In this document: positions 1 to 64,000 of the stretch, one piece after another | How the letters are laid out: each line of letters begins with the position of its first letter | How positions within the stretch are numbered: the stretch's first letter is position 1 | Source: Aquirufa lenticrescens | Lineage (GTDB): Bacteria; Bacteroidota; Bacteroidia; Cytophagales; Spirosomataceae | Assembly (NCBI RefSeq): GCF_019916085.1 | Contig: NZ_CP049834.1 | Location: forward strand, 1,874,501-1,938,500 | Direction: 5' to 3' | DNA: 64,000 nt | Position numbers and translations under genes: made by a program | Notes under the pieces: generated by a model | The model's input: only the letters and a program-made list of their open reading frames with translations | Databases searched by the model: none | Told to the model about the DNA's origin: nothing

Positions 1-57
1 CAACACCAAAAAGGTTTTGAGGGTTTTATTTTAAAGGCTAATTATAAATAAAAACAA

Positions 58-1398
58 ATGAACATTTCACTTAACAAGGCAGGAGATTTAGAAGGTCGTT
101 TGACCGTGGCAGTTTCACCAGCAGACTATGCGGAAAAAGTAGAGGCTAAATTGAAGGATTATCGCAAAAAAGCATCTATCAAAGGATTCCGTCCGGGGAT
201 GGTTCCTGCGGCGCTTGTGAAGAAATTATATGGTCAATCTGCGCTAGTAGATGAAATCAATCATTTGTTAGGTCACGCAGTTTCTGATTATATCAAAGAA
301 AATAAATTGAACCTAGTAGGTGAGCCTTTGCCAGCTGTAGAAGAGGCAGATGCAATCGACTGGGAAAAAGATACGGAATTTACGTTCCACTATGATTTAG
401 GTTTCCACGGAGATTTTACGGTGGATTTGGCCAAAATCAAAGCTATCAACTCGTACGAAATCAAAGCAGACAAGAAAGAAATCGAAGAAACGATTGAAAA
501 CTTGAAGAAGCAATTTGGCGATCAAACACATCCAGATGCTGTTGAAGACCGTGATTTAGTTTTCGGAACCTTCACTCAAGGTGACTGGGTAGAGAAATCT
601 GCGATCCCAATGCACGCCATCAACGATAAGTCGAAGAAAGTGTTCATCGGTGCGAAAAAAGACGATACCTTGAAATTTGCGATAGATAAAGTATTCGTAG
701 ATGCGAAAGCTTTAGCTTTAGCGACAGGAAAGAAAGAAGACGAAGTAGCTGACTTAACAGGTGAAGTTTCATTCGTAGTGGAAGATATCACACGTCAAGT
801 TCCTTCGGAATTAAACGTATCGTTTTTTGACAAAGTTTTAGGGGCTGGAAAAGCGACAGATGAGAAATCATTCCGCGAGCAAGTAGAAACAATCGTTACA
901 GAGAACTACAAGCGTGAGGCTGAATACTTATTGCGTATTGACGCCGAGAAAGCTATTTTAGACGCGGTTAAGATTGACTTACCAGAGAAATTCTTACGCA
1001 CTTGGTTAATCCGTATTAACGAAGGAAAATTCACAGCAGAGCAAATCGATCAAGATTTTGATAATGTGAAGAAAGATATGCGTTGGAACTTAATCAAGAA
1101 CGAAATCGCTGAGAAATTCGACGTAAAAGTGGAATATCCAGAGGTAGTAGAGAAAGCAAAAGATATGGTACGTGCGCAGTTTGGCGGTTATTTATCGTCT
1201 AACGAGCCAGGTATCGAAGAAATGATTGAGAAAATCGCGATGGGTTACTTGAGCGATAAGTCGAAGTCAGACAACTTCATGAACTTATACAACCAAGCTT
1301 TCGCAGACAAAGTATCTGCTGCAATCGTAGCGAATGTTCCTCACAAAGTGACGAAAATCGACGTAGACAAGTTTAAAGAAATCGCAGCAGCGCTTTAA
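58..1398 (+). CDS. tig: Trigger factor, ribosome-associated chaperone
   Basis: The 446-residue product has the usual trigger factor length. The N-terminal ribosome-docking loop is visible as GFRPGMVPAALVKKLYG near residues 43-59, matching the family GFRxGxxP signature. A central PPIase-like region (about 150-245) and a charged helical C-terminal chaperone domain follow. It would bind the ribosomal exit tunnel and shield nascent chains in the cytoplasm. The ATG follows an A-rich leader, as is common in Bacteroidota, and no Shine-Dalgarno site is seen. A hairpin terminator follows the gene, so it is probably transcribed apart from clpP, although tig-clpP-clpX order is a classic quality-control neighbourhood. 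Confidence 0.95.
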   Translation: MNISLNKAGDLEGRLTVAVSPADYAEKVEAKLKDYRKKASIKGFRPGMVPAALVKKLYGQSALVDEINHLLGHAVSDYIKENKLNLVGEPLPAVEEADAIDWEKDTEFTFHYDLGFHGDFTVDLAKIKAINSYEIKADKKEIEETIENLKKQFGDQTHPDAVEDRDLVFGTFTQGDWVEKSAIPMHAINDKSKKVFIGAKKDDTLKFAIDKVFVDAKALALATGKKEDEVADLTGEVSFVVEDITRQVPSELNVSFFDKVLGAGKATDEKSFREQVETIVTENYKREAEYLLRIDAEKAILDAVKIDLPEKFLRTWLIRINEGKFTAEQIDQDFDNVKKDMRWNLIKNEIAEKFDVKVEYPEVVEKAKDMVRAQFGGYLSSNEPGIEEMIEKIAMGYLSDKSKSDNFMNLYNQAFADKVSAAIVANVPHKVTKIDVDKFKEIAAAL

Positions 1399-1428
1399 TT
1401 TTAAAATTGTCCTGCTATTTTTTGGAAG

Positions 1429-1449
1429 CCCCGCACATTGCGGGGTTTT
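1429..1449 (+). terminator. Intrinsic terminator after tig
   Basis: A 6-bp GC stem (CCCCGC/GCGGGG) with a 5-nt loop is followed by TTTT. It lies 30 bases after the tig stop codon and before the clpP promoter box. Confidence 0.75.
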
Positions 1450-1466
1450 CTGTGAACAAAGGTTCT

Positions 1467-1474
1467 TATATTTG
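1467..1474 (+). promoter_or_regulatory. Bacteroidota -7 promoter box upstream of clpP
   Basis: TATATTTG matches the Bacteroidota -7 consensus TAnnTTTG and lies about 60 bases before the clpP ATG, just after the tig terminator. No convincing TTG -33 element is seen at the usual 19-21 base spacing, so support is the -7 box and its position only. Confidence 0.45.
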
Positions 1475-1533
1475 TGTTCTAGGTAGTATAAATTCTAAAA
1501 AAGTCTAAATTTGATTTTTAAACATTGAAATCT

Positions 1534-2241
1534 ATGTATCCAAAGGAGTTATCATCAGAAGAGTTTCGTAAGTACGCGGTTCACCACAGAGGTTTGAACG
1601 GTCTTGCGGTTGATCAATATATGAATAACATCGGCAGTCGCCCGATGCACCAAATCGAAGATATGACACAATACATCATTGAGGAACGCCCGATGCGTTT
1701 TGCTCAAATCGATGTATTCTCTCGTCTAATCATGGATCGTATCATCTTTATGGGTGTTCCGGTAGATGATTATATGGCCAATATCATTGTGGCACAATTG
1801 TTGTTTATGGAATCTACGGATGCCAAAAAAGACATTGTGATGTATATCAATAGCCCAGGCGGATCTGTTTACGCTGGTTTAGGTATCTACGATACGATGA
1901 ATTACATCCGTCCAGAAGTTGCGACAGTTTGTACTTCTTTAGCAGCTTCGATGGGTGCCGTTTTATTAGCGGGTGGTGCAGCCGGAAAGCGTTCTGCTTT
2001 AGAGCATGCACGTGTGATGATTCACCAACCATCCGGTGGTGCGCAAGGTCAATCACGTGATATCGAAATTACAGCGCGTGAAATCGTGAAAATTCGCCAA
2101 GAATTATACGAAATCTTAGCAAAACACTCAGGTAAATCTTTCGAAGATATCGAACGTGATTCAGATCGCGATTATTGGATGAAGGCAGCAGAGGCGAAAG
2201 AATATGGTTTAATTGATGAGATTTTAACGAGAACTGTCTAG
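1534..2241 (+). CDS. clpP: ATP-dependent Clp protease proteolytic subunit ClpP
   Basis: This is the serine peptidase of the Clp system (S14), which forms a tetradecameric barrel that degrades proteins fed by ClpX. The catalytic Ser lies in [12 protein letters not shown] (residue 139 from this start), the His in [10 protein letters not shown] (residue 164), and the Asp in the RDSDRD segment near the C terminus. I chose ATG 1534 (MYPKEL), giving 235 residues; an in-frame TTG at 1525 would add only three. Its stop overlaps the GTG start of clpX by one base, so the two are translationally coupled, matching their physical partnership. Confidence 0.95.
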
Positions 2242-3485
2242 TGGCTAGTAAAAAAACGAGTTGTTCTTTCTGCGGTCGTCCTAAAAACGAGGTGGGTTTA
2301 TTGCTTTCTGGTATCGATGGCCACATTTGTAATAATTGCTTAACGCAAGGTTATGAGGTGGTGAAAGAGGAGATGGGTGTGGCTGCTGCAGCGAAAGCGG
2401 GTACAAAACATTCCTTCGAATTAGTGAAACCGAAGGATTTAAAAGAATACCTTGATGGCTACATCATTGGTCAAGAGGAAGCAAAAAAGCATTTGTCTGT
2501 AGCGGTTTATAATCACTACAAGCGTTTGATGCAAGTTCCATCTACTGATGACGTGAAGATCGAAAAGTCCAATATTTTGATGGTAGGGGAGACCGGAACG
2601 GGAAAAACGTATTTGGCTCGGACGCTAGCCCAAAAATTACAAGTTCCTTTCTGTATCGCCGATGCGACCGTTATTACGGAAGCAGGTTATGTAGGAGAGG
2701 ATGTAGAGACGATTTTAACCCGTCTATTGCAAGCTGCAAACTATGACGTGGAGAAGGCGGAGTGTGGCATCGTTTTCATCGATGAAATTGATAAAATTGC
2801 ACGTAAATCAGATAATCCGTCCATCACACGTGATGTTTCAGGTGAAGGGGTTCAGCAAGCGCTTTTAAAATTATTAGAAGGATCCATTGTGAATGTACCG
2901 CCGCAAGGGGGACGTAAGCATCCGGACCAAAAAATGATTGCCGTCAACACCGAGAACATCTTGTTCATTTGCGGTGGTGCTTTTGATGGCATTGATCGCC
3001 ACATTGCGAAGCGTTTGAACTCTCGTCCAATCGGTTTCTCTGGCGATGACACCTTCCACGAATCGTTCGAGAAGGACCAAATCATGAAGTATGTGACGGC
3101 CCAAGATTTGAAATCGTTTGGCTTAATCCCTGAATTATTAGGTCGTCTTCCAGTGGTGACGTATTTGAATCCGTTAGATACAACAGCTTTGCTATCAATT
3201 TTAACAGAGCCTAAAAATGCGTTAGTGAAGCAATACGAGAAGCTTTTCGAGATGGAAGGGGTTAAATTATCCTTCCAGCCTGATGCCCTGGTATACATGG
3301 TCGAGCAGGCCATGCAGTACAAATTAGGGGCTCGTGGTTTGCGTTCCATCATGGAAGCAGTCATGACGGATGCGATGTACGAGATTCCTTCTCAGACAGA
3401 AATGAAGACCTTTGAGGTGGATTTAGCTTACGCGAAATCCAAGTTCGAAAGAACAGTATTCCATCAAATGAAAGTGGTCGCTTAA
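2241..3485 (+). CDS. clpX: ATP-dependent Clp protease ATP-binding subunit ClpX
   Basis: This AAA+ unfoldase delivers substrates to ClpP. An N-terminal zinc-binding domain has Cys8, Cys11, Cys30 and Cys33. Walker A is GETGTGKT at 116-123, Walker B is VFIDEID, and the pore loop is GYVGEDVE. The RPIGFSG segment is the IGF-type loop that docks on ClpP. Length (414 residues) is normal for the family. The start is GTG, overlapping the clpP stop (TAGTG), which decides the reading. The next gene starts one base after its stop, so the operon probably continues. Confidence 0.96.
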
Positions 3486-3486
3486 T

Positions 3487-4179
3487 ATGCCAGCTACTCA
3501 GCTTGTATTTTTGCACGGTTTTGGAGAAGATGAAAGAGTATGGGAAGACTTTTTGCCTTTTCATACTTTTTCATTTCCTGTTATTTGTCCCGATTATGCG
3601 GAATGGACGGATTGTGCCACGTTAGCAGATTACGCCCGTAAAATACTTTCTTCTCTGCCCTCTGATAGTCATTTTATACTAGTAGGCCATTCGATGGGCG
3701 GTTATATCGCCTTAGAAATGGCGTCTCAATTTCCAGAGCGAATCCAGAAAGTGGTGATGTTACATTCCACTTTTGTGGCAGATACGGAAGAAAAGAAAAT
3801 CAACCGAGATCGAACAGCAGATTTGCTGGAAAAAAAGGGGACGGGGTTCTTTATAGGTCCATTTTTGCCTAATTTATTTGCTTCGGCATCCCCAGATCTC
3901 CTAGCAACTTTAGCAGAACGATACCGAAATTTGCCCGCAGCCGGCTTAATTGCAGCTACTAAAGCGATGAGGGATCGTAGCGATTTTACGATTTTTGTTC
4001 AAACAACAGGTATCCCATTCCTTTTTATCTTGGGAGAAAAAGACGCCTTGATCTCTCCAGAGTCAATTACTCGTTTTGTAACGAAATCGGTTGTAATTTT
4101 GCCAAACGTAGGTCACCAAGGAACTTACGAAGCGCCAAAAGCGGTTGCCGAGGCCATTAATCAATTTGTGAATGTCTGA
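3487..4179 (+). CDS. Alpha/beta hydrolase fold protein
   Basis: This 230-residue soluble hydrolase has an early HGFGE oxyanion-type motif, a nucleophile elbow GHSMGG (about residues 67-72) and a late Asp (LGEKDALI) and His (GHQGTYEAP) that complete a Ser-Asp-His triad. The fold is clear but the substrate is not; esterases, MenH-like and BioH-like enzymes share these motifs. No signal peptide is present, so it should act in the cytoplasm. It begins one base after clpX and overlaps cmk by 8 bases, placing it in a clpPX-hydrolase-cmk operon. Confidence 0.85.
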   Translation: MPATQLVFLHGFGEDERVWEDFLPFHTFSFPVICPDYAEWTDCATLADYARKILSSLPSDSHFILVGHSMGGYIALEMASQFPERIQKVVMLHSTFVADTEEKKINRDRTADLLEKKGTGFFIGPFLPNLFASASPDLLATLAERYRNLPAAGLIAATKAMRDRSDFTIFVQTTGIPFLFILGEKDALISPESITRFVTKSVVILPNVGHQGTYEAPKAVAEAINQFVNV

Positions 4180-4858
4180 TATTATCATTGCCTTAGATGG
4201 CTTCTCTTCTTGTGGAAAAAGTACGACAGCACGCCACGTCGCTGCTTCATTGCATTACGCTTTCTTAGATACAGGAGCGATGTACCGCGCAGTGGCCCTA
4301 TATTTCCATCGCCAGCAAGTAGATTTAGCTAATTTACAAGCCGTAAAAGAAGCGTTGAAACACGTTGAGATCACCTTTCAATTCAATCCTTCGAAACAAG
4401 CTTCAGATACGATTTTGAATGGAGAGAATGTAGAAGCGGAGATTCGCAAAATGTACATTTCAGATTTAGTGAGCCAAGTGGCCGCTATCCCAGATGTGAG
4501 ACACGCAATGGTTGCTCAACAACAGCGAATGGGAGAGAAGAAAGGCATTGTGATGGATGGTCGTGACATAGGAACGGTTGTTTTTCCGCAAGCTGAATTG
4601 AAGATATTTATGACGGCTGAGCCGCATATTCGTGCTCAACGCCGCAAATTAGAGCTTTTACAAAAAGGCGAAGATCTTCCTTTAGAAGAGATTATAGAAA
4701 ACTTGCGCAAACGGGATGAAATTGATTCAAATCGCAGCGAAGGCCCATTGAAGCGTGCGGCTGATGCTATCGATTTAGATACTTCATATCGTACGATGGA
4801 TGAGCAAGTAGAATTCGTATTAGATCACGTTCGTCGCGTGCAAGGTGAAAAACGATAA
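4172..4858 (+). CDS. cmk: Cytidylate kinase
   Basis: This enzyme phosphorylates CMP and dCMP with ATP in pyrimidine nucleotide recycling. The P-loop is GFSSCGKST (residues 10-18), followed by the LDTGAMYRAVA segment and the substrate-binding DGRDIGTVVFP motif, all typical of Cmk. The 228-residue length is normal. The start overlaps the hydrolase gene by 8 bases and the end overlaps the following FAD oxidoreductase by 14, so all three are likely co-transcribed and translationally coupled. Confidence 0.94.
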   Translation: MSDIIIALDGFSSCGKSTTARHVAASLHYAFLDTGAMYRAVALYFHRQQVDLANLQAVKEALKHVEITFQFNPSKQASDTILNGENVEAEIRKMYISDLVSQVAAIPDVRHAMVAQQQRMGEKKGIVMDGRDIGTVVFPQAELKIFMTAEPHIRAQRRKLELLQKGEDLPLEEIIENLRKRDEIDSNRSEGPLKRAADAIDLDTSYRTMDEQVEFVLDHVRRVQGEKR

Positions 4859-5819
4859 ACCCCTCATCATTGTAGGTCAGGGTTTAGCTGGCACCATTTT
4901 AGCACACCATTTTCTGGAGGCTGGAATTTCCTTTGAGATTTGGGATTCCCCTGCCACTCATTTTAATTCCTCTCTAGCAGCCGGTGGAATTTTCAATCCA
5001 GTAACGGGTCGGAAATTAGAACAGACGTGGCTTGCGGATGAATTATTCCCTTATCTATTTGATTTTTATCCACGATTAGAGGCTACGCTAGGAGCGCGGT
5101 TTTTCTTTCCGATGCCCCTTTTTCGTCCTTTTGCCAATGAGGAAATGAAGAGCTGGTTGGTTGAGAGAAAAGACCAAATACATCATGATTTTTTACGTTG
5201 GGAGTCGGAGGGTGTTTGGGTGGAACAAGCAGGTTGGGTGGATGTTGCTACATTATTACGCATTTCTCGCGACTATTTTGCTTCGAAGGGTTTGCTTAAG
5301 GAGGCGCAATACATGGGTAGTCAGGCGATCTTTTGTGAGGGATTTCATGGGCAGAAAAATCCGCTCTGGTCATGTTTGCCTTTTTTACCAGCGAAGGGGG
5401 AGTTGATGGAAATTGCTTCGAATGAGCCATCGGAGGAGTATATTTTGAACAAAAATGGATTTGTGGTACCCTTGGGTTCTCGGTATTTCAAGGTGGGGGC
5501 CACCTATGGTTGGAAGGAGTTTACGAACGAGACGACTCCGGAGGCATTGGAGGAATTGACAAAGAAGTTAGCCTTAATGGGGGTGGAGAATTTTGAATTG
5601 GTTCAGCAAAAAACGGGTATTAGGCCTGCCACTCAGGATCGAAGACCTTTTGTGGGATTTCATTCGCAGGAGGAAGCAGGTATTTTCAATGGATTTGGTT
5701 CTAAAGGAGTTTCTTTGAGCCCTTATTTTGCCAAACAGTGGACCGACGAAATCCTCGGAAAATCCGCTGTACATCCGGAAGCATCAATTCGTCGATTTTA
5801 TCATTTATTTTCCGTTTAA
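4845..5819 (+). CDS. FAD-dependent oxidoreductase, DAO family
   Basis: The N terminus holds a dinucleotide-binding motif (VGQGLAGTILAHHF) with an acidic end of the second strand, typical of D-amino-acid-oxidase-like flavoproteins. The C-terminal part has a second FAD-contact segment (GIRPATQDRRPFVG and FGSKGVSLSPYFA), as in glycine oxidase and MnmC-type FAD domains. The start is a GTG inside the end of cmk. At 324 residues it is slightly short but complete. The substrate is unknown. Position in the operon gives no pathway hint. Confidence 0.82.
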   Translation: MKNDKPLIIVGQGLAGTILAHHFLEAGISFEIWDSPATHFNSSLAAGGIFNPVTGRKLEQTWLADELFPYLFDFYPRLEATLGARFFFPMPLFRPFANEEMKSWLVERKDQIHHDFLRWESEGVWVEQAGWVDVATLLRISRDYFASKGLLKEAQYMGSQAIFCEGFHGQKNPLWSCLPFLPAKGELMEIASNEPSEEYILNKNGFVVPLGSRYFKVGATYGWKEFTNETTPEALEELTKKLALMGVENFELVQQKTGIRPATQDRRPFVGFHSQEEAGIFNGFGSKGVSLSPYFAKQWTDEILGKSAVHPEASIRRFYHLFSV

Positions 5820-5853
5820 ATCTGTAAATTTGGTTTTAAAGTCTTTTGACCTA

Positions 5854-8800
5854 ATGCGCAATTTTACCTCTTTTATCGCGGTAGTGTTTGTCTTGATCTT
5901 TGGCAGTATAGAGCTCAAAGCACAAGGGTCGCAATGGATTTCAGAAAATCACCGCATTCAATACCAGAAATTTGCTTGGAAATACGTAGGCAGCTCTAAT
6001 TTCGAGGTCTATTATTTAGATAAAAATGAGGCGTTGGCTAAATCAACTTTGGCCTATTTAGAATCCGATTTTGTTCGCGTTACAGAACTAATTTCCTATT
6101 CGCCTGTTCAAAAAATCAAGTTATTTATTTACCCGAATCACGAAACCTGGTTGCAAAGCAATGGTGGAATTTCCTTAGCGAATGCAAAAGAGGTGGAACA
6201 GGAGAATCTGTCTAAGTTTCGCATTGAAATTGCTTTTAAAGAAAATTTAGCCTCCTTTAAGCAAGAATTAACGAAGCAAGTTGCCTCTATTTATTTACAT
6301 GATTTATTGTACGGAGGCTCAGTGAAGGACGTTTTACAGAGTTCCTTGTTATTAAATGTATCCGATTGGTATGTGCAGGGGATGGCAGCCTATATCGCCA
6401 GAGGTGATTCCCCTGAAATGCGTCGCTTTACCTATCAAATCATCAGCGAAAACAAGATCCGAAAACTTCCTTTGGCAAAAGGCAAAGAAGCTGAATTGCT
6501 TGGGCAATCGATCTGGGCTTACATTGCTACGACCTATGGAAAGCAATCGATTGGCAATATTTTGAATTTAACGCGTATCATTCGCAGTGAGCAATCGAGT
6601 ATTTCGAGTACCATTCGCAAGCCCTTTTCGAAGTTCTTAAAGGATTGGTTTGACTATTATTTGAACGATGCGAAGCAGCTAGAGGTGAATTCGCTAAAGG
6701 TATTCTCAACGGAAGAATATACCACCTCTGCACCTACGATGAATTCCTATCGATTAAGCCCGGATGGATTACACGAGGTGTGGGTGAGTGATGAGTCCGG
6801 TCGCTACAGTGTTCATTTTCACACGTTGGGCGCTAAAAAATCCCAAATTATCCTTCAGTCAGGTTTGAAAGATGTGAATCGTATTTCCGAAGGCAAGGGT
6901 CCACTCGTTTCTTGGTATGGTAAAAATTCGCTTGCGGTCTTATTCTCTGATCAAGGCTATACCTGGTACCAGTCCTTCACGATGGAAAAGTCAGGGAAGC
7001 TAAAGGGAGACGATAAAAAGAAGATTGCTAATCTGTCTTATCTAGACATGAAGATGGCTGCGAATGGAACTAAAATGCTTGTTCGCATCATGGAAAAAGG
7101 CCAGGTGGATGTGGGGATTTATGATTTAAAACGGAATCGATTAAATCCGGTGACGAAGGATGCATTCGATGAGACGGAGGCTCACTGGTTACCTGATAAC
7201 CGTATTTTGTATTTGACAGATCGTTACATTGATTCTTTGCCAGCTCCTGCAGCTCCTTTTACCTCCGCATTTATTTGGAATCCAGATGAACCGGAAAATC
7301 CATCTCGCTTGTTTTCTACCTCCGGTAAAGTCTTTAATTTTCAATTCCGTTCGGACTCGGTTGCTTATTTTTTACAAGCCCAAAACACTGGAAATCGACT
7401 CATTCGCTTCCAATGGAGTGACTCTACCTTTCAACAAATGGCCGTTCGATCCGTGGCTTGGGAAAATTTTGAAATTGGGCCAGCGGGAATTTCAAGTAAA
7501 GAGAGTAATATTCTTTCGGATAAAATTGCACGATACACTTGGGCAAGTTTGGATGAATTGACCAATTCTTCTTGGATACCGACCATCATAGATCCTGTCA
7601 TCCTACATGCGGTAGAACCTGTAAACGCCGAATCAACGGATCTAGCAAAGAAAACGAGACGTGCTCGATTAGAGCGTCAACAAAGTATTCGCTTAAAAAG
7701 GGAGCCGGGTAAATTAGTAGGGCCTTTAGATTATGAGAATACCTTTGTGATGAATAGTTCTGAAGGGCAGTTCAGATCTGATCCCATTCGGGGCTTGGGT
7801 TATGGGTATGAATTAAAGGCCAATGATTTATTAGAAAATCATCTGTTTAAAGCGGGTGCTTTTTTAACCGCTAATTTGCGCAACACGGATATTTGGGGTG
7901 AATACAGTTATTTAGCCAATAAGTTAGATTGGACTTTCCGTTACGACCGCAAGGTACTAGGTCAGGATACCGAATCTGAATCCCAAAAGATTCGATTTAA
8001 TCGATTTGCCCTAACGGCGACGTATCCTTTTAATTTATTGAGCCGTTTGTCCGTTACGGGGATGTATTCGACAAACCGTTTATTTTCTCAGCTTTCTTTG
8101 ACTAATCCAGAAGATTATTCAGGCTATGCGGGGACTTCGGTTAATTATGTGTTTGATAATACGGTATCTGCTGGAGAAAATCTGCGTACAGGTTTCCGGT
8201 TTAGTTTGCTCGCTGAAGCGCATAAAGAGGTGGTTAATACGGGTGATTTTGTGCGATTAGGCTTAGATGCACGCTATTATAAAAAACTGTCTAATTCCTT
8301 TTATTTTGCCACTCGTTTATCAGCCTCCCATCAAATGGGATCTCAGACGCAAGCCTCCATGCTAGGTGGGATGGAGAATTGGTTATTTAATAAGCAAGAA
8401 ACGCGTACGCAGGAATCCCCTTTAGGATTAGCTAATTTAGCCCAACGGGATGTCTTCATGAGTAATTTTATTGCTCCTTTGCGTGGCTTTGCCTTGAATA
8501 AATTGAGCGGTAATAGTCATTTGCTCTTGAATATGGAACTGAGATTGCCTGTTAAATCGTTAATGGCCATCGAATCCTCATCTGTACTTAATTCTGTGCA
8601 GTTAGTGGGTTTTACGGACATAGGAACCGCTTGGTCTGGCTCCAGTCCATTTGCAAAAACGAATGGCTTTAATACGAATGTGTATGGAGGTAAGACCAAT
8701 CCATTTCAAGCAACGGTTACTGATTTTCGTAATCCATTCTTAATGGGCTATGGTTTTGGGGCTCGAGCGACAGTTTTTGGGTATTTTGTGAAATTCGATT

Positions 8801-8871
8801 ATGCCTTTGGTTTAGAAAATAAGGAAGTGAAATCTCCAGTTACCTACTTAACTTTAGGATACGATTTTTAG
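5854..8871 (+). CDS. Exported propeller plus outer-membrane barrel protein with degenerate peptidase-like N domain
   Basis: The 1005-residue product begins with a Sec signal peptide (MRNFTSFIAVVFVLIFG...KAQG). Residues about 30-260 resemble a gluzincin MA-like domain, but the expected HExxH is replaced by QELTKQ and the later motif reads WYVQGMAAY, so zinc catalysis is unlikely. Residues about 320-600 carry TolB/WD40-like blade motifs such as LSPDGLHEVWVSDESG and DNRILYLTDRY. From about 660 onward amphipathic strands ending in LTLGYDF suggest an Omp85/surface-antigen-like barrel. An upstream in-frame ATG at 5728 lies inside the previous gene and would bury the signal peptide, so ATG 5854 is preferred. 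Its function is unknown. Confidence 0.75.
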   Translation: MRNFTSFIAVVFVLIFGSIELKAQGSQWISENHRIQYQKFAWKYVGSSNFEVYYLDKNEALAKSTLAYLESDFVRVTELISYSPVQKIKLFIYPNHETWLQSNGGISLANAKEVEQENLSKFRIEIAFKENLASFKQELTKQVASIYLHDLLYGGSVKDVLQSSLLLNVSDWYVQGMAAYIARGDSPEMRRFTYQIISENKIRKLPLAKGKEAELLGQSIWAYIATTYGKQSIGNILNLTRIIRSEQSSISSTIRKPFSKFLKDWFDYYLNDAKQLEVNSLKVFSTEEYTTSAPTMNSYRLSPDGLHEVWVSDESGRYSVHFHTLGAKKSQIILQSGLKDVNRISEGKGPLVSWYGKNSLAVLFSDQGYTWYQSFTMEKSGKLKGDDKKKIANLSYLDMKMAANGTKMLVRIMEKGQVDVGIYDLKRNRLNPVTKDAFDETEAHWLPDNRILYLTDRYIDSLPAPAAPFTSAFIWNPDEPENPSRLFSTSGKVFNFQFRSDSVAYFLQAQNTGNRLIRFQWSDSTFQQMAVRSVAWENFEIGPAGISSKESNILSDKIARYTWASLDELTNSSWIPTIIDPVILHAVEPVNAESTDLAKKTRRARLERQQSIRLKREPGKLVGPLDYENTFVMNSSEGQFRSDPIRGLGYGYELKANDLLENHLFKAGAFLTANLRNTDIWGEYSYLANKLDWTFRYDRKVLGQDTESESQKIRFNRFALTATYPFNLLSRLSVTGMYSTNRLFSQLSLTNPEDYSGYAGTSVNYVFDNTVSAGENLRTGFRFSLLAEAHKEVVNTGDFVRLGLDARYYKKLSNSFYFATRLSASHQMGSQTQASMLGGMENWLFNKQETRTQESPLGLANLAQRDVFMSNFIAPLRGFALNKLSGNSHLLLNMELRLPVKSLMAIESSSVLNSVQLVGFTDIGTAWSGSSPFAKTNGFNTNVYGGKTNPFQATVTDFRNPFLMGYGFGARATVFGYFVKFDYAFGLENKEVKSPVTYLTLGYDF

Positions 8872-10524
8872 ATGAAAAGACTCCTGATTTTCTTCCTGCT
8901 ATTGTTGCCCTCTCTTTTTTATGGCCAAAGTCTAAGCGTTTCTAATCTCCCTATTGTTCGATTTAATACGAAAACACGTGTCATCCAGGATGAGCCTAAA
9001 ATCCCGGTTCAAATGGAGGTTTTTGACAATGGTCCTGGGCAATTAAATCAAGTATCTTCTACGCCCACTATCTCCACTGTGGCAGGGGTCGAATTCCGAG
9101 GATCTACCTCGCAAGCCGATTTCTACTTCCTGCCGGGTTTAGTAAAAAAGCCTTATGGTATAGAATTGTGGATTGATTCCACTGGCGTTAAAGCAAAGAA
9201 ATTATCGCTTGTTCAAATGCCGGAGGAAACGGATTGGGTATTGAACGCCTCTTACAATGACCGCTCTTTTATGCGCGATTTTATTGCCCAAAAATTAGCG
9301 GGTCGTTTAGGTTTATTACATAGTGATGCGAAATTCGTGGAGCTCATCATAAACGATGAATACCGTGGGGTATATGTCTTAATGGAGAAAGTCAAACAAG
9401 GTAAGAATCGGGTGCCTATCTCGGATTTATATCCCACCGAAAATTCAGGTGATGATGTAACTGGTGGTTATTTGCTTAAAATTGATAAAACCAGCGGTTC
9501 CCCGTCTACCACTTGGAAAAGTAATTATACTTCTGGTATAACGGCTACGCAAAAATGTGAATTCCAAATTGAATATCCCCAATACGGCATCATCACACAG
9601 CAGCAATTGATTTATATCCGTGATTACATTAATAATTGGGAAAAGAAATTAATGACGGAAGATATGAATGACCCGAAGGCAAGCTTTCGGGACTATATGG
9701 ACGTTTCCTCCTTCGTGAATTATTTTATTTTAAATGAAGCCACTAGAAACGTAGATGGATATCGTTTGAGTACTTATCTATATAAAGACAAAGAATCTTT
9801 AGGCGGAAAAATCAAGATGGGTCCAGCCTGGGATTTTAATATTGCCTTAGGAAATGCAGATTATTTGAATGGTTGGAAGACAGATGGCTTTGTGTACAAG
9901 GCGATGGAGAATGATGGGGGTAAAAATGATTATTGGCAAGTGCCTTTTTGGTGGAATAAATTGATTCAAGATGCAAGTTTCCGCAAAGCCTTAGCAACGC
10001 GCTGGAAGTCAGTTCGCTCTAGTTTTTTGAATACGAATACCCTTTTTGCGACCATCGATTCGGCGCAGGTTGTTTTGAAGGATCCTCTGATAAGAAATTT
10101 TCAAAAATACCCTTTAATGGGTAAGAAGATCTGGCCAAATTATTATGTAGGGGCAACCTTGAGTGATGAAGTGAATTGGTTGAAAAATTGGATACAGGGC
10201 CGTCTAGTTTGGTTAGATGCTCAAATGGCTGTCTTTGATAGTCCTATTTTGGCCGTTCGCGAGGAAAACACCTCAGCCATCGTGTATCCTAATCCATCCA
10301 CGACAGGAATCTTTCAATGGAAATTTAGTTTAGACAAACCTTCTTTAGTGACCTATTTTATATCTGATGCGATGGGACGGATGATTATGTCCCCTAAAAA
10401 CGCTAATTTTGGGTCAGGAGAGCAGATTCAACCTTTGGATTTATCTGCATTTCAAGCCGGAACCTACTTGTTATCTTGGAAAACAGAAGACAGTGCCGTC
10501 CAGCAAATTAAAATTTCACGTTAA
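8872..10524 (+). CDS. Secreted CotH-kinase family protein with T9SS sorting domain
   Basis: A Sec signal peptide (MKRLLIFFLLLLPSLFYGQ) is followed by a CotH-like kinase domain: YRGVYVLMEKVKQGKNRV near residue 160 and the GPAWDFNIALGN motif near 320. CotH homologues are protein kinases of spore coats and of cell-surface proteins in other bacteria. The last 80 residues, starting at IVYPNPS and ending in GTYLLSW...IKISR, form a type A type IX secretion sorting domain, so the protein should cross the outer membrane and may be anchored to the surface. The ATG directly follows the previous stop. The target is unknown. Confidence 0.85.
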   Translation: MKRLLIFFLLLLPSLFYGQSLSVSNLPIVRFNTKTRVIQDEPKIPVQMEVFDNGPGQLNQVSSTPTISTVAGVEFRGSTSQADFYFLPGLVKKPYGIELWIDSTGVKAKKLSLVQMPEETDWVLNASYNDRSFMRDFIAQKLAGRLGLLHSDAKFVELIINDEYRGVYVLMEKVKQGKNRVPISDLYPTENSGDDVTGGYLLKIDKTSGSPSTTWKSNYTSGITATQKCEFQIEYPQYGIITQQQLIYIRDYINNWEKKLMTEDMNDPKASFRDYMDVSSFVNYFILNEATRNVDGYRLSTYLYKDKESLGGKIKMGPAWDFNIALGNADYLNGWKTDGFVYKAMENDGGKNDYWQVPFWWNKLIQDASFRKALATRWKSVRSSFLNTNTLFATIDSAQVVLKDPLIRNFQKYPLMGKKIWPNYYVGATLSDEVNWLKNWIQGRLVWLDAQMAVFDSPILAVREENTSAIVYPNPSTTGIFQWKFSLDKPSLVTYFISDAMGRMIMSPKNANFGSGEQIQPLDLSAFQAGTYLLSWKTEDSAVQQIKISR

Positions 10525-11771
10525 TGTCATCTATTCTAGCTCAATTTCAACGTACCCGTTTTGCAGCGTCCTCTTTAGCGATGGCTAGTGGGGAATCTCG
10601 GAATAGGGTTTTGGCTAGTATTGCTGAGTTGATTCGTGTGAATTCTTCGGAAATTTTACGAGAAAATCAACAGGATTTAGATCAAATGGCGATCGATCAT
10701 CCCATGCGAGATCGACTTCTATTAACCCAAGATCGATTAGATGCTTTAGCTTTAAGCGTCCTTTCTGTGATGCAATTACCAGATCCAACTGGTCAGGTTT
10801 TATCGAAGAAAATGCTTCCGAATGGACTTGACTTGTCTAAAATAACGGTGCCGCTTGGAGTGGTGGGTGTTATATTTGAATCACGGCCGAATGTAACCAT
10901 CGACGTGGCTTCACTATGCATTCGCTCTGGGAATGCGGTGGTATTACGGGGTGGATCGGATGCTTTTCACACGAATACCATTTTAGTTAAATTGATTCAT
11001 CTAGCGCTTGAAAAACACGGATTTTCGACGGATTTGGTTTATTTGATGCCCACGGATCGTGTGCACGTAACGACTCTTTTGACAGCGGTTAAGTACATTG
11101 ACGTGATTATCCCACGAGGTTCTGAAGCCTTAATTCAGCGGGTTCGCAAAGAATCTTTGGTGCCTACGATTGAAACAGGCGCTGGCGTTTGCCATACCTA
11201 TGTGGCAGCCTCGGCTGATCTAGCAATGGCAGTTAACATTGTTGTGAATGCCAAAGTTTCACGTCCCTCTGTTTGTAATTCATTAGACACCATCGTAGTG
11301 CATCAGTCGATAGCGGCTGAATTTCTTCCATTAGTGGCTGAACCTTTAAAAGCCCACTTGGTGAAGATTTATGCTGATTCAGCAGCTTATCGCACGTTAG
11401 AGGAAGTGGCCTATCCCTTTTTAGAAAAGGCAACGGAATCGGATTTTGGTCGTGAATTCTTAGACTTTGCTTGCTCTATTAAGGTGGTGCAGGATTTGCC
11501 TGAAGCCATTGAACATATTTCGTCTTATTCATCTAGACACTCAGAGGCAATCGTTTCAAGTGATGAAAAAGAAGCGCAGTTTTTCTTATCAACCGTGGAT
11601 GCTGCGGCCGTTTATTGGAACGCCTCGACGCGTTTTACGGATGGAGGAGAATTTGGATTAGGAACTGAAATAGGTATTTCTACTCAAAAATTACATGCGC
11701 GTGGCCCCTTCGCGTTAGAGAAATTAGTGACCGAAAAATGGATTGGAATCGGTCAGGGCCAAATCCGCTAA
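10524..11771 (+). CDS. proA: Gamma-glutamyl phosphate reductase
   Basis: This enzyme reduces gamma-glutamyl phosphate to glutamate semialdehyde with NADPH in proline biosynthesis. It has an aldehyde-dehydrogenase fold of 415 residues with the GVIFESRPNVT segment, the RGGSDA cofactor region, the catalytic Cys in SRPSVCNSLD (about residue 250) and the C-terminal GGEFGLGTEIGIST motif. The start overlaps the stop of the CotH gene (TAATG). The partner gene proB is not in this window. The 3' end overlaps that of dnaX by 4 bases in convergent orientation. Confidence 0.95.
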   Translation: MSSILAQFQRTRFAASSLAMASGESRNRVLASIAELIRVNSSEILRENQQDLDQMAIDHPMRDRLLLTQDRLDALALSVLSVMQLPDPTGQVLSKKMLPNGLDLSKITVPLGVVGVIFESRPNVTIDVASLCIRSGNAVVLRGGSDAFHTNTILVKLIHLALEKHGFSTDLVYLMPTDRVHVTTLLTAVKYIDVIIPRGSEALIQRVRKESLVPTIETGAGVCHTYVAASADLAMAVNIVVNAKVSRPSVCNSLDTIVVHQSIAAEFLPLVAEPLKAHLVKIYADSAAYRTLEEVAYPFLEKATESDFGREFLDFACSIKVVQDLPEAIEHISSYSSRHSEAIVSSDEKEAQFFLSTVDAAAVYWNASTRFTDGGEFGLGTEIGISTQKLHARGPFALEKLVTEKWIGIGQGQIR

Positions 11772-13591
11772 AACTCGTGATCTAATCCCATTCGTTGCTT
11801 CATTTCGACTAGAATAGGGTGCTTTTTAGATAAGAAATCGTATTTATCTGATTGCGTATAAATCATCTTTTTGTCCGAAACCTCACCTGCTATCAAATCC
11901 AAGCTGATATCGATAGTATCATTCTTCAGTTTTTCACGCAAAGTGCCTACTAATTCTAGCTTCAGCGAGTCATTAAACTGTTGCATTTGGACTTCACCTT
12001 CTACCTTGGTATGGATGATAGAATCGATGAGACTAATCTCACGGTTCATCATCACATATTTGTTGATGAAATTGCCCTGTTTGAATCCTTGTGCGATTTG
12101 AGTCCACACAAAATGAAGTTCTTCGTAGGTGAACGGCTCATTTTGAACTTTTCCCTGCGCAATTACCTCAGCCGCATGTTCGGCTTGACCAGTACTAACT
12201 ACTTTTTTGGCGCTACGTAATCCGTGACTCGTAGGTCTAGGGGATGTTTCAGCAGATACAACTTGAACGGGGGCTGCTTGAACGGGAGCGATCTCCTGAA
12301 CGGGAGCCGCTTGAACTGGAGTCTCCTGAACTGGTGTCGAAGCCACTGGCGCCGCTTCGGTAGAAACTACTTGAATAACGGGTTCAGCCGGAGCTACTGG
12401 AGCAGCCGAAACCGCAGCCGCAGCTATCGGTTTAGGCTCAGACTTTTTTCCGGCGCCACCCTCCACCGCAGGTTGAGATGCGGTAGGTTGGTAAACCGAC
12501 GGCAAATAGTTGATTTTCAATAAGGTCAATTCGACGTGTAAACGGGCGTTCTTCGCTGCTTTGTAATGAATCTCGCATTGAGAGCAAAGGTTCATAGCAG
12601 ATAATAAGAAGGAGGCAGACGTTTTCGCGGACTGCGCTTGAAATTTCGCCCGATTCTCTTCGCTTAATTCCATTAAGGCAAGCGTCTTCGGATCTTTGGC
12701 AAATAACAAATTACGGAAATGCTCCGATAGGCCGGCAATAAACTGCTGACCATCAAAACCCTTGCGCATAATCTCATCTAATAAAACGAGTGCGTCTGTG
12801 TGGTTTTGATTCACGAAGAAATCCGTTAATTGGAAGTAATAATCGCTGTCCAGTATGTGTAAATTTTCCAATACATCCGCGTGTCTCAGCGCATTGTCCG
12901 TGGAGAAAGTCACATTTAAGTCAAACATCGAAAGTGCATCGCGCAGACCACCATCGGCTTTGATGGAAATCAATTCCAAAGCTGCCGGTTCCGCTGTAAT
13001 CCCTTCTTTTTCCGCGATCGAAGAAAGGTGAGACGCCATATCTTTCCATTGAATGCGGTTGAAGTCAAAGATTTGGCAACGCGATAGAATCGTAGGCAAA
13101 ATCTTGTGCTTTTCCGTCGTCGCTAGAATAAAAATAGCATAGGAAGGTGGCTCCTCTAAGGTCTTTAAAAAGGCATTGAAGGCTGCTGCCGAAAGCATGT
13201 GAACCTCATCAATGATGTAAATTTTGTATTTACCGTTTTGAGGAGGATAGCGAACTTGATCGATTAGGTTCCGAATATCTTCTACCGAGTTATTCGAAGC
13301 GGCATCTAATTCGTGAATCGTTAAGGAAGTATTTTCTTGGAAAGAATGACAAGAAGTACATTTGCCACACGCTTCACCATCCGCACCTAAATCTTGGCAA
13401 TTAATTGTCTTGGCTAAAATACGGGCGCAAGTCGTTTTACCGACCCCTCTCGGGCCACAAAAAAGGAATGCTTGCGCCAGGTGATTGGACTTGATAGCAT
13501 TTTTTAAGGTGGTGGTAATGTGACTTTGGCCTACCACAGAATCGAAAAGGGTAGGGCGGTATTTACGCGCTGAAACAATAAAATTTTCCAT
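11768..13591 (-). CDS. dnaX: DNA polymerase III subunit tau (and predicted gamma)
   Basis: This is the clamp-loader ATPase of the replicative polymerase. It has Walker A GPRGVGKTT, a four-Cys zinc module (C..C..C..C between residues 64 and 80), the DEVH Walker B and the SRC sensor motif LSRCQIFDF. Domain III ends near residue 365, followed by an Ala/Pro/Val-rich linker and a C-terminal tail. ATG 13591 is chosen over the in-frame TTG at 13597, which is part of a promoter box, giving 607 residues. A candidate -1 frameshift site at codons 381-383 would give a gamma-like product of 384 residues. Confidence 0.95.
   Translation of the reverse strand: MENFIVSARKYRPTLFDSVVGQSHITTTLKNAIKSNHLAQAFLFCGPRGVGKTTCARILAKTINCQDLGADGEACGKCTSCHSFQENTSLTIHELDAASNNSVEDIRNLIDQVRYPPQNGKYKIYIIDEVHMLSAAAFNAFLKTLEEPPSYAIFILATTEKHKILPTILSRCQIFDFNRIQWKDMASHLSSIAEKEGITAEPAALELISIKADGGLRDALSMFDLNVTFSTDNALRHADVLENLHILDSDYYFQLTDFFVNQNHTDALVLLDEIMRKGFDGQQFIAGLSEHFRNLLFAKDPKTLALMELSEENRAKFQAQSAKTSASFLLSAMNLCSQCEIHYKAAKNARLHVELTLLKINYLPSVYQPTASQPAVEGGAGKKSEPKPIAAAAVSAAPVAPAEPVIQVVSTEAAPVASTPVQETPVQAAPVQEIAPVQAAPVQVVSAETSPRPTSHGLRSAKKVVSTGQAEHAAEVIAQGKVQNEPFTYEELHFVWTQIAQGFKQGNFINKYVMMNREISLIDSIIHTKVEGEVQMQQFNDSLKLELVGTLREKLKNDTIDISLDLIAGEVSDKKMIYTQSDKYDFLSKKHPILVEMKQRMGLDHEF
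12263..12334 (-). repeat. Short tandem PVQ repeats in the DnaX linker
   Basis: Five Pro-Val-Gln triplets are spaced mostly 15 bases apart (PVQET, PVQAA, PVQEIA, PVQAA, PVQVV) in the disordered linker between domain III and the C-terminal tail. They look like a locally expanded low-complexity repeat and lie beyond the predicted frameshift stop. Confidence 0.7.
12405..12464 (-). promoter_or_regulatory. Candidate programmed -1 ribosomal frameshift signal in dnaX
   Basis: Reading on the coding strand: GGAGGG (12464-12459), 9 bases, the slippery heptamer A AAA AAG in the zero frame (12449-12443), a 5-base spacer, then a stem-loop at 12437-12405. Its outer arms are GCCtAAACCG and CGGTTTcGGC, with a nested AGC/GCT pair inside. 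After a -1 slip the next codons are GTC TGA, so translation would stop at 12438 after one residue. This layout matches the known E. coli dnaX signal that makes the gamma subunit. The elements are seen directly; use in this organism is inferred. Confidence 0.72.
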
Positions 13592-13594
13592 AAT

Positions 13595-13626
13595 CAAATT
13601 TACCTTTTTAAGGGATAATTCCCAAA
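13595..13626 (-). promoter_or_regulatory. Consensus Bacteroidota promoter of dnaX
   Basis: On the minus strand TTTG (13626-13623) is followed by 20 bases and TAAATTTG (13602-13595), matching the Bacteroidota -33/-7 consensus with standard spacing. It occupies the gap between the upstream gene and dnaX. The -7 box ends only 3 bases before the dnaX ATG, so the transcript may be leaderless or nearly so. Confidence 0.65.
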
Positions 13627-13630
13627 TGCT

Positions 13631-15067
13631 TTAGGGGATTCTAATGACAGCGCTTACGGGAAAATGATCCGTTGGATAGTTGTTTTCCCAAGTCTCACTA
13701 TGGGTAGTATGTTGTAAAACGGAAGGACCATTTTTGACAAAAATATAATCAATATGTCTTCCTTCTTGTTCTTTAGTGAAGCCATTAAAGGAGCTGTATG
13801 GGCCATAGTGGCCATTTTGGCTAATTTTCTCCGCATCGATGACATGCGCTGGATTTTTTGCATCCACTAAAATTTGAATCGGTTCATCATCTGGCGTAGC
13901 ATTGAAATCACCTGTTAATATCACCGGAGATTTACCCGCGATTTCAGCTATTTTACGCAATACGAGCTTCGCACTTTCTCTGCGCGCCACCTTGCCTAAA
14001 TGATCGAAATGGGTATTGAATACGAAGAATTTTTTGCCAGTTTTAATCTCTTGAAATTGTCCCCAAGTCACCACGCGACGGCAAGCGGCATCCCAGCCAA
14101 AACCTACCTTGTCACATGAGTCTGACAACCAAAACGTTTTCTCTTGGAGCAATTTGAATTTCGATTTGCGGTACATTAAGGCAGAAAATTCTCCTTCTGC
14201 TTTCCCATCATCCCGGCCTTTCCCAAACCAGCCAAAACCCGGCAATTCCTTTTCTAAATCTGTAATTTGATGCAAGAATGCTTCTTGTAATCCAATTATA
14301 TCTGCCTGATGGTAGCGAATCAATTCCCCACAATGTTTTGCGCGGTATTTCCATTGGTTTGTGCCATCCGATTCGGTGTCTAATCGCACATTGAAAGTCA
14401 TCGCCTTGATTTGCGCTGAGGTGGTAGAAAATTGCGCTGAGGCCGCTGGGCCCGCTAATAAAAGCACAAAACAGGTGAATGCTTTTAAGATATTCATCAC
14501 CTGTGGAAATACGCGGTCGTTCTTCCCATTTTGAATGACAAAATCAGCTCCCCAAAGGTAGTTTTTAGGTTGCGGTTGCAAATCGATTATTTGCATGGTT
14601 TCCATATAACTCATACGACTTCTTTTTTGGACGTTTTGAATGCGTTCAGGTAAGGGGCAATCCACCGTGATCATCTGTGAGATGTGTTCCGGTTTTGTAC
14701 GCGGTGTGATGAGGGCGGATTCGTATAGACAAAAAGGGGCTTCAGGCGTATTTGTAATCCATTCTGCTGCCTGTGAACGAACGGCGGGATGGATAATGGC
14801 ATTAAGGTGAGCGACATCACCTGGGTATTTTTGTAGGAGGCCTTTTATCCAAGCCCGGTTGTAAGATCCATCTGGAAGATAGGATTTAGGGCCAAATTCT
14901 GCGATAATAGCTTCCTTCACCGCCTCATCCTTCTCACAAATTTCTCGCGCCACTTTGTCCGCTTCGAAAATGGGAATTCCCAGACATGAAAAAATCCGGC
15001 AAATGGTCGATTTGCCGGATCCTATTCCGCCTGTAATTCCGATGAAAGGTTTCAGGCCTGTATCCAT
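13631..15067 (-). CDS. coaE: Dephospho-CoA kinase fused in frame to an endonuclease/exonuclease/phosphatase-like domain
   Basis: Residues 1 to about 195 are dephospho-CoA kinase, the last step of coenzyme A synthesis, with P-loop GGIGSGKST and the family's LNAIIHPAVR segment. Residues 191-478 are a complete EEP-fold domain with MTFNVR, LQEAF, GDFNATPDDEP, HIDYIFVK and TDHFPVS motifs. No stop lies between them. Met191 begins MNILKAFTCFVLLLAG...AQF, a good Sec signal peptide, so an exported 288-residue EEP protein could also be made from an internal ATG at 14497. A TGA overlapping that ATG (TGATG) exists one frame away, so an indel or sequence error could explain the fusion. The start lies 4 bases after yajC. 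Confidence 0.85.
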   Translation of the reverse strand: MDTGLKPFIGITGGIGSGKSTICRIFSCLGIPIFEADKVAREICEKDEAVKEAIIAEFGPKSYLPDGSYNRAWIKGLLQKYPGDVAHLNAIIHPAVRSQAAEWITNTPEAPFCLYESALITPRTKPEHISQMITVDCPLPERIQNVQKRSRMSYMETMQIIDLQPQPKNYLWGADFVIQNGKNDRVFPQVMNILKAFTCFVLLLAGPAASAQFSTTSAQIKAMTFNVRLDTESDGTNQWKYRAKHCGELIRYHQADIIGLQEAFLHQITDLEKELPGFGWFGKGRDDGKAEGEFSALMYRKSKFKLLQEKTFWLSDSCDKVGFGWDAACRRVVTWGQFQEIKTGKKFFVFNTHFDHLGKVARRESAKLVLRKIAEIAGKSPVILTGDFNATPDDEPIQILVDAKNPAHVIDAEKISQNGHYGPYSSFNGFTKEQEGRHIDYIFVKNGPSVLQHTTHSETWENNYPTDHFPVSAVIRIP

Positions 15068-15071
15068 TGAA

Positions 15072-15371
15072 TTACTCTTCTAAGCGAGATGAAGCATCTT
15101 TAGAGATTGCTGTTTTTTCGAAAACCATGCGAACACCTTTGCTTGAATCAACTTCAACAACGATTGTTTTTTCGCGAATCGTCACCACAGTTCCGTGGGC
15201 ACCACCAATGGTTACCACTTTGTCACCTGTCTTCAATTCTTCAATAAATTTCTTCGCTTCTTTTGCCTTCGTTTGTTGTGGACGAATCATGAAGAAATAA
15301 AATACGACGAAAATACCTCCGAAAAGGATGATTTGCATGTACGCTGGACTCTGTGCTTGTAATAATAACAT
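15072..15371 (-). CDS. yajC: Preprotein translocase subunit YajC
   Basis: This 99-residue protein has one N-terminal membrane helix (ILFGGIFVVFYFFMI) followed by RPQQTKAKEAKKF and a small beta-rich domain with LKTGDKVVTIGGAHGTV, the standard YajC pattern. It is an accessory of SecDF in the inner membrane. It sits between a DUF1573 lipoprotein gene and coaE in a compact minus-strand operon that starts at nusB. Confidence 0.93.
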   Translation of the reverse strand: MLLLQAQSPAYMQIILFGGIFVVFYFFMIRPQQTKAKEAKKFIEELKTGDKVVTIGGAHGTVVTIREKTIVVEVDSSKGVRMVFEKTAISKDASSRLEE

Positions 15372-15375
15372 GTGT

Positions 15376-15816
15376 TTATTTTTTAGGTACTACTTCTACT
15401 TTAAATGCCATTCTGTTTTCCGCGGGTAGCGTATTACAATAGGCGGTAATGGTTTTTTGCAATTTGCCTTCTTTCCCTTTCGAATCAAACTTCACGCGAA
15501 TGAACCCTTTTTTACCTGGTTGAATCACATCGGTGCTCCATTTAGGGGTCGTGCATCCGCAAGACGCATTCACTGAGATGATTTTCAAAGGTAAATTCCC
15601 CGTATTCTTAAAATTAAAGGTGTGAAAAACACTATCTCCTTCCACTAAGCGTCCTAAGGAAACATAGGGTTTATCCACTTTCAGGATGGGGTGTTTTTCT
15701 GCACTCGGTTTTAAAGCTGCCGGAATGGCATTTTCGGTGGCATTGTTCGCCTCTTTTTGCTGGTTCGTACAGGATAATATCCCAAAGAAACAGAATAAAA
15801 GGAGAGTAGTGCGCAT
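15376..15816 (-). CDS. DUF1573 lipoprotein
   Basis: The 146-residue product starts with a lipoprotein signal (LFCFFGILSC, predicted lipidated Cys16). The rest is a DUF1573 immunoglobulin-like domain, with the hallmark FNFKNTGNLPLKI and ASCGCTTPKW segments followed by PGKKGFIRVKFDS. The family is common in Bacteroidota, usually exported and of unknown role. It lies 4 bases before yajC and 1 base after the ytxH-like gene. Confidence 0.85.
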   Translation of the reverse strand: MRTTLLLFCFFGILSCTNQQKEANNATENAIPAALKPSAEKHPILKVDKPYVSLGRLVEGDSVFHTFNFKNTGNLPLKIISVNASCGCTTPKWSTDVIQPGKKGFIRVKFDSKGKEGKLQKTITAYCNTLPAENRMAFKVEVVPKK

Positions 15817-15817
15817 C

Positions 15818-16114
15818 TTATTTGGCCTTAATCTGAGTCATCATTTTTTCCACGTCCTCTAGCAATTTCTCTGCTTTGATTTTCGCGTCTTGAACCACTT
15901 TTTTGCCTTCTGATTTCGCGGAAGTTTCGATAACCTCTTTGCCCTCAACGATATCATTGATCAATTGCTTTAATTGATCACGGTATTTGTTCAATTGGAA
16001 ATACAATTTACTGCGGGTATTTTCTCCTTTATCTGGAGCGTATAAGATACCTACCACAGCTCCAGCTGCAGCGCCTACTACGAAGGCCCAAAAAGATCTA
16101 GATGATTTGCTCAT
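15818..16114 (-). CDS. YtxH domain protein
   Basis: The 98-residue protein has an N-terminal glycine/alanine-rich hydrophobic segment (FWAFVVGAAAGAVVGILYAP) followed by DKGENTRSKL and a charged, probably helical tail, which is the typical YtxH (gas-vesicle-like, formerly DUF) layout. It is probably a small membrane-associated protein. Its function is not established. It is one base from the nusB stop in the same operon. Confidence 0.8.
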   Translation of the reverse strand: MSKSSRSFWAFVVGAAAGAVVGILYAPDKGENTRSKLYFQLNKYRDQLKQLINDIVEGKEVIETSAKSEGKKVVQDAKIKAEKLLEDVEKMMTQIKAK

Positions 16115-16115
16115 G

Positions 16116-17279
16116 TTATTTGTTAGCTATGTCGATTAATCCTCGACCTGATTTAGTAATCACTTTTTCGTGAACTAAGCGATTCGAAACTACGTCTAAA
16201 ATTCCGTTTATAAACTGGCCAGACTTAGGTGTCGAATAGTTTTTTGCTAGTTCGATGTACTCGTTAATGCTCACTTTTACTGGAATACTAGAGAATTTCA
16301 CCATCTCGGCTAATGCCATTTTAAGAATGATAAAATCCGCTACCGCTAAGCGATCTGATTCCCAGTTTTTCGTTTGGTCCCCAATCCAAGCACTTAATTG
16401 CTTGTCTTCCGAAACGCTATAATCGAATAATTCCTCAAAGAATAACTTATCGTCTTCCCATTGGATGGCGAGTGGTTGTAAACTTAGGTCTTCCAAAGCC
16501 TCTATCTTAAAGGTCTTGTTCGCCATACTCTTCACCACGTCTTTATTCAAAGACCAATTTAAATCTTTTTCCTCAAAATACTCCGTCATGGACTCGTGTT
16601 TTAAAAGGAAATTTTTCAATACATATACGACGAAGGCCAAATCATCTTCAAACTTCTTGCCCGCCGTAGGAAGGTAAGTTAAGAAGGTTTCATCCGTCAA
16701 GATGTTTTCGATAAATAATTTCTTGATTAAATTTTCTTCATCTTCAGACCAGCCGATGTGGTTCTTATCGAAGGCACGTTGTAAATCACCCCATTTGGAA
16801 AGAATATACAATACCTTGTTTTTTGCCAAAAGAGAAGTCTTCGTGTTGTTCTCTAATAAACGTCTATTTTCATCCCAAAGCGCGATTAAGGGCAATTGCT
16901 GCAAATAATACAAGATTTTCAGGTATTGCTTATTGATCGATTCGACCTCTGTTACCATATCTTGCTTGAGCTTCTTCGCGATTTGCTTCACGTTCGCTTG
17001 ATACAATTTATAGACTGATTGAGCCGCATCTTGCGCTTCTGCAGGAATCGTTTCTTCGGAAGTAATTTCTTGGAAATACTCTTTTAATTGAATTTCGGCA
17101 AGTTGTCGCAGGCCCTCTAAACGAGGCATTTGGTCCTCTTTTGCCACCATTAAAGATAAATCAGGCTGAAAAATGGTCGCTAAACCATCAAAAGCTAATT
17201 GATATTGGGCACGTTCTTGTGTATAAAAAGCATACAATTGTTGAAATGCTTTGACACGTAGTAATCTCCTGTTAACCAT
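16116..17279 (-). CDS. nusB: Transcription antitermination protein NusB, long Bacteroidota form
   Basis: The NusB fold is at the C terminus (about residues 245-387): DRLAVADFIILKMALAEM, then SSIPVKVSINEYIELAKNY and GQFINGILDVV. NusB binds boxA RNA with NusE to support rRNA antitermination. The 387-residue length far exceeds the roughly 140 residues of E. coli NusB. The extra N-terminal part is charged and helical and begins with a NusB-like RRLLRVKAFQQLYAFY helix, so the core may be split by an insert. It leads the operon nusB-ytxH-DUF1573-yajC-coaE. Confidence 0.88.
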   Translation of the reverse strand: MVNRRLLRVKAFQQLYAFYTQERAQYQLAFDGLATIFQPDLSLMVAKEDQMPRLEGLRQLAEIQLKEYFQEITSEETIPAEAQDAAQSVYKLYQANVKQIAKKLKQDMVTEVESINKQYLKILYYLQQLPLIALWDENRRLLENNTKTSLLAKNKVLYILSKWGDLQRAFDKNHIGWSEDEENLIKKLFIENILTDETFLTYLPTAGKKFEDDLAFVVYVLKNFLLKHESMTEYFEEKDLNWSLNKDVVKSMANKTFKIEALEDLSLQPLAIQWEDDKLFFEELFDYSVSEDKQLSAWIGDQTKNWESDRLAVADFIILKMALAEMVKFSSIPVKVSINEYIELAKNYSTPKSGQFINGILDVVSNRLVHEKVITKSGRGLIDIANK

Positions 17280-17310
17280 CCGAAATAAAAGAGCGTCTTG
17301 TTTTGAATCC

Positions 17311-17318
17311 CAAAATTA
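17311..17318 (-). promoter_or_regulatory. Possible -7 box for the nusB operon
   Basis: On the minus strand TAATTTTG matches TAnnTTTG and lies 31 bases before the nusB ATG. No good -33 TTG is found at standard spacing. Confidence 0.35.
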
Positions 17319-17341
17319 AGAATTTTAATTGATAAAGGTCC

Positions 17342-17349
17342 TATCTTTG
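17342..17349 (+). promoter_or_regulatory. Possible -7 box for the ABC exporter gene
   Basis: TATCTTTG matches TAnnTTTG and lies 30 bases before the GTG start at 17380. No matching -33 element is visible. Confidence 0.4.
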
Positions 17350-17379
17350 TAGTCAATTAATCTTTAGATTCTTCCTTAC

Positions 17380-19182
17380 GTGGGCGCATTAAGTCACATC
17401 AATCAGTATTTCTGGAAATATAAGTCGCTACTCATTTTGGGGATTATATTTACCTTATTTTCGAATTTTTTTGGTGTATTCCCCGCGCAATTAGTGCGTT
17501 ATGCACTCGATTTAGTGACGGAAACCATCAACATTTATTTCCTTTTCAAAGGATTTAGCCTCCAAAAAGCCTTCTACGAAATCTTCGGTTTTACCCTCTT
17601 TTTCTACGGAGGTTTAATCATTCTGATGGCTATTTTAAAAGGCGTTTTCCTCTTTTTAGTTCGTCAGACTCTCATTGTGATGTCCCGTCACATCGAATTT
17701 GAATTGAAAAATGAAATTTATACTCACTACCAAACCTTGCCTTTGTCCTTCTATCGCCAACAAAATACAGGCGATTTAATGGCCCGCATTTCGGAAGATG
17801 TGGGAAAAGTGCGGATGTATGTGGGACCTAGTATTATGTACGGATTGAATTTGATCACGGTGTTTATTTTGGTGATTTATTCGATGTGGCAGGTGAACCA
17901 AAAATTGATGTGGTATGTCTTAATGCCGCTGCCCATTTTGTCAATTAGTATCTATTATGTGAATTCGGTGATCATTCGTAAGTCAGAAGAGATTCAGGCA
18001 GCATTATCGCAAATTTCGACTTTTGCGCAGGAGGCGTTTTCGGGGATTCGGGTGTTGAAGTCCTTTGTCAGGGAGAAGAAATCGCTTGATGCTTTTACGG
18101 AGGCGTCCTCAGCCTACCGAACTAAATCGCTCGGTTTAGTCAAGGTGGATTCCCTTTTTACGCCTTTGATTGCCCTTTTAGTAGGCTTTTCCACCATTTT
18201 AGTGGTCTATATCGGTTCGCAGGAAGTGATTGCTGGTAGAATGACGGTGGGTAATATCACAGAATTCATCATGTATGTCTTTATGTTAACCTGGCCGGTG
18301 ACTGCTTTGGGTTGGACCAGTTCGCAGATTCAACGGGCGGCTGCTTCGCAGAAGCGGATTAATGAGTTTTTAGAGGCCAAATCCGAATTGACCACTGGCA
18401 AGCAAATTCGCCAAGAGATCATTGGTAACTGGGAATTCAAAGGCGTAAGTTTTGCCTATCCAGGTTCTGATCGCTTGGTATTAAACAACGTGAATTTGAC
18501 GATCGGGGCAGGGGAGTCGGTGGCACTTTTAGGCCAAACGGGTTCCGGTAAATCGACCGTCGCCTTGTTGATGGCGCGCTTTTATGATCCAAGTGCTGGA
18601 GAAATTTTATTGGATGGAATCTCCTTGAAGGATTGGGATATGGCTTGGGTGCGTTCTTTTGTGGGATTTGTGCCACAGGATGTGTTCTTGTTCTCGACGA
18701 GTATCTCTGAAAATATTCGCTTTGGTAACGATGCCTTAACGCAAGAGTCGATCGAAGTCGCGGCTAAGCAAGCGGATGTGTATGACAATATAATGGAGTT
18801 CCCTGATCAATTCGAAACGATTTTGGGTGAGAGAGGGATCACGCTTTCAGGTGGTCAAAAACAGCGGGTGTCGATTGCCAGAGCTTTGGCTAAAAACCCC
18901 AAGATGCTCATTCTAGATGACTGTTTATCTGCGGTAGATACGCATACGGAACATACGATTTTGGAAAATTTAAAGCAGGTGACGGTAGGAAAGTCGTCAC
19001 TGATTATTTCTCACCGCGTTTCTTCTGCACGATTAGCGAATCGCATCTTTGTCTTGTCAGACGGGTCGATTGTGGAAAGTGGATCTCACGATCAATTGAT
19101 GGCGGATAAATCGCTTTACTTCGAACTGTACCAGCAGCAACTCAACGAAGAATTACAACAGGTTTCCGCTCAATCGAATTAA
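17380..19182 (+). CDS. ABC exporter half-transporter (membrane plus ATPase)
   Basis: The 600-residue protein has an N-terminal type I exporter membrane domain with about six helices (residues 15-320) and a C-terminal nucleotide-binding domain: Walker A GQTGSGKST, signature LSGGQKQR, Walker B LILDD and H-loop SHR. The residue after the Walker B Asp is Asp, not the usual catalytic Glu, as in the degenerate half of some heterodimeric exporters; no partner gene is adjacent. The start is GTG. The 3' end overlaps the convergent TolC-family gene by 30 bases. The substrate is unknown. Confidence 0.9.
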   Translation: MGALSHINQYFWKYKSLLILGIIFTLFSNFFGVFPAQLVRYALDLVTETINIYFLFKGFSLQKAFYEIFGFTLFFYGGLIILMAILKGVFLFLVRQTLIVMSRHIEFELKNEIYTHYQTLPLSFYRQQNTGDLMARISEDVGKVRMYVGPSIMYGLNLITVFILVIYSMWQVNQKLMWYVLMPLPILSISIYYVNSVIIRKSEEIQAALSQISTFAQEAFSGIRVLKSFVREKKSLDAFTEASSAYRTKSLGLVKVDSLFTPLIALLVGFSTILVVYIGSQEVIAGRMTVGNITEFIMYVFMLTWPVTALGWTSSQIQRAAASQKRINEFLEAKSELTTGKQIRQEIIGNWEFKGVSFAYPGSDRLVLNNVNLTIGAGESVALLGQTGSGKSTVALLMARFYDPSAGEILLDGISLKDWDMAWVRSFVGFVPQDVFLFSTSISENIRFGNDALTQESIEVAAKQADVYDNIMEFPDQFETILGERGITLSGGQKQRVSIARALAKNPKMLILDDCLSAVDTHTEHTILENLKQVTVGKSSLIISHRVSSARLANRIFVLSDGSIVESGSHDQLMADKSLYFELYQQQLNEELQQVSAQSN

Positions 19183-20460
19183 TTCAATTTCGGCTGCTTT
19201 CGCTGCGTATTTTGCCTCAATTAAACGCGTCTCCGCTGCTACCGCATTTCGTTGCACCTCACGTAATTCATAGGACGTAGCGATACCTACTTTGAAACGA
19301 TCAAAAGCAATGTCGATGTTTTGCTTCGCAATCGTATAATTCTCCGTCTCTAATTGAATCAGATTCATTGAATTCTCGTAGGTCACGTAGGTCTTTTCTA
19401 AAGCTGATAACAAGGCATTCTTCAAATCCTCAATTTGCAACGCAGCAATCTCTGCGTTGATTTTCGCATTCTGAATTCTACGCTTTTGGTTGTAGCCATC
19501 AAAGATGTTGATGGTTGCTCTTAAACCGTAATTGAACACATCACTACTTCCTTTCTCCACCCCAAAACCCGCGCCATTCGCTACACTATTCAAGTTATAG
19601 CCGGCTAATAAATCGATTTGAGGCTTTTGTTGACTCTGTAAATTCTTGGTGTCTAAATCGCTAATCTTCTTACTTAAGATTGCCCCGATTAAGGTAGGGT
19701 TCTGTGATAAAGCGCTCATTTTCAATTCGCTCAATTTTAATTTAGGGAGTAAATCGATGGTGTTCACGATTTGGAAATCGGCTTTGTAGTCTTTCACTAA
19801 AAGCGTGTTAAATCCGATTTTTGTGTTCGTAAAAGATTGCTCTTGTGCGATTAAAAGTGCTTTGTCTTCATTGTAATCCACCTGTGCAGAATAGTAATCT
19901 ACTTTAGATCCTTGACCTACTTCGTAACGGTCCTTTGCTAATTTGAGTCGGTCGTTGGAGATTTCTAGCCCTTTTTTGAAGTTATTTACGCGTAAGTTTT
20001 GGCGAATAATATCATAATAAGTAGAAGAGATCAAGGCGATCAAGTTCTCAATCGATGACTCCGTTTGTTTTGCCCCTAAGTTTTGTAATTCTTTATAGCG
20101 GTCACGTAAGACGAACATCCCTTTTCCATCATATAATGTCCAGGCCATCGCCATACCTACATTTCCTGAATTAGAGTTGACTCCAGATTGAACTAATGGA
20201 GGGCGCAAACCGCCAAAAAACGATTGGTCAATTCCGGAAATCGTATAGTTTTTATTCGCTGATCCCGTAATAGTCGGTAGAAAACCTGCATTTCCTAAGC
20301 TATTTTCATTCGCTGCAATACGCTCCCTTTGTCTTGAAATTTGGATGGAATATTGCTTTGTGATGCCCTGTTGAATCGCGTCTTCCAACGTCAACATTTG
20401 TTGAGCTTGTGCCGCAATAGGGGACAAAAGAGCGAATAAGGCTAGGCGAAATAGTTTCAT
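19153..20460 (-). CDS. TolC-family outer membrane efflux protein
   Basis: A Sec signal peptide (MKLFRLALFALLSPIAAQAQ) precedes a long alpha-helical repeat architecture typical of OEP/TolC proteins, including the LEDAIQQGI start motif, DRYEVGQGSKVDYYSAQVD near residue 180 and a matching DRFKVGIATSYELREVQ in the second half. It should form a trimeric outer-membrane and periplasmic channel for efflux or type I secretion. It is transcribed towards the ABC exporter, with which it overlaps by 30 bases. No periplasmic adaptor gene is next to it. Confidence 0.9.
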   Translation of the reverse strand: MKLFRLALFALLSPIAAQAQQMLTLEDAIQQGITKQYSIQISRQRERIAANENSLGNAGFLPTITGSANKNYTISGIDQSFFGGLRPPLVQSGVNSNSGNVGMAMAWTLYDGKGMFVLRDRYKELQNLGAKQTESSIENLIALISSTYYDIIRQNLRVNNFKKGLEISNDRLKLAKDRYEVGQGSKVDYYSAQVDYNEDKALLIAQEQSFTNTKIGFNTLLVKDYKADFQIVNTIDLLPKLKLSELKMSALSQNPTLIGAILSKKISDLDTKNLQSQQKPQIDLLAGYNLNSVANGAGFGVEKGSSDVFNYGLRATINIFDGYNQKRRIQNAKINAEIAALQIEDLKNALLSALEKTYVTYENSMNLIQLETENYTIAKQNIDIAFDRFKVGIATSYELREVQRNAVAAETRLIEAKYAAKAAEIELIRLSGNLL

Positions 20461-20488
20461 AGGTATAGGTTACAGACAATCAATATAA

Positions 20489-20496
20489 CAAACTTA
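20489..20496 (-). promoter_or_regulatory. Possible -7 box for the TolC-family gene
   Basis: TAAGTTTG on the minus strand matches TAnnTTTG, 28 bases before the ATG at 20460. The -33 element is not evident. Confidence 0.35.
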
Positions 20497-20523
20497 AGAA
20501 AATCAAGTCACAATAGGAAGCCC

Positions 20524-20552
20524 AAAGCCTATAAGCACCCATAAGGCTTTTT
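20524..20552 (+). terminator. Possible hairpin terminator upstream of the MOSC operon
   Basis: AAAGCCT and AGGCTTT form a 7-bp stem around a 13-base loop, followed by two more T. It would end rightward transcripts (for instance antisense read-through from the ABC exporter) just before the MOSC promoter. The large loop and short T tract make this tentative. Confidence 0.3.
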
Positions 20553-20565
20553 GAACAGAAAAGTT

Positions 20566-20573
20566 TACATTTG
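20566..20573 (+). promoter_or_regulatory. -7 box abutting the MOSC gene start
   Basis: TACATTTG matches TAnnTTTG and ends 4 bases before the ATG at 20578. This argues against the upstream in-frame TTG start at 20551 and suggests a leaderless transcript. No -33 element is seen at normal spacing. Confidence 0.4.
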
Positions 20574-20577
20574 TTTT

Positions 20578-21390
20578 ATGGTCACGCATCTCTATATCTA
20601 CCCTATTAAGTCCTTAGGCGCTGTTTCACTAAGCGAAACAGTGATGGAGAAGGAAGGATTGCGTGGCGATCGTCGTTTTATGTTAGTGGATGCAACCGGT
20701 AAATTCATTACCCAGCGTACTCGACCAGAATTGACACGTTTTGTTTTATGCGAGTCCGCTCAGGGCTTTATCGTCAAAGACACAGCCTCTGGTTTAGAGA
20801 AGGAATTGACCTGGGAACCTACATTGGGAGAATGGATTCCAGTTGAAATTTGGGAGGATCAATTGCCAGCTCAAGAGGTATTGGAAGGTTGGTCTGAGTG
20901 GTTTTCAACTGCTTTATCTGAAGAGGTAAGGCTCGTACGGATTTCGTCAGAAAAACCGCGGGTAATGAAGGCGAAATACCAAACCGAAATTGCAAAAAAC
21001 ACCTCTTTTGCGGATTCATTGCCATTGCTTTTAGTCAGTGCGGGTTCTTATGCTGCTTTGCAAGCGCATGTAGAAGAACCCATAAATCAGCTACGTTTTA
21101 GGCCGAATATCATTGTATCATCTCCAGAGCCCTTTGTGGAAGATACCTGGGTTGAATTAAATATTGGAGAGGTTTCTCTTTCAGGTGCCAAACCCTGTGC
21201 CCGTTGTTCCCTGGTAAATGTGGATCCATTGACTGGAGAATCCGATAAAGTAACCTTGAAAGCCCTGGCTTCGTTCCGGACGCTAAATCACAAAGTTTAT
21301 TTTGGTCAGCAATTTGTTCCCATGTCTGTAGGGAAAATTCAGGTGGGGATGGAAGTCCAAGTTATTCAATCGAAAGATGCGTTTTATTAG
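20578..21390 (+). CDS. MOSC domain protein (YcbX/YiiM-like)
   Basis: The 270-residue product has an N-terminal MOSC_N beta-barrel (LYIYPIKSLGAVSLSE...GLRGDRRFMLVD) and a C-terminal MOSC core with the conserved Cys in GAKPCARCSLVNVDPLTGE. MOSC proteins handle sulfur or molybdenum-cofactor chemistry, such as reduction of N-hydroxylated compounds in YcbX. The C-terminal 2Fe-2S domain of full-length YcbX is absent. ATG 20578 is preferred to TTG 20551 because the promoter box lies between them. It overlaps the next gene by 14 bases. Confidence 0.85.
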   Translation: MVTHLYIYPIKSLGAVSLSETVMEKEGLRGDRRFMLVDATGKFITQRTRPELTRFVLCESAQGFIVKDTASGLEKELTWEPTLGEWIPVEIWEDQLPAQEVLEGWSEWFSTALSEEVRLVRISSEKPRVMKAKYQTEIAKNTSFADSLPLLLVSAGSYAALQAHVEEPINQLRFRPNIIVSSPEPFVEDTWVELNIGEVSLSGAKPCARCSLVNVDPLTGESDKVTLKALASFRTLNHKVYFGQQFVPMSVGKIQVGMEVQVIQSKDAFY

Positions 21391-22120
21391 GAATCTATCT
21401 TTAGAAGTGGTGATTGGTGCGATTTTATACCAATGCTTCCTGTATCAAGTATATTTTCACACTTTTCCGCTAGTTCAAGAAGGTGTTATTTTAGCCTTGG
21501 TCGTTTGGTTCTTGTATTTGCTAGATAGGCAAATTGATAATCTTTTTCAGCCCGTTCAAGATGAACGTCATCGAATCCATCTAGATAAAAGTCCTCAGAT
21601 ACGCATCCTATTGGTAATCTTAGGAGTGTCCATTCTTTGTCTGCTGCCTTTTCTTCGTTTAGAAGTGTTATTCGCAGGATTTTCGCTACTTCTTCTCGTT
21701 ATTCTGTACGGATATGCTTGGCATAAAGGCTGGTTGCGGCTTGAAAAGGAGTTGTTTACAGCTCTTCTATATGCTTTAGGTGTAGGATTAGTGGTGTGGG
21801 TACGCGAACCTAGAGCTGTTCTTCTCGTTTTACCACTTGTCGCCTTAGCCTATCATAACCTGTGTTTTTTTAACTTAATCGACTCATCGAGTGTTTTCTA
21901 TGCGCAAAGATTACGGAAAACGGAATGGATTCTCGTGGGTCTCTTGAGCGGTATTTATGCTGCGACCCAGGAAATCTTCCTCGTCTTGCCTTTTTTGGTT
22001 ACATTTGGGATAACGTTTGTATTATCCCGCTTGCCTTTTTCAGAAGAGAAGCGTTTGCTGGGTGATATAGCGTTTTGGAGTCCTCTTATCTACTTATTCT
22101 ATGGGATTTTTTCAGCATAA
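21377..22120 (+). CDS. Multi-pass membrane protein, UbiA-like
   Basis: The 247-residue protein has about seven to eight hydrophobic helices. LYLLDRQIDNLFQ followed by ERHRIH resembles the first Asp-rich motif of UbiA-family prenyltransferases, and LEKELFTALLYALGV resembles a later UbiA-like helix, but the second Asp motif is not evident. Family membership is therefore tentative and the substrate is unknown. It overlaps the MOSC gene by 14 bases and the MFS gene by 20, so the three form one operon. Confidence 0.6.
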   Translation: MRFIRNLSLEVVIGAILYQCFLYQVYFHTFPLVQEGVILALVVWFLYLLDRQIDNLFQPVQDERHRIHLDKSPQIRILLVILGVSILCLLPFLRLEVLFAGFSLLLLVILYGYAWHKGWLRLEKELFTALLYALGVGLVVWVREPRAVLLVLPLVALAYHNLCFFNLIDSSSVFYAQRLRKTEWILVGLLSGIYAATQEIFLVLPFLVTFGITFVLSRLPFSEEKRLLGDIAFWSPLIYLFYGIFSA

Positions 22121-23360
22121 AGACGCGTACAAAGCCTTAGCTTTTCCGGAATTTAGGGCTTATGTAACCGGGAATACGCTTTTTACGATTGCCTTGTTGA
22201 TTCAGGAAGTAGTTTTAGCTTATGAAATTTATAAGATAACGCATAATCCGCTGGCCTTGGGTTTGATTGGCTTGGCAGAAGCGGTGCCATTTATTTCGTT
22301 GGTGCTTTTTGGGGGTCATTTTGCGGACAATCGGGATAAGAAAACGATTATGCAGGTGACGCTATCCTTGATTATTGCCTCTTCGATCTTCCTTTTGTAT
22401 TCGAGTACGCAATTGCAATCTGCTGATCAAGATTTCCATATCTATTCGATCTATGCGGTTATTTTCATTATAGGTCTTTCCAAAGGCTTTTTCAGCCCCG
22501 CCGCCTCTTCCTTAAACCCTTTCTTGGTACCGAAAGAAGTTTTTGCCAATGCTGCCACTTGGAATAGTTCTTTCTGGCAATTGGGCTCCATTTTAGGGCC
22601 AGGTGTGGCAGGTTTTTTATATGCTTACGCCGGATTATCAGGATCCTTAATCACGGTGATCGCGCTATTACTAGGTGTGATGTTTTGTATTTTTCAAATT
22701 GAAAATCGCCCTGTTCCTGTCAAAACCGTGCAGCACGAATCCATTTGGCACAGTTTGCGAGAGGGAATTGCGTATGTATTCAAGACGAAAATTATTCTTT
22801 ATTCCATTTCATTGGATTTGTTTTCGGTTCTTTTCGGTGGCGTAATCGCCATTTTGCCCATCTTCGCTGAAGATATTTTGAAAGTAGGAGCGGAGGGTTT
22901 AGGGATTTTGCGTGCCGCACCTTCGGTAGGAGCTGTGGTGACGATGGTTACGTTAGTCTATTTTCCTCCACTAAAACACGCTTGGAGGAATCTGATTTTA
23001 GCGATTGCTGGTTTTGGATTAGCCACTTTTGTTTTTGGCTTATCCACGAATTTTTGGCTTTCCGTAACGGCGCTTTTCTTTACGGGCGCTTTCGATTCGA
23101 TCTCAGTAGTGATTCGACAAACGGTTCTACGTTTCTATACTCCTGATGAAATGAGAGGCCGAGTTTCGTCTGTTAACGGCGTTTTTGTGAGTACCTCGAA
23201 CGAAATGGGAGCCTTTGAATCAGGCGTGGCCGCCAAGGTTTTTGGGACCGTTCCTTCCGTTTTGATAGGAGCGGGCGTGACGATGGTTTTGGTTAGCCTA
23301 GTCGCCATAACCTCGAAAGAGCTGTTTGACTTAAAAGTGGATGAAAAAGTCTCTGAATAA
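22101..23360 (+). CDS. Major facilitator superfamily transporter
   Basis: The 419-residue protein has about 12 transmembrane helices and an MFS motif A (GGHFADNRDKKTI) in the loop after helix 2. The sequence around GFFSPAASSLNPFLVP and FYTPDEMRGRVSSVNG is typical of the EntS/MFS_3-type export subfamily. It probably exports a small molecule, which is not identifiable here. It is the last gene of the MOSC/UbiA-like/MFS operon, and its stop directly abuts the convergent gene's stop. Confidence 0.88.
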   Translation: MGFFQHKDAYKALAFPEFRAYVTGNTLFTIALLIQEVVLAYEIYKITHNPLALGLIGLAEAVPFISLVLFGGHFADNRDKKTIMQVTLSLIIASSIFLLYSSTQLQSADQDFHIYSIYAVIFIIGLSKGFFSPAASSLNPFLVPKEVFANAATWNSSFWQLGSILGPGVAGFLYAYAGLSGSLITVIALLLGVMFCIFQIENRPVPVKTVQHESIWHSLREGIAYVFKTKIILYSISLDLFSVLFGGVIAILPIFAEDILKVGAEGLGILRAAPSVGAVVTMVTLVYFPPLKHAWRNLILAIAGFGLATFVFGLSTNFWLSVTALFFTGAFDSISVVIRQTVLRFYTPDEMRGRVSSVNGVFVSTSNEMGAFESGVAAKVFGTVPSVLIGAGVTMVLVSLVAITSKELFDLKVDEKVSE

Positions 23361-23864
23361 CTAAGCTTTCGCTTCCTCTTTTTGTTTCGCAATTTGTGCT
23401 GGCCAGCCTTTCAAGATTTCTGTCAACACCTTCTTAGATTCTTGCGCCCACTGAATGCTTTGAATCGCTTGAACGTTGCTTGCGTTTTCACCTAATAAGC
23501 AAGGGAGAATTTTGATGTGGTGGTCTTCCATTTTTTTGGCAGAAACAATCACCGTTGCATCGCAAGACAAGTGGTGGATGATTCCATCCTGTGTTTGGCC
23601 TTCTGATACATAAAAATGATCTAATTGGGCTAATTGGATTGTTTTCTCAGCGATTAAACTCTCCCCTTGAAAATGCAATTGTGTGATAAAGTCATCCCCC
23701 ACAGCTACATAGGAAACACGTTGTTTGCCTGATTTCTCTGCAAAAAAATCACCGATGGATTGGAAGAAATTACGCTTCGAAAGCGTAGTAATTCCGAGGC
23801 CTTTCGTGTTAGCAGGTAGATGTGACTGTATAAATTGGAATGTGCTGGGCAGGTGAAGAGGCAT
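23361..23864 (-). CDS. Hypothetical protein downstream of an ArsR repressor
   Basis: I do not recognise a family for this 167-residue soluble protein. It has no signal peptide or membrane segment. The C-terminal half contains CDATVIVSAKKMEDHHIKILPCLLGE and ends in a Lys/Glu-rich tail. It starts 11 bases after the ArsR-type gene on the same strand, so it is probably co-transcribed and a target of that repressor. Its stop abuts the MFS gene's stop in convergent orientation. Confidence 0.7.
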   Translation of the reverse strand: MPLHLPSTFQFIQSHLPANTKGLGITTLSKRNFFQSIGDFFAEKSGKQRVSYVAVGDDFITQLHFQGESLIAEKTIQLAQLDHFYVSEGQTQDGIIHHLSCDATVIVSAKKMEDHHIKILPCLLGENASNVQAIQSIQWAQESKKVLTEILKGWPAQIAKQKEEAKA

Positions 23865-23875
23865 AGTAAAACAGA

Positions 23876-24169
23876 TTATATTTCGATTCTAATTTTAGGC
23901 TTAGGGAATTCAAAGTAAGAAGAGAACGTTTTAAACCAGGCGTGAATGACTTCAAATCCAGTTTTGTCTAGCTTGTATTCGATGAATTGCCCCTTTTTAT
24001 CCGCTTGAATCAGTTTGGCCTGCTTTAATAGATCCAAATGATGCGAAATACTCGGTTTACTCATATCAAACTGACTGGCAATTTGTCCGGCGTTCTGAGG
24101 GCCATTGACTAAGAATTGCAAGATCTCTCTCCGGGTCGGATCGTTGATTGCTTTGAATTTTGCGTCCAT
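23876..24169 (-). CDS. ArsR/SmtB-type winged-helix repressor (SdpR-like)
   Basis: The 97-residue protein is almost entirely one winged-helix DNA-binding domain: INDPTRREILQFL, then AGQIASQFDMSKPSISHHLDLLKQAKLI and the wing DKKGQFIEYKLD. The PTRREIL start and lack of metal-binding Cys motifs are like the autorepressor SdpR group. An 18-bp perfect inverted repeat directly before its start codon is a candidate operator. The downstream 167-residue gene is probably in the same transcript; it is not an SdpI-like membrane protein. Confidence 0.88.
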   Translation of the reverse strand: MDAKFKAINDPTRREILQFLVNGPQNAGQIASQFDMSKPSISHHLDLLKQAKLIQADKKGQFIEYKLDKTGFEVIHAWFKTFSSYFEFPKPKIRIEI

Positions 24170-24187
24170 CTTAATTAGATAATTAAG
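24170..24187. promoter_or_regulatory. Inverted repeat at the ArsR-type gene start, candidate operator
   Basis: CTTAATTA-GA-TAATTAAG is a perfect palindrome with 8-bp arms that ends one base before the ArsR gene's start codon. Repressor binding here would block transcription or translation start, fitting autoregulation. Confidence 0.5.
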
Positions 24188-24221
24188 CGAATGTCTAAAT
24201 TAATATTCAGAAATGCAAATT

Positions 24222-25115
24222 TTAGACGTCGGATTTGCGATATGCATCGATTAAAGCGAGTTCTCCTTCCTTTCCCGGCTTAGAATTTCCGTGTTCCATC
24301 CCCAAAACGCCCGAATATCCTTTTTGTTTTAAGTGTCTGAAAATAGTTTGGTAATTCACCTCTCCCGTAGTAGGTTCTTTTCGACCTGGATTATCGCCTA
24401 TTTGTAAATAGGCAATTTCATCCCAGCATTTGTCCATATTGGCGATCAGATTACCCTCATTTCGCTGCATATGGTACATATCGAACAGGATCTTGCAGGA
24501 AGGGGAGCTCACCGCACGGCAAATGCTGTAAGTTTGATCTGAATAGCGCAAAAATAAGTCTGAATTGTCGCTCAATGGTTCTAAAACCATGGTTAAGCCA
24601 GCAGGTTCTAGGATTTCAACCGCGCGTTTCAGGTTGTCGATCACATTGCCCGTTTGAATTCCCATCGGAAGATCACGAGTGAAATTACCAGGAACCACCG
24701 TCGCCCATTTTGCATTCACTCGCTTCGAAGTTTCTACCGCTTTTCTGCAAGAAGCCAGGAATAAATCGGTCCATTCCTTTTTGCCTGTTGTCATGGTCTG
24801 CTTATCAAAGAAGCCATCGAATTTGATGACGAAAACGCCCATTTTCATGTTGAGCTTGGCTAATTTTTCCCCGATTTTCTCTTGTAAAGCCACCGGTCTC
24901 TCCATTAGTTCGTTATCCTCTAAAGCTGTGAACCCTTGGTCATACATAAACTGCAGTTGATCCAGTTCATTAGGTCCAGCGTGGTTTTTGAACATCCCAA
25001 AATGGGGGGCATAGTTCAGTTCAAATGGCTTTTCGAGAGCCAATGTAGATCCTTTTGAAAAGGAGGGAATCATTAAACTAGCTCCCAAGATGGAGGCAAA
25101 ATCACGGCGATTCAT
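24222..25115 (-). CDS. Tat-exported sugar-isomerase-like TIM barrel protein
   Basis: The N terminus MNRRDFASILGASLMIPSFSKG is a twin-arginine signal. The remaining part is an AP-endonuclease-2/hydroxypyruvate-isomerase-like TIM barrel, with metal-ligand candidates in VLEPLSDNSDLF (Glu), CKILFDMYHMQRNEG (Asp/His) and GVLGMEHGNS (Glu). Members act as sugar isomerases or epimerases; the substrate here is not known. It starts 1 base after the cytochrome gene and ends the NIPSNAP-cytochrome-TIM barrel operon. Confidence 0.85.
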   Translation of the reverse strand: MNRRDFASILGASLMIPSFSKGSTLALEKPFELNYAPHFGMFKNHAGPNELDQLQFMYDQGFTALEDNELMERPVALQEKIGEKLAKLNMKMGVFVIKFDGFFDKQTMTTGKKEWTDLFLASCRKAVETSKRVNAKWATVVPGNFTRDLPMGIQTGNVIDNLKRAVEILEPAGLTMVLEPLSDNSDLFLRYSDQTYSICRAVSSPSCKILFDMYHMQRNEGNLIANMDKCWDEIAYLQIGDNPGRKEPTTGEVNYQTIFRHLKQKGYSGVLGMEHGNSKPGKEGELALIDAYRKSDV

Positions 25116-25116
25116 C

Positions 25117-28113
25117 TTATTTCTTCTTTAATGTGGATAAATATTCGACTAGATCTACTAATTCTGGGGTACTCATTCCATCGGCTAATCCTTCCGGCAT
25201 CAATGACTCTGGTAATTGCTTGTATGATTTTAAAGCGGACGTTTTAAAGCTTTTCACAATTCCACCTGGAATGCGCAACACGATATCCGTTTCGTTCTTC
25301 GAGACAATGATCCCTTGATACGTATCTCCAGATTTTGTTTTTATTTCAAAGGTTTCATATCCAAAACCAATCCCCGCATTCGGGTGTAAAATGGACATGT
25401 ACATTCCTTCTTTCGATAATTTCGTACCTATTTCACTTAGTTTTGGTCCAAAATCAATCCCTTCATTATTTACCACGTGACACATCGTGCACGAATTCGT
25501 AAATACCACTTTTCCTTTCACTGCATCTCCTGACATTTTGATTAATTCTGCCATTGCTGGATGCGCTTTCTTGGTTTCAGTTTGATGTTTGTCTAAATAA
25601 CTATTTGCTTTCATTCGAATGGACTTTCTCCATGCTTTTTGAAGGCTTTCCACCACTAAAGGAATGTATGCAGTTGCGATTTTCTTTTTCTCTAGCAAGT
25701 CCAAGACAAATTCTTCCGTGGGATAGGCATTTCCAATCACGCGTGCTGCTTGCATTTGAACTGCTTTGCTCAATTTGGGATTCGATGTGGCTTCATACAA
25801 TAATTGTGCTGATTCCGTTTTTCCTTGCCAACGCAATGTTTCGATTAACGCAAGCTGTTCCGCTTCTTTACCCGCAAAGAATTTCGAGCGGATTAATGCA
25901 GCGCCACCAGGCAAATTATACAATACCTGACCCGATTTGGATGCTTCTGTACCGGCTAAAATCATCCCTAACACACGTGGGCTTTCTTCTGTTAGTTGGT
26001 AGTAATCCACTAATTCTAGATAAGGTTTTCCATTGATTTGCTTCAGTAGAGTAGAAAGCATCGACTTCACTTCCGTATTTGAAGTAATGTAAGCCGGTTT
26101 CATATGTCGTAATGCTTCTAATTGTGCGGTGACATCGGTAGCAAACTTACCTTTGATAAGCCCAAATAGAGCCTCAGATTTCTGTTCACCTGGCATGAAA
26201 TCCAAGGCACGGAAATAGGCTAGGGACTTTGTGTTTCCAATCAATTCGATTAAAGCAGGAAGCGCTTTCTCTGTTCTTGCTCTCCAAACGACATCCGAAT
26301 ATCCCTTCGAATTCTCGGGCTTTAAGGCTGCATAAGCTGTAAAACGCTCGTCCCAGTTTCCGTCCGCTCCAATTCCTAAAGCTTCAAGATACCAACGGTC
26401 AGTGCCATTATGGCGCATCGCTAGACTCGCCCATAATTTATTCACTTCCTCTCCCGAAAGATGGCGCAAAGCAATCGCTAATTCGCGTCTAACAGAGGCA
26501 TGTTGATCTTTTGCCGCTTTAGCCGCCAGACTAGCCCATTCCGCGAAGGGTTTTTGTTTCGCTGCCCGAATGGCCATTGCTTTCAGGTTAGGGTTTGCTT
26601 GATCGAACGCTTTTAGAATGAACTCATTCGAACGTGATCCTTGATTCAATACCCAAAATGCACGCGCTCTAAATCGCGGATTTTCATTCGTATTGAATTC
26701 ATTTTCCAATACGGATTCAGCCTTAGTTCCCATTTTTTTCAAAGCCTGAAAGGCTAGAAAGCGGATTTCTAAGTTAGGATTCTCTAATGCTTTAAAAGCT
26801 AGTTCGGGCGTACTTAAATCAAAGTTTGTTTTTTTATACGCGTGTCCTTTAGGCGCGATTCGGTAGATACGACCTTTGGCCTGATCACCCGCCTGATGTC
26901 CACCTACACCTGGATCGTACCAGTCAGCAATAAAAAGAGATCCATCTGGTGCAGCCGCCACATCCGCTGGTCTAAACCATTGGTCGCGCGAAGTAATCAG
27001 ATTGTTTATTCTTGCCTCATAACCAGCTCCCCAAGGAGTAGTAGCATAAGAACGAACCACGTTAGGGCCCGCATCCGTATGAATCATTTGATTTTGGAAG
27101 ATAGACGGCAATAAATTACCCTCGTAAATGATCATCCCAGTAGGAGAACCCGCACCCGTTTGCAATAAATTAGGTACCACGCCCGGGTCATTCAAATGCC
27201 AGTGACGTAATGGAATCTCTTTTTCGATGTTCGTCCGATTTACTGACCAGCCTTCACCCGTCATTTCATCTACATAACCGTAGTTTCCGTGCTCGAAAAC
27301 GGCATTAATCCGCACCCCTTTGTTCCCATCGTCATCATTATCTGATTGCCAAAGTGCCCCATAAGAATCCACCGCCACTTCGTAATTATTTCTAAAATTA
27401 TGCCCTAAAACCTCTACTTGGCTTCCATCTAAATTACAACGGAATACCATTCCTTGACGGTATTTCTTCGGTCCAATCGGATCTCCATCTTGATCTAAGA
27501 CCGGATTTCCTTTGGCATCCAACAACTGTTTCCCTTCGTTTCCGATATTAAAATACAATTTTCCATCCGGCCCAAATGTAAACGCGTGCGCCCCGTGATC
27601 ATGTTGATCGCCACCAATTCCGGAGAACATCACTTCCTTACGGTCCGCCTTGCCATCTCGGTTATCATCAAACATTTTCCAGATATAAGGGCTCTGGGAT
27701 ACAATCACCATTGAATCCAAGACCGCGATACCTAATGGCGCATTTAGCTCAGGCGATTGGTAAAACACTTTTCGGCTATCTGCCTGGCCATCCCCATTCG
27801 TGTCTTCTAAAATGATGATGCGATCTCCCTCGGGATTCGTCGGATTACCATTAATTCCTGGTCGGTAGTTATAGGCCTCTAAGACCCAAACCCGACCTTT
27901 CGAATCTACATCGATATTCGTCGGATTAATCAACATCGGTTCTGCTGCGAAGGGTTTTACTTCTAGTCCTTCTGGGACCTGTAGCGTAGATAACTTTGTT
28001 TGAACCGAATCAACCACTATTTTTTTCGGCTGAACCAATTTAGGGATGCCTAAGCTAACAAGGCTAATCATCCCACCTAGGAATAGGAGTGGTGCGTTTT
28101 TAGCGATTTTCAT
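25117..28113 (-). CDS. PVC-type heme-binding dehydrogenase-like protein with HEAT region and cytochrome c domain
   Basis: The 998-residue exported protein has an N-terminal hydrophobic signal, a six-bladed propeller dehydrogenase-like domain (about 45-430; LEVKPFAAEPMLINPTNI, DHGAHAFTFGPDGKLYF, GNEGK), a helical HEAT-type repeat region (about 440-840) and a C-terminal cytochrome c domain with CTMCH near residue 875. This matches the PVC-type membrane-bound dehydrogenase family of Planctomycetes and Bacteroidota. It likely oxidises a sugar or alcohol in the periplasm and passes electrons to heme, but the substrate is unproven. Confidence 0.88.
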   Translation of the reverse strand: MKIAKNAPLLFLGGMISLVSLGIPKLVQPKKIVVDSVQTKLSTLQVPEGLEVKPFAAEPMLINPTNIDVDSKGRVWVLEAYNYRPGINGNPTNPEGDRIIILEDTNGDGQADSRKVFYQSPELNAPLGIAVLDSMVIVSQSPYIWKMFDDNRDGKADRKEVMFSGIGGDQHDHGAHAFTFGPDGKLYFNIGNEGKQLLDAKGNPVLDQDGDPIGPKKYRQGMVFRCNLDGSQVEVLGHNFRNNYEVAVDSYGALWQSDNDDDGNKGVRINAVFEHGNYGYVDEMTGEGWSVNRTNIEKEIPLRHWHLNDPGVVPNLLQTGAGSPTGMIIYEGNLLPSIFQNQMIHTDAGPNVVRSYATTPWGAGYEARINNLITSRDQWFRPADVAAAPDGSLFIADWYDPGVGGHQAGDQAKGRIYRIAPKGHAYKKTNFDLSTPELAFKALENPNLEIRFLAFQALKKMGTKAESVLENEFNTNENPRFRARAFWVLNQGSRSNEFILKAFDQANPNLKAMAIRAAKQKPFAEWASLAAKAAKDQHASVRRELAIALRHLSGEEVNKLWASLAMRHNGTDRWYLEALGIGADGNWDERFTAYAALKPENSKGYSDVVWRARTEKALPALIELIGNTKSLAYFRALDFMPGEQKSEALFGLIKGKFATDVTAQLEALRHMKPAYITSNTEVKSMLSTLLKQINGKPYLELVDYYQLTEESPRVLGMILAGTEASKSGQVLYNLPGGAALIRSKFFAGKEAEQLALIETLRWQGKTESAQLLYEATSNPKLSKAVQMQAARVIGNAYPTEEFVLDLLEKKKIATAYIPLVVESLQKAWRKSIRMKANSYLDKHQTETKKAHPAMAELIKMSGDAVKGKVVFTNSCTMCHVVNNEGIDFGPKLSEIGTKLSKEGMYMSILHPNAGIGFGYETFEIKTKSGDTYQGIIVSKNETDIVLRIPGGIVKSFKTSALKSYKQLPESLMPEGLADGMSTPELVDLVEYLSTLKKK

Positions 28114-28117
28114 TGTT

Positions 28118-28873
28118 TTAACGAATTGTAGAGAAGGAAGTCGGGGTCATAAAAATGGACTCGATTTTTTCAATAATCTTGCCATCTTTTTCTGAATCAG
28201 TCGATACTTGTTTCCATTTAGGATCATTTACAAAAGCCGACCAATTCGCTTTTGCTGTCTCTTCTGATGGATGTGCCACTAGATAGACCAATTTACTTTG
28301 GACAGCTGGATCCTTTTCGATGGTCGTAAAATAGGCAATATTTTTAATGTCATGCGATTTGAAAATCTTCATCGTGTGATTTTTAAATCGTTCCAAAATA
28401 GCCGGATTTCTACCAGGTAATTGAGAATAGGTACGTAATTCAAATACTTGGTCAACAGGGCCACCAGAAGGTTTAATTTTAGGACTAAAATCAGTGGCAT
28501 TCATAAATATGCTTGTCACTTTAGCAACGATTTTACCCGTTTCTTCAGACTTTTTTGAGACTGTTTTCCACTCAGGATCACTGCTAAAATGCTTCCATGA
28601 AGAATCGCGTTCAGCCTTAGATGGATAAGCTAGGATATAATAAAGAGCGTTTTCTGTATTGTTGGTAGGAATCCAATAGCCCACGTTCGTCATTCCATGT
28701 TTCTCGAAAATTTTAGTCGTGTGATTCGTAAAACGTTGAATTAAAGCGTCTAGTCTGCCTGGATGGCAATAGTAGATGCGCATTTCGAAATAACGATTAT
28801 CTGCTTTTTTCGCGTTTACAGTAAAAGAGAATAGACCTGCACACAGCAAGGTCAAAAGGAATAATTTTTTCAT
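28118..28873 (-). CDS. Exported NIPSNAP-family protein with two domains
   Basis: A Sec signal peptide (MKKLFLLTLLCAGLFSFTVNA) precedes two tandem NIPSNAP-type ferredoxin-like domains. Each begins with a related motif (FEMRIYYCHPGRLDALIQRF and FELRTYSQLPGRNPAILERF) and repeats HTxKIF, YILAYPS/YLVAHPS and W..F..DP.WK. Their function is unknown; the family often sits beside sugar dehydrogenases in Bacteroidota. It is the first gene of an operon with the cytochrome protein, 4 bases upstream. Confidence 0.87.
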   Translation of the reverse strand: MKKLFLLTLLCAGLFSFTVNAKKADNRYFEMRIYYCHPGRLDALIQRFTNHTTKIFEKHGMTNVGYWIPTNNTENALYYILAYPSKAERDSSWKHFSSDPEWKTVSKKSEETGKIVAKVTSIFMNATDFSPKIKPSGGPVDQVFELRTYSQLPGRNPAILERFKNHTMKIFKSHDIKNIAYFTTIEKDPAVQSKLVYLVAHPSEETAKANWSAFVNDPKWKQVSTDSEKDGKIIEKIESIFMTPTSFSTIR

Positions 28874-28897
28874 GAGGTATAATAGGTTTGTACGAAT

Positions 28898-29470
28898 TTA
28901 CGGATTTAATCGTCTTTTCAATAGTTTGTCAATCATAAAAAAGATCATCTCCGGTTTTAGAGTTCTCCAGTTCGGAATTTGGAGGTTTCCGCCAAAATTC
29001 AGGTAATAATCAATCTTATATTTGGCCCATTCTTCCTCCACAAATGGCGCAAAATGCATCGCCGCAATCCATCCATCTTCCACATCCTCAAACCATTCCG
29101 CATAATAATCATCCTCAAAAGAACCATGAAAATTCAATACATTTTCACCCACTAAAATGAAGTGCTTAATCCCCGCATCAACGAAATGATCGACCACCGT
29201 ACGCTTCAAATGCATCACATCATTATGGAGGGTATCATTCCATTCCCCAAACAATTCAATGATTGTATATTTTGCCGCGTAATCCGTGTAAAGAATCTTG
29301 CAAAATAGTGTTTCTGAGCCTATATCATCCCAAAGCGGATGAATATAGTAGCCATAAATATCATTTTCGTAAGTCGTTTCAGAATAATGTCTTCCAAAGA
29401 AGGGTGATTTTTTATCGCGCGCCGCAACGTAAATGGATTCCCATTGGAAAGAGGGTTCAATGTTTTGCAT
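28898..29470 (-). CDS. Hypothetical protein, acidic and aromatic-rich
   Basis: I do not recognise the family of this 190-residue protein. It lacks a signal peptide or membrane segment, is rich in Tyr, Trp, Phe and acidic residues, and has a notable WFEDVEDGWIAAMHFAPFVEEEW stretch (shown broken: WFEDVEDGW, then MHFAPFVEEEW). It lies 24 bases upstream of the NIPSNAP gene on the same strand and downstream of a strong terminator, so it may share the operon's transcript. Confidence 0.7.
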   Translation of the reverse strand: MQNIEPSFQWESIYVAARDKKSPFFGRHYSETTYENDIYGYYIHPLWDDIGSETLFCKILYTDYAAKYTIIELFGEWNDTLHNDVMHLKRTVVDHFVDAGIKHFILVGENVLNFHGSFEDDYYAEWFEDVEDGWIAAMHFAPFVEEEWAKYKIDYYLNFGGNLQIPNWRTLKPEMIFFMIDKLLKRRLNP

Positions 29471-29483
29471 ACTCTAAGAACAT

Positions 29484-29513
29484 AAAAAAGGCTTGCATTT
29501 GCAAGCCTTTTTT
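29484..29513 (-). terminator. Strong intrinsic terminator after the PepSY-like gene
   Basis: Perfect 14-base arms (AAAAAAGGCTTGCA and TGCAAGCCTTTTTT) around a TT centre. On the minus strand the hairpin ends in six T, suiting termination of the lipoprotein gene that stops at 29534. The A/T tracts make it usable on both strands. Confidence 0.85.
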
Positions 29514-29533
29514 GAACAAGTTATGTATTGAAT

Positions 29534-30697
29534 TTACAGGGCTACAGCCTTTTTAAATGCGCCATTTCTATCAAACTCAAGCATGTATTTCTTCGTAACT
29601 ACTTCGATCACAACGTGGTAATCTTTTACCACATTGTCTACTGATGCACTTGCTCCTTTGACAAATACCCATCCTGCATAATTAGCATCCAAATAAGTTT
29701 TTACTGCACTAGGTAGGTCTGTAGACTTTAATTCCTTTATGTTTAGTGCTGGAGGGTTATGACCACCTTTTGCCGGATGATTAGGTAATAACTGGAATGA
29801 GGCATCTAAATGAAACTCTTTTTTAACAGTGGCTATCGTCACTCCTACATGGTATTCTACTACGACTGAGTCTTTTAAAATAGCGACTGCATAATCCAGC
29901 GTAAATCCAGCTGCATTTGTATTTAAATAGGCTGCTAAGCCTGCTGGAAGTGTTTTTAATTCAATTTTGGTAAAATCTGGTCCCTTTGTATTAACCTCTC
30001 TTGTTTTTATTATTTTGCCAGTTGCATCCACAACTAAGTCATACGGAACTCCCAGTTTTTCTATTCGGATATGGTATACTTCCATCCCAGCGGCATCTTT
30101 CACTAAAATAGCTCGCTTAAATGTATAGCCTGCTAAAGTGGATTTCACTGCAGCCGGTAAGTCGGCTAAGGCAATTTCTGTGGCCGCTGGAGCAGGGCCT
30201 TTCTTACCAGGTTTTCCCTGTAAACCGGTTACTTGGCTTAAAAAGGCACCAGTTTGATCAAAGAATATAGAATAATGTTCTTTGTTGAAAATTAATTCTA
30301 CTCTGAAACCTAATTTATCTCCTTTTGTCTTTTTAGAGGCATGCTCGAAAGTGGCCCCCGGAAAATTAGTTTCTAAATAAGATAGCACCGCAGCTGGTAA
30401 ATCTGTTTTAGCAATTTTCACAGCCACTTCTTTGATAATTCCTTTATTAGAAACGACTACTTGTGCCTCCGTAGTAGGCGCCGTAACATTTGCCACATAA
30501 AGAGAATTTGTTTGAAGAGAGGAGTAATCAACCCCCGTTACTTTCGGATACACAGTGGCTACAGCTTGAGTGACTAGAACAGGGACCTCTTGTGGAGCCA
30601 AAGTTGAAGCACTCTGCGGGTCTACATTTTGATCTTTAGTACACGCATTTAATGCTATTAAGGATACAAACGCAATTAATGAAATTTTTGTCTTCAT
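29534..30697 (-). CDS. Lipoprotein with tandem PepSY-like (BLIP-like) repeats
   Basis: A lipoprotein signal (MKTKISLIAFVSLIALNAC) precedes four clear repeats of about 70-80 residues. Each starts with LPAAVxxYL or similar (LPAAVLSYLETNF, LPAAVKSTLAGY, LPAGLAAYLNTNA, LPSAVKTYLDANY), has a central aromatic/hydrophobic strand pair, and ends in FDxxGAFL-like turns. A shorter leading region may be a divergent fifth unit. This is the PepSY-like, beta-lactamase-inhibitor-like domain pattern common in Bacteroidota periplasmic proteins, whose roles are unknown. It is a single-gene transcript with its own terminator. Confidence 0.82.
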   Translation of the reverse strand: MKTKISLIAFVSLIALNACTKDQNVDPQSASTLAPQEVPVLVTQAVATVYPKVTGVDYSSLQTNSLYVANVTAPTTEAQVVVSNKGIIKEVAVKIAKTDLPAAVLSYLETNFPGATFEHASKKTKGDKLGFRVELIFNKEHYSIFFDQTGAFLSQVTGLQGKPGKKGPAPAATEIALADLPAAVKSTLAGYTFKRAILVKDAAGMEVYHIRIEKLGVPYDLVVDATGKIIKTREVNTKGPDFTKIELKTLPAGLAAYLNTNAAGFTLDYAVAILKDSVVVEYHVGVTIATVKKEFHLDASFQLLPNHPAKGGHNPPALNIKELKSTDLPSAVKTYLDANYAGWVFVKGASASVDNVVKDYHVVIEVVTKKYMLEFDRNGAFKKAVAL

Positions 30698-30813
30698 GAT
30701 CTTAAAAGTTGATTTGGTTTATCAAACGGTAAATCTGAAACAATAATATAATTCTATTTTGAAAAAAGGAAGAAGTGGAGCAACCAATCGACGAACGGGC
30801 GCATCTAGTCTAC

Positions 30814-30839
30814 TAAATTATCAGTTAATTGATAATTTA
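30814..30839. promoter_or_regulatory. Inverted repeat in a divergent intergenic region, candidate operator
   Basis: TAAATTATCA-GTTAAT-TGATAATTTA has perfect 10-bp arms and a 6-base spacer. It lies 12 bases before the -33 element of the 46-residue peptide gene's promoter and 117 bases upstream of the divergent PepSY-like gene. The spacing and central TCA-N6-TGA resemble dimeric regulator sites (inference). Confidence 0.45.
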
Positions 30840-30851
30840 TAGTACCTTGTA

Positions 30852-30881
30852 TTGCAAAGTACCTTTTATTTTATATCTTTG
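30852..30881 (+). promoter_or_regulatory. Consensus Bacteroidota promoter
   Basis: TTG (30852-30854), a 19-base spacer and TATCTTTG (30874-30881) match the -33/-7 consensus closely. It drives the 46-residue peptide gene that begins at 30903 and possibly lgt. Together with the upstream inverted repeat it is the best-defined regulatory region in the window. Confidence 0.7.
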
Positions 30882-30902
30882 TAAAAGATTCAGCAAGCAA
30901 TA

Positions 30903-31043
30903 ATGAAAAAACGCCAATTACTTCTTTTATTACTCGTTTTTTGTAGTTTTCAAGCCATGTCTTTAGGCTTCCCTCATCGCTTATATCCCGCGAAATTTAT
31001 TAAAAAGACTATCCAAGTTTTTGTAAAGAACTCAAAGAAATAA
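30903..31043 (+). CDS. 46-residue exported small peptide
   Basis: A complete short gene starts at ATG 30903 and stops at TAA 31041. The product begins MKKRQLLLLLLVFCSFQAMS, a good Sec signal peptide, and continues with a short basic tail GFPHRLYPAKFIKKTIQVF then VKNSKK (mature part about 25 residues, net charge strongly positive). Its promoter is close to consensus with a 21-base leader. I know of no family for it. It may be a secreted peptide, a bacteriocin-like or signalling peptide, or a membrane-associated small protein; the evidence supports only its being a real gene. Confidence 0.6.
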   Translation: MKKRQLLLLLLVFCSFQAMSLGFPHRLYPAKFIKKTIQVFVKNSKK

Positions 31044-31047
31044 TGTT

Positions 31048-31055
31048 TAATTTTG
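31048..31055 (+). promoter_or_regulatory. Possible -7 box for lgt
   Basis: TAATTTTG matches TAnnTTTG, 19 bases before the lgt ATG. The nearest upstream TTG (31021-31023) is 24 bases away, outside the usual spacing. Confidence 0.35.
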
Positions 31056-31074
31056 GTCGAAAGACTAGAATACT

Positions 31075-31902
31075 ATGAGCTTATTATTTATTGAGTGGAA
31101 CGCTGATCCGACTATTATCAACCTTTTAGGATTCCCTATCCGTTGGTACGGATTATGTTTTGCTTTAGCCTTTTTGGCTGGATTTCAGGTCGTAAGTTAT
31201 ATGTTCAAAAAGGAGGGTAGACCTGTCGAACAAGCCGATCAACTATTATTATACACGATGGTAGGAACGGTAGCAGGAGCTAGAATGGGACATTATTTCT
31301 TCTATGAATTTCCCTTGCTTTTAGCAGATCCTGTTCGGTTTTTTATCCAAATGATTACGCCACCTTTTTCTGGTTTAGCTTCCCACGGAGCTGCTATTGG
31401 TCTTTTTACTGCCTTTTATTTATACACTAGAAAAAATAAGGGGCAATCGTATTTGTATGTGACCGATCGGATTGTTATTGCGGCGGCGTTAGCTGGTTTC
31501 TTTATCCGTTTCGGGAATTTGATGAATTCTGAGATCATTGGGAAACCTACTGATTTGCCTTGGGGATTCAAATTTTTACGGGATTATGAGTTCAATCCGA
31601 GTGGCTTAGCGGCCTTTGTTGTACCTCGCCATCCCTCTCAATTGTATGAGGCCTTATCTTGTCTACTATTGTTTTTTATATTACTGTATTTGTGGAATCT
31701 GAAAAAAGAAAAGACACCGGCGGGTTTATTGACAGGTATTTTTATGATTTTCGTTTTCACGCTCCGCTTCTTTTATGAATTTTTAAAGGAGAATCAGAGT
31801 TCATTCGAAAATAATTTGACCTTAAATATGGGCCAAATTCTATCCATTCCGGCTGTCCTGTTTGGTATCGGAGTTCTTTTGTACGCGAAAAGAAAGGCTT
31901 AA
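31075..31902 (+). CDS. lgt: Prolipoprotein diacylglyceryl transferase
   Basis: This membrane enzyme transfers diacylglycerol from phosphatidylglycerol to the lobox Cys of prolipoproteins. About seven helices are visible, with IRWYGLCFALAF at the start, GLASHGAAIG (the catalytic-site HGAAIG motif), the signature RFGNLMNSEIIGKPTDLPWG and RHPSQLYEAL. Length (275) is typical. Lipoproteins in this window (DUF1573, PepSY-like) would be its substrates. The stop overlaps the convergent serine-hydrolase stop by 4 bases. Confidence 0.93.
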   Translation: MSLLFIEWNADPTIINLLGFPIRWYGLCFALAFLAGFQVVSYMFKKEGRPVEQADQLLLYTMVGTVAGARMGHYFFYEFPLLLADPVRFFIQMITPPFSGLASHGAAIGLFTAFYLYTRKNKGQSYLYVTDRIVIAAALAGFFIRFGNLMNSEIIGKPTDLPWGFKFLRDYEFNPSGLAAFVVPRHPSQLYEALSCLLLFFILLYLWNLKKEKTPAGLLTGIFMIFVFTLRFFYEFLKENQSSFENNLTLNMGQILSIPAVLFGIGVLLYAKRKA

Positions 31903-33125
31903 TTCGAGTAATCGAATTGCAGGTGATCTAAATTCGGAAGGTGTTTTTTGGGGCGTTTTACCTCGTAATCGTAAATGACTTGACCTAGGTTTTTGTAGAA
32001 GGGAAATCCGATCGTATCGTAATCATATTTCTCATCATTGAAGATTTCGTCTTCATTACAAAGCAAAACTGCGGTTACCATAAATTCGACTTTCTTGTCA
32101 AAATCCACCACATAGGCATTGTCTAATAGGAATCCATAGGCATCACCTACCTTATTGAAAATGCGCATGGATGGATTCAATGATGCATTTTTTTCTGATC
32201 CATAATATAAGAATTTGCAATAAGTCGCGAACTCCTCTTTGTAAATTGGATCTTTCGATTCCATCGGATACATCGACATATAGCGGTAAAGAAACCCATA
32301 ATCCTCTTTAGACAGCTGGAATCGGTCTTTTGCTGGGAAGGCATCAGGCAACATTAATCTTTTGAGGAAATCATGTTGCGCCTGCAATGGATACGCATTT
32401 TTTAGGCTAAAGTCCAACGGTTTGTCTTCCACCACACCTGCATCATTCATGGTTCCCTTACCTAATAATATGGGTGTCGCTGCGCTGTAGGGTTTATCGT
32501 TAAAGGCCTCTGCTTGCTGGTAGATAACTTTGCCAGATGCGTCCATCAAGTTTATTGGGTTTGTGTATTGATTCTCTAAACGAGGCAGAGGAGTTTGTAA
32601 ACGATGGGTAAGTCTAACCCCGTTGAACCCTTTCGAGCGCATCTTTTCGTTGAAAGGCCGTTGGCCTAAAAATTCGTAAAGGCGATTATAGGCTTCATTA
32701 TCAGACACTAACAAAATCTTTTTAATGTAGTGTTCCACACTTGGTAAACCTGATTTTGCCGTGGTATCCGTCTTGATTTCGAGTTGAGATGGTCGGTTTT
32801 TTAGGGTTTGAAAGGCGGTTGATTTATCAATTTTTAAAGTATTCAATTTTTCTAAGGCCAAAACACTCGCCGCTAATTTCACGGTGCTAGCAGGATAGAA
32901 ATATTCGTTCGAATCTGAGCGATAGGAATAGGTGGTCAGCCTAGGTTTGTTCTTCGCATCGCGATCTATCTGGGTATAAAGAATCTGAAGGCGGTATTTC
33001 TCCGGGTTGTCCGTCAATTTCTTGAATTTGTCTGGGTTAGATAGCAATAATTGCTCCAGTATGTTGGCGGGTTTTTGAGCGAATGTACTCATGCTGACGA
33101 AAAGAATAATAAGGATTTTACGCAT
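31899..33125 (-). CDS. Exported serine hydrolase, beta-lactamase/transpeptidase fold
   Basis: The signal peptide is MRKILIILFVSMSTFAQ. The conserved nucleophile motif SxxK is STVK in YPASTVKLAASVLAL, and SDNEAYNRLYEF is the SDN motif of class A-like enzymes. It is probably a periplasmic hydrolase or a penicillin-binding-protein-like enzyme, of unknown substrate. I chose the inner ATG at 33125, which gives a clean signal peptide; the upstream ATG at 33155 adds ten residues ahead of it. It overlaps the PLP enzyme gene by 8 bases. Resistance cannot be inferred from fold alone. Confidence 0.8.
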   Translation of the reverse strand: MRKILIILFVSMSTFAQKPANILEQLLLSNPDKFKKLTDNPEKYRLQILYTQIDRDAKNKPRLTTYSYRSDSNEYFYPASTVKLAASVLALEKLNTLKIDKSTAFQTLKNRPSQLEIKTDTTAKSGLPSVEHYIKKILLVSDNEAYNRLYEFLGQRPFNEKMRSKGFNGVRLTHRLQTPLPRLENQYTNPINLMDASGKVIYQQAEAFNDKPYSAATPILLGKGTMNDAGVVEDKPLDFSLKNAYPLQAQHDFLKRLMLPDAFPAKDRFQLSKEDYGFLYRYMSMYPMESKDPIYKEEFATYCKFLYYGSEKNASLNPSMRIFNKVGDAYGFLLDNAYVVDFDKKVEFMVTAVLLCNEDEIFNDEKYDYDTIGFPFYKNLGQVIYDYEVKRPKKHLPNLDHLQFDYSN

Positions 33126-34122
33126 AGCTTTTGATGGCTTCTGTGATGGTATCAATATCTGCTAATGTGAGGCAGGCAGGTAAGATGGCGCGACAGACAG
33201 GAGGTGCAGTGATATCTGGGTAGGCAAAATGATTCACTAAAATGCCGGCTGATTTTAGGTGTTCGAACAATCCTGGAGCTTTAGAACAGAAAGCAGGATA
33301 ACCCGGTTCATAGGTCACAGGGGCATCAAATCCCTTGAGATTGTCTGCGAAGCGATCCGCTAAAGCCTTACTTTTCGTGCTCTGCTCTTTATAAGCTTCC
33401 ATCGATTGCAACCCAGCATAACAAAAGGCAGGATTAGGGGGTGATGAGCCCACCCAAAAGGAATCCTTTTTGATCTCGTCTATGTCTGCAGCGGAACCTA
33501 AAATGACGCCAGCGGGTAATCCGAAGGCTTTGGAGAGCGAAACGGTTTGCAAAAGATGTCCAGAACAGGGAATGTGAATATCTTGCACTCCAGCTCGATG
33601 TGACTCGTCTACGATCAAATAATCATTCGGGTTAATCGTCGTGGCGAAAGAGAAATCAAAACTGTTGATCCAAGGAGATCCTATTCCGTCAGAGGCAAGG
33701 ATTTGACCTTTTTGATGGCTGGAAATCCAATTTTTGTAGCTTCCGGCGAATGGGGTATGTGGATGGCGCCACAAGGCAGGGTGTGCCTGAGGTGCTAGGT
33801 TTAGGGTGAATCCTTTTTGTTGGGCGAATTGTACGGCGATTTGGGCGGCAGCTAGGCCGGAAGAACAGAGGGCTGCAGCTTCTACTTGAAAATAATCGGC
33901 AAGTGCACGTTCAAAATCTTCCCAAATCGAGAATTGTAAATTGTTGCGACGAGAGCTGCCGAAGTTTTGGGAATAGTGTTCAATTCCTTCTGTTAAGGCC
34001 TTTTGAAAGGTCGGATGAGAACCAATGTTCAGGTAATTCGTTCCTCCAAGCCAGAGGTATTCTGCACCTTCAAAGGTGATTTTTCGGCCAGGAATGTGAT
34101 TTTCTGTTAAGGAATAACTCAT
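33118..34122 (-). CDS. PLP-dependent aminotransferase-fold enzyme, KBL/AONS-like
   Basis: The 334-residue protein has the fold type I PLP site: VSLSKAFGLPAG carries the Schiff-base Lys, LIVDESHRAGV is the Asp/His segment, and NFGSSRRNN and SSGLAAAQIAVQF bind the cofactor and phosphate. Sequence character is closest to 2-amino-3-ketobutyrate ligase and 8-amino-7-oxononanoate synthase, but it is about 50 residues shorter. The substrate is unknown. It overlaps both the epimerase gene (4 bases) and the serine hydrolase gene (8 bases), so these three act together. Confidence 0.8.
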   Translation of the reverse strand: MSYSLTENHIPGRKITFEGAEYLWLGGTNYLNIGSHPTFQKALTEGIEHYSQNFGSSRRNNLQFSIWEDFERALADYFQVEAAALCSSGLAAAQIAVQFAQQKGFTLNLAPQAHPALWRHPHTPFAGSYKNWISSHQKGQILASDGIGSPWINSFDFSFATTINPNDYLIVDESHRAGVQDIHIPCSGHLLQTVSLSKAFGLPAGVILGSAADIDEIKKDSFWVGSSPPNPAFCYAGLQSMEAYKEQSTKSKALADRFADNLKGFDAPVTYEPGYPAFCSKAPGLFEHLKSAGILVNHFAYPDITAPPVCRAILPACLTLADIDTITEAIKSYA

Positions 34123-35132
34123 AGCAAAGAAGCTCCAGTTCCTGGTAAATTAGCATAAGAAACAACGCCGTAGTCGATGGTAATACCAGTCGAAATTTGG
34201 TCATCCACTAATAAGCAGCCGTCCATATCAACGTAATCGAGTAAGGGAAGTAGTTGCGCGATGGCAGAGCATCCGATGGTCGATTCCGTCATACATCCCA
34301 CCATGACTTTTAATCCCAGGGTTCTGGCTTTTTTGATCATGCGTAGGGCAGGCGTTAAGCCACCGCATTTCATTAATTTGATGTTGATGCCATGGAAATA
34401 GCCTGCACATTTTTCTACATCAGACTCGAGAATACAGCTTTCGTCAGCGATAATTGGTAAAGTGGATTCTTGATAAACACGCTTCATCCCCTCCCAATTA
34501 TCGGCTTTCAAGGGTTGTTCGATGAATTCTACCCCCAGTTTTTCTAATTCTGGGGCAAAATATATCGTTTGTTCGGGCGTCCAAGCGGTATTCGCATCGA
34601 CGCGGAAAATAGCATCTGTTTCTCTTCGTAAGGCTTCCACGATTTCTAAATCGTCGTCCGTACCCAATTTTATTTTATACAGAGGAAAGGGAGTCTGCTG
34701 CATTTTGGCCACCATCTTCTCTACCGTATCGATCCCGATCGTGTAATCCGTAATGGGATTATCGGAGATGTCTAGGTCCCAAATCTCATACAGCGGTTTG
34801 TTATGCGTCTTTCCCCAAAGATCCCAATAGGCTACATCCAGCGCACAAAGGGCGAAAGGGTGTTCGTCTAATAGGGTTTTGGACATCATCGCCCAAAAAT
34901 CACTCGGATGCGGTAAAATATCGTGTGGCAATAAATCAAGTATTGATTCGATCTGAGACTTCATTTTCGCCATGGTCACGCCATAATAGGGCGTCTCTGT
35001 CGCTTCCCCAAAACCACTTTTTCCATGCCAGCTCAGCTCCACTATCAGGGTGGGTTGCACGTCACGCGATTCATGCGTAATCGTGAACGTGTGCTTTAAA
35101 GGCAAATCGAAAGTATGTAGTTTCAGTTCCAT
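34119..35132 (-). CDS. Dipeptide epimerase, enolase superfamily (L-Ala-D/L-Glu type)
   Basis: The 337-residue protein shows the muconate-lactonizing/epimerase pattern: YKIKLGTDDD (first catalytic Lys region), DANTAW and FIEQPL metal ligands, ADESC (Asp) and NIKLMKCGGL (second catalytic Lys), then MVGCMTESTIG. Enzymes of this type interconvert L-Ala-D-Glu and L-Ala-L-Glu in murein-peptide recycling, though other dipeptides are possible. No signal peptide is present. It starts 6 bases after moeA and overlaps the PLP enzyme gene (ATGA). Confidence 0.87.
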   Translation of the reverse strand: MELKLHTFDLPLKHTFTITHESRDVQPTLIVELSWHGKSGFGEATETPYYGVTMAKMKSQIESILDLLPHDILPHPSDFWAMMSKTLLDEHPFALCALDVAYWDLWGKTHNKPLYEIWDLDISDNPITDYTIGIDTVEKMVAKMQQTPFPLYKIKLGTDDDLEIVEALRRETDAIFRVDANTAWTPEQTIYFAPELEKLGVEFIEQPLKADNWEGMKRVYQESTLPIIADESCILESDVEKCAGYFHGINIKLMKCGGLTPALRMIKKARTLGLKVMVGCMTESTIGCSAIAQLLPLLDYVDMDGCLLVDDQISTGITIDYGVVSYANLPGTGASLL

Positions 35133-35138
35133 ACGGGC

Positions 35139-36275
35139 TTATTTGAGTGGAATATAGGGCAATTTCTTCGCTTTATCACCCGCTTTTTGCCAAACCAATC
35201 CATCTGCACGAGACCAATTAATTAAGTCCCCTGATCCATTATGCGCTAATACTTCTCCATTCTCTACCGGGATCCATTGATCTAATTCCGCAGAGGGTTT
35301 AGGTAAGAATTTGATTTCTTTCACGTTGTATTCAGCCCAATCGCAAGATACCCACGGTAAGAAATAGACCCAGAAACAAGTCAGCGTTGAGATCGGATTT
35401 CCAGGGAAAGCGAAAACAACTTTTCCGTCAGAACGAGTGGCCACAAGCATCGGCTTGCCGGGTTTTTGGCTTATTTTGTGGAATACCGTTTCGAATCCAG
35501 CTTCTGCTAATACACTTGGAATTAAATCTTTTTTGCCAGCAGAAACGCCGCCAGATAATAAAATAATGTCATTTGATTCCAACACCTTATCGATGCTTGC
35601 TTTGATTTTTTCCGCTGAATCAGGTAGGTGACTTGAGTTTGCTTTGAAACCTTTGGACAATAAAACCGACTTCAACATCATCACGTTCGAACTGCGAATC
35701 TGGTGATCTTTCGGTGTCTCGTGCAAGCCTACGATTTCGTCTCCTGTAGAGAAAATGTGTACGTGAGGCTTCGATTCTACTTCAATATGGGCTTTACCCA
35801 CAGTCGCTGCGATCGCAATTTCCACCGGTCCAATCTTCGTTCTTTTCTTCACTAAAACGGAACCAGCTGGTGCATCAGCGCCTTGCAGGTGAATAAATTG
35901 CCCTTTTTCTAAAGGTGTTTTCCCGATATAAGTCGCAATTTTTTTCTCGATACTTAGGTCCTCGATTTTAATGATGGCTTCTGTACCACGTGGGGCAGTA
36001 GCGCCTGTCATAATTTCCAATGAACCATCCATCTTTTTGATCGCTTTCACCGGTTCACCTGCAAATAACATACCCTCAATCTTCCACGTAGGTGCGGCGA
36101 TATCCTTAACCGCAATGCCGTCCATCATGGCCCGGTCAAAAGGAGGGAAGTCACGATCGGCCACAATTTTTTCGGCGATATTCATCCCTAAGGTTTTCGC
36201 CAAAGGTAATTTTTCGGTGCGAAATGGAATGGTGATGTTTTTAAGGAGTTCAATGGCTTCTACAGGGCTGATCAT
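35139..36275 (-). CDS. moeA: Molybdopterin molybdotransferase MoeA
   Basis: MoeA inserts molybdenum into adenylylated molybdopterin. The protein has the MoeA layout: FPPFDRAMMDGIAV, MTGATAPRGTEAIIKIED, the MoCF-like domain STGDEIVG, and ILLSGGVSAGKKDLIP, then VFAFPGNPISTLTCFWVYF. The 378-residue length is somewhat short of E. coli MoeA (411). Divergent to it is moaC. A molybdenum hydroxylase (58.5-61 kb) in the same window would need this cofactor. It is the upstream gene of a four-gene minus-strand run. Confidence 0.93.
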   Translation of the reverse strand: MISPVEAIELLKNITIPFRTEKLPLAKTLGMNIAEKIVADRDFPPFDRAMMDGIAVKDIAAPTWKIEGMLFAGEPVKAIKKMDGSLEIMTGATAPRGTEAIIKIEDLSIEKKIATYIGKTPLEKGQFIHLQGADAPAGSVLVKKRTKIGPVEIAIAATVGKAHIEVESKPHVHIFSTGDEIVGLHETPKDHQIRSSNVMMLKSVLLSKGFKANSSHLPDSAEKIKASIDKVLESNDIILLSGGVSAGKKDLIPSVLAEAGFETVFHKISQKPGKPMLVATRSDGKVVFAFPGNPISTLTCFWVYFLPWVSCDWAEYNVKEIKFLPKPSAELDQWIPVENGEVLAHNGSGDLINWSRADGLVWQKAGDKAKKLPYIPLK

Positions 36276-36328
36276 GTTTGTTGTTTTACGTAATTGTTAA
36301 ATTTCGCTATTTTTTGCTAATTCTCCCG

Positions 36329-36336
36329 TATTTTTG
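36329..36336 (+). promoter_or_regulatory. Possible -7 box for moaC
   Basis: TATTTTTG matches TAnnTTTG and lies 22 bases before ATG 36359. It places the transcript start downstream of the in-frame ATG at 36278, supporting the later start. Confidence 0.4.
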
Positions 36337-36358
36337 TCTTCTAAATTTCAAATCAGCT

Positions 36359-36832
36359 ATGTCAATTGACTTTTCTCACCTGCAATCGGATGGCACTCCA
36401 GGAATGGTGGATGTGAGTTCGAAAAATGAAACGGTTCGGGAAGCGAAAGCCCAATCCATTGTGTATTTAGGGGCTGAAATTGTGCAGCATTTCGAGGCAG
36501 CCGGTTGGCAAAATAAGAAAGGTAGTATTCTACAAACCGCAGTGATTGCGGGTACGATGGCAGCGAAAAAGACGTCTGATTTGATTCCTTTGTGTCATCC
36601 ACTTGGTCTGGACTCCTGCAAGTTTGAAACGGAAGTGTTAGCGGATCAGATTGTGATTACTTGCATTTGTCGTTTGGAGGCCAAAACAGGTGTTGAAATG
36701 GAAGCTCTCGTAGGCGCCTCTGTAGCCGCCTTGACAGTATACGATATGTGTAAGTCGGTATCCAAAGGTATCGTCATCAAAGAAACAAAACTGATCTCGA
36801 AATCAGGCGGTAAATCTGACTTTCAAGCCTAA
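36359..36832 (+). CDS. moaC: Cyclic pyranopterin monophosphate synthase MoaC
   Basis: MoaC converts the MoaA product to cyclic pyranopterin monophosphate, an early molybdopterin step. MVDVSSKNETVREA at the N terminus, KKTSDLIPLCHPLGLDS and KTGVEMEALVGASVAALTVYDMCKSV are the family's signature segments. I chose ATG 36359 (157 residues, normal length); the upstream ATG would add 27 hydrophobic residues across the promoter box. moaA, moaE and other Mo-cofactor genes are elsewhere in the genome. thiN starts one base after its stop. Confidence 0.95.
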   Translation: MSIDFSHLQSDGTPGMVDVSSKNETVREAKAQSIVYLGAEIVQHFEAAGWQNKKGSILQTAVIAGTMAAKKTSDLIPLCHPLGLDSCKFETEVLADQIVITCICRLEAKTGVEMEALVGASVAALTVYDMCKSVSKGIVIKETKLISKSGGKSDFQA

Positions 36833-36833
36833 T

Positions 36834-37487
36834 ATGTCTTCACACCACATCATCCGAGACAAACAAGAACCCGCGCTGATCATCGCGAATGGGGAGGCTT
36901 GCTCGTTGGATTTGGTGGAACAATTATTGGAATGGTCACCTACGGTCGTGGTGCTGGATGGGGCTTTGGAGAGAGTCATTTCGCTAGGCATCAAAGTAGA
37001 CGTCTGGTTAGGCGACTTCGATCACGCTCAGGCAGCTGATTACAGTGATTATCCCTTGAAAAAAGTACATACGCCGGACCAAAATTTGACAGACTTAGAA
37101 AAAGCGTTTGAATATTTACTCGAGGAGGGTTACCCAGCTGTCAATGTCGTTTGGGCGTCTGGAAAACGGATGGATCACACGCTGAATAATTTTCATTCGC
37201 TGGTGCGCTATGGCCGAAAATTGAAGATTGTGTTCTTCGACGATTATTCAACGTCTTATTTATTACCTCCTACGTTTGAAAAGTGGTATCCAGCAGGAAC
37301 TCCGCTGTCACTTATGCCCTATGGCGAAGCATTTCAAGTAAAATCATCCGGTTTAGTCTACGATTTAAACCACCCTGAGTTGCGCCTGGGAACTCAGACG
37401 AGTTCCAGCAATGAGGCGCGCGAAGATGGGATCGTAAAAATTTCGTACGAAAGCGGGGCGCTTATTTTGATGGAGTGCCACGATTAA
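36834..37487 (+). CDS. thiN: Thiamine pyrophosphokinase
   Basis: This enzyme makes thiamine diphosphate from thiamine and ATP. The 217-residue protein has the TPK pattern: IIANGEACS, VVLDGALERVISLGIKVDVWLGDFDHA (broken here as VVLDGALERV and WLGDFDHA, the ATP/Mg site), TPDQNLTDLEKAFEYL and GKRMDHTLNNFHSL. The small C-terminal beta domain follows. It is in a two-gene unit with moaC and overlaps the convergent rarA gene by 26 bases. Confidence 0.9.
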   Translation: MSSHHIIRDKQEPALIIANGEACSLDLVEQLLEWSPTVVVLDGALERVISLGIKVDVWLGDFDHAQAADYSDYPLKKVHTPDQNLTDLEKAFEYLLEEGYPAVNVVWASGKRMDHTLNNFHSLVRYGRKLKIVFFDDYSTSYLLPPTFEKWYPAGTPLSLMPYGEAFQVKSSGLVYDLNHPELRLGTQTSSSNEAREDGIVKISYESGALILMECHD

Positions 37488-38706
37488 TTTTGTCCTGTTC
37501 TGATGGCTTGTAAAAGACCGGTCTCGAAGGAACCTCTGGAAAGTAATTCTGCTCCACCCAATTGCCCGGAAAATCGTGTGGGTATTTATAATCAGCTCCA
37601 TAATTCAAATCTTTCATCATCCGCGTAGGCGCATTGCGTAAATGCAAAGGAACCGGCAAATCCCCCGTTTGTTCCACATAGGCCATGGCTTTGTTGATGG
37701 CATTGTAGGCGGAATTGCTTTTGGGTGAAGTCGCTAAATAGATAACCGTCTGAGATAAAATGATTCTCGACTCCGGATTACCAATTACTCGAATGGAATC
37801 GAAGCAAGATTGGGCTAATAGCAGCGCATTGGGATTCGCTAATCCAATATCTTCAGAGGCCAATATCAACAGTCTACGACCGATAAATTCTAAGGATTCT
37901 CCCCCTACTAACATCCGCGCTAACCAATACACTGCCGCATCTGGATCAGATCCGCGGATCGATTTGATAAACGCCGAAATGATATCGTAATGTTGCTCGC
38001 CGTCTTTGTCGTATTGCGCTAGGTTCTTTTGCAATCGTTCGGTAACTAAGGCATTCGTAACCTCGAGTTCATTTCCGCCTTCTGTGGTAATTAATAGCTC
38101 GAAAAGATTCAATAATTTACGACCGTCACCACCCGAGAAATGGAATAAGGCATCGGTTTCCGTTAGGGTAATTTTTTTATTCTTGAAAAGCGAATCTGTG
38201 GCGATTGCTTTGTCAAGCATCGTATGCAGGTGCTCATTCGAAAGCGATTCCAATACATACACTTGGCACCGCGATAAAAGGGCCGAAATAACTTCAAACG
38301 AGGGGTTTTCTGTCGTTGCTCCTACTAAGGTGACAATCCCTTTCTCCACCGCATTTAATAGGGAATCCTGCTGGGATTTCGAAAAACGGTGAATCTCATC
38401 GATGAATAGGATGGGCGATTGCGCCTCGAACATCCGGTTCTTCTTCGCTAACTCCAAGGTCTCCCGCACTTCTTTTACCCCTGATTGAACCGCAGAAAGC
38501 GAATACATAGTTCGCTTTAAGGCGCCAGATAATAAAGTCGCAAGGGTCGTTTTTCCTACGCCTGGAGGCCCCCAAAGGATGCAAGACGGCAAATGTCCTG
38601 CCTCAATCGCTTTTCGCAAAGGCGCGTTCGGACCCACGACCTTTTCTTGGCCGATGTATTCATCCAGGGTTGTGGGGCGCATTCGTTCTGCGAGAGGCTG
38701 CATCAT
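37462..38706 (-). CDS. rarA: Replication-associated recombination protein A (AAA+ ATPase)
   Basis: RarA/MgsA is a clamp-loader-like ATPase acting at stalled replication forks. Motifs seen are PLAERMRPTTLDEYIGQ, Walker A GPPGVGKTT, Walker B LFIDEIHRFSKSQQD, GATTENPSFE and LLSRCQVY, followed by the C-terminal DPDAAVYWLARMLVGGE and a tetramerisation domain. Length (414) is normal. It converges with thiN with a 26-base overlap, and its upstream region is shared with the divergent sugar-isomerase-like gene. Confidence 0.94.
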   Translation of the reverse strand: MMQPLAERMRPTTLDEYIGQEKVVGPNAPLRKAIEAGHLPSCILWGPPGVGKTTLATLLSGALKRTMYSLSAVQSGVKEVRETLELAKKNRMFEAQSPILFIDEIHRFSKSQQDSLLNAVEKGIVTLVGATTENPSFEVISALLSRCQVYVLESLSNEHLHTMLDKAIATDSLFKNKKITLTETDALFHFSGGDGRKLLNLFELLITTEGGNELEVTNALVTERLQKNLAQYDKDGEQHYDIISAFIKSIRGSDPDAAVYWLARMLVGGESLEFIGRRLLILASEDIGLANPNALLLAQSCFDSIRVIGNPESRIILSQTVIYLATSPKSNSAYNAINKAMAYVEQTGDLPVPLHLRNAPTRMMKDLNYGADYKYPHDFPGNWVEQNYFPEVPSRPVFYKPSEQDKINRGTPSK

Positions 38707-38780
38707 CTTTCGAAGTTACGCGAATTTTGTAAAATAGAAATAGAATTTGTAGCTTGAAGTTCTAAATAAACCTATCAAAT

Positions 38781-39704
38781 ATGAATCAATCTAGACGTTC
38801 CTTTTTGCTCAATTCTGCGATGGGACTGGGGGCTTTAGCCTTTGCTTCCCCTGCTTTGCAAGCTTTATCAGCGGTTAAATACAAGAAATTAGTGGGGGTA
38901 CAATTGTACTCAGTGCGTGATGATATGCGCAAAGATCCACAGGCTACCTTGAATGCTTTGGCAGAAATGGGCTATAAATATGTGGAGCACGCAAACTACA
39001 TCGGTCGTAAATTTTACGGCTGGGAGGCGAAAGAATTCAAAAAGCGTCTGGATGATTTAGGAATGAAAATGCCTTCAGGTCATACGGTGATGGGTAAACT
39101 GCACTGGGATGATGCGAAAAATGACTTTACAGATCTTTGGAAATATACGGTAGAAGATGCCGCGGTTATGGGTCAGGAATTAGTGATTAGCCCGTCCATC
39201 GATATGGGGATTCGCAAGGATAAAAACCTATTGTTGAAGTACATGGATATCTTTAATAAGTCAGGGGAATTATGCCAAAAATCTGGCATGCGATTCGGCT
39301 ACCACAATCACGATTTCGAGTTCTCAGAGAAGTTAGAGGGAGAATTATTATACGACATCATGTTGAATAACACGGATCCTTCGCTAGTAGCGCAACAGTT
39401 AGACATAGGTAATATGATCAACGGTGGCGGTATTCCAGCAGAAGTGATGAAGAAATTCCCAGGTCGTTTCGTTTCGATGCACGTGAAGGACGAGGTGCCT
39501 TCGTCGGCAGGACATGAGAAATTCGAATCTACTGTTTTAGGGAAAGGTTCTGGCCAAATCGATGTACAAGCCTTAGTTAAATTAGGCGATAAGGAAGGTG
39601 GGACAAAACACTTTATCATCGAACAAGAAGCGTACCAAGGATTAAAACCATTGGATTGTATGAAAGAAAACATCGCGATCATGCGCGGATGGGGATATAA
39701 ATAA
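38781..39704 (+). CDS. Tat-exported sugar-phosphate-isomerase-like TIM barrel protein
   Basis: MNQSRRSFLLNSAMGLGALAFA is a twin-arginine signal. The body is an AP-endonuclease-2-type TIM barrel: VGVQLYSVRDDM start, GYHNHDFEF (metal-site His/Glu), QQLDIGNMINGGG, SMHVKDE and IIEQEAYQG (Glu). Members of this exported group are found with sugar oxidoreductases in Bacteroidota; its exact substrate is unknown. It starts a plus-strand run that leads into the M20 hydrolase and the rhamnoside genes, 7 bases before the next gene. Confidence 0.85.
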   Translation: MNQSRRSFLLNSAMGLGALAFASPALQALSAVKYKKLVGVQLYSVRDDMRKDPQATLNALAEMGYKYVEHANYIGRKFYGWEAKEFKKRLDDLGMKMPSGHTVMGKLHWDDAKNDFTDLWKYTVEDAAVMGQELVISPSIDMGIRKDKNLLLKYMDIFNKSGELCQKSGMRFGYHNHDFEFSEKLEGELLYDIMLNNTDPSLVAQQLDIGNMINGGGIPAEVMKKFPGRFVSMHVKDEVPSSAGHEKFESTVLGKGSGQIDVQALVKLGDKEGGTKHFIIEQEAYQGLKPLDCMKENIAIMRGWGYK

Positions 39705-39711
39705 AATAGAA

Positions 39712-41034
39712 ATGAAAAAACTTGCCTTAGGTCTACTATTAGCTGCACCCTTTTTAGCGGATGCACAATCTTCTTTAAAACCTGTTATTGCTCAAAAAGC
39801 TGATGGCTTGAAAGACAAGGTCATCGCTTGGCGACGTGATTTTCACGAACATCCTGAACTAGGAAACCAAGAAGTGCGTACCGCAGGTATTGTGGCCGCA
39901 CATTTACGCTCTCTTGGCATCGAGGTGCAAGAGAAAGTGGGAATCACAGGTGTGGTGGGTGTTTTGAAAGGCGGAAAGCCAGGTCCTGTCGTAGCATTAC
40001 GTGCGGATATGGACGGTTTGCCGGTAACAGAGCGTGGAGATTTGCCTTTTAAGTCGAAAGTGGTAACAGAATTTAATGGCCAAAAAACGGGTGTTATGCA
40101 TGCTTGTGGTCATGATTCTCATGTGGCTATTTTGATGGCGGTGGCGGAAATTTTGGCCTCTGAAAAAGCGAATTTAGCGGGTACGGTAAAATTCATTTTC
40201 CAACCAGCTGAAGAAGGCGTTTATAATGATAAAGGGGAGATGGTTCTTTCAGGAGCTGAATTGATGGTGAAGGAAGGCGTTTTGGAAAACCCGAAAGTAG
40301 ACGTAATTTTTGGTTTACATATTGCTGCTGGATCTGATAACGGCGTTTTGGAATACAAATCCGGCGCAACCATGGCGGGTGTGGATCAACTAGACATCAA
40401 AGTGAAAGGGAAGCAAGCCCACGGCGCAGCTCCTTGGACGGGTGTAGATCCGATTGTTATTTCTTCCCAAATCGTGATGGGACTACAAACGATCGTTTCA
40501 CGTTCTGTTAATATCACGGAAGATCCAGCCATCGTGACGGTAGGTGCGATTCATAGTGGTATTAGACAAAACATCATTCCCGAATCTTCTCATATGATCG
40601 GTACGATTCGTACGTTTGGCGTGGCACAACGTGAATTAGTGCACCAACGCATTAAGGACATCGCAACTAACATCGCTGAGAGTGGTGGTGGAAAAGCAGA
40701 TGTGACCATAGGTACAGGATATCCAGTGACGTATAATAATCCGGGATTAGTGGAGAAAATGTTACCTACGTTGCATGGAGTAAATGGGAAAGATAAAGTG
40801 CGAGTGATTCCTGCTCACACTGGGGCAGAGGATTTTTCTTTCTTCCAACAAAAAGTGCCTGGCTTCTTCTTCTTTTTAGGAGCGAGACCAGACAATAAGA
40901 AAGCGGATGAAGTAGCTGGTCACCACACGCCTGACTTTCATTTAGATGAAGGTCATTTCCAAGTAGGGGTGAAAGCCTTGAGTAGTTTGGTCGTAGACTA
41001 TATGGACATGGCGCAACCGAAGAAAAAGAAATAG
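39712..41034 (+). CDS. Exported M20-family amidohydrolase
   Basis: A Sec signal (MKKLALGLLLAAPFLADAQ) precedes a metallo-amidohydrolase of the M20D (hippurate/IAA-amino-acid hydrolase) type. Zinc ligands and catalytic residues are seen in MHACGHDSHVAILMAVAEIL, FQPAEEGVYND and a late HTGAEDFSFF plus GHHTPDFHLDE. The dimerisation domain is between residues about 215 and 330. It probably trims an amide or peptide bond in the periplasm; the substrate is not known. A terminator follows. Confidence 0.9.
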   Translation: MKKLALGLLLAAPFLADAQSSLKPVIAQKADGLKDKVIAWRRDFHEHPELGNQEVRTAGIVAAHLRSLGIEVQEKVGITGVVGVLKGGKPGPVVALRADMDGLPVTERGDLPFKSKVVTEFNGQKTGVMHACGHDSHVAILMAVAEILASEKANLAGTVKFIFQPAEEGVYNDKGEMVLSGAELMVKEGVLENPKVDVIFGLHIAAGSDNGVLEYKSGATMAGVDQLDIKVKGKQAHGAAPWTGVDPIVISSQIVMGLQTIVSRSVNITEDPAIVTVGAIHSGIRQNIIPESSHMIGTIRTFGVAQRELVHQRIKDIATNIAESGGGKADVTIGTGYPVTYNNPGLVEKMLPTLHGVNGKDKVRVIPAHTGAEDFSFFQQKVPGFFFFLGARPDNKKADEVAGHHTPDFHLDEGHFQVGVKALSSLVVDYMDMAQPKKKK

Positions 41035-41040
41035 ATTTTG

Positions 41041-41069
41041 AGAGACGCGCTTGTCGCGTCTCTTTTTTT
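41041..41069 (+). terminator. Intrinsic terminator after the M20 hydrolase gene
   Basis: AGAGACGCG and CGCGTCTCT form a 9-bp stem around CTTGT, followed by a T-rich run ending at 41069. It separates the M20 gene from the rhamnosidase gene. Confidence 0.88.
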
Positions 41070-41087
41070 ACCCCAATTTCTAAACCG

Positions 41088-43418
41088 ATGAAAAAAATCC
41101 TCTTATTCCTTTTACTTATAGGCTCTGCAGTCTATGGGCAAAATTTAAAACAAGAACTTTGGAATAAACCGTGGAAGGCTTCCTGGATTACGTATGCAGA
41201 AAATTCGGCGAACGCGTATAATTTAGTCGGTTTGAAAGACTACGGGGTTTATCGCTTTCAGCACAAAGTTCCATTGTTAGCGAAGCCATCCAAATGTATT
41301 ATTCACGTTTCGGGGGATAATCGCTATAAATTATATGTGAATGGGACCTGGGTTTCTGCAGGGCCTGCGAGGGGTGATCTGTATTTTTGGAACTTTGAGA
41401 CTATAGACATTGCCCCTTATTTGAAAGCGGGGGAGAATAAAATAGAGGCTTTGGTTTGGAACGAGGGGAAAGGGAAGTCTGAAGCCCAAATTTCTTACGC
41501 GACTGGATTTATTTTGCAGGCGGACGAGGAGGCTTTTGACGTTTTTAACACAAGTGTACGCTGGGAGGTGGCTAAAAATATAGGTGTTAGTCCGCTGGCC
41601 GTTCGTGTACCAGGTTATTATGTGGCAGGCGCAGGTGAATTACAGGAATATAGTAAAGGTTGGTCGCCTTTTATATCTTCGAAATCACTAGGTCCAGGAT
41701 TGACAAAAGGAGCCTCAATTGATGCTAAAGGCTGGATGCTCTATCCATCTGCGATTCCTTCTATGGAATTAAAATCACAAAGATTTGCAAATATTCGGAA
41801 AGGAGAGGGAGATTTGATTCATGGGAAAGCGCTTGTAGTGCCTGCAAATAGCTCGGTGGATCTTTGGATTGATCAAGGCGTTTTAACTAATGCCTATCCG
41901 CAATTAACTTTTAGCGGTGGTAAGGATGCCAAAATTGGCCTTACGTATGCGGAGGGACTTTACGAGAAGAAAGCCTTGAGTACAACCACGAAGAATGGGA
42001 ATCACAAAGGCAATCGGAATGAGATCGATAACAAATATTGGTTAGGACGTAAAGATAGCTTGATTGCTGATGGCGCAGACCATACGTTTGAATCGATGAC
42101 CTATCGTACGTTTCGCTATGTGCGTTTGACCGTAAAGACGGAAGCGGAGGCATTGACTTTACAGGATTTTAAGAGTGTATTTACAGGTTTTCCTTTTCAA
42201 GCAAAGGCATCTCTGAAAACGGATAATCCCCTGATTCCTCAATTATTGGACGTAGGTTTCCGCACCGCGCGTCTGTGTGCTATGGAAACCTATATGGATT
42301 GTCCCTATTACGAACAATTGCAGTACATCGGTGATGCACGGATACAGGCGCTTGTGAGTCTATACTATGCGGGCGATGAGCGCTTGGTTCGTCAGGCACT
42401 TGATCACATGGATCATTCGCGTATCGCGGAAGGGATTACATTAAGTCGTTATCCGACAGACTTGCACCAACAAATTCCGACGTTCTCCTTGTGGTACATT
42501 GGGATGTTGCACGATTATTTGCGTTACGGAAAAGACCCTCAATTTTTGAAGAATAAGTTAGCCGGGATGCGGGGTATTTTGGATTATTTTGCCCGTTTTG
42601 AAGGGAAAGATGGCACCTTGCAAAACATTCCGTATTGGACTTTCTCGGATTGGGTAAATGCGTGGCCACGGGGAATTGCTCCGGTGGGACCGTCGGGTCG
42701 TTCGGCGGTGATTGATTTTCAATATATGTGGGTGTTGCAAAATGCGGCGGAATTAGAAAGGTATTTTGGGTATCCAGAGATGGCGGCTAAATACGATGCG
42801 AAAGTGAAAGCGTTAAAGCCTGTCTTGAGCGCCTTGTATTGGGATGCCTCACGGGGTTTATATGCGGATAGCGAATTACATGATAAATATTCGCAGCATG
42901 CTAATTCGTTAGCGATTTTAGCCGGAATGCCGGCTGCCGGTGTGGCAGATAAATTGCTAGCTGATAAAAATATGGCTCAGGCGACGATCTATTTTAAGTA
43001 TTATCTGCATTTAGCTTTGGCCAAAGCAGGGAAAGGCAACGACTACTTGAAATGGCTTTCTATCTGGAAAGAAAACATAGACATGGGATTGACGACTTGG
43101 GCAGAAACCTCTGACATATCTACTTCTCGTTCTGATTGTCACGCCTGGGGTTCAAGTCCGAATATTGAATTCTTCCGTATTGTTTTGGGCGTAGATTCAG
43201 ATGCACCAGCTTTTGCTAAGGTGAAAATAGAACCTCATTTAGGTGAACTTTCGCAAGCAGAGGGTATTGTGCCGCATCCGCAGGGTGAAATCCAGGTACA
43301 GTACAAGCCGGGAAGCGCTTCAATTACATTACCGGGAACGGTAACTGGAAGATTTGTTTGGCAAGGAAAGAAATACCCATTAAGAGCTGGAAAAAATTTA
43401 TTGACTATCCCTAGGTAG
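41088..43418 (+). CDS. Exported alpha-L-rhamnosidase (GH78-type six-hairpin glycosidase)
   Basis: A Sec signal (MKKILLFLLLIGSAVYGQ) is followed by N-terminal beta-sandwich domains and a catalytic (alpha/alpha)6 barrel (about residues 380-690), with ETYMDCPYYEQLQYIGDAR, a typical GH78 segment holding acidic candidates, and a later TTWAETSDIS Glu motif. A short C-terminal beta domain follows (HPQGEIQVQY). It would release L-rhamnose from pectin, flavonoid or surface glycans in the periplasm or outside. It sits directly before the rhamnose catabolic genes, which supports the assignment. Confidence 0.86.
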   Translation: MKKILLFLLLIGSAVYGQNLKQELWNKPWKASWITYAENSANAYNLVGLKDYGVYRFQHKVPLLAKPSKCIIHVSGDNRYKLYVNGTWVSAGPARGDLYFWNFETIDIAPYLKAGENKIEALVWNEGKGKSEAQISYATGFILQADEEAFDVFNTSVRWEVAKNIGVSPLAVRVPGYYVAGAGELQEYSKGWSPFISSKSLGPGLTKGASIDAKGWMLYPSAIPSMELKSQRFANIRKGEGDLIHGKALVVPANSSVDLWIDQGVLTNAYPQLTFSGGKDAKIGLTYAEGLYEKKALSTTTKNGNHKGNRNEIDNKYWLGRKDSLIADGADHTFESMTYRTFRYVRLTVKTEAEALTLQDFKSVFTGFPFQAKASLKTDNPLIPQLLDVGFRTARLCAMETYMDCPYYEQLQYIGDARIQALVSLYYAGDERLVRQALDHMDHSRIAEGITLSRYPTDLHQQIPTFSLWYIGMLHDYLRYGKDPQFLKNKLAGMRGILDYFARFEGKDGTLQNIPYWTFSDWVNAWPRGIAPVGPSGRSAVIDFQYMWVLQNAAELERYFGYPEMAAKYDAKVKALKPVLSALYWDASRGLYADSELHDKYSQHANSLAILAGMPAAGVADKLLADKNMAQATIYFKYYLHLALAKAGKGNDYLKWLSIWKENIDMGLTTWAETSDISTSRSDCHAWGSSPNIEFFRIVLGVDSDAPAFAKVKIEPHLGELSQAEGIVPHPQGEIQVQYKPGSASITLPGTVTGRFVWQGKKYPLRAGKNLLTIPR

Positions 43419-43471
43419 GATAGGACGGTTAGCCGCTTTTACCTCTGTAGTTTTAAGAAAAAAATAGAACC

Positions 43472-45550
43472 ATGTACAAACACGTATCTTATCTCTGGGA
43501 CGACGCTAAAGCAGCGGCACTCGCAGGGAATGAAGTCCACTTATTCATCTACCGCTCGAATATTTTAGGGGCGGATTTACGCATCACGAATTATGGCGGG
43601 GGAAATACCTCGGTGAAATTGCAGGACAAAGACCCGTTAACAGGTTCTGAAACTGAGGTGATGTGGATCAAAGGTTCCGGTGGCGATATCGGTACTTTGA
43701 AAAAGTCAGGCTGCGCGGCCTTGTACGTGGATCGTTTACGTTCGTTGACGAATGTCTACCGTGGATTGGAACACGAAGATGAGATGGTGGAATTATTCAA
43801 TCATTGCATTTTTGATTTGTCGTCCAAAGCGCCTTCGATCGACACGCCTTTACACGGATTTTTACCTTTCAAGCACATTGATCACTTGCATCCTGATGCG
43901 GCCATTGCGATTGCGGCATCGAAAGATGGGGAGCAAATTACCAAAGACTTGTTCGGTGGATTAATTGGCTGGGTAGGCTGGCAACGTCCAGGCTTCGATT
44001 TAGGCTTGCAATTAAAGGCCTGTTTAGACGAAGCTGCTTCACGTGGTGTGCAATTGCGCGGCATCATGTTAGGCTCACATGGTTTATTTACTTGGGGTGA
44101 TACCTCTTATGAATGTTACGTCAATACATTAGAAGTCATTGAAAAATGTGCGGAATACATTGAATCGAAAACGGCCACTGTTTTCGGTGGTGCACGGATG
44201 TCTTCGTTCTCTGCGGAGGAGCGTGCTGCAAAGTCAGCCGAATTAGCGCCGGTATTACGTGGATTCTGTTCCTCTCACGTGCAAATGGTCGGACATTTCT
44301 CTGACGATGAGCGCGTATTGCAATTCATTAATTCGAATGATTTAGATCGTTTGGCACCATTAGGAACCTCTTGCCCGGATCACTTCTTGCGGACGAAAAT
44401 TTCGCCATTGGTCTTGGGTTCTGATGTTTCTGTGGAGGCCTTGACGCCCTTGTTCGAGGATTATCGCATCATGTACGGATCGTATTACGATTCCTGCAAG
44501 CATGCGAATTCTCCAGTGATGCGCGACCCGAATCCGGTCGTGATTTTATATCCGGGTGTGGGAATGTTTACGTTTGCCAAAGACAAACAAACCGCCCGCG
44601 TTGCCGCCGAGTTTTATACCAATGCCATCAATGTAATGCGTGGTGCGGAGGCGATTTCGTCGTACACATCCTTGCCACGTCAAGAAGCTTTTGATATTGA
44701 ATATTGGTTATTAGAGGAAGCTAAATTGCAGCGCATGCCAAAACCAAAAGCCTTATCTGGCCGTGTCGCATTTGTGACTGGATCAGGTGGTGGAATCGGA
44801 AAGGCGATTGCCAAAAAGATGGCTCAAGAGGGTGCCTGCGTGATTTTAAATGATGTAAACGCGGATCGTTTGGCGGAGGCCAAAGCAGAGTTTATTGGTT
44901 TATTCGGTAAAGATGTCGTTTCGACCGTGATTGCCGATGTAACGAATCAAGAGTCGATTGAAGCGGCGATGAAGCAAGCTTGCTTGGATTTTGGTGGTGT
45001 GGATCTGATTGTGAATAACGCAGGAATATCCATCTCGAAAGGGATTTTGGAACATACGCAGGCAGACTGGGATAAATTATATGACATTTTAGTGAAGGGA
45101 CAATACTTGGTTTCGCAGGCGGCGATTGCCGTGATGCGCAAGCAGGGATTAGGTGGTGATATTGTGAACATTGTTTCGAAAAATGCTTTTGTTGCAGGTC
45201 CGAATAACGTCGGTTACGGAAGTGCGAAAGCAGCGCAGGCACACATGACTCGTTTATTAGCCGCGGAATTAGGACCGGATCACATCCGGGTGAATACAGT
45301 AAATCCAGATGCGGTGATCGCGGATTCCAATATTTGGGCAGGTGGATGGGCTGAAGGTCGCGCGAAAGCCTATGGCATCACCGTGGCTGAATTGCCAGCT
45401 TATTACGCTAAAAGAACCTTATTAAATGAATCTATTTTGCCGGATGATATAGCAAACGCGTGTTTCGCATTCGTGGGTGGCTTATTGAATAAGTCGACTG
45501 GAAATGCGCTAAACGTGGATGGTGGTGTAGCCGCAGGATTTTTAAGATAA
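43472..45550 (+). CDS. rhaEW: Bifunctional rhamnulose-1-phosphate aldolase / lactaldehyde dehydrogenase
   Basis: Residues 1 to about 420 form a class II aldolase: TPLHGFLPFKHIDHLHPDA gives the zinc-ligand HxDHxH pattern, and SHGLFTWG is another ligand region. Residues about 430-692 are a short-chain dehydrogenase with VTGSGGGIGKAIA (NAD site), NNAG and a Ser/Tyr/Lys site in YGSAKAAQAHM. This two-domain layout matches the RhaEW enzyme, which splits rhamnulose-1-phosphate to DHAP and L-lactaldehyde and oxidises the latter to L-lactate. It overlaps the isomerase gene by one base (TAATG). No monofunctional aldolase is nearby. Confidence 0.9.
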   Translation: MYKHVSYLWDDAKAAALAGNEVHLFIYRSNILGADLRITNYGGGNTSVKLQDKDPLTGSETEVMWIKGSGGDIGTLKKSGCAALYVDRLRSLTNVYRGLEHEDEMVELFNHCIFDLSSKAPSIDTPLHGFLPFKHIDHLHPDAAIAIAASKDGEQITKDLFGGLIGWVGWQRPGFDLGLQLKACLDEAASRGVQLRGIMLGSHGLFTWGDTSYECYVNTLEVIEKCAEYIESKTATVFGGARMSSFSAEERAAKSAELAPVLRGFCSSHVQMVGHFSDDERVLQFINSNDLDRLAPLGTSCPDHFLRTKISPLVLGSDVSVEALTPLFEDYRIMYGSYYDSCKHANSPVMRDPNPVVILYPGVGMFTFAKDKQTARVAAEFYTNAINVMRGAEAISSYTSLPRQEAFDIEYWLLEEAKLQRMPKPKALSGRVAFVTGSGGGIGKAIAKKMAQEGACVILNDVNADRLAEAKAEFIGLFGKDVVSTVIADVTNQESIEAAMKQACLDFGGVDLIVNNAGISISKGILEHTQADWDKLYDILVKGQYLVSQAAIAVMRKQGLGGDIVNIVSKNAFVAGPNNVGYGSAKAAQAHMTRLLAAELGPDHIRVNTVNPDAVIADSNIWAGGWAEGRAKAYGITVAELPAYYAKRTLLNESILPDDIANACFAFVGGLLNKSTGNALNVDGGVAAGFLR

Positions 45551-46818
45551 TGATGACTATGAATATTTCGAACCATAACGAAGCCTTATTGGCTGGGCAT
45601 ACCCGCCGATTGGATTTCTTGAAATCCGAGGTGAACTTGCCAGCCGGCATTTTGCAGAAATTAAAAGATTTTCAAATCGCGATTCCCTCTTGGGCCTTAG
45701 GCACGGGAGGAACCCGTTTTGGTCGCTTCTCCGGCGGAGGCGAACCGCGTAATTTGGAAGAGAAAATCGCTGATGTGGGTTTATTGCACGCCCTGAATCA
45801 GTCATCCGGCGCGATTTCGTTGCACATTCCCTGGGATATCCCTACGGATCCTGCGGCGATTCGTAATCTGGCAGTCCAACACGGTTTGGCATTCGATGCC
45901 GTGAACTCCAATACTTTTCAAGATCAAGCGGATCAAGCGCATTCCTATAAATTCGGATCCTTGCAACACGTTTCTGCAGCGACTCGGAAACAGGCGATTG
46001 ATCACAATATTGAGGTAATTAAGCATGGAGTTTCGCTCGGTTCAAAAGCCTTAACTGTTTGGTTATCTGATGGATCTTGTTTTCCAGGTCAGTTGAATTT
46101 CCGTCACGCCTATGAGCGCACGGTGGATAGTTTGCGGGAGATTTATGCGGCGCTACCTGCCGACTGGTCTTTGTATTTGGAATACAAAGCCTACGAGCCG
46201 AACTTCTATTCGACGACTGTGGGTGACTGGGGTGCGTCGTATTCAATGGTGAATAAATTAGGGCCACAAGCAAAGACTTTGGTGGATTTAGGACACCATT
46301 TACCGAATGCGAACATCGAGCAAATCGTTTCGATCTTGTTGATGGAGGGTAAATTAGGCGGTTTCCACTTTAACGATTCGAAATATGGCGATGATGATTT
46401 GACGGCTGGGTCAATCAAACCATACCAATTGTTCTTAATCTTCAATGAATTAGTGGACGGGATGGACGCAAAAGGAATGAATCATGCCAAAGACCTAGGT
46501 TGGATGATCGACGCCTCACACAACGTAAAAGATCCCTTAGAAGATTTATTGCAATCGGTGGAGGCAATTCAAATCGCCTATGCACAGGCATTATTGGTGG
46601 ACCGCGCGGCCTTAGAGGCAGCACGCGAATCGAATGATGTGGTGCGTTGCCAAGAGATTTTACAGGCTGTGTTTCGTACGGATGTGCGGGCATTAGTGGC
46701 ACAGGCTCGTTTGGAATTAGGCGGAGCATTAGATCCGATCGCCCTATTCCGTCAGGAGAAAATGCGGGAACAACTTATCAAGTCTCGCGGTGCAAAAACA
46801 GTAGCGACTGGATTGTAA
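45550..46818 (+). CDS. rhaI: L-rhamnose isomerase (RhaI type)
   Basis: This enzyme converts L-rhamnose to L-rhamnulose. The 422-residue TIM-barrel protein has LTVWLSDGSCFPGQLNF, TLVDLGHHLPNANIEQI (metal-site Asp/His) and GFHFNDSKYGDDDL, matching the RhaI group of Bacillus and Pseudomonas rather than E. coli RhaA. There is no signal peptide. It lies between the aldolase/dehydrogenase and the kinase gene, with a one-base overlap and a one-base gap, which supports rhamnose as substrate. Confidence 0.9.
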   Translation: MMTMNISNHNEALLAGHTRRLDFLKSEVNLPAGILQKLKDFQIAIPSWALGTGGTRFGRFSGGGEPRNLEEKIADVGLLHALNQSSGAISLHIPWDIPTDPAAIRNLAVQHGLAFDAVNSNTFQDQADQAHSYKFGSLQHVSAATRKQAIDHNIEVIKHGVSLGSKALTVWLSDGSCFPGQLNFRHAYERTVDSLREIYAALPADWSLYLEYKAYEPNFYSTTVGDWGASYSMVNKLGPQAKTLVDLGHHLPNANIEQIVSILLMEGKLGGFHFNDSKYGDDDLTAGSIKPYQLFLIFNELVDGMDAKGMNHAKDLGWMIDASHNVKDPLEDLLQSVEAIQIAYAQALLVDRAALEAARESNDVVRCQEILQAVFRTDVRALVAQARLELGGALDPIALFRQEKMREQLIKSRGAKTVATGL

Positions 46819-46819
46819 T

Positions 46820-48103
46820 ATGAGCGTTAAAACACCTGTCATCGCGGTATTTGACATCGGAAAGACGAATAAAAAGGTCTTTCTGTGGGATACTTCGTTT
46901 CAGATTGTGTTTGAGAAACAACAGCATTTTGCAGAGATTGTAGATGAGGATGGATTTCCTTGCGAGGATTTGCCGGCACTTCAAAAATGGATTGTTTCCA
47001 CGTTTACAGAACTTTGCCAAATGCCAGAATTTGAGCTCATCGGCTTGAATTTTTCTGCCTATGGCGCTTCGTTTGTATATGTGGATCGAACGGGGGAGCC
47101 GGTGGCGCCCTTGTATAATTATCTAAAACCTATTGCAGAGCCTTTTCCCTATGCAGATTTTGGAGGGGAGGCGGAATTTGCGCGCAAAACGGCATCACCC
47201 ATTTTAGGGAATTTGAATTCTGGATTGCAGGTGTATGCGGCTCGTTCAAAGCCTTTTTGGTCGGAGGTGTTCAAAGCCTTTCATTTTCCTAATTACCTCG
47301 CATCCCTATTTACGGGAAGATTTTTATCTGAGATTACCTCCATCGGTTGCCACACCGCTTTATGGGATTTTGACAAGGGGCAATACCATCCTTGGGTCTC
47401 AGCTATTGAAGATAAACTACCTCCAATAGCCAGCGAGTCTAGTATGGAAATGGATGGAATAAATTACGGGTTCGGCCTACATGATTCCTCTGCAGCTTTA
47501 GTACCTTATTTGCGCACGGTTTCGGATGAATTTGTACTATTATCCACGGGGACTTGGTGCATTGCTATGCATCCGTTCAATGAATCGCCCTTGACAGCCG
47601 AAGAATTAGCGAATGATGTCTTATGTTATCTGCAGCCCAATGGAAAACCTGTGAAGGCATCTCGCTTATTTGGAGGGCATTTTCATGAGGAGCAGGTGGC
47701 TATGATGGAGCAGCATTTTGGCGGATCATTTAAAGATTTGAAATTTTCAGACGAAGTGTTTGAATTAAAATCGAAAGCTTCTTCCGTTTTCGAATGTGCC
47801 TTCTCTTCGCGAAATTTAACTGATTTTACAGATTTGGCTTCGGCTTATGATCAATTCATGGTAGATTTAGTAGGCCAACAAATCTATAGTTTGAATTTGT
47901 TGCTGAAAGAGGCACCGGTCAAACAATTGCTTGTCGATGGCGGTTTTAGTAAAAACGAATGGTATATGCGCTTGTTGGCACATGCCTTCCCCGAAATAGA
48001 AGTGTATGCCGCAGAAGTGGCACAAGCCAGTGCTTTAGGGGCTGCTTTACTAGTTTACGAAGGGGAATTACCCCAAAATTTAATTCAATTGAAACGATAT
48101 TAG
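46820..48103 (+). CDS. rhaB: Rhamnulokinase, FGGY carbohydrate kinase
   Basis: FGGY kinases phosphorylate sugars with ATP. The first phosphate-binding motif is FDIGKTNKKVFLWD, and the second half has LLSTGTWCIAMHPFNESPL and QLLVDGGFSKNEWY (adenosine site). The C terminus is normal for the family (427 residues). Sequence alone gives the family; position between rhaI and lutA makes rhamnulose the likely substrate. It begins one base after rhaI, and lutA starts one base after its stop. Confidence 0.87.
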   Translation: MSVKTPVIAVFDIGKTNKKVFLWDTSFQIVFEKQQHFAEIVDEDGFPCEDLPALQKWIVSTFTELCQMPEFELIGLNFSAYGASFVYVDRTGEPVAPLYNYLKPIAEPFPYADFGGEAEFARKTASPILGNLNSGLQVYAARSKPFWSEVFKAFHFPNYLASLFTGRFLSEITSIGCHTALWDFDKGQYHPWVSAIEDKLPPIASESSMEMDGINYGFGLHDSSAALVPYLRTVSDEFVLLSTGTWCIAMHPFNESPLTAEELANDVLCYLQPNGKPVKASRLFGGHFHEEQVAMMEQHFGGSFKDLKFSDEVFELKSKASSVFECAFSSRNLTDFTDLASAYDQFMVDLVGQQIYSLNLLLKEAPVKQLLVDGGFSKNEWYMRLLAHAFPEIEVYAAEVAQASALGAALLVYEGELPQNLIQLKRY

Positions 48104-48104
48104 G

Positions 48105-48818
48105 ATGCGCGTTGCCCTGTTTGTTCCATGTTACATTGACCAATTCTATCCGCAAGTAGCGGTGGCGAGTTTGGAATTGTTGGAAAAATTGGGTTGCGAG
48201 GTTATCGTTCCTACTGACCAAACTTGTTGTGGCCAACCGATGGCCAATTCCGGTTTTGCGTCAACGACGGAAGGTTGCGATGCGAATTTTACACATAATT
48301 TTGCCGGTTTTGATTACATCGTAGGACCTTCGGGTTCATGTGTGTTGCATTTGAAAGAGCATCATCCATCGGAGAAAATACGGAATTCGGTGTATGAGAT
48401 TTGTGAGTTTTTAACGGATATTTTGAAGATCTCGAGCTTGTCAGCTAAATTTCCACACCGGGTCGGATTACATCAAAGCTGCCACGGACAGCGCGGTTTG
48501 CGTTTAAGCTCGATGACAGAGCGCAATGAAAAACCCTTTTCTAAGTTAGAAGATCTACTGGGACTCGTGGAAGGTGTTGAAATTTTAAAACCTGAACGAG
48601 CAGATGAATGCTGTGGTTTCGGTGGAACCTTCTGCGTAACGGAAGAAGCTGTTTCCGTGAAAATGGGAGTGGATCGAATTAAAGAACACGACGTGAATGC
48701 GGTAGAATATATCGTAGGTGCGGATACTTCATGCTTGATGCACATGGAAGGGATTTTGCGTCGCCAAGGTTCCAAAGTTCAGGTAATACATATAGTTGAA
48801 ATATTAAATCATGAGTAG
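48105..48818 (+). CDS. lutA: L-lactate utilisation protein LutA (Fe-S, CCG domains)
   Basis: The 237-residue protein has two Cys-rich CCG modules, TDQTCCGQPMANSG and ERADECCGFGGTFC, each expected to bind an iron-sulfur cluster. LutABC oxidises L-lactate to pyruvate, passing electrons to the membrane pool. It is complete and starts one base after rhaB; it overlaps lutB by 8 bases. In this place it would take L-lactate made by the rhamnose pathway. Confidence 0.92.
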   Translation: MRVALFVPCYIDQFYPQVAVASLELLEKLGCEVIVPTDQTCCGQPMANSGFASTTEGCDANFTHNFAGFDYIVGPSGSCVLHLKEHHPSEKIRNSVYEICEFLTDILKISSLSAKFPHRVGLHQSCHGQRGLRLSSMTERNEKPFSKLEDLLGLVEGVEILKPERADECCGFGGTFCVTEEAVSVKMGVDRIKEHDVNAVEYIVGADTSCLMHMEGILRRQGSKVQVIHIVEILNHE

Positions 48819-50154
48819 CCACGCTGAAGCTTCGGAGAAATTTATTGCGGATGCTGAGCGGACCGACTGGCATGATGAGACCTTGTGGTTTGTCCGCGAA
48901 AAACGCGATATGGCATCGAAGGTTTTACCTGAATGGGAAGCGCTTCGTGAACATGCCTCCCAAATCAAAGATCATACCCTAGCAAATTTAGGCAGCTATT
49001 TGCAAGCCTTCGAAGCGAAAGCGCAAGCAAATGGAATTAAAGTGCATTGGGCTAAAGATGCGGCAGAACATAATGCGATTGTTCACCAGATAATTGCCGA
49101 TCAAGGTTCTAAAATCTTGGTGAAGAGTAAATCGATGCTAACGGAGGAATGCCACCTCAATGATTATTTGGCAAAAAAAGGTATCGAAGTTGTAGATACC
49201 GATTTAGGTGAACGCATTGTTCAATTCAGAAAGGAAGCGCCAAGTCACATTGTTTTGCCTGCGATTCATCTGAAAAAAGAGGATGTAGGGGAGACGTTCC
49301 ATCAGCATTTAGGAACGCCAAAGGGCAATAAAGATCCCCAATTTCTAACAGAGGCCGCTCGCCAACATTTGCGTGGGCATTTTCTAGCCTCTGAAGTGGC
49401 CATCACCGGAGTGAACTTCGCTATTGCAGAAACAGGTGAATTTGTGGTTTGCACGAATGAAGGAAATGCGGACATGGGGGCACATTTAGCCAAAGTCCAC
49501 ATCGCTTGTATGGGGATCGAAAAGATTATCCCGAAAAGAGAGGATCTAGCCGTGTTTTTGCGTTTGCTAGCTAGAAGTGCTACAGGGCAATTGATCACGA
49601 CCTATTCCTCCCATTTTCATAAACCACGCGAAGGACAAGAGATGCACATCGTCTTGTTAGACAATGGTCGCACACGTCAGCTCGCTGACCCGAAATACAA
49701 GAATTCATTGAAATGCATCCGCTGCGCGGCGTGCTTTAACACCTGTCCAGTATACAGAAGAAGTGGGGGACATAGTTATCATCAACCAGTGGCTGGACCG
49801 ATTGGCTCCATTTTAGCGCCAAATATTGACAAGAAGGCCAATGCAGATTTGCCTTTTGCTTCCACGCTTTGTGGTTCTTGTTCGAATGTTTGTCCGGTAA
49901 AGATTAATATCCACGAGCAATTGTGGTTTTGGCGTCAAGACTTGATGGCGGCTGGATTAGCTCCAGTAGGCAAAACGATAGGCATGAAGCTGATGGCGTT
50001 CACCTTTGCCCATCCTGCGATTTATCGAATAGGAGGGTCGCTACTGCGGAGATTTGCGTCCCTATTAAATACAAGATTAAATCCTTGGTACAAACAGCGG
50101 GAAATGCCAGAAGCACCCAAGGAAAGTTTTCAAGAATGGTATAAGAAACGATGA
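48811..50154 (+). CDS. lutB: L-lactate utilisation protein LutB (Fe-S)
   Basis: The central part is an LUD-type domain (TEECHLNDYL, DTDLGERIVQ, ITGVNFAIAETGEFVV). Two ferredoxin-like cluster motifs follow, CIRCAACFNTCPVYR and CGSCSNVCPVKIN, giving eight ligand Cys for two 4Fe-4S clusters. Length (447) is normal. It is translationally coupled with lutA (8-base overlap) and lutC (4-base overlap). Confidence 0.94.
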   Translation: MSSHAEASEKFIADAERTDWHDETLWFVREKRDMASKVLPEWEALREHASQIKDHTLANLGSYLQAFEAKAQANGIKVHWAKDAAEHNAIVHQIIADQGSKILVKSKSMLTEECHLNDYLAKKGIEVVDTDLGERIVQFRKEAPSHIVLPAIHLKKEDVGETFHQHLGTPKGNKDPQFLTEAARQHLRGHFLASEVAITGVNFAIAETGEFVVCTNEGNADMGAHLAKVHIACMGIEKIIPKREDLAVFLRLLARSATGQLITTYSSHFHKPREGQEMHIVLLDNGRTRQLADPKYKNSLKCIRCAACFNTCPVYRRSGGHSYHQPVAGPIGSILAPNIDKKANADLPFASTLCGSCSNVCPVKINIHEQLWFWRQDLMAAGLAPVGKTIGMKLMAFTFAHPAIYRIGGSLLRRFASLLNTRLNPWYKQREMPEAPKESFQEWYKKR

Positions 50155-50648
50155 GCGTAAGAGAAGAAATATTGGGGAAAATTCAAGCTCAAAGCGAAAT
50201 GAAACATCCGGGAATTTTTCAAGGAGCTTCTGTGGATTTTGATTTCAAAGCTTCTTTGGAGGTGGTAGGAGCGCGTGTTTTGACCGCCGAAGCATTGGAA
50301 ATCGAATTTCCAAGTAGGCGTAGATATGACAAAACCTTAGATGGTTTGAGTTTAGCCGAAGTGGAAGTATTAGAAATCGATGGCGAATTTGGAGTTGCGG
50401 AAAATGGGGCGATTTGGTTGACGGAAGAAGCGTTGCCGCATCGCGTGGCGCCGTTCATTTGCCAACATTTAGTGATCAACGTTTCTAAAATAGTTCCGAA
50501 TATGCACGCCGCTTATGAAGAATTAAAAATGCCAAACTCGAGTTTTGGTTTATTTTTAGCCGGTCCATCTAAGACCGCGGATATTGAGCAATCGCTCGTG
50601 ATTGGGGCACATGGCGCTCGGAGTTTAACCGTGGTAATTCGGGCTTAA
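50151..50648 (+). CDS. lutC: L-lactate utilisation protein LutC (LUD domain)
   Basis: The 165-residue protein is a single LUD domain (VLEIDGEFGVAENGAIWLTEE, then broken at the central FGVAENGAIW motif, followed by PHRVAPFICQHLVINV and a C-terminal GAHGARSLTVVIRA). It is somewhat short compared with B. subtilis LutC (about 240 residues), so the N-terminal part is reduced. It is the last gene of the rhamnose-lactate run. Confidence 0.9.
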   Translation: MSVREEILGKIQAQSEMKHPGIFQGASVDFDFKASLEVVGARVLTAEALEIEFPSRRRYDKTLDGLSLAEVEVLEIDGEFGVAENGAIWLTEEALPHRVAPFICQHLVINVSKIVPNMHAAYEELKMPNSSFGLFLAGPSKTADIEQSLVIGAHGARSLTVVIRA

Positions 50649-50653
50649 TTTTG

Positions 50654-50661
50654 TATTTTTG
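50654..50661 (+). promoter_or_regulatory. -7 box abutting the glucosaminidase-like gene start
   Basis: TATTTTTG matches TAnnTTTG and ends 6 bases before ATG 50668, hinting at a very short leader. A weak GTG lies at the right -33 distance (20 bases). It supports separate transcription of the O-acylation block from the lut genes and the ATG rather than the in-frame TTG at 50659. Confidence 0.4.
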
Positions 50662-50667
50662 CTTCGT

Positions 50668-51111
50668 ATGAAGCCCATTTTCTTCTTTTTTGTCCTGTTT
50701 TTTCAGCTGTCAGCGCAAGCCTTTCAAGGCACGCAGGAGAAAATCCAACGCTACAAACCCTTCATTGATTCCTTGTCTCTAGTCTACGGGATTCCTTCGA
50801 AATTAATTATTGGGGTAGGGATCTGTGAATCCGGTTTTGGCCAGTCTAAACAATCCATTAAACAAAATAATTACTTTGGGTTACGCGGTAAATACGTGCG
50901 TAAAAAGAAGTCGAGTTTTAAACATTATGCGAGGCCAGAGGATAGCATGGTAGATTTTTGTGAGGTTTTGGCTAGCAAAAAATACTACACAAATTTGAAA
51001 GGGAATCCTGATCCGATGAAGTGGACGCGAGCAATGGCGAAGGCGCGTTATGCGGCGAATGCGAAACGCTGGATTCGGTTAATGAAAAAATCCTTTACGT
51101 TGATTGATTAG
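50668..51111 (+). CDS. Exported glucosaminidase-type murein hydrolase
   Basis: A signal peptide (MKPIFFFFVLFFQLSAQAF) precedes a small glucosaminidase (lysozyme-subfamily 2, GH73-like) domain: ICESGFGQSKQSIKQNNYFGLRG, with the catalytic Glu in the first half, broken here as ICESGFGQS and NNYFGLRG. The domain is followed by YRPEDSMVDF-like text (ARPEDSMVDFCEVLASKKYY), a family feature. It should cut peptidoglycan or a similar glycan in the periplasm. It is immediately followed by a GDSL gene whose ATG directly follows its stop. Confidence 0.82.
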   Translation: MKPIFFFFVLFFQLSAQAFQGTQEKIQRYKPFIDSLSLVYGIPSKLIIGVGICESGFGQSKQSIKQNNYFGLRGKYVRKKKSSFKHYARPEDSMVDFCEVLASKKYYTNLKGNPDPMKWTRAMAKARYAANAKRWIRLMKKSFTLID

Positions 51112-51963
51112 ATGAAAAGGTTTTATCTGTTTTGGGCGGCTCTTTGTTTTATTTTAGCGTGTTCTGCGCTGTATTTGTACAGTTATATCCCCAGCACGTA
51201 TTTACTTGCGGATCAAGAAATCAAGAAGTTATTTGAGATAGAAAAACCCGTGGAGCAGGTTTCGGAAATTATCACGGTAGCGAAAATTGACACGATTCCC
51301 ACGTATGTCGTCCCTTCAGATACAGCCCAAATGGTCTATTCTGCCATTCCTGAGCCTATTTTGCCGGACTCTAGTGTGGATGATTCCACGCAGCATCGGG
51401 TGCTTTTAATAGGGGACTCGGAAGCCGGAGGGATGAAAAATGTGTTGAATGATTATTGCCAAAGCAACGGCCACAAACTCGTCGCCACCGTCGAATGGGC
51501 TTCAGCCACTTCCTTGAACTTTGCGAAATCCGATACGATTTCCAAGATTATCAAACGCTACCGTCCCACTTTCGTTTTCGTTCTTTTCGGTCTAAATGAA
51601 GTCCTAGCGAAGGATTATTCAACGCGTAAAAACCTCGCAAAAAGTTTTCATAAACGCCTGAACGGCCTTCCGTATGCTTGGATAGGACCTACGAATTGGG
51701 GTTATGATTATGTCGTTTCTGATGCTTTTCAAGCGGCGGCTGATTCCGCTGCCTTTTTCTCGTCTAAGCATTTAGTTTTACCTAAAGCGACTGATGGCAG
51801 ACATCCTTCTTTGTCGGGATACCGCATTTGGATGGGAAATGTGGCGAATTGGTTACAGGAATCGAGTCGTTGGAAGATACGGATGATGCCGCCAGAGCGG
51901 TTTGGCTATCCGAAAAAATACAAAGCAATTGTGTTAAATGCAGCAGATTATAGAGGTTATTAA
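51112..51963 (+). CDS. Membrane-anchored SGNH/GDSL-type hydrolase or acyltransferase
   Basis: The 283-residue protein starts with an N-terminal hydrophobic anchor (FYLFWAALCFILACSALYLY; a lipobox is possible but unclear). The SGNH domain has VLLIGDSEAGGM (Ser), FGLNEVL (Asn), and GRHPSLSGYR (His), so the catalytic blocks are present. With an MBOAT protein directly downstream (26-base overlap), it may transfer acyl groups to a surface glycan rather than hydrolyse them. Confidence 0.82.
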   Translation: MKRFYLFWAALCFILACSALYLYSYIPSTYLLADQEIKKLFEIEKPVEQVSEIITVAKIDTIPTYVVPSDTAQMVYSAIPEPILPDSSVDDSTQHRVLLIGDSEAGGMKNVLNDYCQSNGHKLVATVEWASATSLNFAKSDTISKIIKRYRPTFVFVLFGLNEVLAKDYSTRKNLAKSFHKRLNGLPYAWIGPTNWGYDYVVSDAFQAAADSAAFFSSKHLVLPKATDGRHPSLSGYRIWMGNVANWLQESSRWKIRMMPPERFGYPKKYKAIVLNAADYRGY

Positions 51964-53431
51964 GCAGGCGTTTGGGTCGATCCCCTTTGAGCAGCTCCTT
52001 CGTGAATACCTGCTGTATTCCACGAAAGAGCCCTGGTTTTTTACGGAGTTTTCGTTCCTATTTACATTCGGGATTTTTCTCTTTTTCTATGCGCTCCTTT
52101 TTACCCAAAATGCCCTGCGCAAAATCTATTTAATCGCTTTTAGTTTATTCTTTTATTATAAATCGAGCGGCCCTTTTTTAGCCCTATTTGTATTCCAAAT
52201 CGTAGTTGATTTCCTTTTCGCTCGTAGAATAGAACGGGCTGAAGGCAACTCAAAGCAAATTTGGATGAGCGTCGCCGTTCTGTTTAGCCTTTCTTTCTTG
52301 CTATATTTTAAGTACCCTAACTTCCTTTTAGAGAACACGAATTGGCTCTTATTGACGCATTTCGAACCAGTAGATTTGTTTCTTCCCATTGGGATTTCCT
52401 TTTATACCTTTCAGTCGATTTCCTATATTGTGGACGTGTACCGCGGAGAGATTCGGTCCTCCAAAAGCTTCCTCGATTATGCTTTTTACATGACCTTTTT
52501 TCCACACTTGGTGGCGGGTCCCATTGTTCGGGCGAAGGATTTTTTAGGCCAAATAAATTCCCCAGAAAACCTGGATGCTCGCCGCTACAAAGAAAGTTTG
52601 TTTCGGATTGTGACTGGACTGATCAAGAAATTATTGATTGCAGATTACCTGGGAAAATACGTGGATATGGTATTTGAAAACCCAGCCTTTTATACGGGAG
52701 GGGAGAATCTGTTGGGTGCTTTGGCCTATAGCTTCCAGATCTATTTTGACTTTTCTGGCTATTCCGATATCGCTATTGGATTAGCTTTGCTGTTAGGTTA
52801 TCGCTTGAAGGAGAATTTTGAAAATCCGTATGGATCCTCGAATGTGACCGAATTTTGGCGCAAATGGCATATTTCACTCTCCACTTGGCTTCGTGATTAC
52901 GTCTACATCCCGTTAGGTGGAAATAGAAAAGGTACATTTAATACCTTTCTTTTTTTGTTGATCACGATGTTAGTAGGTGGTTTTTGGCATGGGGCTAGTT
53001 GGCAATTTGTTTGCTGGGGAGCAGCACACGGATTAGCGCTGGCACTTCACAAAGCGGTTCACAAGCACCTTCCGGAAGGCAAATGGATGGACTTTATGGG
53101 CGGTATTTTTACGTTCAGCTTTGTTACGTTCTGTTGGATTTTCTTCCGAGCGCGTGATTTCGATACGGCTGTGTTAATGCTGAATCAAATGGCCATAGCG
53201 ACTTCGGAAGCTGATTTTGTTGGTTTTTGGTTTTCTCGGAATGAACTGGCTATTTTGCTCGTGACCCTTTTAGCTTGGACTTTAATTCCTGGAGATTGGA
53301 AGCGAAAAGCATTTGAAGGAACATTTTATGTGCCATCCTTCTTTTGGTTTTTCATCTTATTAGCAGCCCTACAATTAATCATTCAATTCCGAGACACCTT
53401 AGTGCAACCCTTTATTTACTTTCAATTTTGA
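51938..53431 (+). CDS. MBOAT O-acyltransferase, AlgI-like
   Basis: The 497-residue protein is predicted to have about 11-12 membrane helices. The MBOAT signatures LPIGISFYTFQSISYIVDVYRG (broken as LPIGISFYTFQS and YIVDVYRG), the segment FDFSGYSDIAIGLALLLGY, and GGFWHGASWQFVCWGAAHG with the catalytic His are visible. Members move acetyl groups across the inner membrane for alginate, peptidoglycan or teichoic acid acylation. It overlaps the upstream SGNH gene by 26 bases and the downstream one by 4 bases if that gene starts at TTG 53428. Confidence 0.93.
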   Translation: MQQIIEVIKQAFGSIPFEQLLREYLLYSTKEPWFFTEFSFLFTFGIFLFFYALLFTQNALRKIYLIAFSLFFYYKSSGPFLALFVFQIVVDFLFARRIERAEGNSKQIWMSVAVLFSLSFLLYFKYPNFLLENTNWLLLTHFEPVDLFLPIGISFYTFQSISYIVDVYRGEIRSSKSFLDYAFYMTFFPHLVAGPIVRAKDFLGQINSPENLDARRYKESLFRIVTGLIKKLLIADYLGKYVDMVFENPAFYTGGENLLGALAYSFQIYFDFSGYSDIAIGLALLLGYRLKENFENPYGSSNVTEFWRKWHISLSTWLRDYVYIPLGGNRKGTFNTFLFLLITMLVGGFWHGASWQFVCWGAAHGLALALHKAVHKHLPEGKWMDFMGGIFTFSFVTFCWIFFRARDFDTAVLMLNQMAIATSEADFVGFWFSRNELAILLVTLLAWTLIPGDWKRKAFEGTFYVPSFFWFFILLAALQLIIQFRDTLVQPFIYFQF

Positions 53432-54618
53432 GGCATCTATTTCTGCTTTTCTGGGTGTTATCGCTTCCTCTTTTTGCCAAAGTGGATTCCACCCAAGTCT
53501 GCCATTCTTGCAATGTCATTCGGCGGGATTCAGATGTAGCTGAATTAGCACCTAAATGGAAATCCGGAACATTAAAAGTTCTGCATCTTGGGGATTCCCA
53601 CGTACAAATTGGCCATTTTTCAAGCGAGATAAAACGGCTGTTAGGTGTTCAACAGGAAGGAATTCAATTCCCTTACAGCCTTGCTAAAAGCGTTGATGGC
53701 CGAGTCTTGAAGTCCAAAGCGAGTGGTCGCTGGGAAGGAACATCCATTCTAAAACCATCCGCTGGTTGGAATATTGGTTTAGCCGGTTATGCCGTTTCTA
53801 CGCGTGATAGTACCGCACAAATCACCTTTACTTTAAAGGATTCCCTGGCTAGGTTTAATCAGATTCGGGTTTGGACTAATTCAGATTCTTGTGCAATGAT
53901 TCCAGATGTAGGACCGGAATTTACTTTGGATAAACGTGGGCAAAGTGGAAACGTGGCCTATTGGGATTTTAAAAGCTATACGCCTGTAAGTCAATTTACC
54001 CTAGCTCTTCAAAAAAGCGCTTCAAATCAAGATGAGTTTACCCTACACGGGGTGGAGGTTTTGTCCAATGTAACCAGTATCGATTACCAAGATTTAGGCG
54101 TGGCTGGAGCGCAGTTTACGCATTTGAAATCTCGTGGGAATGTAGATTTGGACCAAATTGAACTCCTAAAGCCGGATCTACTGATCTGTTCCTTTGGAAC
54201 CAATGAAGCCTATAATGCAAACTGGAATCTGGCAACCTACCGCCAGGCACTTGTCGAATTTATGCAAGAAGTGAAGTCCAAATCCCCCGGAACCGTTTTT
54301 CTATTTACTAGTCCACCAGATACGCGAAGTCAAAAACGCATCCCCAAATTTCAGCAAGAGGTCGTTCAAATCTTGTCTGATTTGCCTGCAGCCTATTATG
54401 ATTTGAATCAGGTGATGGGTGGTTTTGGTTCAAGTGCAGAATGGGTAAAAAATGGTTGTTTTCTGAAGGATCAATTGCATTTAACGAAAGAAGGGTACCA
54501 GTTGCAGGCTAAACTTTTTGTTTTGGCCTTATTCAAATCCTGGGGAGAATCTGCCGCCTCCGAAATTTTACAAAATCAGGTCAATCAGCACACAGTCAGC
54601 ATCGGAATTCCTAAATAA
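53428..54618 (+). CDS. Exported SGNH/GDSL-type protein, second of the pair
   Basis: The first plausible start is TTG 53428, overlapping the MBOAT stop (TTGA) and giving a signal peptide (RHLFLLFWVLSLPLFAKV); the ATG at 53344 would bury it. SGNH blocks are LHLGDSHVQIGHF (Ser), CSFGTNEAY (Gly/Asn) and DQLHLTKEGYQ (Asp/His). A beta-sandwich insert lies between the first and second blocks, as in AlgX-like and PatB-like acyltransferases. It probably attaches the acyl group that MBOAT exports. It ends 32 bases before the Gfo/Idh gene. Confidence 0.8.
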   Translation: MRHLFLLFWVLSLPLFAKVDSTQVCHSCNVIRRDSDVAELAPKWKSGTLKVLHLGDSHVQIGHFSSEIKRLLGVQQEGIQFPYSLAKSVDGRVLKSKASGRWEGTSILKPSAGWNIGLAGYAVSTRDSTAQITFTLKDSLARFNQIRVWTNSDSCAMIPDVGPEFTLDKRGQSGNVAYWDFKSYTPVSQFTLALQKSASNQDEFTLHGVEVLSNVTSIDYQDLGVAGAQFTHLKSRGNVDLDQIELLKPDLLICSFGTNEAYNANWNLATYRQALVEFMQEVKSKSPGTVFLFTSPPDTRSQKRIPKFQQEVVQILSDLPAAYYDLNQVMGGFGSSAEWVKNGCFLKDQLHLTKEGYQLQAKLFVLALFKSWGESAASEILQNQVNQHTVSIGIPK

Positions 54619-54650
54619 TTCCTATATTTAGTGCAAAACCTGTTTAATCT

Positions 54651-55907
54651 ATGTCAGTTTCAAGAAGGAAATTTATAGGACAATCTGTTCTAGGTTTGGC
54701 TGCATTTAGCATCGTGCCACGCCACGTATTAGGAAAGGGCTTTTTAGCCCCATCTGATCAATTAACCAAAGCGATTATTGGGACCGGAGGAATGGGGCGG
54801 GGGCACATACCTTATGCAGGAACGCGAGTAGTTGCGCTATGTGATGTGGACAAGAAAAACCTACAGCTTGGATTAGATAAAGTAGAAAAAGGAGTAAAAT
54901 CATTTCACGATTACCGGGAGATGATTCAGTTGCCAGAAGTCGATATTGTACACGTGGCCACTCCGCCTCATTGGCATGGAATTATGGCGGCAGATGCGGC
55001 AAGAGCAGGAAAAGATATTTGGTGTGAGAAACCGATGACACGTACGATCGGGGAGGGTAAACGCCTCAAAGAAGCCGTTCAGCAGCATGGACGAATTTTT
55101 AGGCTTAATACCTGGTTCCGCTTTGAAGGCAACTTCTATGGAATGAATACAACCGTAAAACCAATGAAAAAGGTGGTCGATTCTGGGCTATTGGGCTGGC
55201 CATTGAAGTTTACAGTGAGTAAGCATACCGGTTTTGATTGGAAATTTTACTGGGTAGGGAAAACGGATTTGACGCCGCAACCGGTGCCTTTGGAATTAGA
55301 TTACGAAAGTTGGTTAGGGCCAGCGCCCTATAAACCTTATAACGTTCACCGTACCCACCAAACCTTCCGCGGCTATTGGGATTACGATGGAGGTGCGCTA
55401 GGAGATATGGGGCAACATTATTTGGACCCGATACAATACATGCTGGGAAAAGATAACGAGTCGCCGGTGTACATCGAAGTGGATGCGCCTGTGCAAGATA
55501 AAGACGCCGTGGGTATCTTTAATCGCATTACCTATACGTATGCAGATGGATGCCAAATCGTGTTAGACGGCGAAGCCAAAGACGAAAAAGTCGCTTACAT
55601 CGAAGGCCCTAAAGGGAAATTGTACCGCAATATGCAGTCGGATATTCCGGATTTGGCAAAAAAACTAGCCGAATTCCCGGATCCCGTGATGCAACAAACG
55701 GATTTCGTTGATTCTGTCAAAAATCGTAAGAAATTTGCCTTGAATGAGGAAAATGGACACCGTTCTTGCACCTTAATTAACCTGGGTTTAATCGCGATGC
55801 GCGTGCACCGCAACTTGAAATTTGACCCCATCAATCAAGTCATTGTGGGGGACGATGAGGCAAATCGCCTAATGGATCAACCGATGCGCGCACCTTATAT
55901 TTTATAA
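54651..55907 (+). CDS. Tat-exported Gfo/Idh/MocA oxidoreductase
   Basis: A twin-arginine signal (MSVSRRKFIGQSVLGLAAF) precedes a Rossmann domain with IIGTGGMGRGH and VALCDVDKKN, the dinucleotide site, followed by the CEKPMTRT motif (catalytic Lys) and a beta-sheet domain with GGALGDMGQHYLDP (His). It is a glucose-fructose-oxidoreductase-like enzyme that would carry a tightly bound NAD(P) folded in the cytoplasm. The substrate is probably a sugar or sugar alcohol. It lies 4 bases before the DUF1080 gene. Confidence 0.9.
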   Translation: MSVSRRKFIGQSVLGLAAFSIVPRHVLGKGFLAPSDQLTKAIIGTGGMGRGHIPYAGTRVVALCDVDKKNLQLGLDKVEKGVKSFHDYREMIQLPEVDIVHVATPPHWHGIMAADAARAGKDIWCEKPMTRTIGEGKRLKEAVQQHGRIFRLNTWFRFEGNFYGMNTTVKPMKKVVDSGLLGWPLKFTVSKHTGFDWKFYWVGKTDLTPQPVPLELDYESWLGPAPYKPYNVHRTHQTFRGYWDYDGGALGDMGQHYLDPIQYMLGKDNESPVYIEVDAPVQDKDAVGIFNRITYTYADGCQIVLDGEAKDEKVAYIEGPKGKLYRNMQSDIPDLAKKLAEFPDPVMQQTDFVDSVKNRKKFALNEENGHRSCTLINLGLIAMRVHRNLKFDPINQVIVGDDEANRLMDQPMRAPYIL

Positions 55908-55911
55908 AACG

Positions 55912-58494
55912 ATGAAATATCTATTCCTATTTTTATTGATTGGTACCACGGTGTTCGCGCAAGACGCGAGCCGCGTGGAACAAAATCGCCTCCGTTCTCT
56001 AGCAGAGAAAGGCGACTTTTCTAGCTTGAAATCCTCGGCTTATGTCCTAAAAGGCGCCTATGATCCCACGCAAGTGACGGAATCCTATATCCAAGCCATC
56101 TCGAAAAACAGAGCGGAATTGCTGGCCTATTTGGCGATTGGTTTGACGGAAAACGCGGAGATGAAAACCATGGCTCATTTGGATGCAGCGGTTTGGTTAC
56201 AGCGTTACGCAGCAGCAAGACCTCAGGTGATGGCGTTTATTTTGAAGAACTATTTAAGTGCGCCGCGCGATTTTCAGCTTTTGAAAGCGGCAAGTAAATC
56301 TTGGGATGCCACGCACGCTCAAGCGTTTGTAAAAGCGGTAGGTACCTATAAAGCTGCATGGGCTGTTCCGGCAATGCCTTCGGGTTTTACCAAGGAAAAA
56401 GCCTTGGCTTTGTTGCAAGTGGGCGGCGTAAATAATCTGGCGACTGTGTGGGCCCTATTAGCCTCATCTACAGAATCGACGCTTGAAATAGCCGATTTTT
56501 GTACATATCTTAAGGCAAATGACTTCTTCAAAAAGGCTTTAGCGAACTATGAAAATGCCAGTCTAGCTCAAAAATCAGTATTGTTTGTGTATGGATCTTC
56601 GCGTCAATGGCCTGAGGTGAAACCTTTGGTTTGGCGATCTGTTCAGTCGAATGCCGTAACTCGCGCAGTTGGATTCTATGCCTTACCTTATTGGGTATCG
56701 GTAGCAGATTTTGATATTATCGCGGGCAAATTAGGGAATGCTGATTTAGCTAATGAAGTGAAATCGTTGCAACAGGCAATGGCTCAAATCACTCGACAAG
56801 ATGGCACGTTAAATAGCAAAATTACTGCCTTCGCTCTGCAGGCTACTCAAAAAGCGAATTGGATTCCTTTCGTACAAGAAGTGGAAAACCTAGGTTGGTT
56901 GTATGCAGAAGCTAAGAAAACGAAAAACGAAGAGGCTATTCGTGCTTTCGCACGGATCAATGCGAAGTTGTTTAAAAATGTAGATCAACAGGTTTTGAAC
57001 TACCGCAATGCGTTGGATTTAACGGCTAACTTGGAGACGCGGGAGCAGATTTTTAAGGGTTTGGCAAAATGTAATTCACTTTCAGCGATGCGTACGCTTT
57101 ACCTCGGATTACAAGATCCTAATGTTCGCCAATACGCAGCAGATGGTTTAGCGACTCTCTATCTGGCTAATCCAGATTTCAGAGGTCAAATGACGAAGGA
57201 GTGGGTGCAAGAAGTGTTTTGGCAAATAGCTGATCCTGCGGTTCGCGAGAAACTGAATGATGCTTTTAAAATCGCTGATCGTGGATTTTACACGATGTAC
57301 AATGGACAAGATTTACGTGGTTGGAAGGGACTTGTAGCGAATCCAGTGAAGCGCAGAACAATGTCTGCTGATACATTGGCTTTGTTACAAGTAAAAGCGG
57401 ATGAAGTTATGCGCTCAGGATGGGAAGCGAAAGGAGAGGAGCTGCATTTTACAGGGCATGGTGACAATTTGTGTTCGGTGAAAGACTACCAAGATTTTGA
57501 AATGTATGTCGATTGGAAAATCGAAAAGGACGGAGATGCCGGTATTTATTTGAGGGGATCTCCTCAGGTGCAGATTTGGGACATTTCACGTACAAATGTG
57601 GGAGCGCAGGTAGGTTCTGGAGGTTTATACAATAACCAAATCAATCCACGCAATCCCTTGAAAGTGGCGGATAATCCGATTAATGAATGGAATACCTTCC
57701 GCATCATCATGAAAGGCGAGCGGGTAACGGTATACCTAAATGGCGAATTAGTGGTGAATGACGTACTTTTAGAAAATTATTGGGATCGCAAAATTCCGAT
57801 TTTTGTCAAAGACGCGATAGAATTGCAAGCCCACGGGAATCACATCGTTTACCGTAATATTTATGTAAAGGAATTAAAGCCATCGACAGCCTATGTGGCT
57901 CCAGAAGCAGACTTTACTGCCTTATTTGATGGTTCCTCTTTATTTAATTGGACCGGAAATACGACGGACTATTTCCCATCTAACGGTGAATTAGTGGTGG
58001 ATCCGACCCGTGGAGGAAAGGGTAATTTGTATACCAAAAAAGAATACGGTGATTTCCATCTCAAATTCGATTTTCAATTAACGCCTGGGGCTAATAATGG
58101 CTTAGGCATTCGCGCACCTTTAGAGGGAGATGCGGCTTATGTGGGGATGGAATTGCAGATTTTGGACAATACAGCGCCTATTTATGCGAAACTTCAACCC
58201 TATCAATACCACGGTTCCGTTTACGGAATCATTCCGGCGAAGCAAGGTTTTTTAAAACCGGTGGGAGAGTGGAACGAAGAAGAGGTAATCGCTCAAGGAA
58301 ATAAAATCAAAGTAATTTTAAATGGAGAAGTTATTCTAGACGGGGATATCGCGCTGGCTACAAAAGACGGTACGGCTGATCACAAAGAACATCCAGGATT
58401 GTTAAACAAATCAGGTCATATTGGGTTTTTAGGACATGGTTCTCCTTTGAAATTTAGAAATATTAGAATTAAAGAATTGATCAAGAAAAAATAG
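55912..58494 (+). CDS. Exported protein with two DUF1080 (3-keto-disaccharide hydrolase-type) domains
   Basis: A signal peptide (MKYLFLFLLIGTTVFAQ) is followed by a HEAT-like helical region (about residues 20-445) and two DUF1080 concanavalin-like domains (about 455-655 and 665-860). The first shows YNGQDLRGWKG and IYLRGSPQVQIWD, the second LFDGSSLFNWTGN and NGLGIRAPLEG with VGMELQILD. Pfam names this family 3-keto-disaccharide hydrolase. Close coupling with an exported Gfo/Idh enzyme suggests oxidation of glycosides to 3-keto forms followed by cleavage. Confidence 0.85.
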   Translation: MKYLFLFLLIGTTVFAQDASRVEQNRLRSLAEKGDFSSLKSSAYVLKGAYDPTQVTESYIQAISKNRAELLAYLAIGLTENAEMKTMAHLDAAVWLQRYAAARPQVMAFILKNYLSAPRDFQLLKAASKSWDATHAQAFVKAVGTYKAAWAVPAMPSGFTKEKALALLQVGGVNNLATVWALLASSTESTLEIADFCTYLKANDFFKKALANYENASLAQKSVLFVYGSSRQWPEVKPLVWRSVQSNAVTRAVGFYALPYWVSVADFDIIAGKLGNADLANEVKSLQQAMAQITRQDGTLNSKITAFALQATQKANWIPFVQEVENLGWLYAEAKKTKNEEAIRAFARINAKLFKNVDQQVLNYRNALDLTANLETREQIFKGLAKCNSLSAMRTLYLGLQDPNVRQYAADGLATLYLANPDFRGQMTKEWVQEVFWQIADPAVREKLNDAFKIADRGFYTMYNGQDLRGWKGLVANPVKRRTMSADTLALLQVKADEVMRSGWEAKGEELHFTGHGDNLCSVKDYQDFEMYVDWKIEKDGDAGIYLRGSPQVQIWDISRTNVGAQVGSGGLYNNQINPRNPLKVADNPINEWNTFRIIMKGERVTVYLNGELVVNDVLLENYWDRKIPIFVKDAIELQAHGNHIVYRNIYVKELKPSTAYVAPEADFTALFDGSSLFNWTGNTTDYFPSNGELVVDPTRGGKGNLYTKKEYGDFHLKFDFQLTPGANNGLGIRAPLEGDAAYVGMELQILDNTAPIYAKLQPYQYHGSVYGIIPAKQGFLKPVGEWNEEEVIAQGNKIKVILNGEVILDGDIALATKDGTADHKEHPGLLNKSGHIGFLGHGSPLKFRNIRIKELIKKK

Positions 58495-58498
58495 AAAT

Positions 58499-58960
58499 AT
58501 GGCTATCAATTGCACAGTTAACAAGAAAAAGGTCTCTTTGGATATTGATCCAAACACCCCCTTATTATGGGCGCTTAGAGATCATTTGTCCCTTTTAGGA
58601 ACAAAGTATGGTTGTGGTATTGCTCAATGTGGAGCATGTACCGTTTGGGTGAATGGAGAACCAACGCGTTCTTGTGTATTGCCTATTTCTGCCGTGTCAA
58701 ACGCACAAATTACCACGATTGAAGGACTGGATCCTGCCGGAAAACACCCGGTTCAAGTGGCTTGGGATGAGCTGGATGTTCCTCAATGTGGTTATTGCCA
58801 AGCAGGTCAAATTATGACTGCTGCGGGTCTTTTGAAAAAGAATCCGCATCCCACAGATCAAGAAATTGTAGATGGAATGTCCGGCAATATTTGCCGTTGT
58901 GGTACTTATCACCGAATTCAAGAAGCCGTAAAATTAGCCTCTAAAAAGACCAAGAAATGA
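58499..58960 (+). CDS. 2Fe-2S small subunit of a molybdenum hydroxylase (IorA-like)
   Basis: The 153-residue protein has an N-terminal plant-type ferredoxin domain with GCGIAQCGACTVWVNG and RSC, and a C-terminal helical 2Fe-2S domain with QCGYCQAGQIM and GNICRCGTYHRI. This is the small subunit of xanthine-oxidase-family enzymes such as isoquinoline 1-oxidoreductase. It overlaps the large-subunit gene by 4 bases. Electrons would leave towards the respiratory chain. Confidence 0.93.
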   Translation: MAINCTVNKKKVSLDIDPNTPLLWALRDHLSLLGTKYGCGIAQCGACTVWVNGEPTRSCVLPISAVSNAQITTIEGLDPAGKHPVQVAWDELDVPQCGYCQAGQIMTAAGLLKKNPHPTDQEIVDGMSGNICRCGTYHRIQEAVKLASKKTKK

Positions 58961-61041
58961 AAACATCGAGAAGAGATTTTATTCAGAAAACCGCCTTATT
59001 TACAGGTGTTTTTACCCTAGGTTTTGATTGGTTTTCAGCCGAAGCTTCCTCCATGGAGGTGGTGGCTGGTGCGAGTCGATTTAATGCCTTTTTGTCGATC
59101 GATACGCTAGGCAAAATCACCTTATTTTCACCCAATCCAGAAATTGGACAAGGGATAAAAACGGCTTTCCCAGTAGTGGTGGCAGAAGAATTAGATGTGG
59201 ATTGGGCGCAAGTTCAAGTGGAACAAGCGAATCTAGATACGAAACAGTTCGAACGTCAATTGACGGGAGGTAGTGGCGCATTGAAACATTCGTGGGAGCG
59301 ATTAAGAAAAGCTGGAGCCACCGTGCGGAAGATGATGTTGCAAGCGGCAGCAGATCAGTGGAAAGTGGATGTAGCACAATGCAAAACCTCGAAAGGATTT
59401 GTAATAGGTCCAGCAGGCCAAAAAGCCTCCTACGGATCCCTTGCCGAAGCGGCTGCTAAATTGCCTGTTCCGTCTGAGGTCACGTTTAAGGATCGCAAAG
59501 AGTATAAAATTATTGGAACGCGCGTAAAGGGCGTTGATAATAAAAATGTAGTAACGGGTAAGCCTTTATTTGGGATCGACATTCGTAAACCAGGGATGGT
59601 TTTTGCACAAATCGTGCGTCCACCTTTTGGGGCAACGTTGAAATCGTTTTCGGCGGAGGATGTAAAGAAAATGCCGGGTATTTTAGAGGTAGTTTCGTTT
59701 AAAAACAAAGTGGCCATTGTAGGTGAGAGTACCTACGCCATCTTGCAAGCCCGCGCTAGCTTGACTTGTGATTATGGTTCTGATGTGCCTTTGGAAAGCA
59801 ATGATACCCACCAAAACTGGTTCGACGAAGGAATGAAATCCGATAAGGCTCAGGTAATGCGTAAAGACGGCGATTTTGCTGCTGCCATCGCCTCAGCTGC
59901 TAAAGTAATTGAAGCGACCTACGAATGCCCTTTCATCTCCCATTCACCCATGGAACCGATGAATTTCTTTGCAGATGTTAAAGCTGATTCTGTTTTACTA
60001 GCGGGTCCTACACAGGTTCCGCAACCAGCACAAAAAGCCGTTTCGGATTTATTGAAAATTCCGGTGGATAAAATTCAAGTGGAATTGTCCAAAATGGGAG
60101 GAGGTTTTGGCCGTCGTCTAAGCAATGATTTTGTGCTAGAAGCGGCTGAATTGTCGAGCATAATCAAGAAACCTGTTTTAGTGATGTGGACTAGAGAGGA
60201 TGATATGACAGGGGGGACCTACCGTCCGGCGGCTCGATATCGTTTTAAAGCTGGGTTAGATAAAAATGGTGAAATTATTGCTTTTGCCTTGAGAGGTGTA
60301 GGCCTAAATGCGGGTAATTCAACACGTCAAGATAATTTCCCAGTGGGAGCCATTGAGAATGTATTGATTGAATCCATTGATCAAAAATCTGCCGTAACCA
60401 CAGGACCTTGGCGTGCACCTATCACGAATTTCCTAGGATATGCAGAACAGGCCTTCTTGGATGAGGTGGCAGAAGCCGCTGGAAAAGATCCAATTCAGAT
60501 GCGTTTAGCCCTTTTGGAAAAAGTAAAAACGAAACCAGTCGGTAAAATCACCTATGAGCCGGCTCGCTTTGAAGAAGTGATCAAGCAAGTAGCTGAAAAG
60601 GCGCAATGGAAGAAGAAACCAGGTGTTCACCAAGGATTTAGCGTCTATTATTCTCACTTATCCTATGTGGCCCAAATCGCAGAAGTCAAAGTCGAAAAAG
60701 GCAAACCAAAAGTGACGAAAGTAACGGCTGTAACCGATTGTGGCGAGGTTGTTAACTTGAGTGGCGCTGAAAATCAGGTAAAAGGAGCCATCATTGATGG
60801 AATGGGACACGCCCTTTTTGCTAAATTAAATTTCCAAAAAGGGGTAGCCAGTCCTTCCAACTTCAATGCTTACCGGATGATTCGCGGAAATGAAATTCCA
60901 GTAATCGATGCGCATTTTGTGAATAATGGAATTGCTCCTACTGGATTAGGCGAACCGGCTTTGCCTCCCACCGGTGGCTCGATTGCCAATGCTATTTATG
61001 CGGCGACTAAGAAACGCCATTACAAACAGCCGTTCAACTAG
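58957..61041 (+). CDS. Molybdenum hydroxylase large subunit (IorB-like), Tat-exported
   Basis: A twin-arginine signal (MKTSRRDFIQKTALFTGVF) is followed by the molybdopterin-binding fold: GGGFGRRL (cofactor contact), THRPAARY-like GTYRPAARY, GPWRAPITN and the C-terminal catalytic Glu in GLGEPALPPTGGS. The 694 residues are normal for IorB-type subunits that carry no FAD domain. The enzyme would act in the periplasm and needs molybdopterin (moeA and moaC in this window). The next gene starts on the base after its stop. Confidence 0.92.
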   Translation: MKTSRRDFIQKTALFTGVFTLGFDWFSAEASSMEVVAGASRFNAFLSIDTLGKITLFSPNPEIGQGIKTAFPVVVAEELDVDWAQVQVEQANLDTKQFERQLTGGSGALKHSWERLRKAGATVRKMMLQAAADQWKVDVAQCKTSKGFVIGPAGQKASYGSLAEAAAKLPVPSEVTFKDRKEYKIIGTRVKGVDNKNVVTGKPLFGIDIRKPGMVFAQIVRPPFGATLKSFSAEDVKKMPGILEVVSFKNKVAIVGESTYAILQARASLTCDYGSDVPLESNDTHQNWFDEGMKSDKAQVMRKDGDFAAAIASAAKVIEATYECPFISHSPMEPMNFFADVKADSVLLAGPTQVPQPAQKAVSDLLKIPVDKIQVELSKMGGGFGRRLSNDFVLEAAELSSIIKKPVLVMWTREDDMTGGTYRPAARYRFKAGLDKNGEIIAFALRGVGLNAGNSTRQDNFPVGAIENVLIESIDQKSAVTTGPWRAPITNFLGYAEQAFLDEVAEAAGKDPIQMRLALLEKVKTKPVGKITYEPARFEEVIKQVAEKAQWKKKPGVHQGFSVYYSHLSYVAQIAEVKVEKGKPKVTKVTAVTDCGEVVNLSGAENQVKGAIIDGMGHALFAKLNFQKGVASPSNFNAYRMIRGNEIPVIDAHFVNNGIAPTGLGEPALPPTGGSIANAIYAATKKRHYKQPFN

Positions 61042-62061
61042 ATGAAAATAACCTGGCTGGATAATCTTCGTGTAAATGCAACTATAGGGGTGATTTTGAT
61101 TCACGCCTCGGCAACTATATTATTTCGATTTACGAAGGTTCCAGCTGATTATTGGTGGTTCGCAAATCTCTACAATGGGGGTTATCGCTATGTGGTGCCC
61201 ATTTTTGTCATGTTATCTGGCGCTTTACTATTGCCGCGCGAGGAAGCGATTGGACCTTTTTTGAAGAAGAGTTTTATGCGCATCGTTTTGCCTTTTCTCT
61301 TCTATAATTTGATCTTTTCAATCTTTAATTGGCAGGTGCGATTGCGTGGAAAATCTTTTGGTCTAGAGGAAGGGTTGAACTGGTTAGGACAGCAATATTT
61401 TAATGGGGCTTCCTACCATTTTTGGTATATCTACATGATCATTGGGATTTATTTGTTTATCCCCATCATAGGTCGTTGGATTAGGTCTGCTCCGGAATCG
61501 CATATCCAGTATTTTTTGGGTATTTGGGGCTTGACAATTTTGTTTAATAATCCGCATTTTCCTTATCTGAAGCTACCAGTCACATTAACGGTTTTTACTG
61601 GCTATGTGGGCTATTTAGTACTAGGTTATTACCTGAGTACAAAGGAATTTTCTTCCAGAATCAAAGGGAAGGCTTTTGTTATTTTCTTGATAGGTACGCT
61701 CTGGACGATGGTTGGCTCCTATTATTTTACCTCCGAGAGTGGAAAGTTTTACGGCTTGTTGTATGCTAATTTTTCCCCTAGCGTTGTTTTAGCTACGGCA
61801 GGCTTATTCTTGTTTTTCAGGTACCAAAACCTTGATATTCGCATTCTGTCACCTTTTCGCGATTGGGTGAGTTCGCACAGTTATGGTATCTATTTAGTGC
61901 ATATTATTGTATTGTTTTATTTGGCCAAAGCGGGTGTGTACGGAGAAATGCTTCACCCTAGTATTGCGGTACCTTTGACTGCATTGGCTTGTCTGTTGAT
62001 TTCGGGAGGAATCGTTTGGGTATTACGGAAAATACCCCTGATTAAATACATGGCTGGTTGA
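61042..62061 (+). CDS. Acyltransferase family 3 membrane protein
   Basis: The 339-residue protein has about ten membrane helices and the N-terminal WLDNLRVNATIGVILIHASA, in which the conserved His (catalytic) and Arg of acyltransferase family 3 (OafA/WecH type) lie. It probably O-acetylates a surface glycan. Its ATG touches the IorB stop, so it may share the transcript. It has no SGNH domain fused. Confidence 0.87.
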   Translation: MKITWLDNLRVNATIGVILIHASATILFRFTKVPADYWWFANLYNGGYRYVVPIFVMLSGALLLPREEAIGPFLKKSFMRIVLPFLFYNLIFSIFNWQVRLRGKSFGLEEGLNWLGQQYFNGASYHFWYIYMIIGIYLFIPIIGRWIRSAPESHIQYFLGIWGLTILFNNPHFPYLKLPVTLTVFTGYVGYLVLGYYLSTKEFSSRIKGKAFVIFLIGTLWTMVGSYYFTSESGKFYGLLYANFSPSVVLATAGLFLFFRYQNLDIRILSPFRDWVSSHSYGIYLVHIIVLFYLAKAGVYGEMLHPSIAVPLTALACLLISGGIVWVLRKIPLIKYMAG

Positions 62062-62074
62062 TTGATTGTGGGGG

Positions 62075-62082
62075 TATTTTTG
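62075..62082 (+). promoter_or_regulatory. Possible -7 box for the AraC-family gene
   Basis: TATTTTTG matches TAnnTTTG, 44 bases before ATG 62127. A weak TGG is at the -33 distance. Confidence 0.3.
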
Positions 62083-62102
62083 TACATTCGTTAGAATACC
62101 TG

Positions 62103-62122
62103 TAACCACTCATACCTAACCA
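62103..62122. promoter_or_regulatory. Direct repeat before the AraC-family gene
   Basis: TAACCA occurs twice, 14 bases apart (62103 and 62117), just before the AraC start codon; AraC-type regulators often bind direct repeats. A further TAACCA is at 63415. Short motif, so weak evidence. Confidence 0.2.
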
Positions 62123-62126
62123 TTTA

Positions 62127-63290
62127 ATGCACGAAATTTATAAGTTTGGCCACAGCCTCGCTGTGTTCATGAGCTTTTTCATTATCCTGCTTTTACTGTT
62201 AAAATCCTCCGGACCTTTCTTTAAAAGTCCGAAGCGATTTCTTTTTTTCTATTTTCTCATTTTCGGTTTATTCACGCTACTTCATTATTGTCTATTCGTT
62301 GAATGGCATGTGGAAATTGTAGCAGTCCTTTTCGGTAATTTTGATGCTTTTTTTTACTTGCTTTATCCTTTGGCCTATTTTTATGTGCGCGGGATGGTAC
62401 AAGAAAACACCCTATTATGCCCCAAAGATTTGCTGCATCTGATCCCCTTTTTTATTCAGTTATTGGATATGCTGCCTTATTCTTTAACGTCTTTTGCACA
62501 TAAAATTCTGATAGCGGAATTAATTAAATTCGATATTCACGAGTTGGTAAAACAGCAGTTGGGATTTTTCTTCTCTGCTCGTTTTCATTTTTATGTCAAG
62601 TTGTTACTGAGTAGTATCTATCTTTTTTATAGTTGTAAAATCTATTTCCGCCATCGTCCTCGAAATGAAAAAAACTTCATTTTGCATTATTGGATTCCCG
62701 GCTTCCTATTTGTTCAGATTTTATTAATCCTCTTCTTAGCTTATTTCTTTTTGATTCTGCCCGGCAGTAACCACTTTAAATTAACGTATCAAGGGAATTC
62801 TCCTTGGAATTACTTGGGACTGGGTTCTTATTTAGTGCTCTCCTTGAGTGTCTTTTATTTTCCAGAATTTTTGTATGCTCCTTATATTATTGCTGAGCGG
62901 GAGGCTAAATTGAAAATTCCGAACTATGAATTGTCGGCAGAGAAATTAGTAGAAATTGAGACAAAATTAGATTTGTATCTAGAGGAGTATAAGCCCTTTT
63001 TAAAGTCCACTTTTTCACTTGCGCAATTATCTGCAACGCTAGATATTCCCGTGCATCATTTTAATTATTACTTTCGGAAGACACAACAGTCTAATTTTTT
63101 GGAGCAAAGAATGCGTTGGCGTATTCGACATGCGAAGGAATTAATAGATGCAGGAAAGGATAAGATAATTACTTTAGAAGCCATCGGTTTAGAGTCTGGT
63201 TTTCAATCGAGAACCACCTTTTTTGTAAACTTCAAAGAATTAGTGGGGGAATCTCCCTCTGCTTATGCTGAAAGAAAAAATAGTAATTAA
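62127..63290 (+). CDS. Membrane-anchored AraC-family transcription regulator
   Basis: The first 255 residues hold about seven hydrophobic helices (for example FIILLLLLKSSGPFF and FLFVQILLILFLAYFF). The C-terminal 110 residues are an AraC-type double helix-turn-helix: FSLAQLSATLDIPVHHFNYYF, RWRIRHAKELI and LESGFQSRTTFFVNFKELVG. Such proteins in Bacteroidota are thought to sense envelope signals and control nearby genes. Targets are unknown; the Mo-hydroxylase and acyltransferase genes are the closest upstream. A terminator follows at 63452. Confidence 0.88.
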   Translation: MHEIYKFGHSLAVFMSFFIILLLLLKSSGPFFKSPKRFLFFYFLIFGLFTLLHYCLFVEWHVEIVAVLFGNFDAFFYLLYPLAYFYVRGMVQENTLLCPKDLLHLIPFFIQLLDMLPYSLTSFAHKILIAELIKFDIHELVKQQLGFFFSARFHFYVKLLLSSIYLFYSCKIYFRHRPRNEKNFILHYWIPGFLFVQILLILFLAYFFLILPGSNHFKLTYQGNSPWNYLGLGSYLVLSLSVFYFPEFLYAPYIIAEREAKLKIPNYELSAEKLVEIETKLDLYLEEYKPFLKSTFSLAQLSATLDIPVHHFNYYFRKTQQSNFLEQRMRWRIRHAKELIDAGKDKIITLEAIGLESGFQSRTTFFVNFKELVGESPSAYAERKNSN

Positions 63291-63451
63291 GGCTATTTTA
63301 GCTGTTTTTTGAGGTGGTTTGTTCGGATTTTCGAAAATGGAACATGTACTTTGTTATTTTTTCTCTCCTCTCAACTTTAATCCTTACTATTGTTTAAGCG
63401 AATCTGATACCGCCTAACCACTAAAAATAATAATAGAACAGATGAATGCAG

Positions 63452-63487
63452 GGAGCGAGGGTTAATGACCCTTTGCTCCTTTTTTTA
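63452..63487 (+). terminator. Intrinsic terminator between AraC and the ABC ATPase genes
   Basis: GGAGCgAGGGT pairs with ACCCTttGCTCC (stem of about 10 bp with a small internal bulge) around TAATG, followed by a run of eight bases rich in T. It ends rightward transcription. It lies 160 bases after the AraC stop and runs into the stop codon of the convergent gene. Confidence 0.78.
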
Positions 63488-64000
63488 TTTGATATGCCCG
63501 TCTTCCATCTCGATGATTCGGGTCGTTCTAGCTGCAAATTCATTATCGTGAGTAACAATTAATAAAGTCTGCTTATACTCTTCCGCTAATTCTTGAAAGA
63601 TGTTGAATACGATTTCAGAATTCTTTTTATCGAGATTACCAGTAGGCTCATCTCCCATAATGAGAAGCGGGTCGTTGATGAGTGCACGAGCGATGGCAAC
63701 GCGTTGTTTTTGCCCGCCGGATAATTGATTGGGATCCTTTAAAGCTTCGTTTTCTATGCCTAGTATTTTTAATTTTTCGTAGGCTCTATGTTCGATTTCC
63801 TTCTCTGAATATTGCCCTAGCTTTAGGCCTGGGAGCATGACATTACGTAAAACAGAAAATTCGTTTAACAGGTAATGAAATTGAAATACGAAACCAATTT
63901 TTTCATTTCGAACGATGGCAAGTTCTCCCTCTTTTTTATCCTTCATCGATATGCCGTCTACCAAGAGATTGCCTTCATAGTCTGTATCCATTGTGGACAA
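63485..64000 (-). CDS. ABC transporter ATP-binding subunit, LolD/MacB-like (5' end outside window)
   Basis: Only the last 171 residues are in the window; the Walker A motif would lie beyond position 64000. Visible are the Q-loop FVFQFHYLL, the signature LSGGQKQRVAIARAL, Walker B LLIMGDEPTGNLD and the H-loop VTHDNEFA. The GDEPTGNLDKKN sequence is typical of the LolD/MacB/FtsE group, which drives lipoprotein release or export. The frame is open at the right edge. Confidence 0.9.
   Translation of the reverse strand: MSTMDTDYEGNLLVDGISMKDKKEGELAIVRNEKIGFVFQFHYLLNEFSVLRNVMLPGLKLGQYSEKEIEHRAYEKLKILGIENEALKDPNQLSGGQKQRVAIARALINDPLLIMGDEPTGNLDKKNSEIVFNIFQELAEEYKQTLLIVTHDNEFAARTTRIIEMEDGHIK

Follow-up and report, generated by a model that had tools for sequence, protein, structure and literature searches.

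A very probable E. coli-type programmed −1 frameshift signal in dnaX of Aquirufa, in a family where poly-A switches appear to be common

The dnaX gene of E. coli K-12 carries an AGGGAG element, a gap of 10 nt, the slippery heptamer A_AAA_AAG, a spacer of 5 nt and a stem of 11 bp. For Thermus dnaX, the precedent is transcriptional slippage (PMC5009743, PMC3711429). PMC5009743 also reports that a nascent RNA hairpin stimulates slippage in an insertion sequence and that the number of tRNA-Lys is tied to the choice of mechanism. A reversed dnaX, in which tau is made by the shift, exists in fewer bacteria, and among the candidates Chlorobium phaeobacteroides is mentioned, a case yet to be published whose signals resemble those of E. 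coli (PMC5009743). Since reversal is already stated there, it is not new as such. The dnaX clusters of PMC4066793 and PMC3711429 may include species of the Aquirufa family. In the open-licence literature, judged by titles, abstracts and selected passages, we did not find a description of such a cassette in Aquirufa or its family.

A related body of work concerns the Shine-Dalgarno (SD) sequence in Bacteroidia. Ribosomes of this class are reported to sequester the anti-SD via bS21, bS18 and bS6 (PMC9976891). Sequestration is also reported in PMC8710568, where the prfB frameshift is counted in 523 of 726 Bacteroidia. In F. johnsoniae the prfB shift is described as inefficient (PMC12421855). The class poses a puzzle: the anti-SD is reported to be sequestered, yet prfB keeps an SD whose working is unsettled.

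We have analyzed the dnaX gene in a window of 64,000 nucleotides, the whole stretch of DNA under study. Its product matches NF011531, DNA polymerase III gamma/tau, over residues 1-604 (E 4e-238), and is matched by Pfam models for the AAA/clamp-loader, the lid and domain III, the last of which ends at residue 370. DnaX identity of 98% points to an Aquirufa, a freshwater bacterium, close to A. antheringensis. Just upstream of dnaX (13631-15067, minus strand) a single ORF encodes both CoaE (dephospho-CoA kinase) and an endonuclease/exonuclease/phosphatase domain, the two parts being separated by a signal-peptide-like stretch, as judged by eye. Both parts of this ORF are matched in many relatives, and the CoaE part alone is matched in L012, L030, L031, L020 and L021.

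The original prediction for dnaX was an E. coli-style −1 cassette with similar spacings, consisting of GGAGGG, a 9-nt gap, an in-frame A_AAA_AAG, a 5-nt spacer and a stem-loop on the minus strand. All of these elements are present and their coordinates are exact, and after direct comparison with the elements of E. coli K-12 this remains the best reading of the site. The features are as follows:

11768..13591, minus strand: dnaX full-length tau reading frame, 607 aa, ATG at 13591 and stop at 11768
12438..13591, minus strand: predicted gamma-like short product of 384 residues, the first 383 read in frame 0 and the last, Val, in frame −1 ahead of TGA
12459..12464, minus strand: GGAGGG, putative internal Shine-Dalgarno-like stimulator, from sequence and conservation
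12450..12458, minus strand: gap of 9 nt between GGAGGG and the heptamer, from the sequence; 9 nt in 50 of 50 SD-class loci
12443..12449, minus strand: slippery heptamer A_AAA_AAG, codons GGA AAA AAG, 381-383 from the ATG
12438..12440, minus strand: TGA stop in frame −1, after the single sense codon GTC (12443-12441)
12438..12442, minus strand: spacer of 5 nt between heptamer and stem, from sequence and folding
12405..12437, minus strand: stem-loop GCC.AAACCG...CGGUUU.GGC with a nested inner stem, from folding
11768..12442, minus strand: tau-specific linker and C-terminal region, read only by a ribosome that stays in frame 0

The heptamer is in register for −1 slippage, since codons 381-383 read GGA AAA AAG. 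The expected −1 reading of GTC TGA, and with it a short form of 384 residues against 607, follows directly from the sequence. Because the Pfam match to domain III ends at residue 370, the short form would contain domains I-III, as had been proposed. The stem was correctly described as nine pairs around one mismatch with a nested inner stem; a scan for the lowest-energy hairpin starts this helix one base earlier, with a spacer of 4 nt. Folding of the 53 nt from the stem base gave −22.3 kcal/mol (z −1.90), a value equalled by 7 of 200 shuffled sequences. The 45 nt after the heptamer gave z −2.8 in the window and −2.3 for the identical stretch of L008, so that z is a noisy measure. Stops lie close by in both non-zero frames of the window, as expected under ribosomal and polymerase slippage alike. 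Rfam contains a dnaX element, and Rfam release 15 gave no match up to E 10 in window positions 12300-12600.

We therefore consider it very probable that the window element is an E. coli-type dnaX programmed −1 ribosomal frameshift signal. A ribosome on dnaX would meet GGA AAA AAG with GGAGGG 9 nt behind and the hairpin 5 nt ahead, and a fraction of ribosomes would slip back one base on A_AAA_AAG. These ribosomes would add one codon and terminate at TGA; their product would be a gamma-like subunit of the clamp loader that comprises domains I-III, while those that do not slip would continue to tau. The elements, their nucleotide-level conservation, the swap of the heptamer in a fixed register and a stem compensated in one part of the clade are established from the sequences; slippage itself and its efficiency at the window cassette are what we infer from them.

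For comparison with relatives, dnaX loci were gathered from genome contigs of the genus, family, order and class, a sample weighted to Cytophagales that includes a few rows of other origin (L039, L040). Domain III of dnaX was found in 305 loci (L041 and L042 failed this filter), and dropping 33 sequence duplicates left 272 unique loci. The search within the genus gave 30 loci for 38 genomes; dnaX matches in G213, G221, G222, G223 and G238 were left out, and a full dnaX was not found in G211, G232 and G237. Loci were assigned to the SD class when GGAGG precedes a heptamer of the form AAAAAAN or GGGAAAN by 8-12 nt. Where at least 9 A follow each other, this took precedence in the assignment, so that poly-A loci with an upstream SD are counted as poly-A. 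The SD class comprises 50 of the 272 unique loci, namely 37 with GGAGG and A_AAA_AAG (36 one-ORF, 1 two-ORF) and 13 with GGAGG and G_GGA_AAG (8 one-ORF, 5 two-ORF). A run of A9-A12 is found in 207 of the 272 (132 one-ORF, 74 two-ORF, 1 cut by the contig) and a run of A7-A8 in 4, while 11 belong to none of the classes (one cut by the contig end). These 11 show neither an A run of at least 7 nor an SD cassette in the region scanned; nine of them are L269, L270, L277, L315, L322, L324, L187, L199 and L113, and the remaining two are L038 and the cut L238.

The gap after the hexamer (GGAGGG in the window) is 9 nt in all 50 SD-class loci, with 7-11 allowed. Since membership of the class requires the motif, the independent counts are those per genus. 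No genus with the SD type showed another type. Loss of the heptamer in relatives had been put forward as a test of the prediction, and the outcome speaks for it: GGAGG with A_AAA_AAG is kept throughout the window's genus (33/33 loci from whole genomes, duplicates included) and in 29 of 29 named loci (L008-L036). Among unique loci the SD type is found in 6/6 of genus g36, 5/5 of g2 and 1/1 each of g6, g10 and g28. In the window's family, the unique loci from whole genomes comprise 21 of the SD type, 72 poly-A and 1 of neither. The cassette is thus not typical of Cytophagales as sampled here, where most loci examined outside the window lineage carry an A9-A12 run. An Aquirufa-type dnaX with 67-83% identity to the window is also found in metagenome bins that bear the title Spirosoma fluviale (L021, L025, L030, L031, L035), and these titles may be misassigned.

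Conservation at the nucleotide level was assessed in the Aquirufa clade (clade A, 36 sequences, Sandaracinomonas included), counting a degenerate column when its degenerate residue is conserved in at least 95% of rows. Of 263 such columns 11 are codon-invariant, and four of these 11 are the cassette codons GAG, GGA, AAA and AAG, which are unchanged in 36/36 sequences and sit in an otherwise fast-changing linker. The codon before GAG reads ACG, GTG, GCG, AAG or TCG and ends in G in 36/36, against a background share of G-ending codons of 0.20-0.28; across the 50 SD-class loci it is ACG in 24, GTG in 21, GCG in 2, and AAG, TCG and CAG in 1 each, although a final G in 50 of 50 is not an independent count here, GGAGG being part of the class definition. 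The suggestion that GGAGGG may be vestigial has become unlikely, because GAG is the sole Glu codon in 36/36 clade sequences and the preceding codon varies in residue yet always ends in G. The codon after the heptamer is TCT, CTT, CCT, GCT or TAT and is followed by GA. Since all of these end in T, the −1 TGA is kept in 36/36 unique one-ORF A_AAA_AAG loci, and the predicted stop is thereby conserved as well. A second clade of 14 sequences gives a weaker signal (30 of 266 columns invariant, including GAG and AAG of the site). Codon invariance, the kept wobble bases and the kept −1 stop speak against a mere peptide motif.

In 13 relatives G_GGA_AAG replaces A_AAA_AAG in the same register and with the same 9-nt gap. 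Six SD-class loci have a zero-frame stop directly after the heptamer (TAA in L034; TAG in L108-L111 and L114), and in five of them the −1 frame is open for 207-248 codons, while in L111 it reaches the contig end. The shift should therefore make tau in these six loci.

Pattern searches put the site into a wider context. In the 2.5-Mb genome GGAGG-N8-12-AAAAAAG occurs 6 times against 2 for the reversed control, and GGAGG-N9-11-AAAAAAG-NN-TGA occurs a single time, in dnaX, against 0. Across the class the latter pattern is present in 19 of 395 genomes (20 places) against 14 reversed places by hand count, and a spread of the A_AAA_AAG cassette across the class was rejected; of the 20 loci the own genome's site alone falls in dnaX. 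At one further place, L184, a weak match to the C-terminal part of dnaX lies about 1.3 kb away. The pattern GGAGG-N9-11-GGGAAAGTAG was found in 10 of 395 phylum genomes against 3 reversed (hand count), 0 of them in dnaX. We also considered GGAGG as a start signal and discarded this, as ATG, GTG or TTG follows 4-13 nt downstream in just 11 of 50 SD-class loci, 2 of them ATG.

Conservation of the stem, which had also been predicted, stands in part: a hairpin at or below −7.9 kcal/mol was obtained for 27 of the 36 unique one-ORF loci with A_AAA_AAG, and since 9/36 have a weak hairpin or none, the loss of the stem that was named as a possible refutation does occur in some relatives. Such a hairpin is present in 33 of all 50 SD-class loci and is weak or missing in 8 of 13 G_GGA_AAG loci. 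Folding energies were compared over 49 of 50 SD and 205 of 207 poly-A loci, rows that are related and hence not independent samples. In the SD class the mean z is −1.57 downstream (control −0.29) and −0.16 upstream (control −0.24); in the poly-A class it is −0.82 upstream (control −0.08) and −0.31 downstream (control −0.22). Two related groups share a 7-pair helix in which 2 pairs are changed on both sides (U-A to C-G, C-G to A-U), with pair counts resting on 10 rows hand-chosen from the two groups (L016, L029 and L027 left out). None of 500 shuffles reached the observed pairing and covariation score, while shuffles were as high or higher on two of the five measures, namely pairs changed on both sides (436/500) and further pair types (499/500). 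The compensated pairs represent one split between the two groups, that is, two events. Sandaracinomonas and L051-L053 have stems of unrelated sequence close to this position. In a sub-group of the genus (L045-L050) the element reads GGAGGA, followed at best by a short possible hairpin (GGC-UUCG-GCC in 5/6), which suggests a weaker or retuned signal.

Several other readings have to be weighed against a ribosomal −1 shift. RNA polymerase could slip on the A run as in Thermus and produce mixed mRNAs. In favour of this are the A9-A12 run at the same gene position in 207 of 272 unique loci and the finding that, in 131 of the 132 one-ORF poly-A loci, each of the two other frames has a stop no more than 25 codons away. 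However, the run in the window is exactly A6, the folding signal of the SD class lies downstream and that of the poly-A class upstream, and in the 13 G_GGA_AAG relatives the longest A run at the site is three. The A6 is dispensable because these relatives lack it in the same register, which speaks against polymerase slippage; on this ground we rejected it for A6 and hold it to be very unlikely. That there is no recoding at all, the motif being a conserved peptide or chance, would fit the conserved Glu and Gly-Lys-Lys residues of the clade, but it is hardly credible given loci with a frame 0 stop at the site and a codon invariance far above the gene background, four of 11 invariant columns out of 263 lying in the cassette. 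A peptide constraint was rejected on this codon-level invariance and on wobble bases that are kept under changing residues. For Sandaracinomonas limnophila (L034) only, the C-terminal part might be made by stop-restart at an overlapping TAATG with no frameshift, the second −1 frame codon being ATG. We regard this as improbable, as L034 retains GGAGG, the 9-nt gap, A_AAA_AAG and a 9-bp hairpin, and the five G_GGA_AAG two-ORF loci have no ATG among the first 40 −1 codons (GTG in L111, TTGs in L114).

A further reading accepts the frameshift and questions the role of GGAGGG, which under a sequestered anti-SD may have been retained on other grounds, for example some other contact of the RNA. It draws on the reported sequestration in Bacteroidia (PMC9976891, PMC8710568) and on the low prfB frameshifting of F. 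johnsoniae (PMC12421855). SD-like motifs (GGAG/GAGG/AGGA, 5-17 nt before starts) are not enriched in the window, with 4 of 49 ORFs against 5 of 49 in the control, and rpsU of the own genome has no SD before its start. In studies of F. johnsoniae prfB, bS21 mutants reportedly raise frameshifting. Against a role other than pairing with 16S stands that the conserved bases are exactly GGAGG, with a wobble G under changing residues and a fixed distance in all loci of the SD genera, and that GGAGG is also kept in prfB of the same genome (L340), within the SD-containing +1 site GGAGG-TAT-CTT-TGA-C. A search for 16S gave no match in the own genome, and its 3' end was found in 0 of 38 genus genomes. 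On balance we find a non-16S role of GGAGGG rather unlikely and pairing of GGAGG with the 16S anti-SD somewhat more likely than not. Besides prfB, dnaX here provides a second conserved internal SD in Bacteroidia; it lies at a −1 site, is conserved base by base, and its natural cassettes make the SD question testable.

The remaining relatives bear on the history of the E. coli-type cassette. In 168 of the 207 poly-A loci the run is exactly 10 A, near the end of domain III (e.g. L081, L127, L129, L273, L302), and a number of loci have a hairpin just upstream of the run. Most other relatives examined appear, by their sequence, to use a poly-A (Thermus-type) switch, and the Thermus precedent, the close stops and the 5' folding signal suggest that these sites slip at transcription. 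An SD-like motif lies within 18 nt upstream of 28 of the 207 poly-A sites, against 6 and 3 in control stretches; such loci include L058, L118, L119 and L122 and are possible intermediates between both mechanisms.

In a tree of the N-terminal domain, from which rows more than 97% alike within a type were left out, the SD type falls in two places, which takes 2 changes on the free tree. Apart from L113 the remaining members of the family are poly-A, and so are all outgroup rows, which were hand-picked in both trees. When all SD rows are held together, in a test from which poly-A rows of 86% or higher similarity and rows without a type were also excluded, the likelihood is 7.86 higher with p-AU 0.615. 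Two separate origins of the SD type were therefore not retained, a single clade being allowed. In the simplest history a ribosomal frameshift would have replaced an A-run slippage site once, a direction that we infer, and in the Aquirufa clade and some relatives the cassette would have taken over from an earlier poly-A switch that worked by transcriptional slippage and gave the same products. The chances are about even for the fuller account, in which, within one lineage of the window's family, ancestral A10 polymerase slippage gave way to an SD-assisted −1 frameshift, elongating ribosomes free the anti-SD and pair it with GGAGG, the heptamer was swapped and polarity was reversed, apparently twice.

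If true, an SD-assisted −1 shift by ribosomes that ignore the SD at initiation would mean that elongating ribosomes release the anti-SD. The cassette may thus show whether ribosomes thought to ignore the SD are able to make use of it while elongating. The two-ORF relatives would depend on frameshifting for tau. More broadly, two unrelated recoding mechanisms that yield one protein output, polymerase slippage and ribosome slippage, seem to have been exchanged in nature at this locus, which speaks for selection of the short DnaX form.

With E. coli dnaX the window shares the gene, A_AAA_AAG, an upstream SD-like element, a hairpin at 5 nt and a −1 TGA after one codon. There are also differences, in that the SD is GGAGGG at 9 nt and not AGGGAG at 10 nt, concealment of the anti-SD is reported for the class of the host, and in some relatives the heptamer is G_GGA_AAG or the shift is needed for the other product. 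Slippage on 9 A in Thermus thermophilus concerns the same gene with the same gamma and tau output; however, about 9 A are needed there, whereas the window has A6 with an SD and a downstream hairpin. By sequence, the Thermus thermophilus kind accounts for most of the other Bacteroidia loci examined. In the two-ORF dnaX genes of GeneTack (PMC3711429) and the Chlorobium phaeobacteroides candidate (PMC5009743), tau depends on the shift and gamma is completed in frame 0, as in the six SD-class relatives. Of the 17 GeneTack dnaX cases 12 are poly-A (PMC3711429), while dnaX of the window is a single ORF. The +1 site of prfB in Bacteroidia resembles the window dnaX in having an internal SD despite a sequestered anti-SD, but there the shift occurs at a stop codon and the SD lies 3 nt from the shift site (PMC8710568). 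Taken together, the window element very probably belongs to the E. coli dnaX kind, and the exchange of mechanisms around it is the more interesting part.
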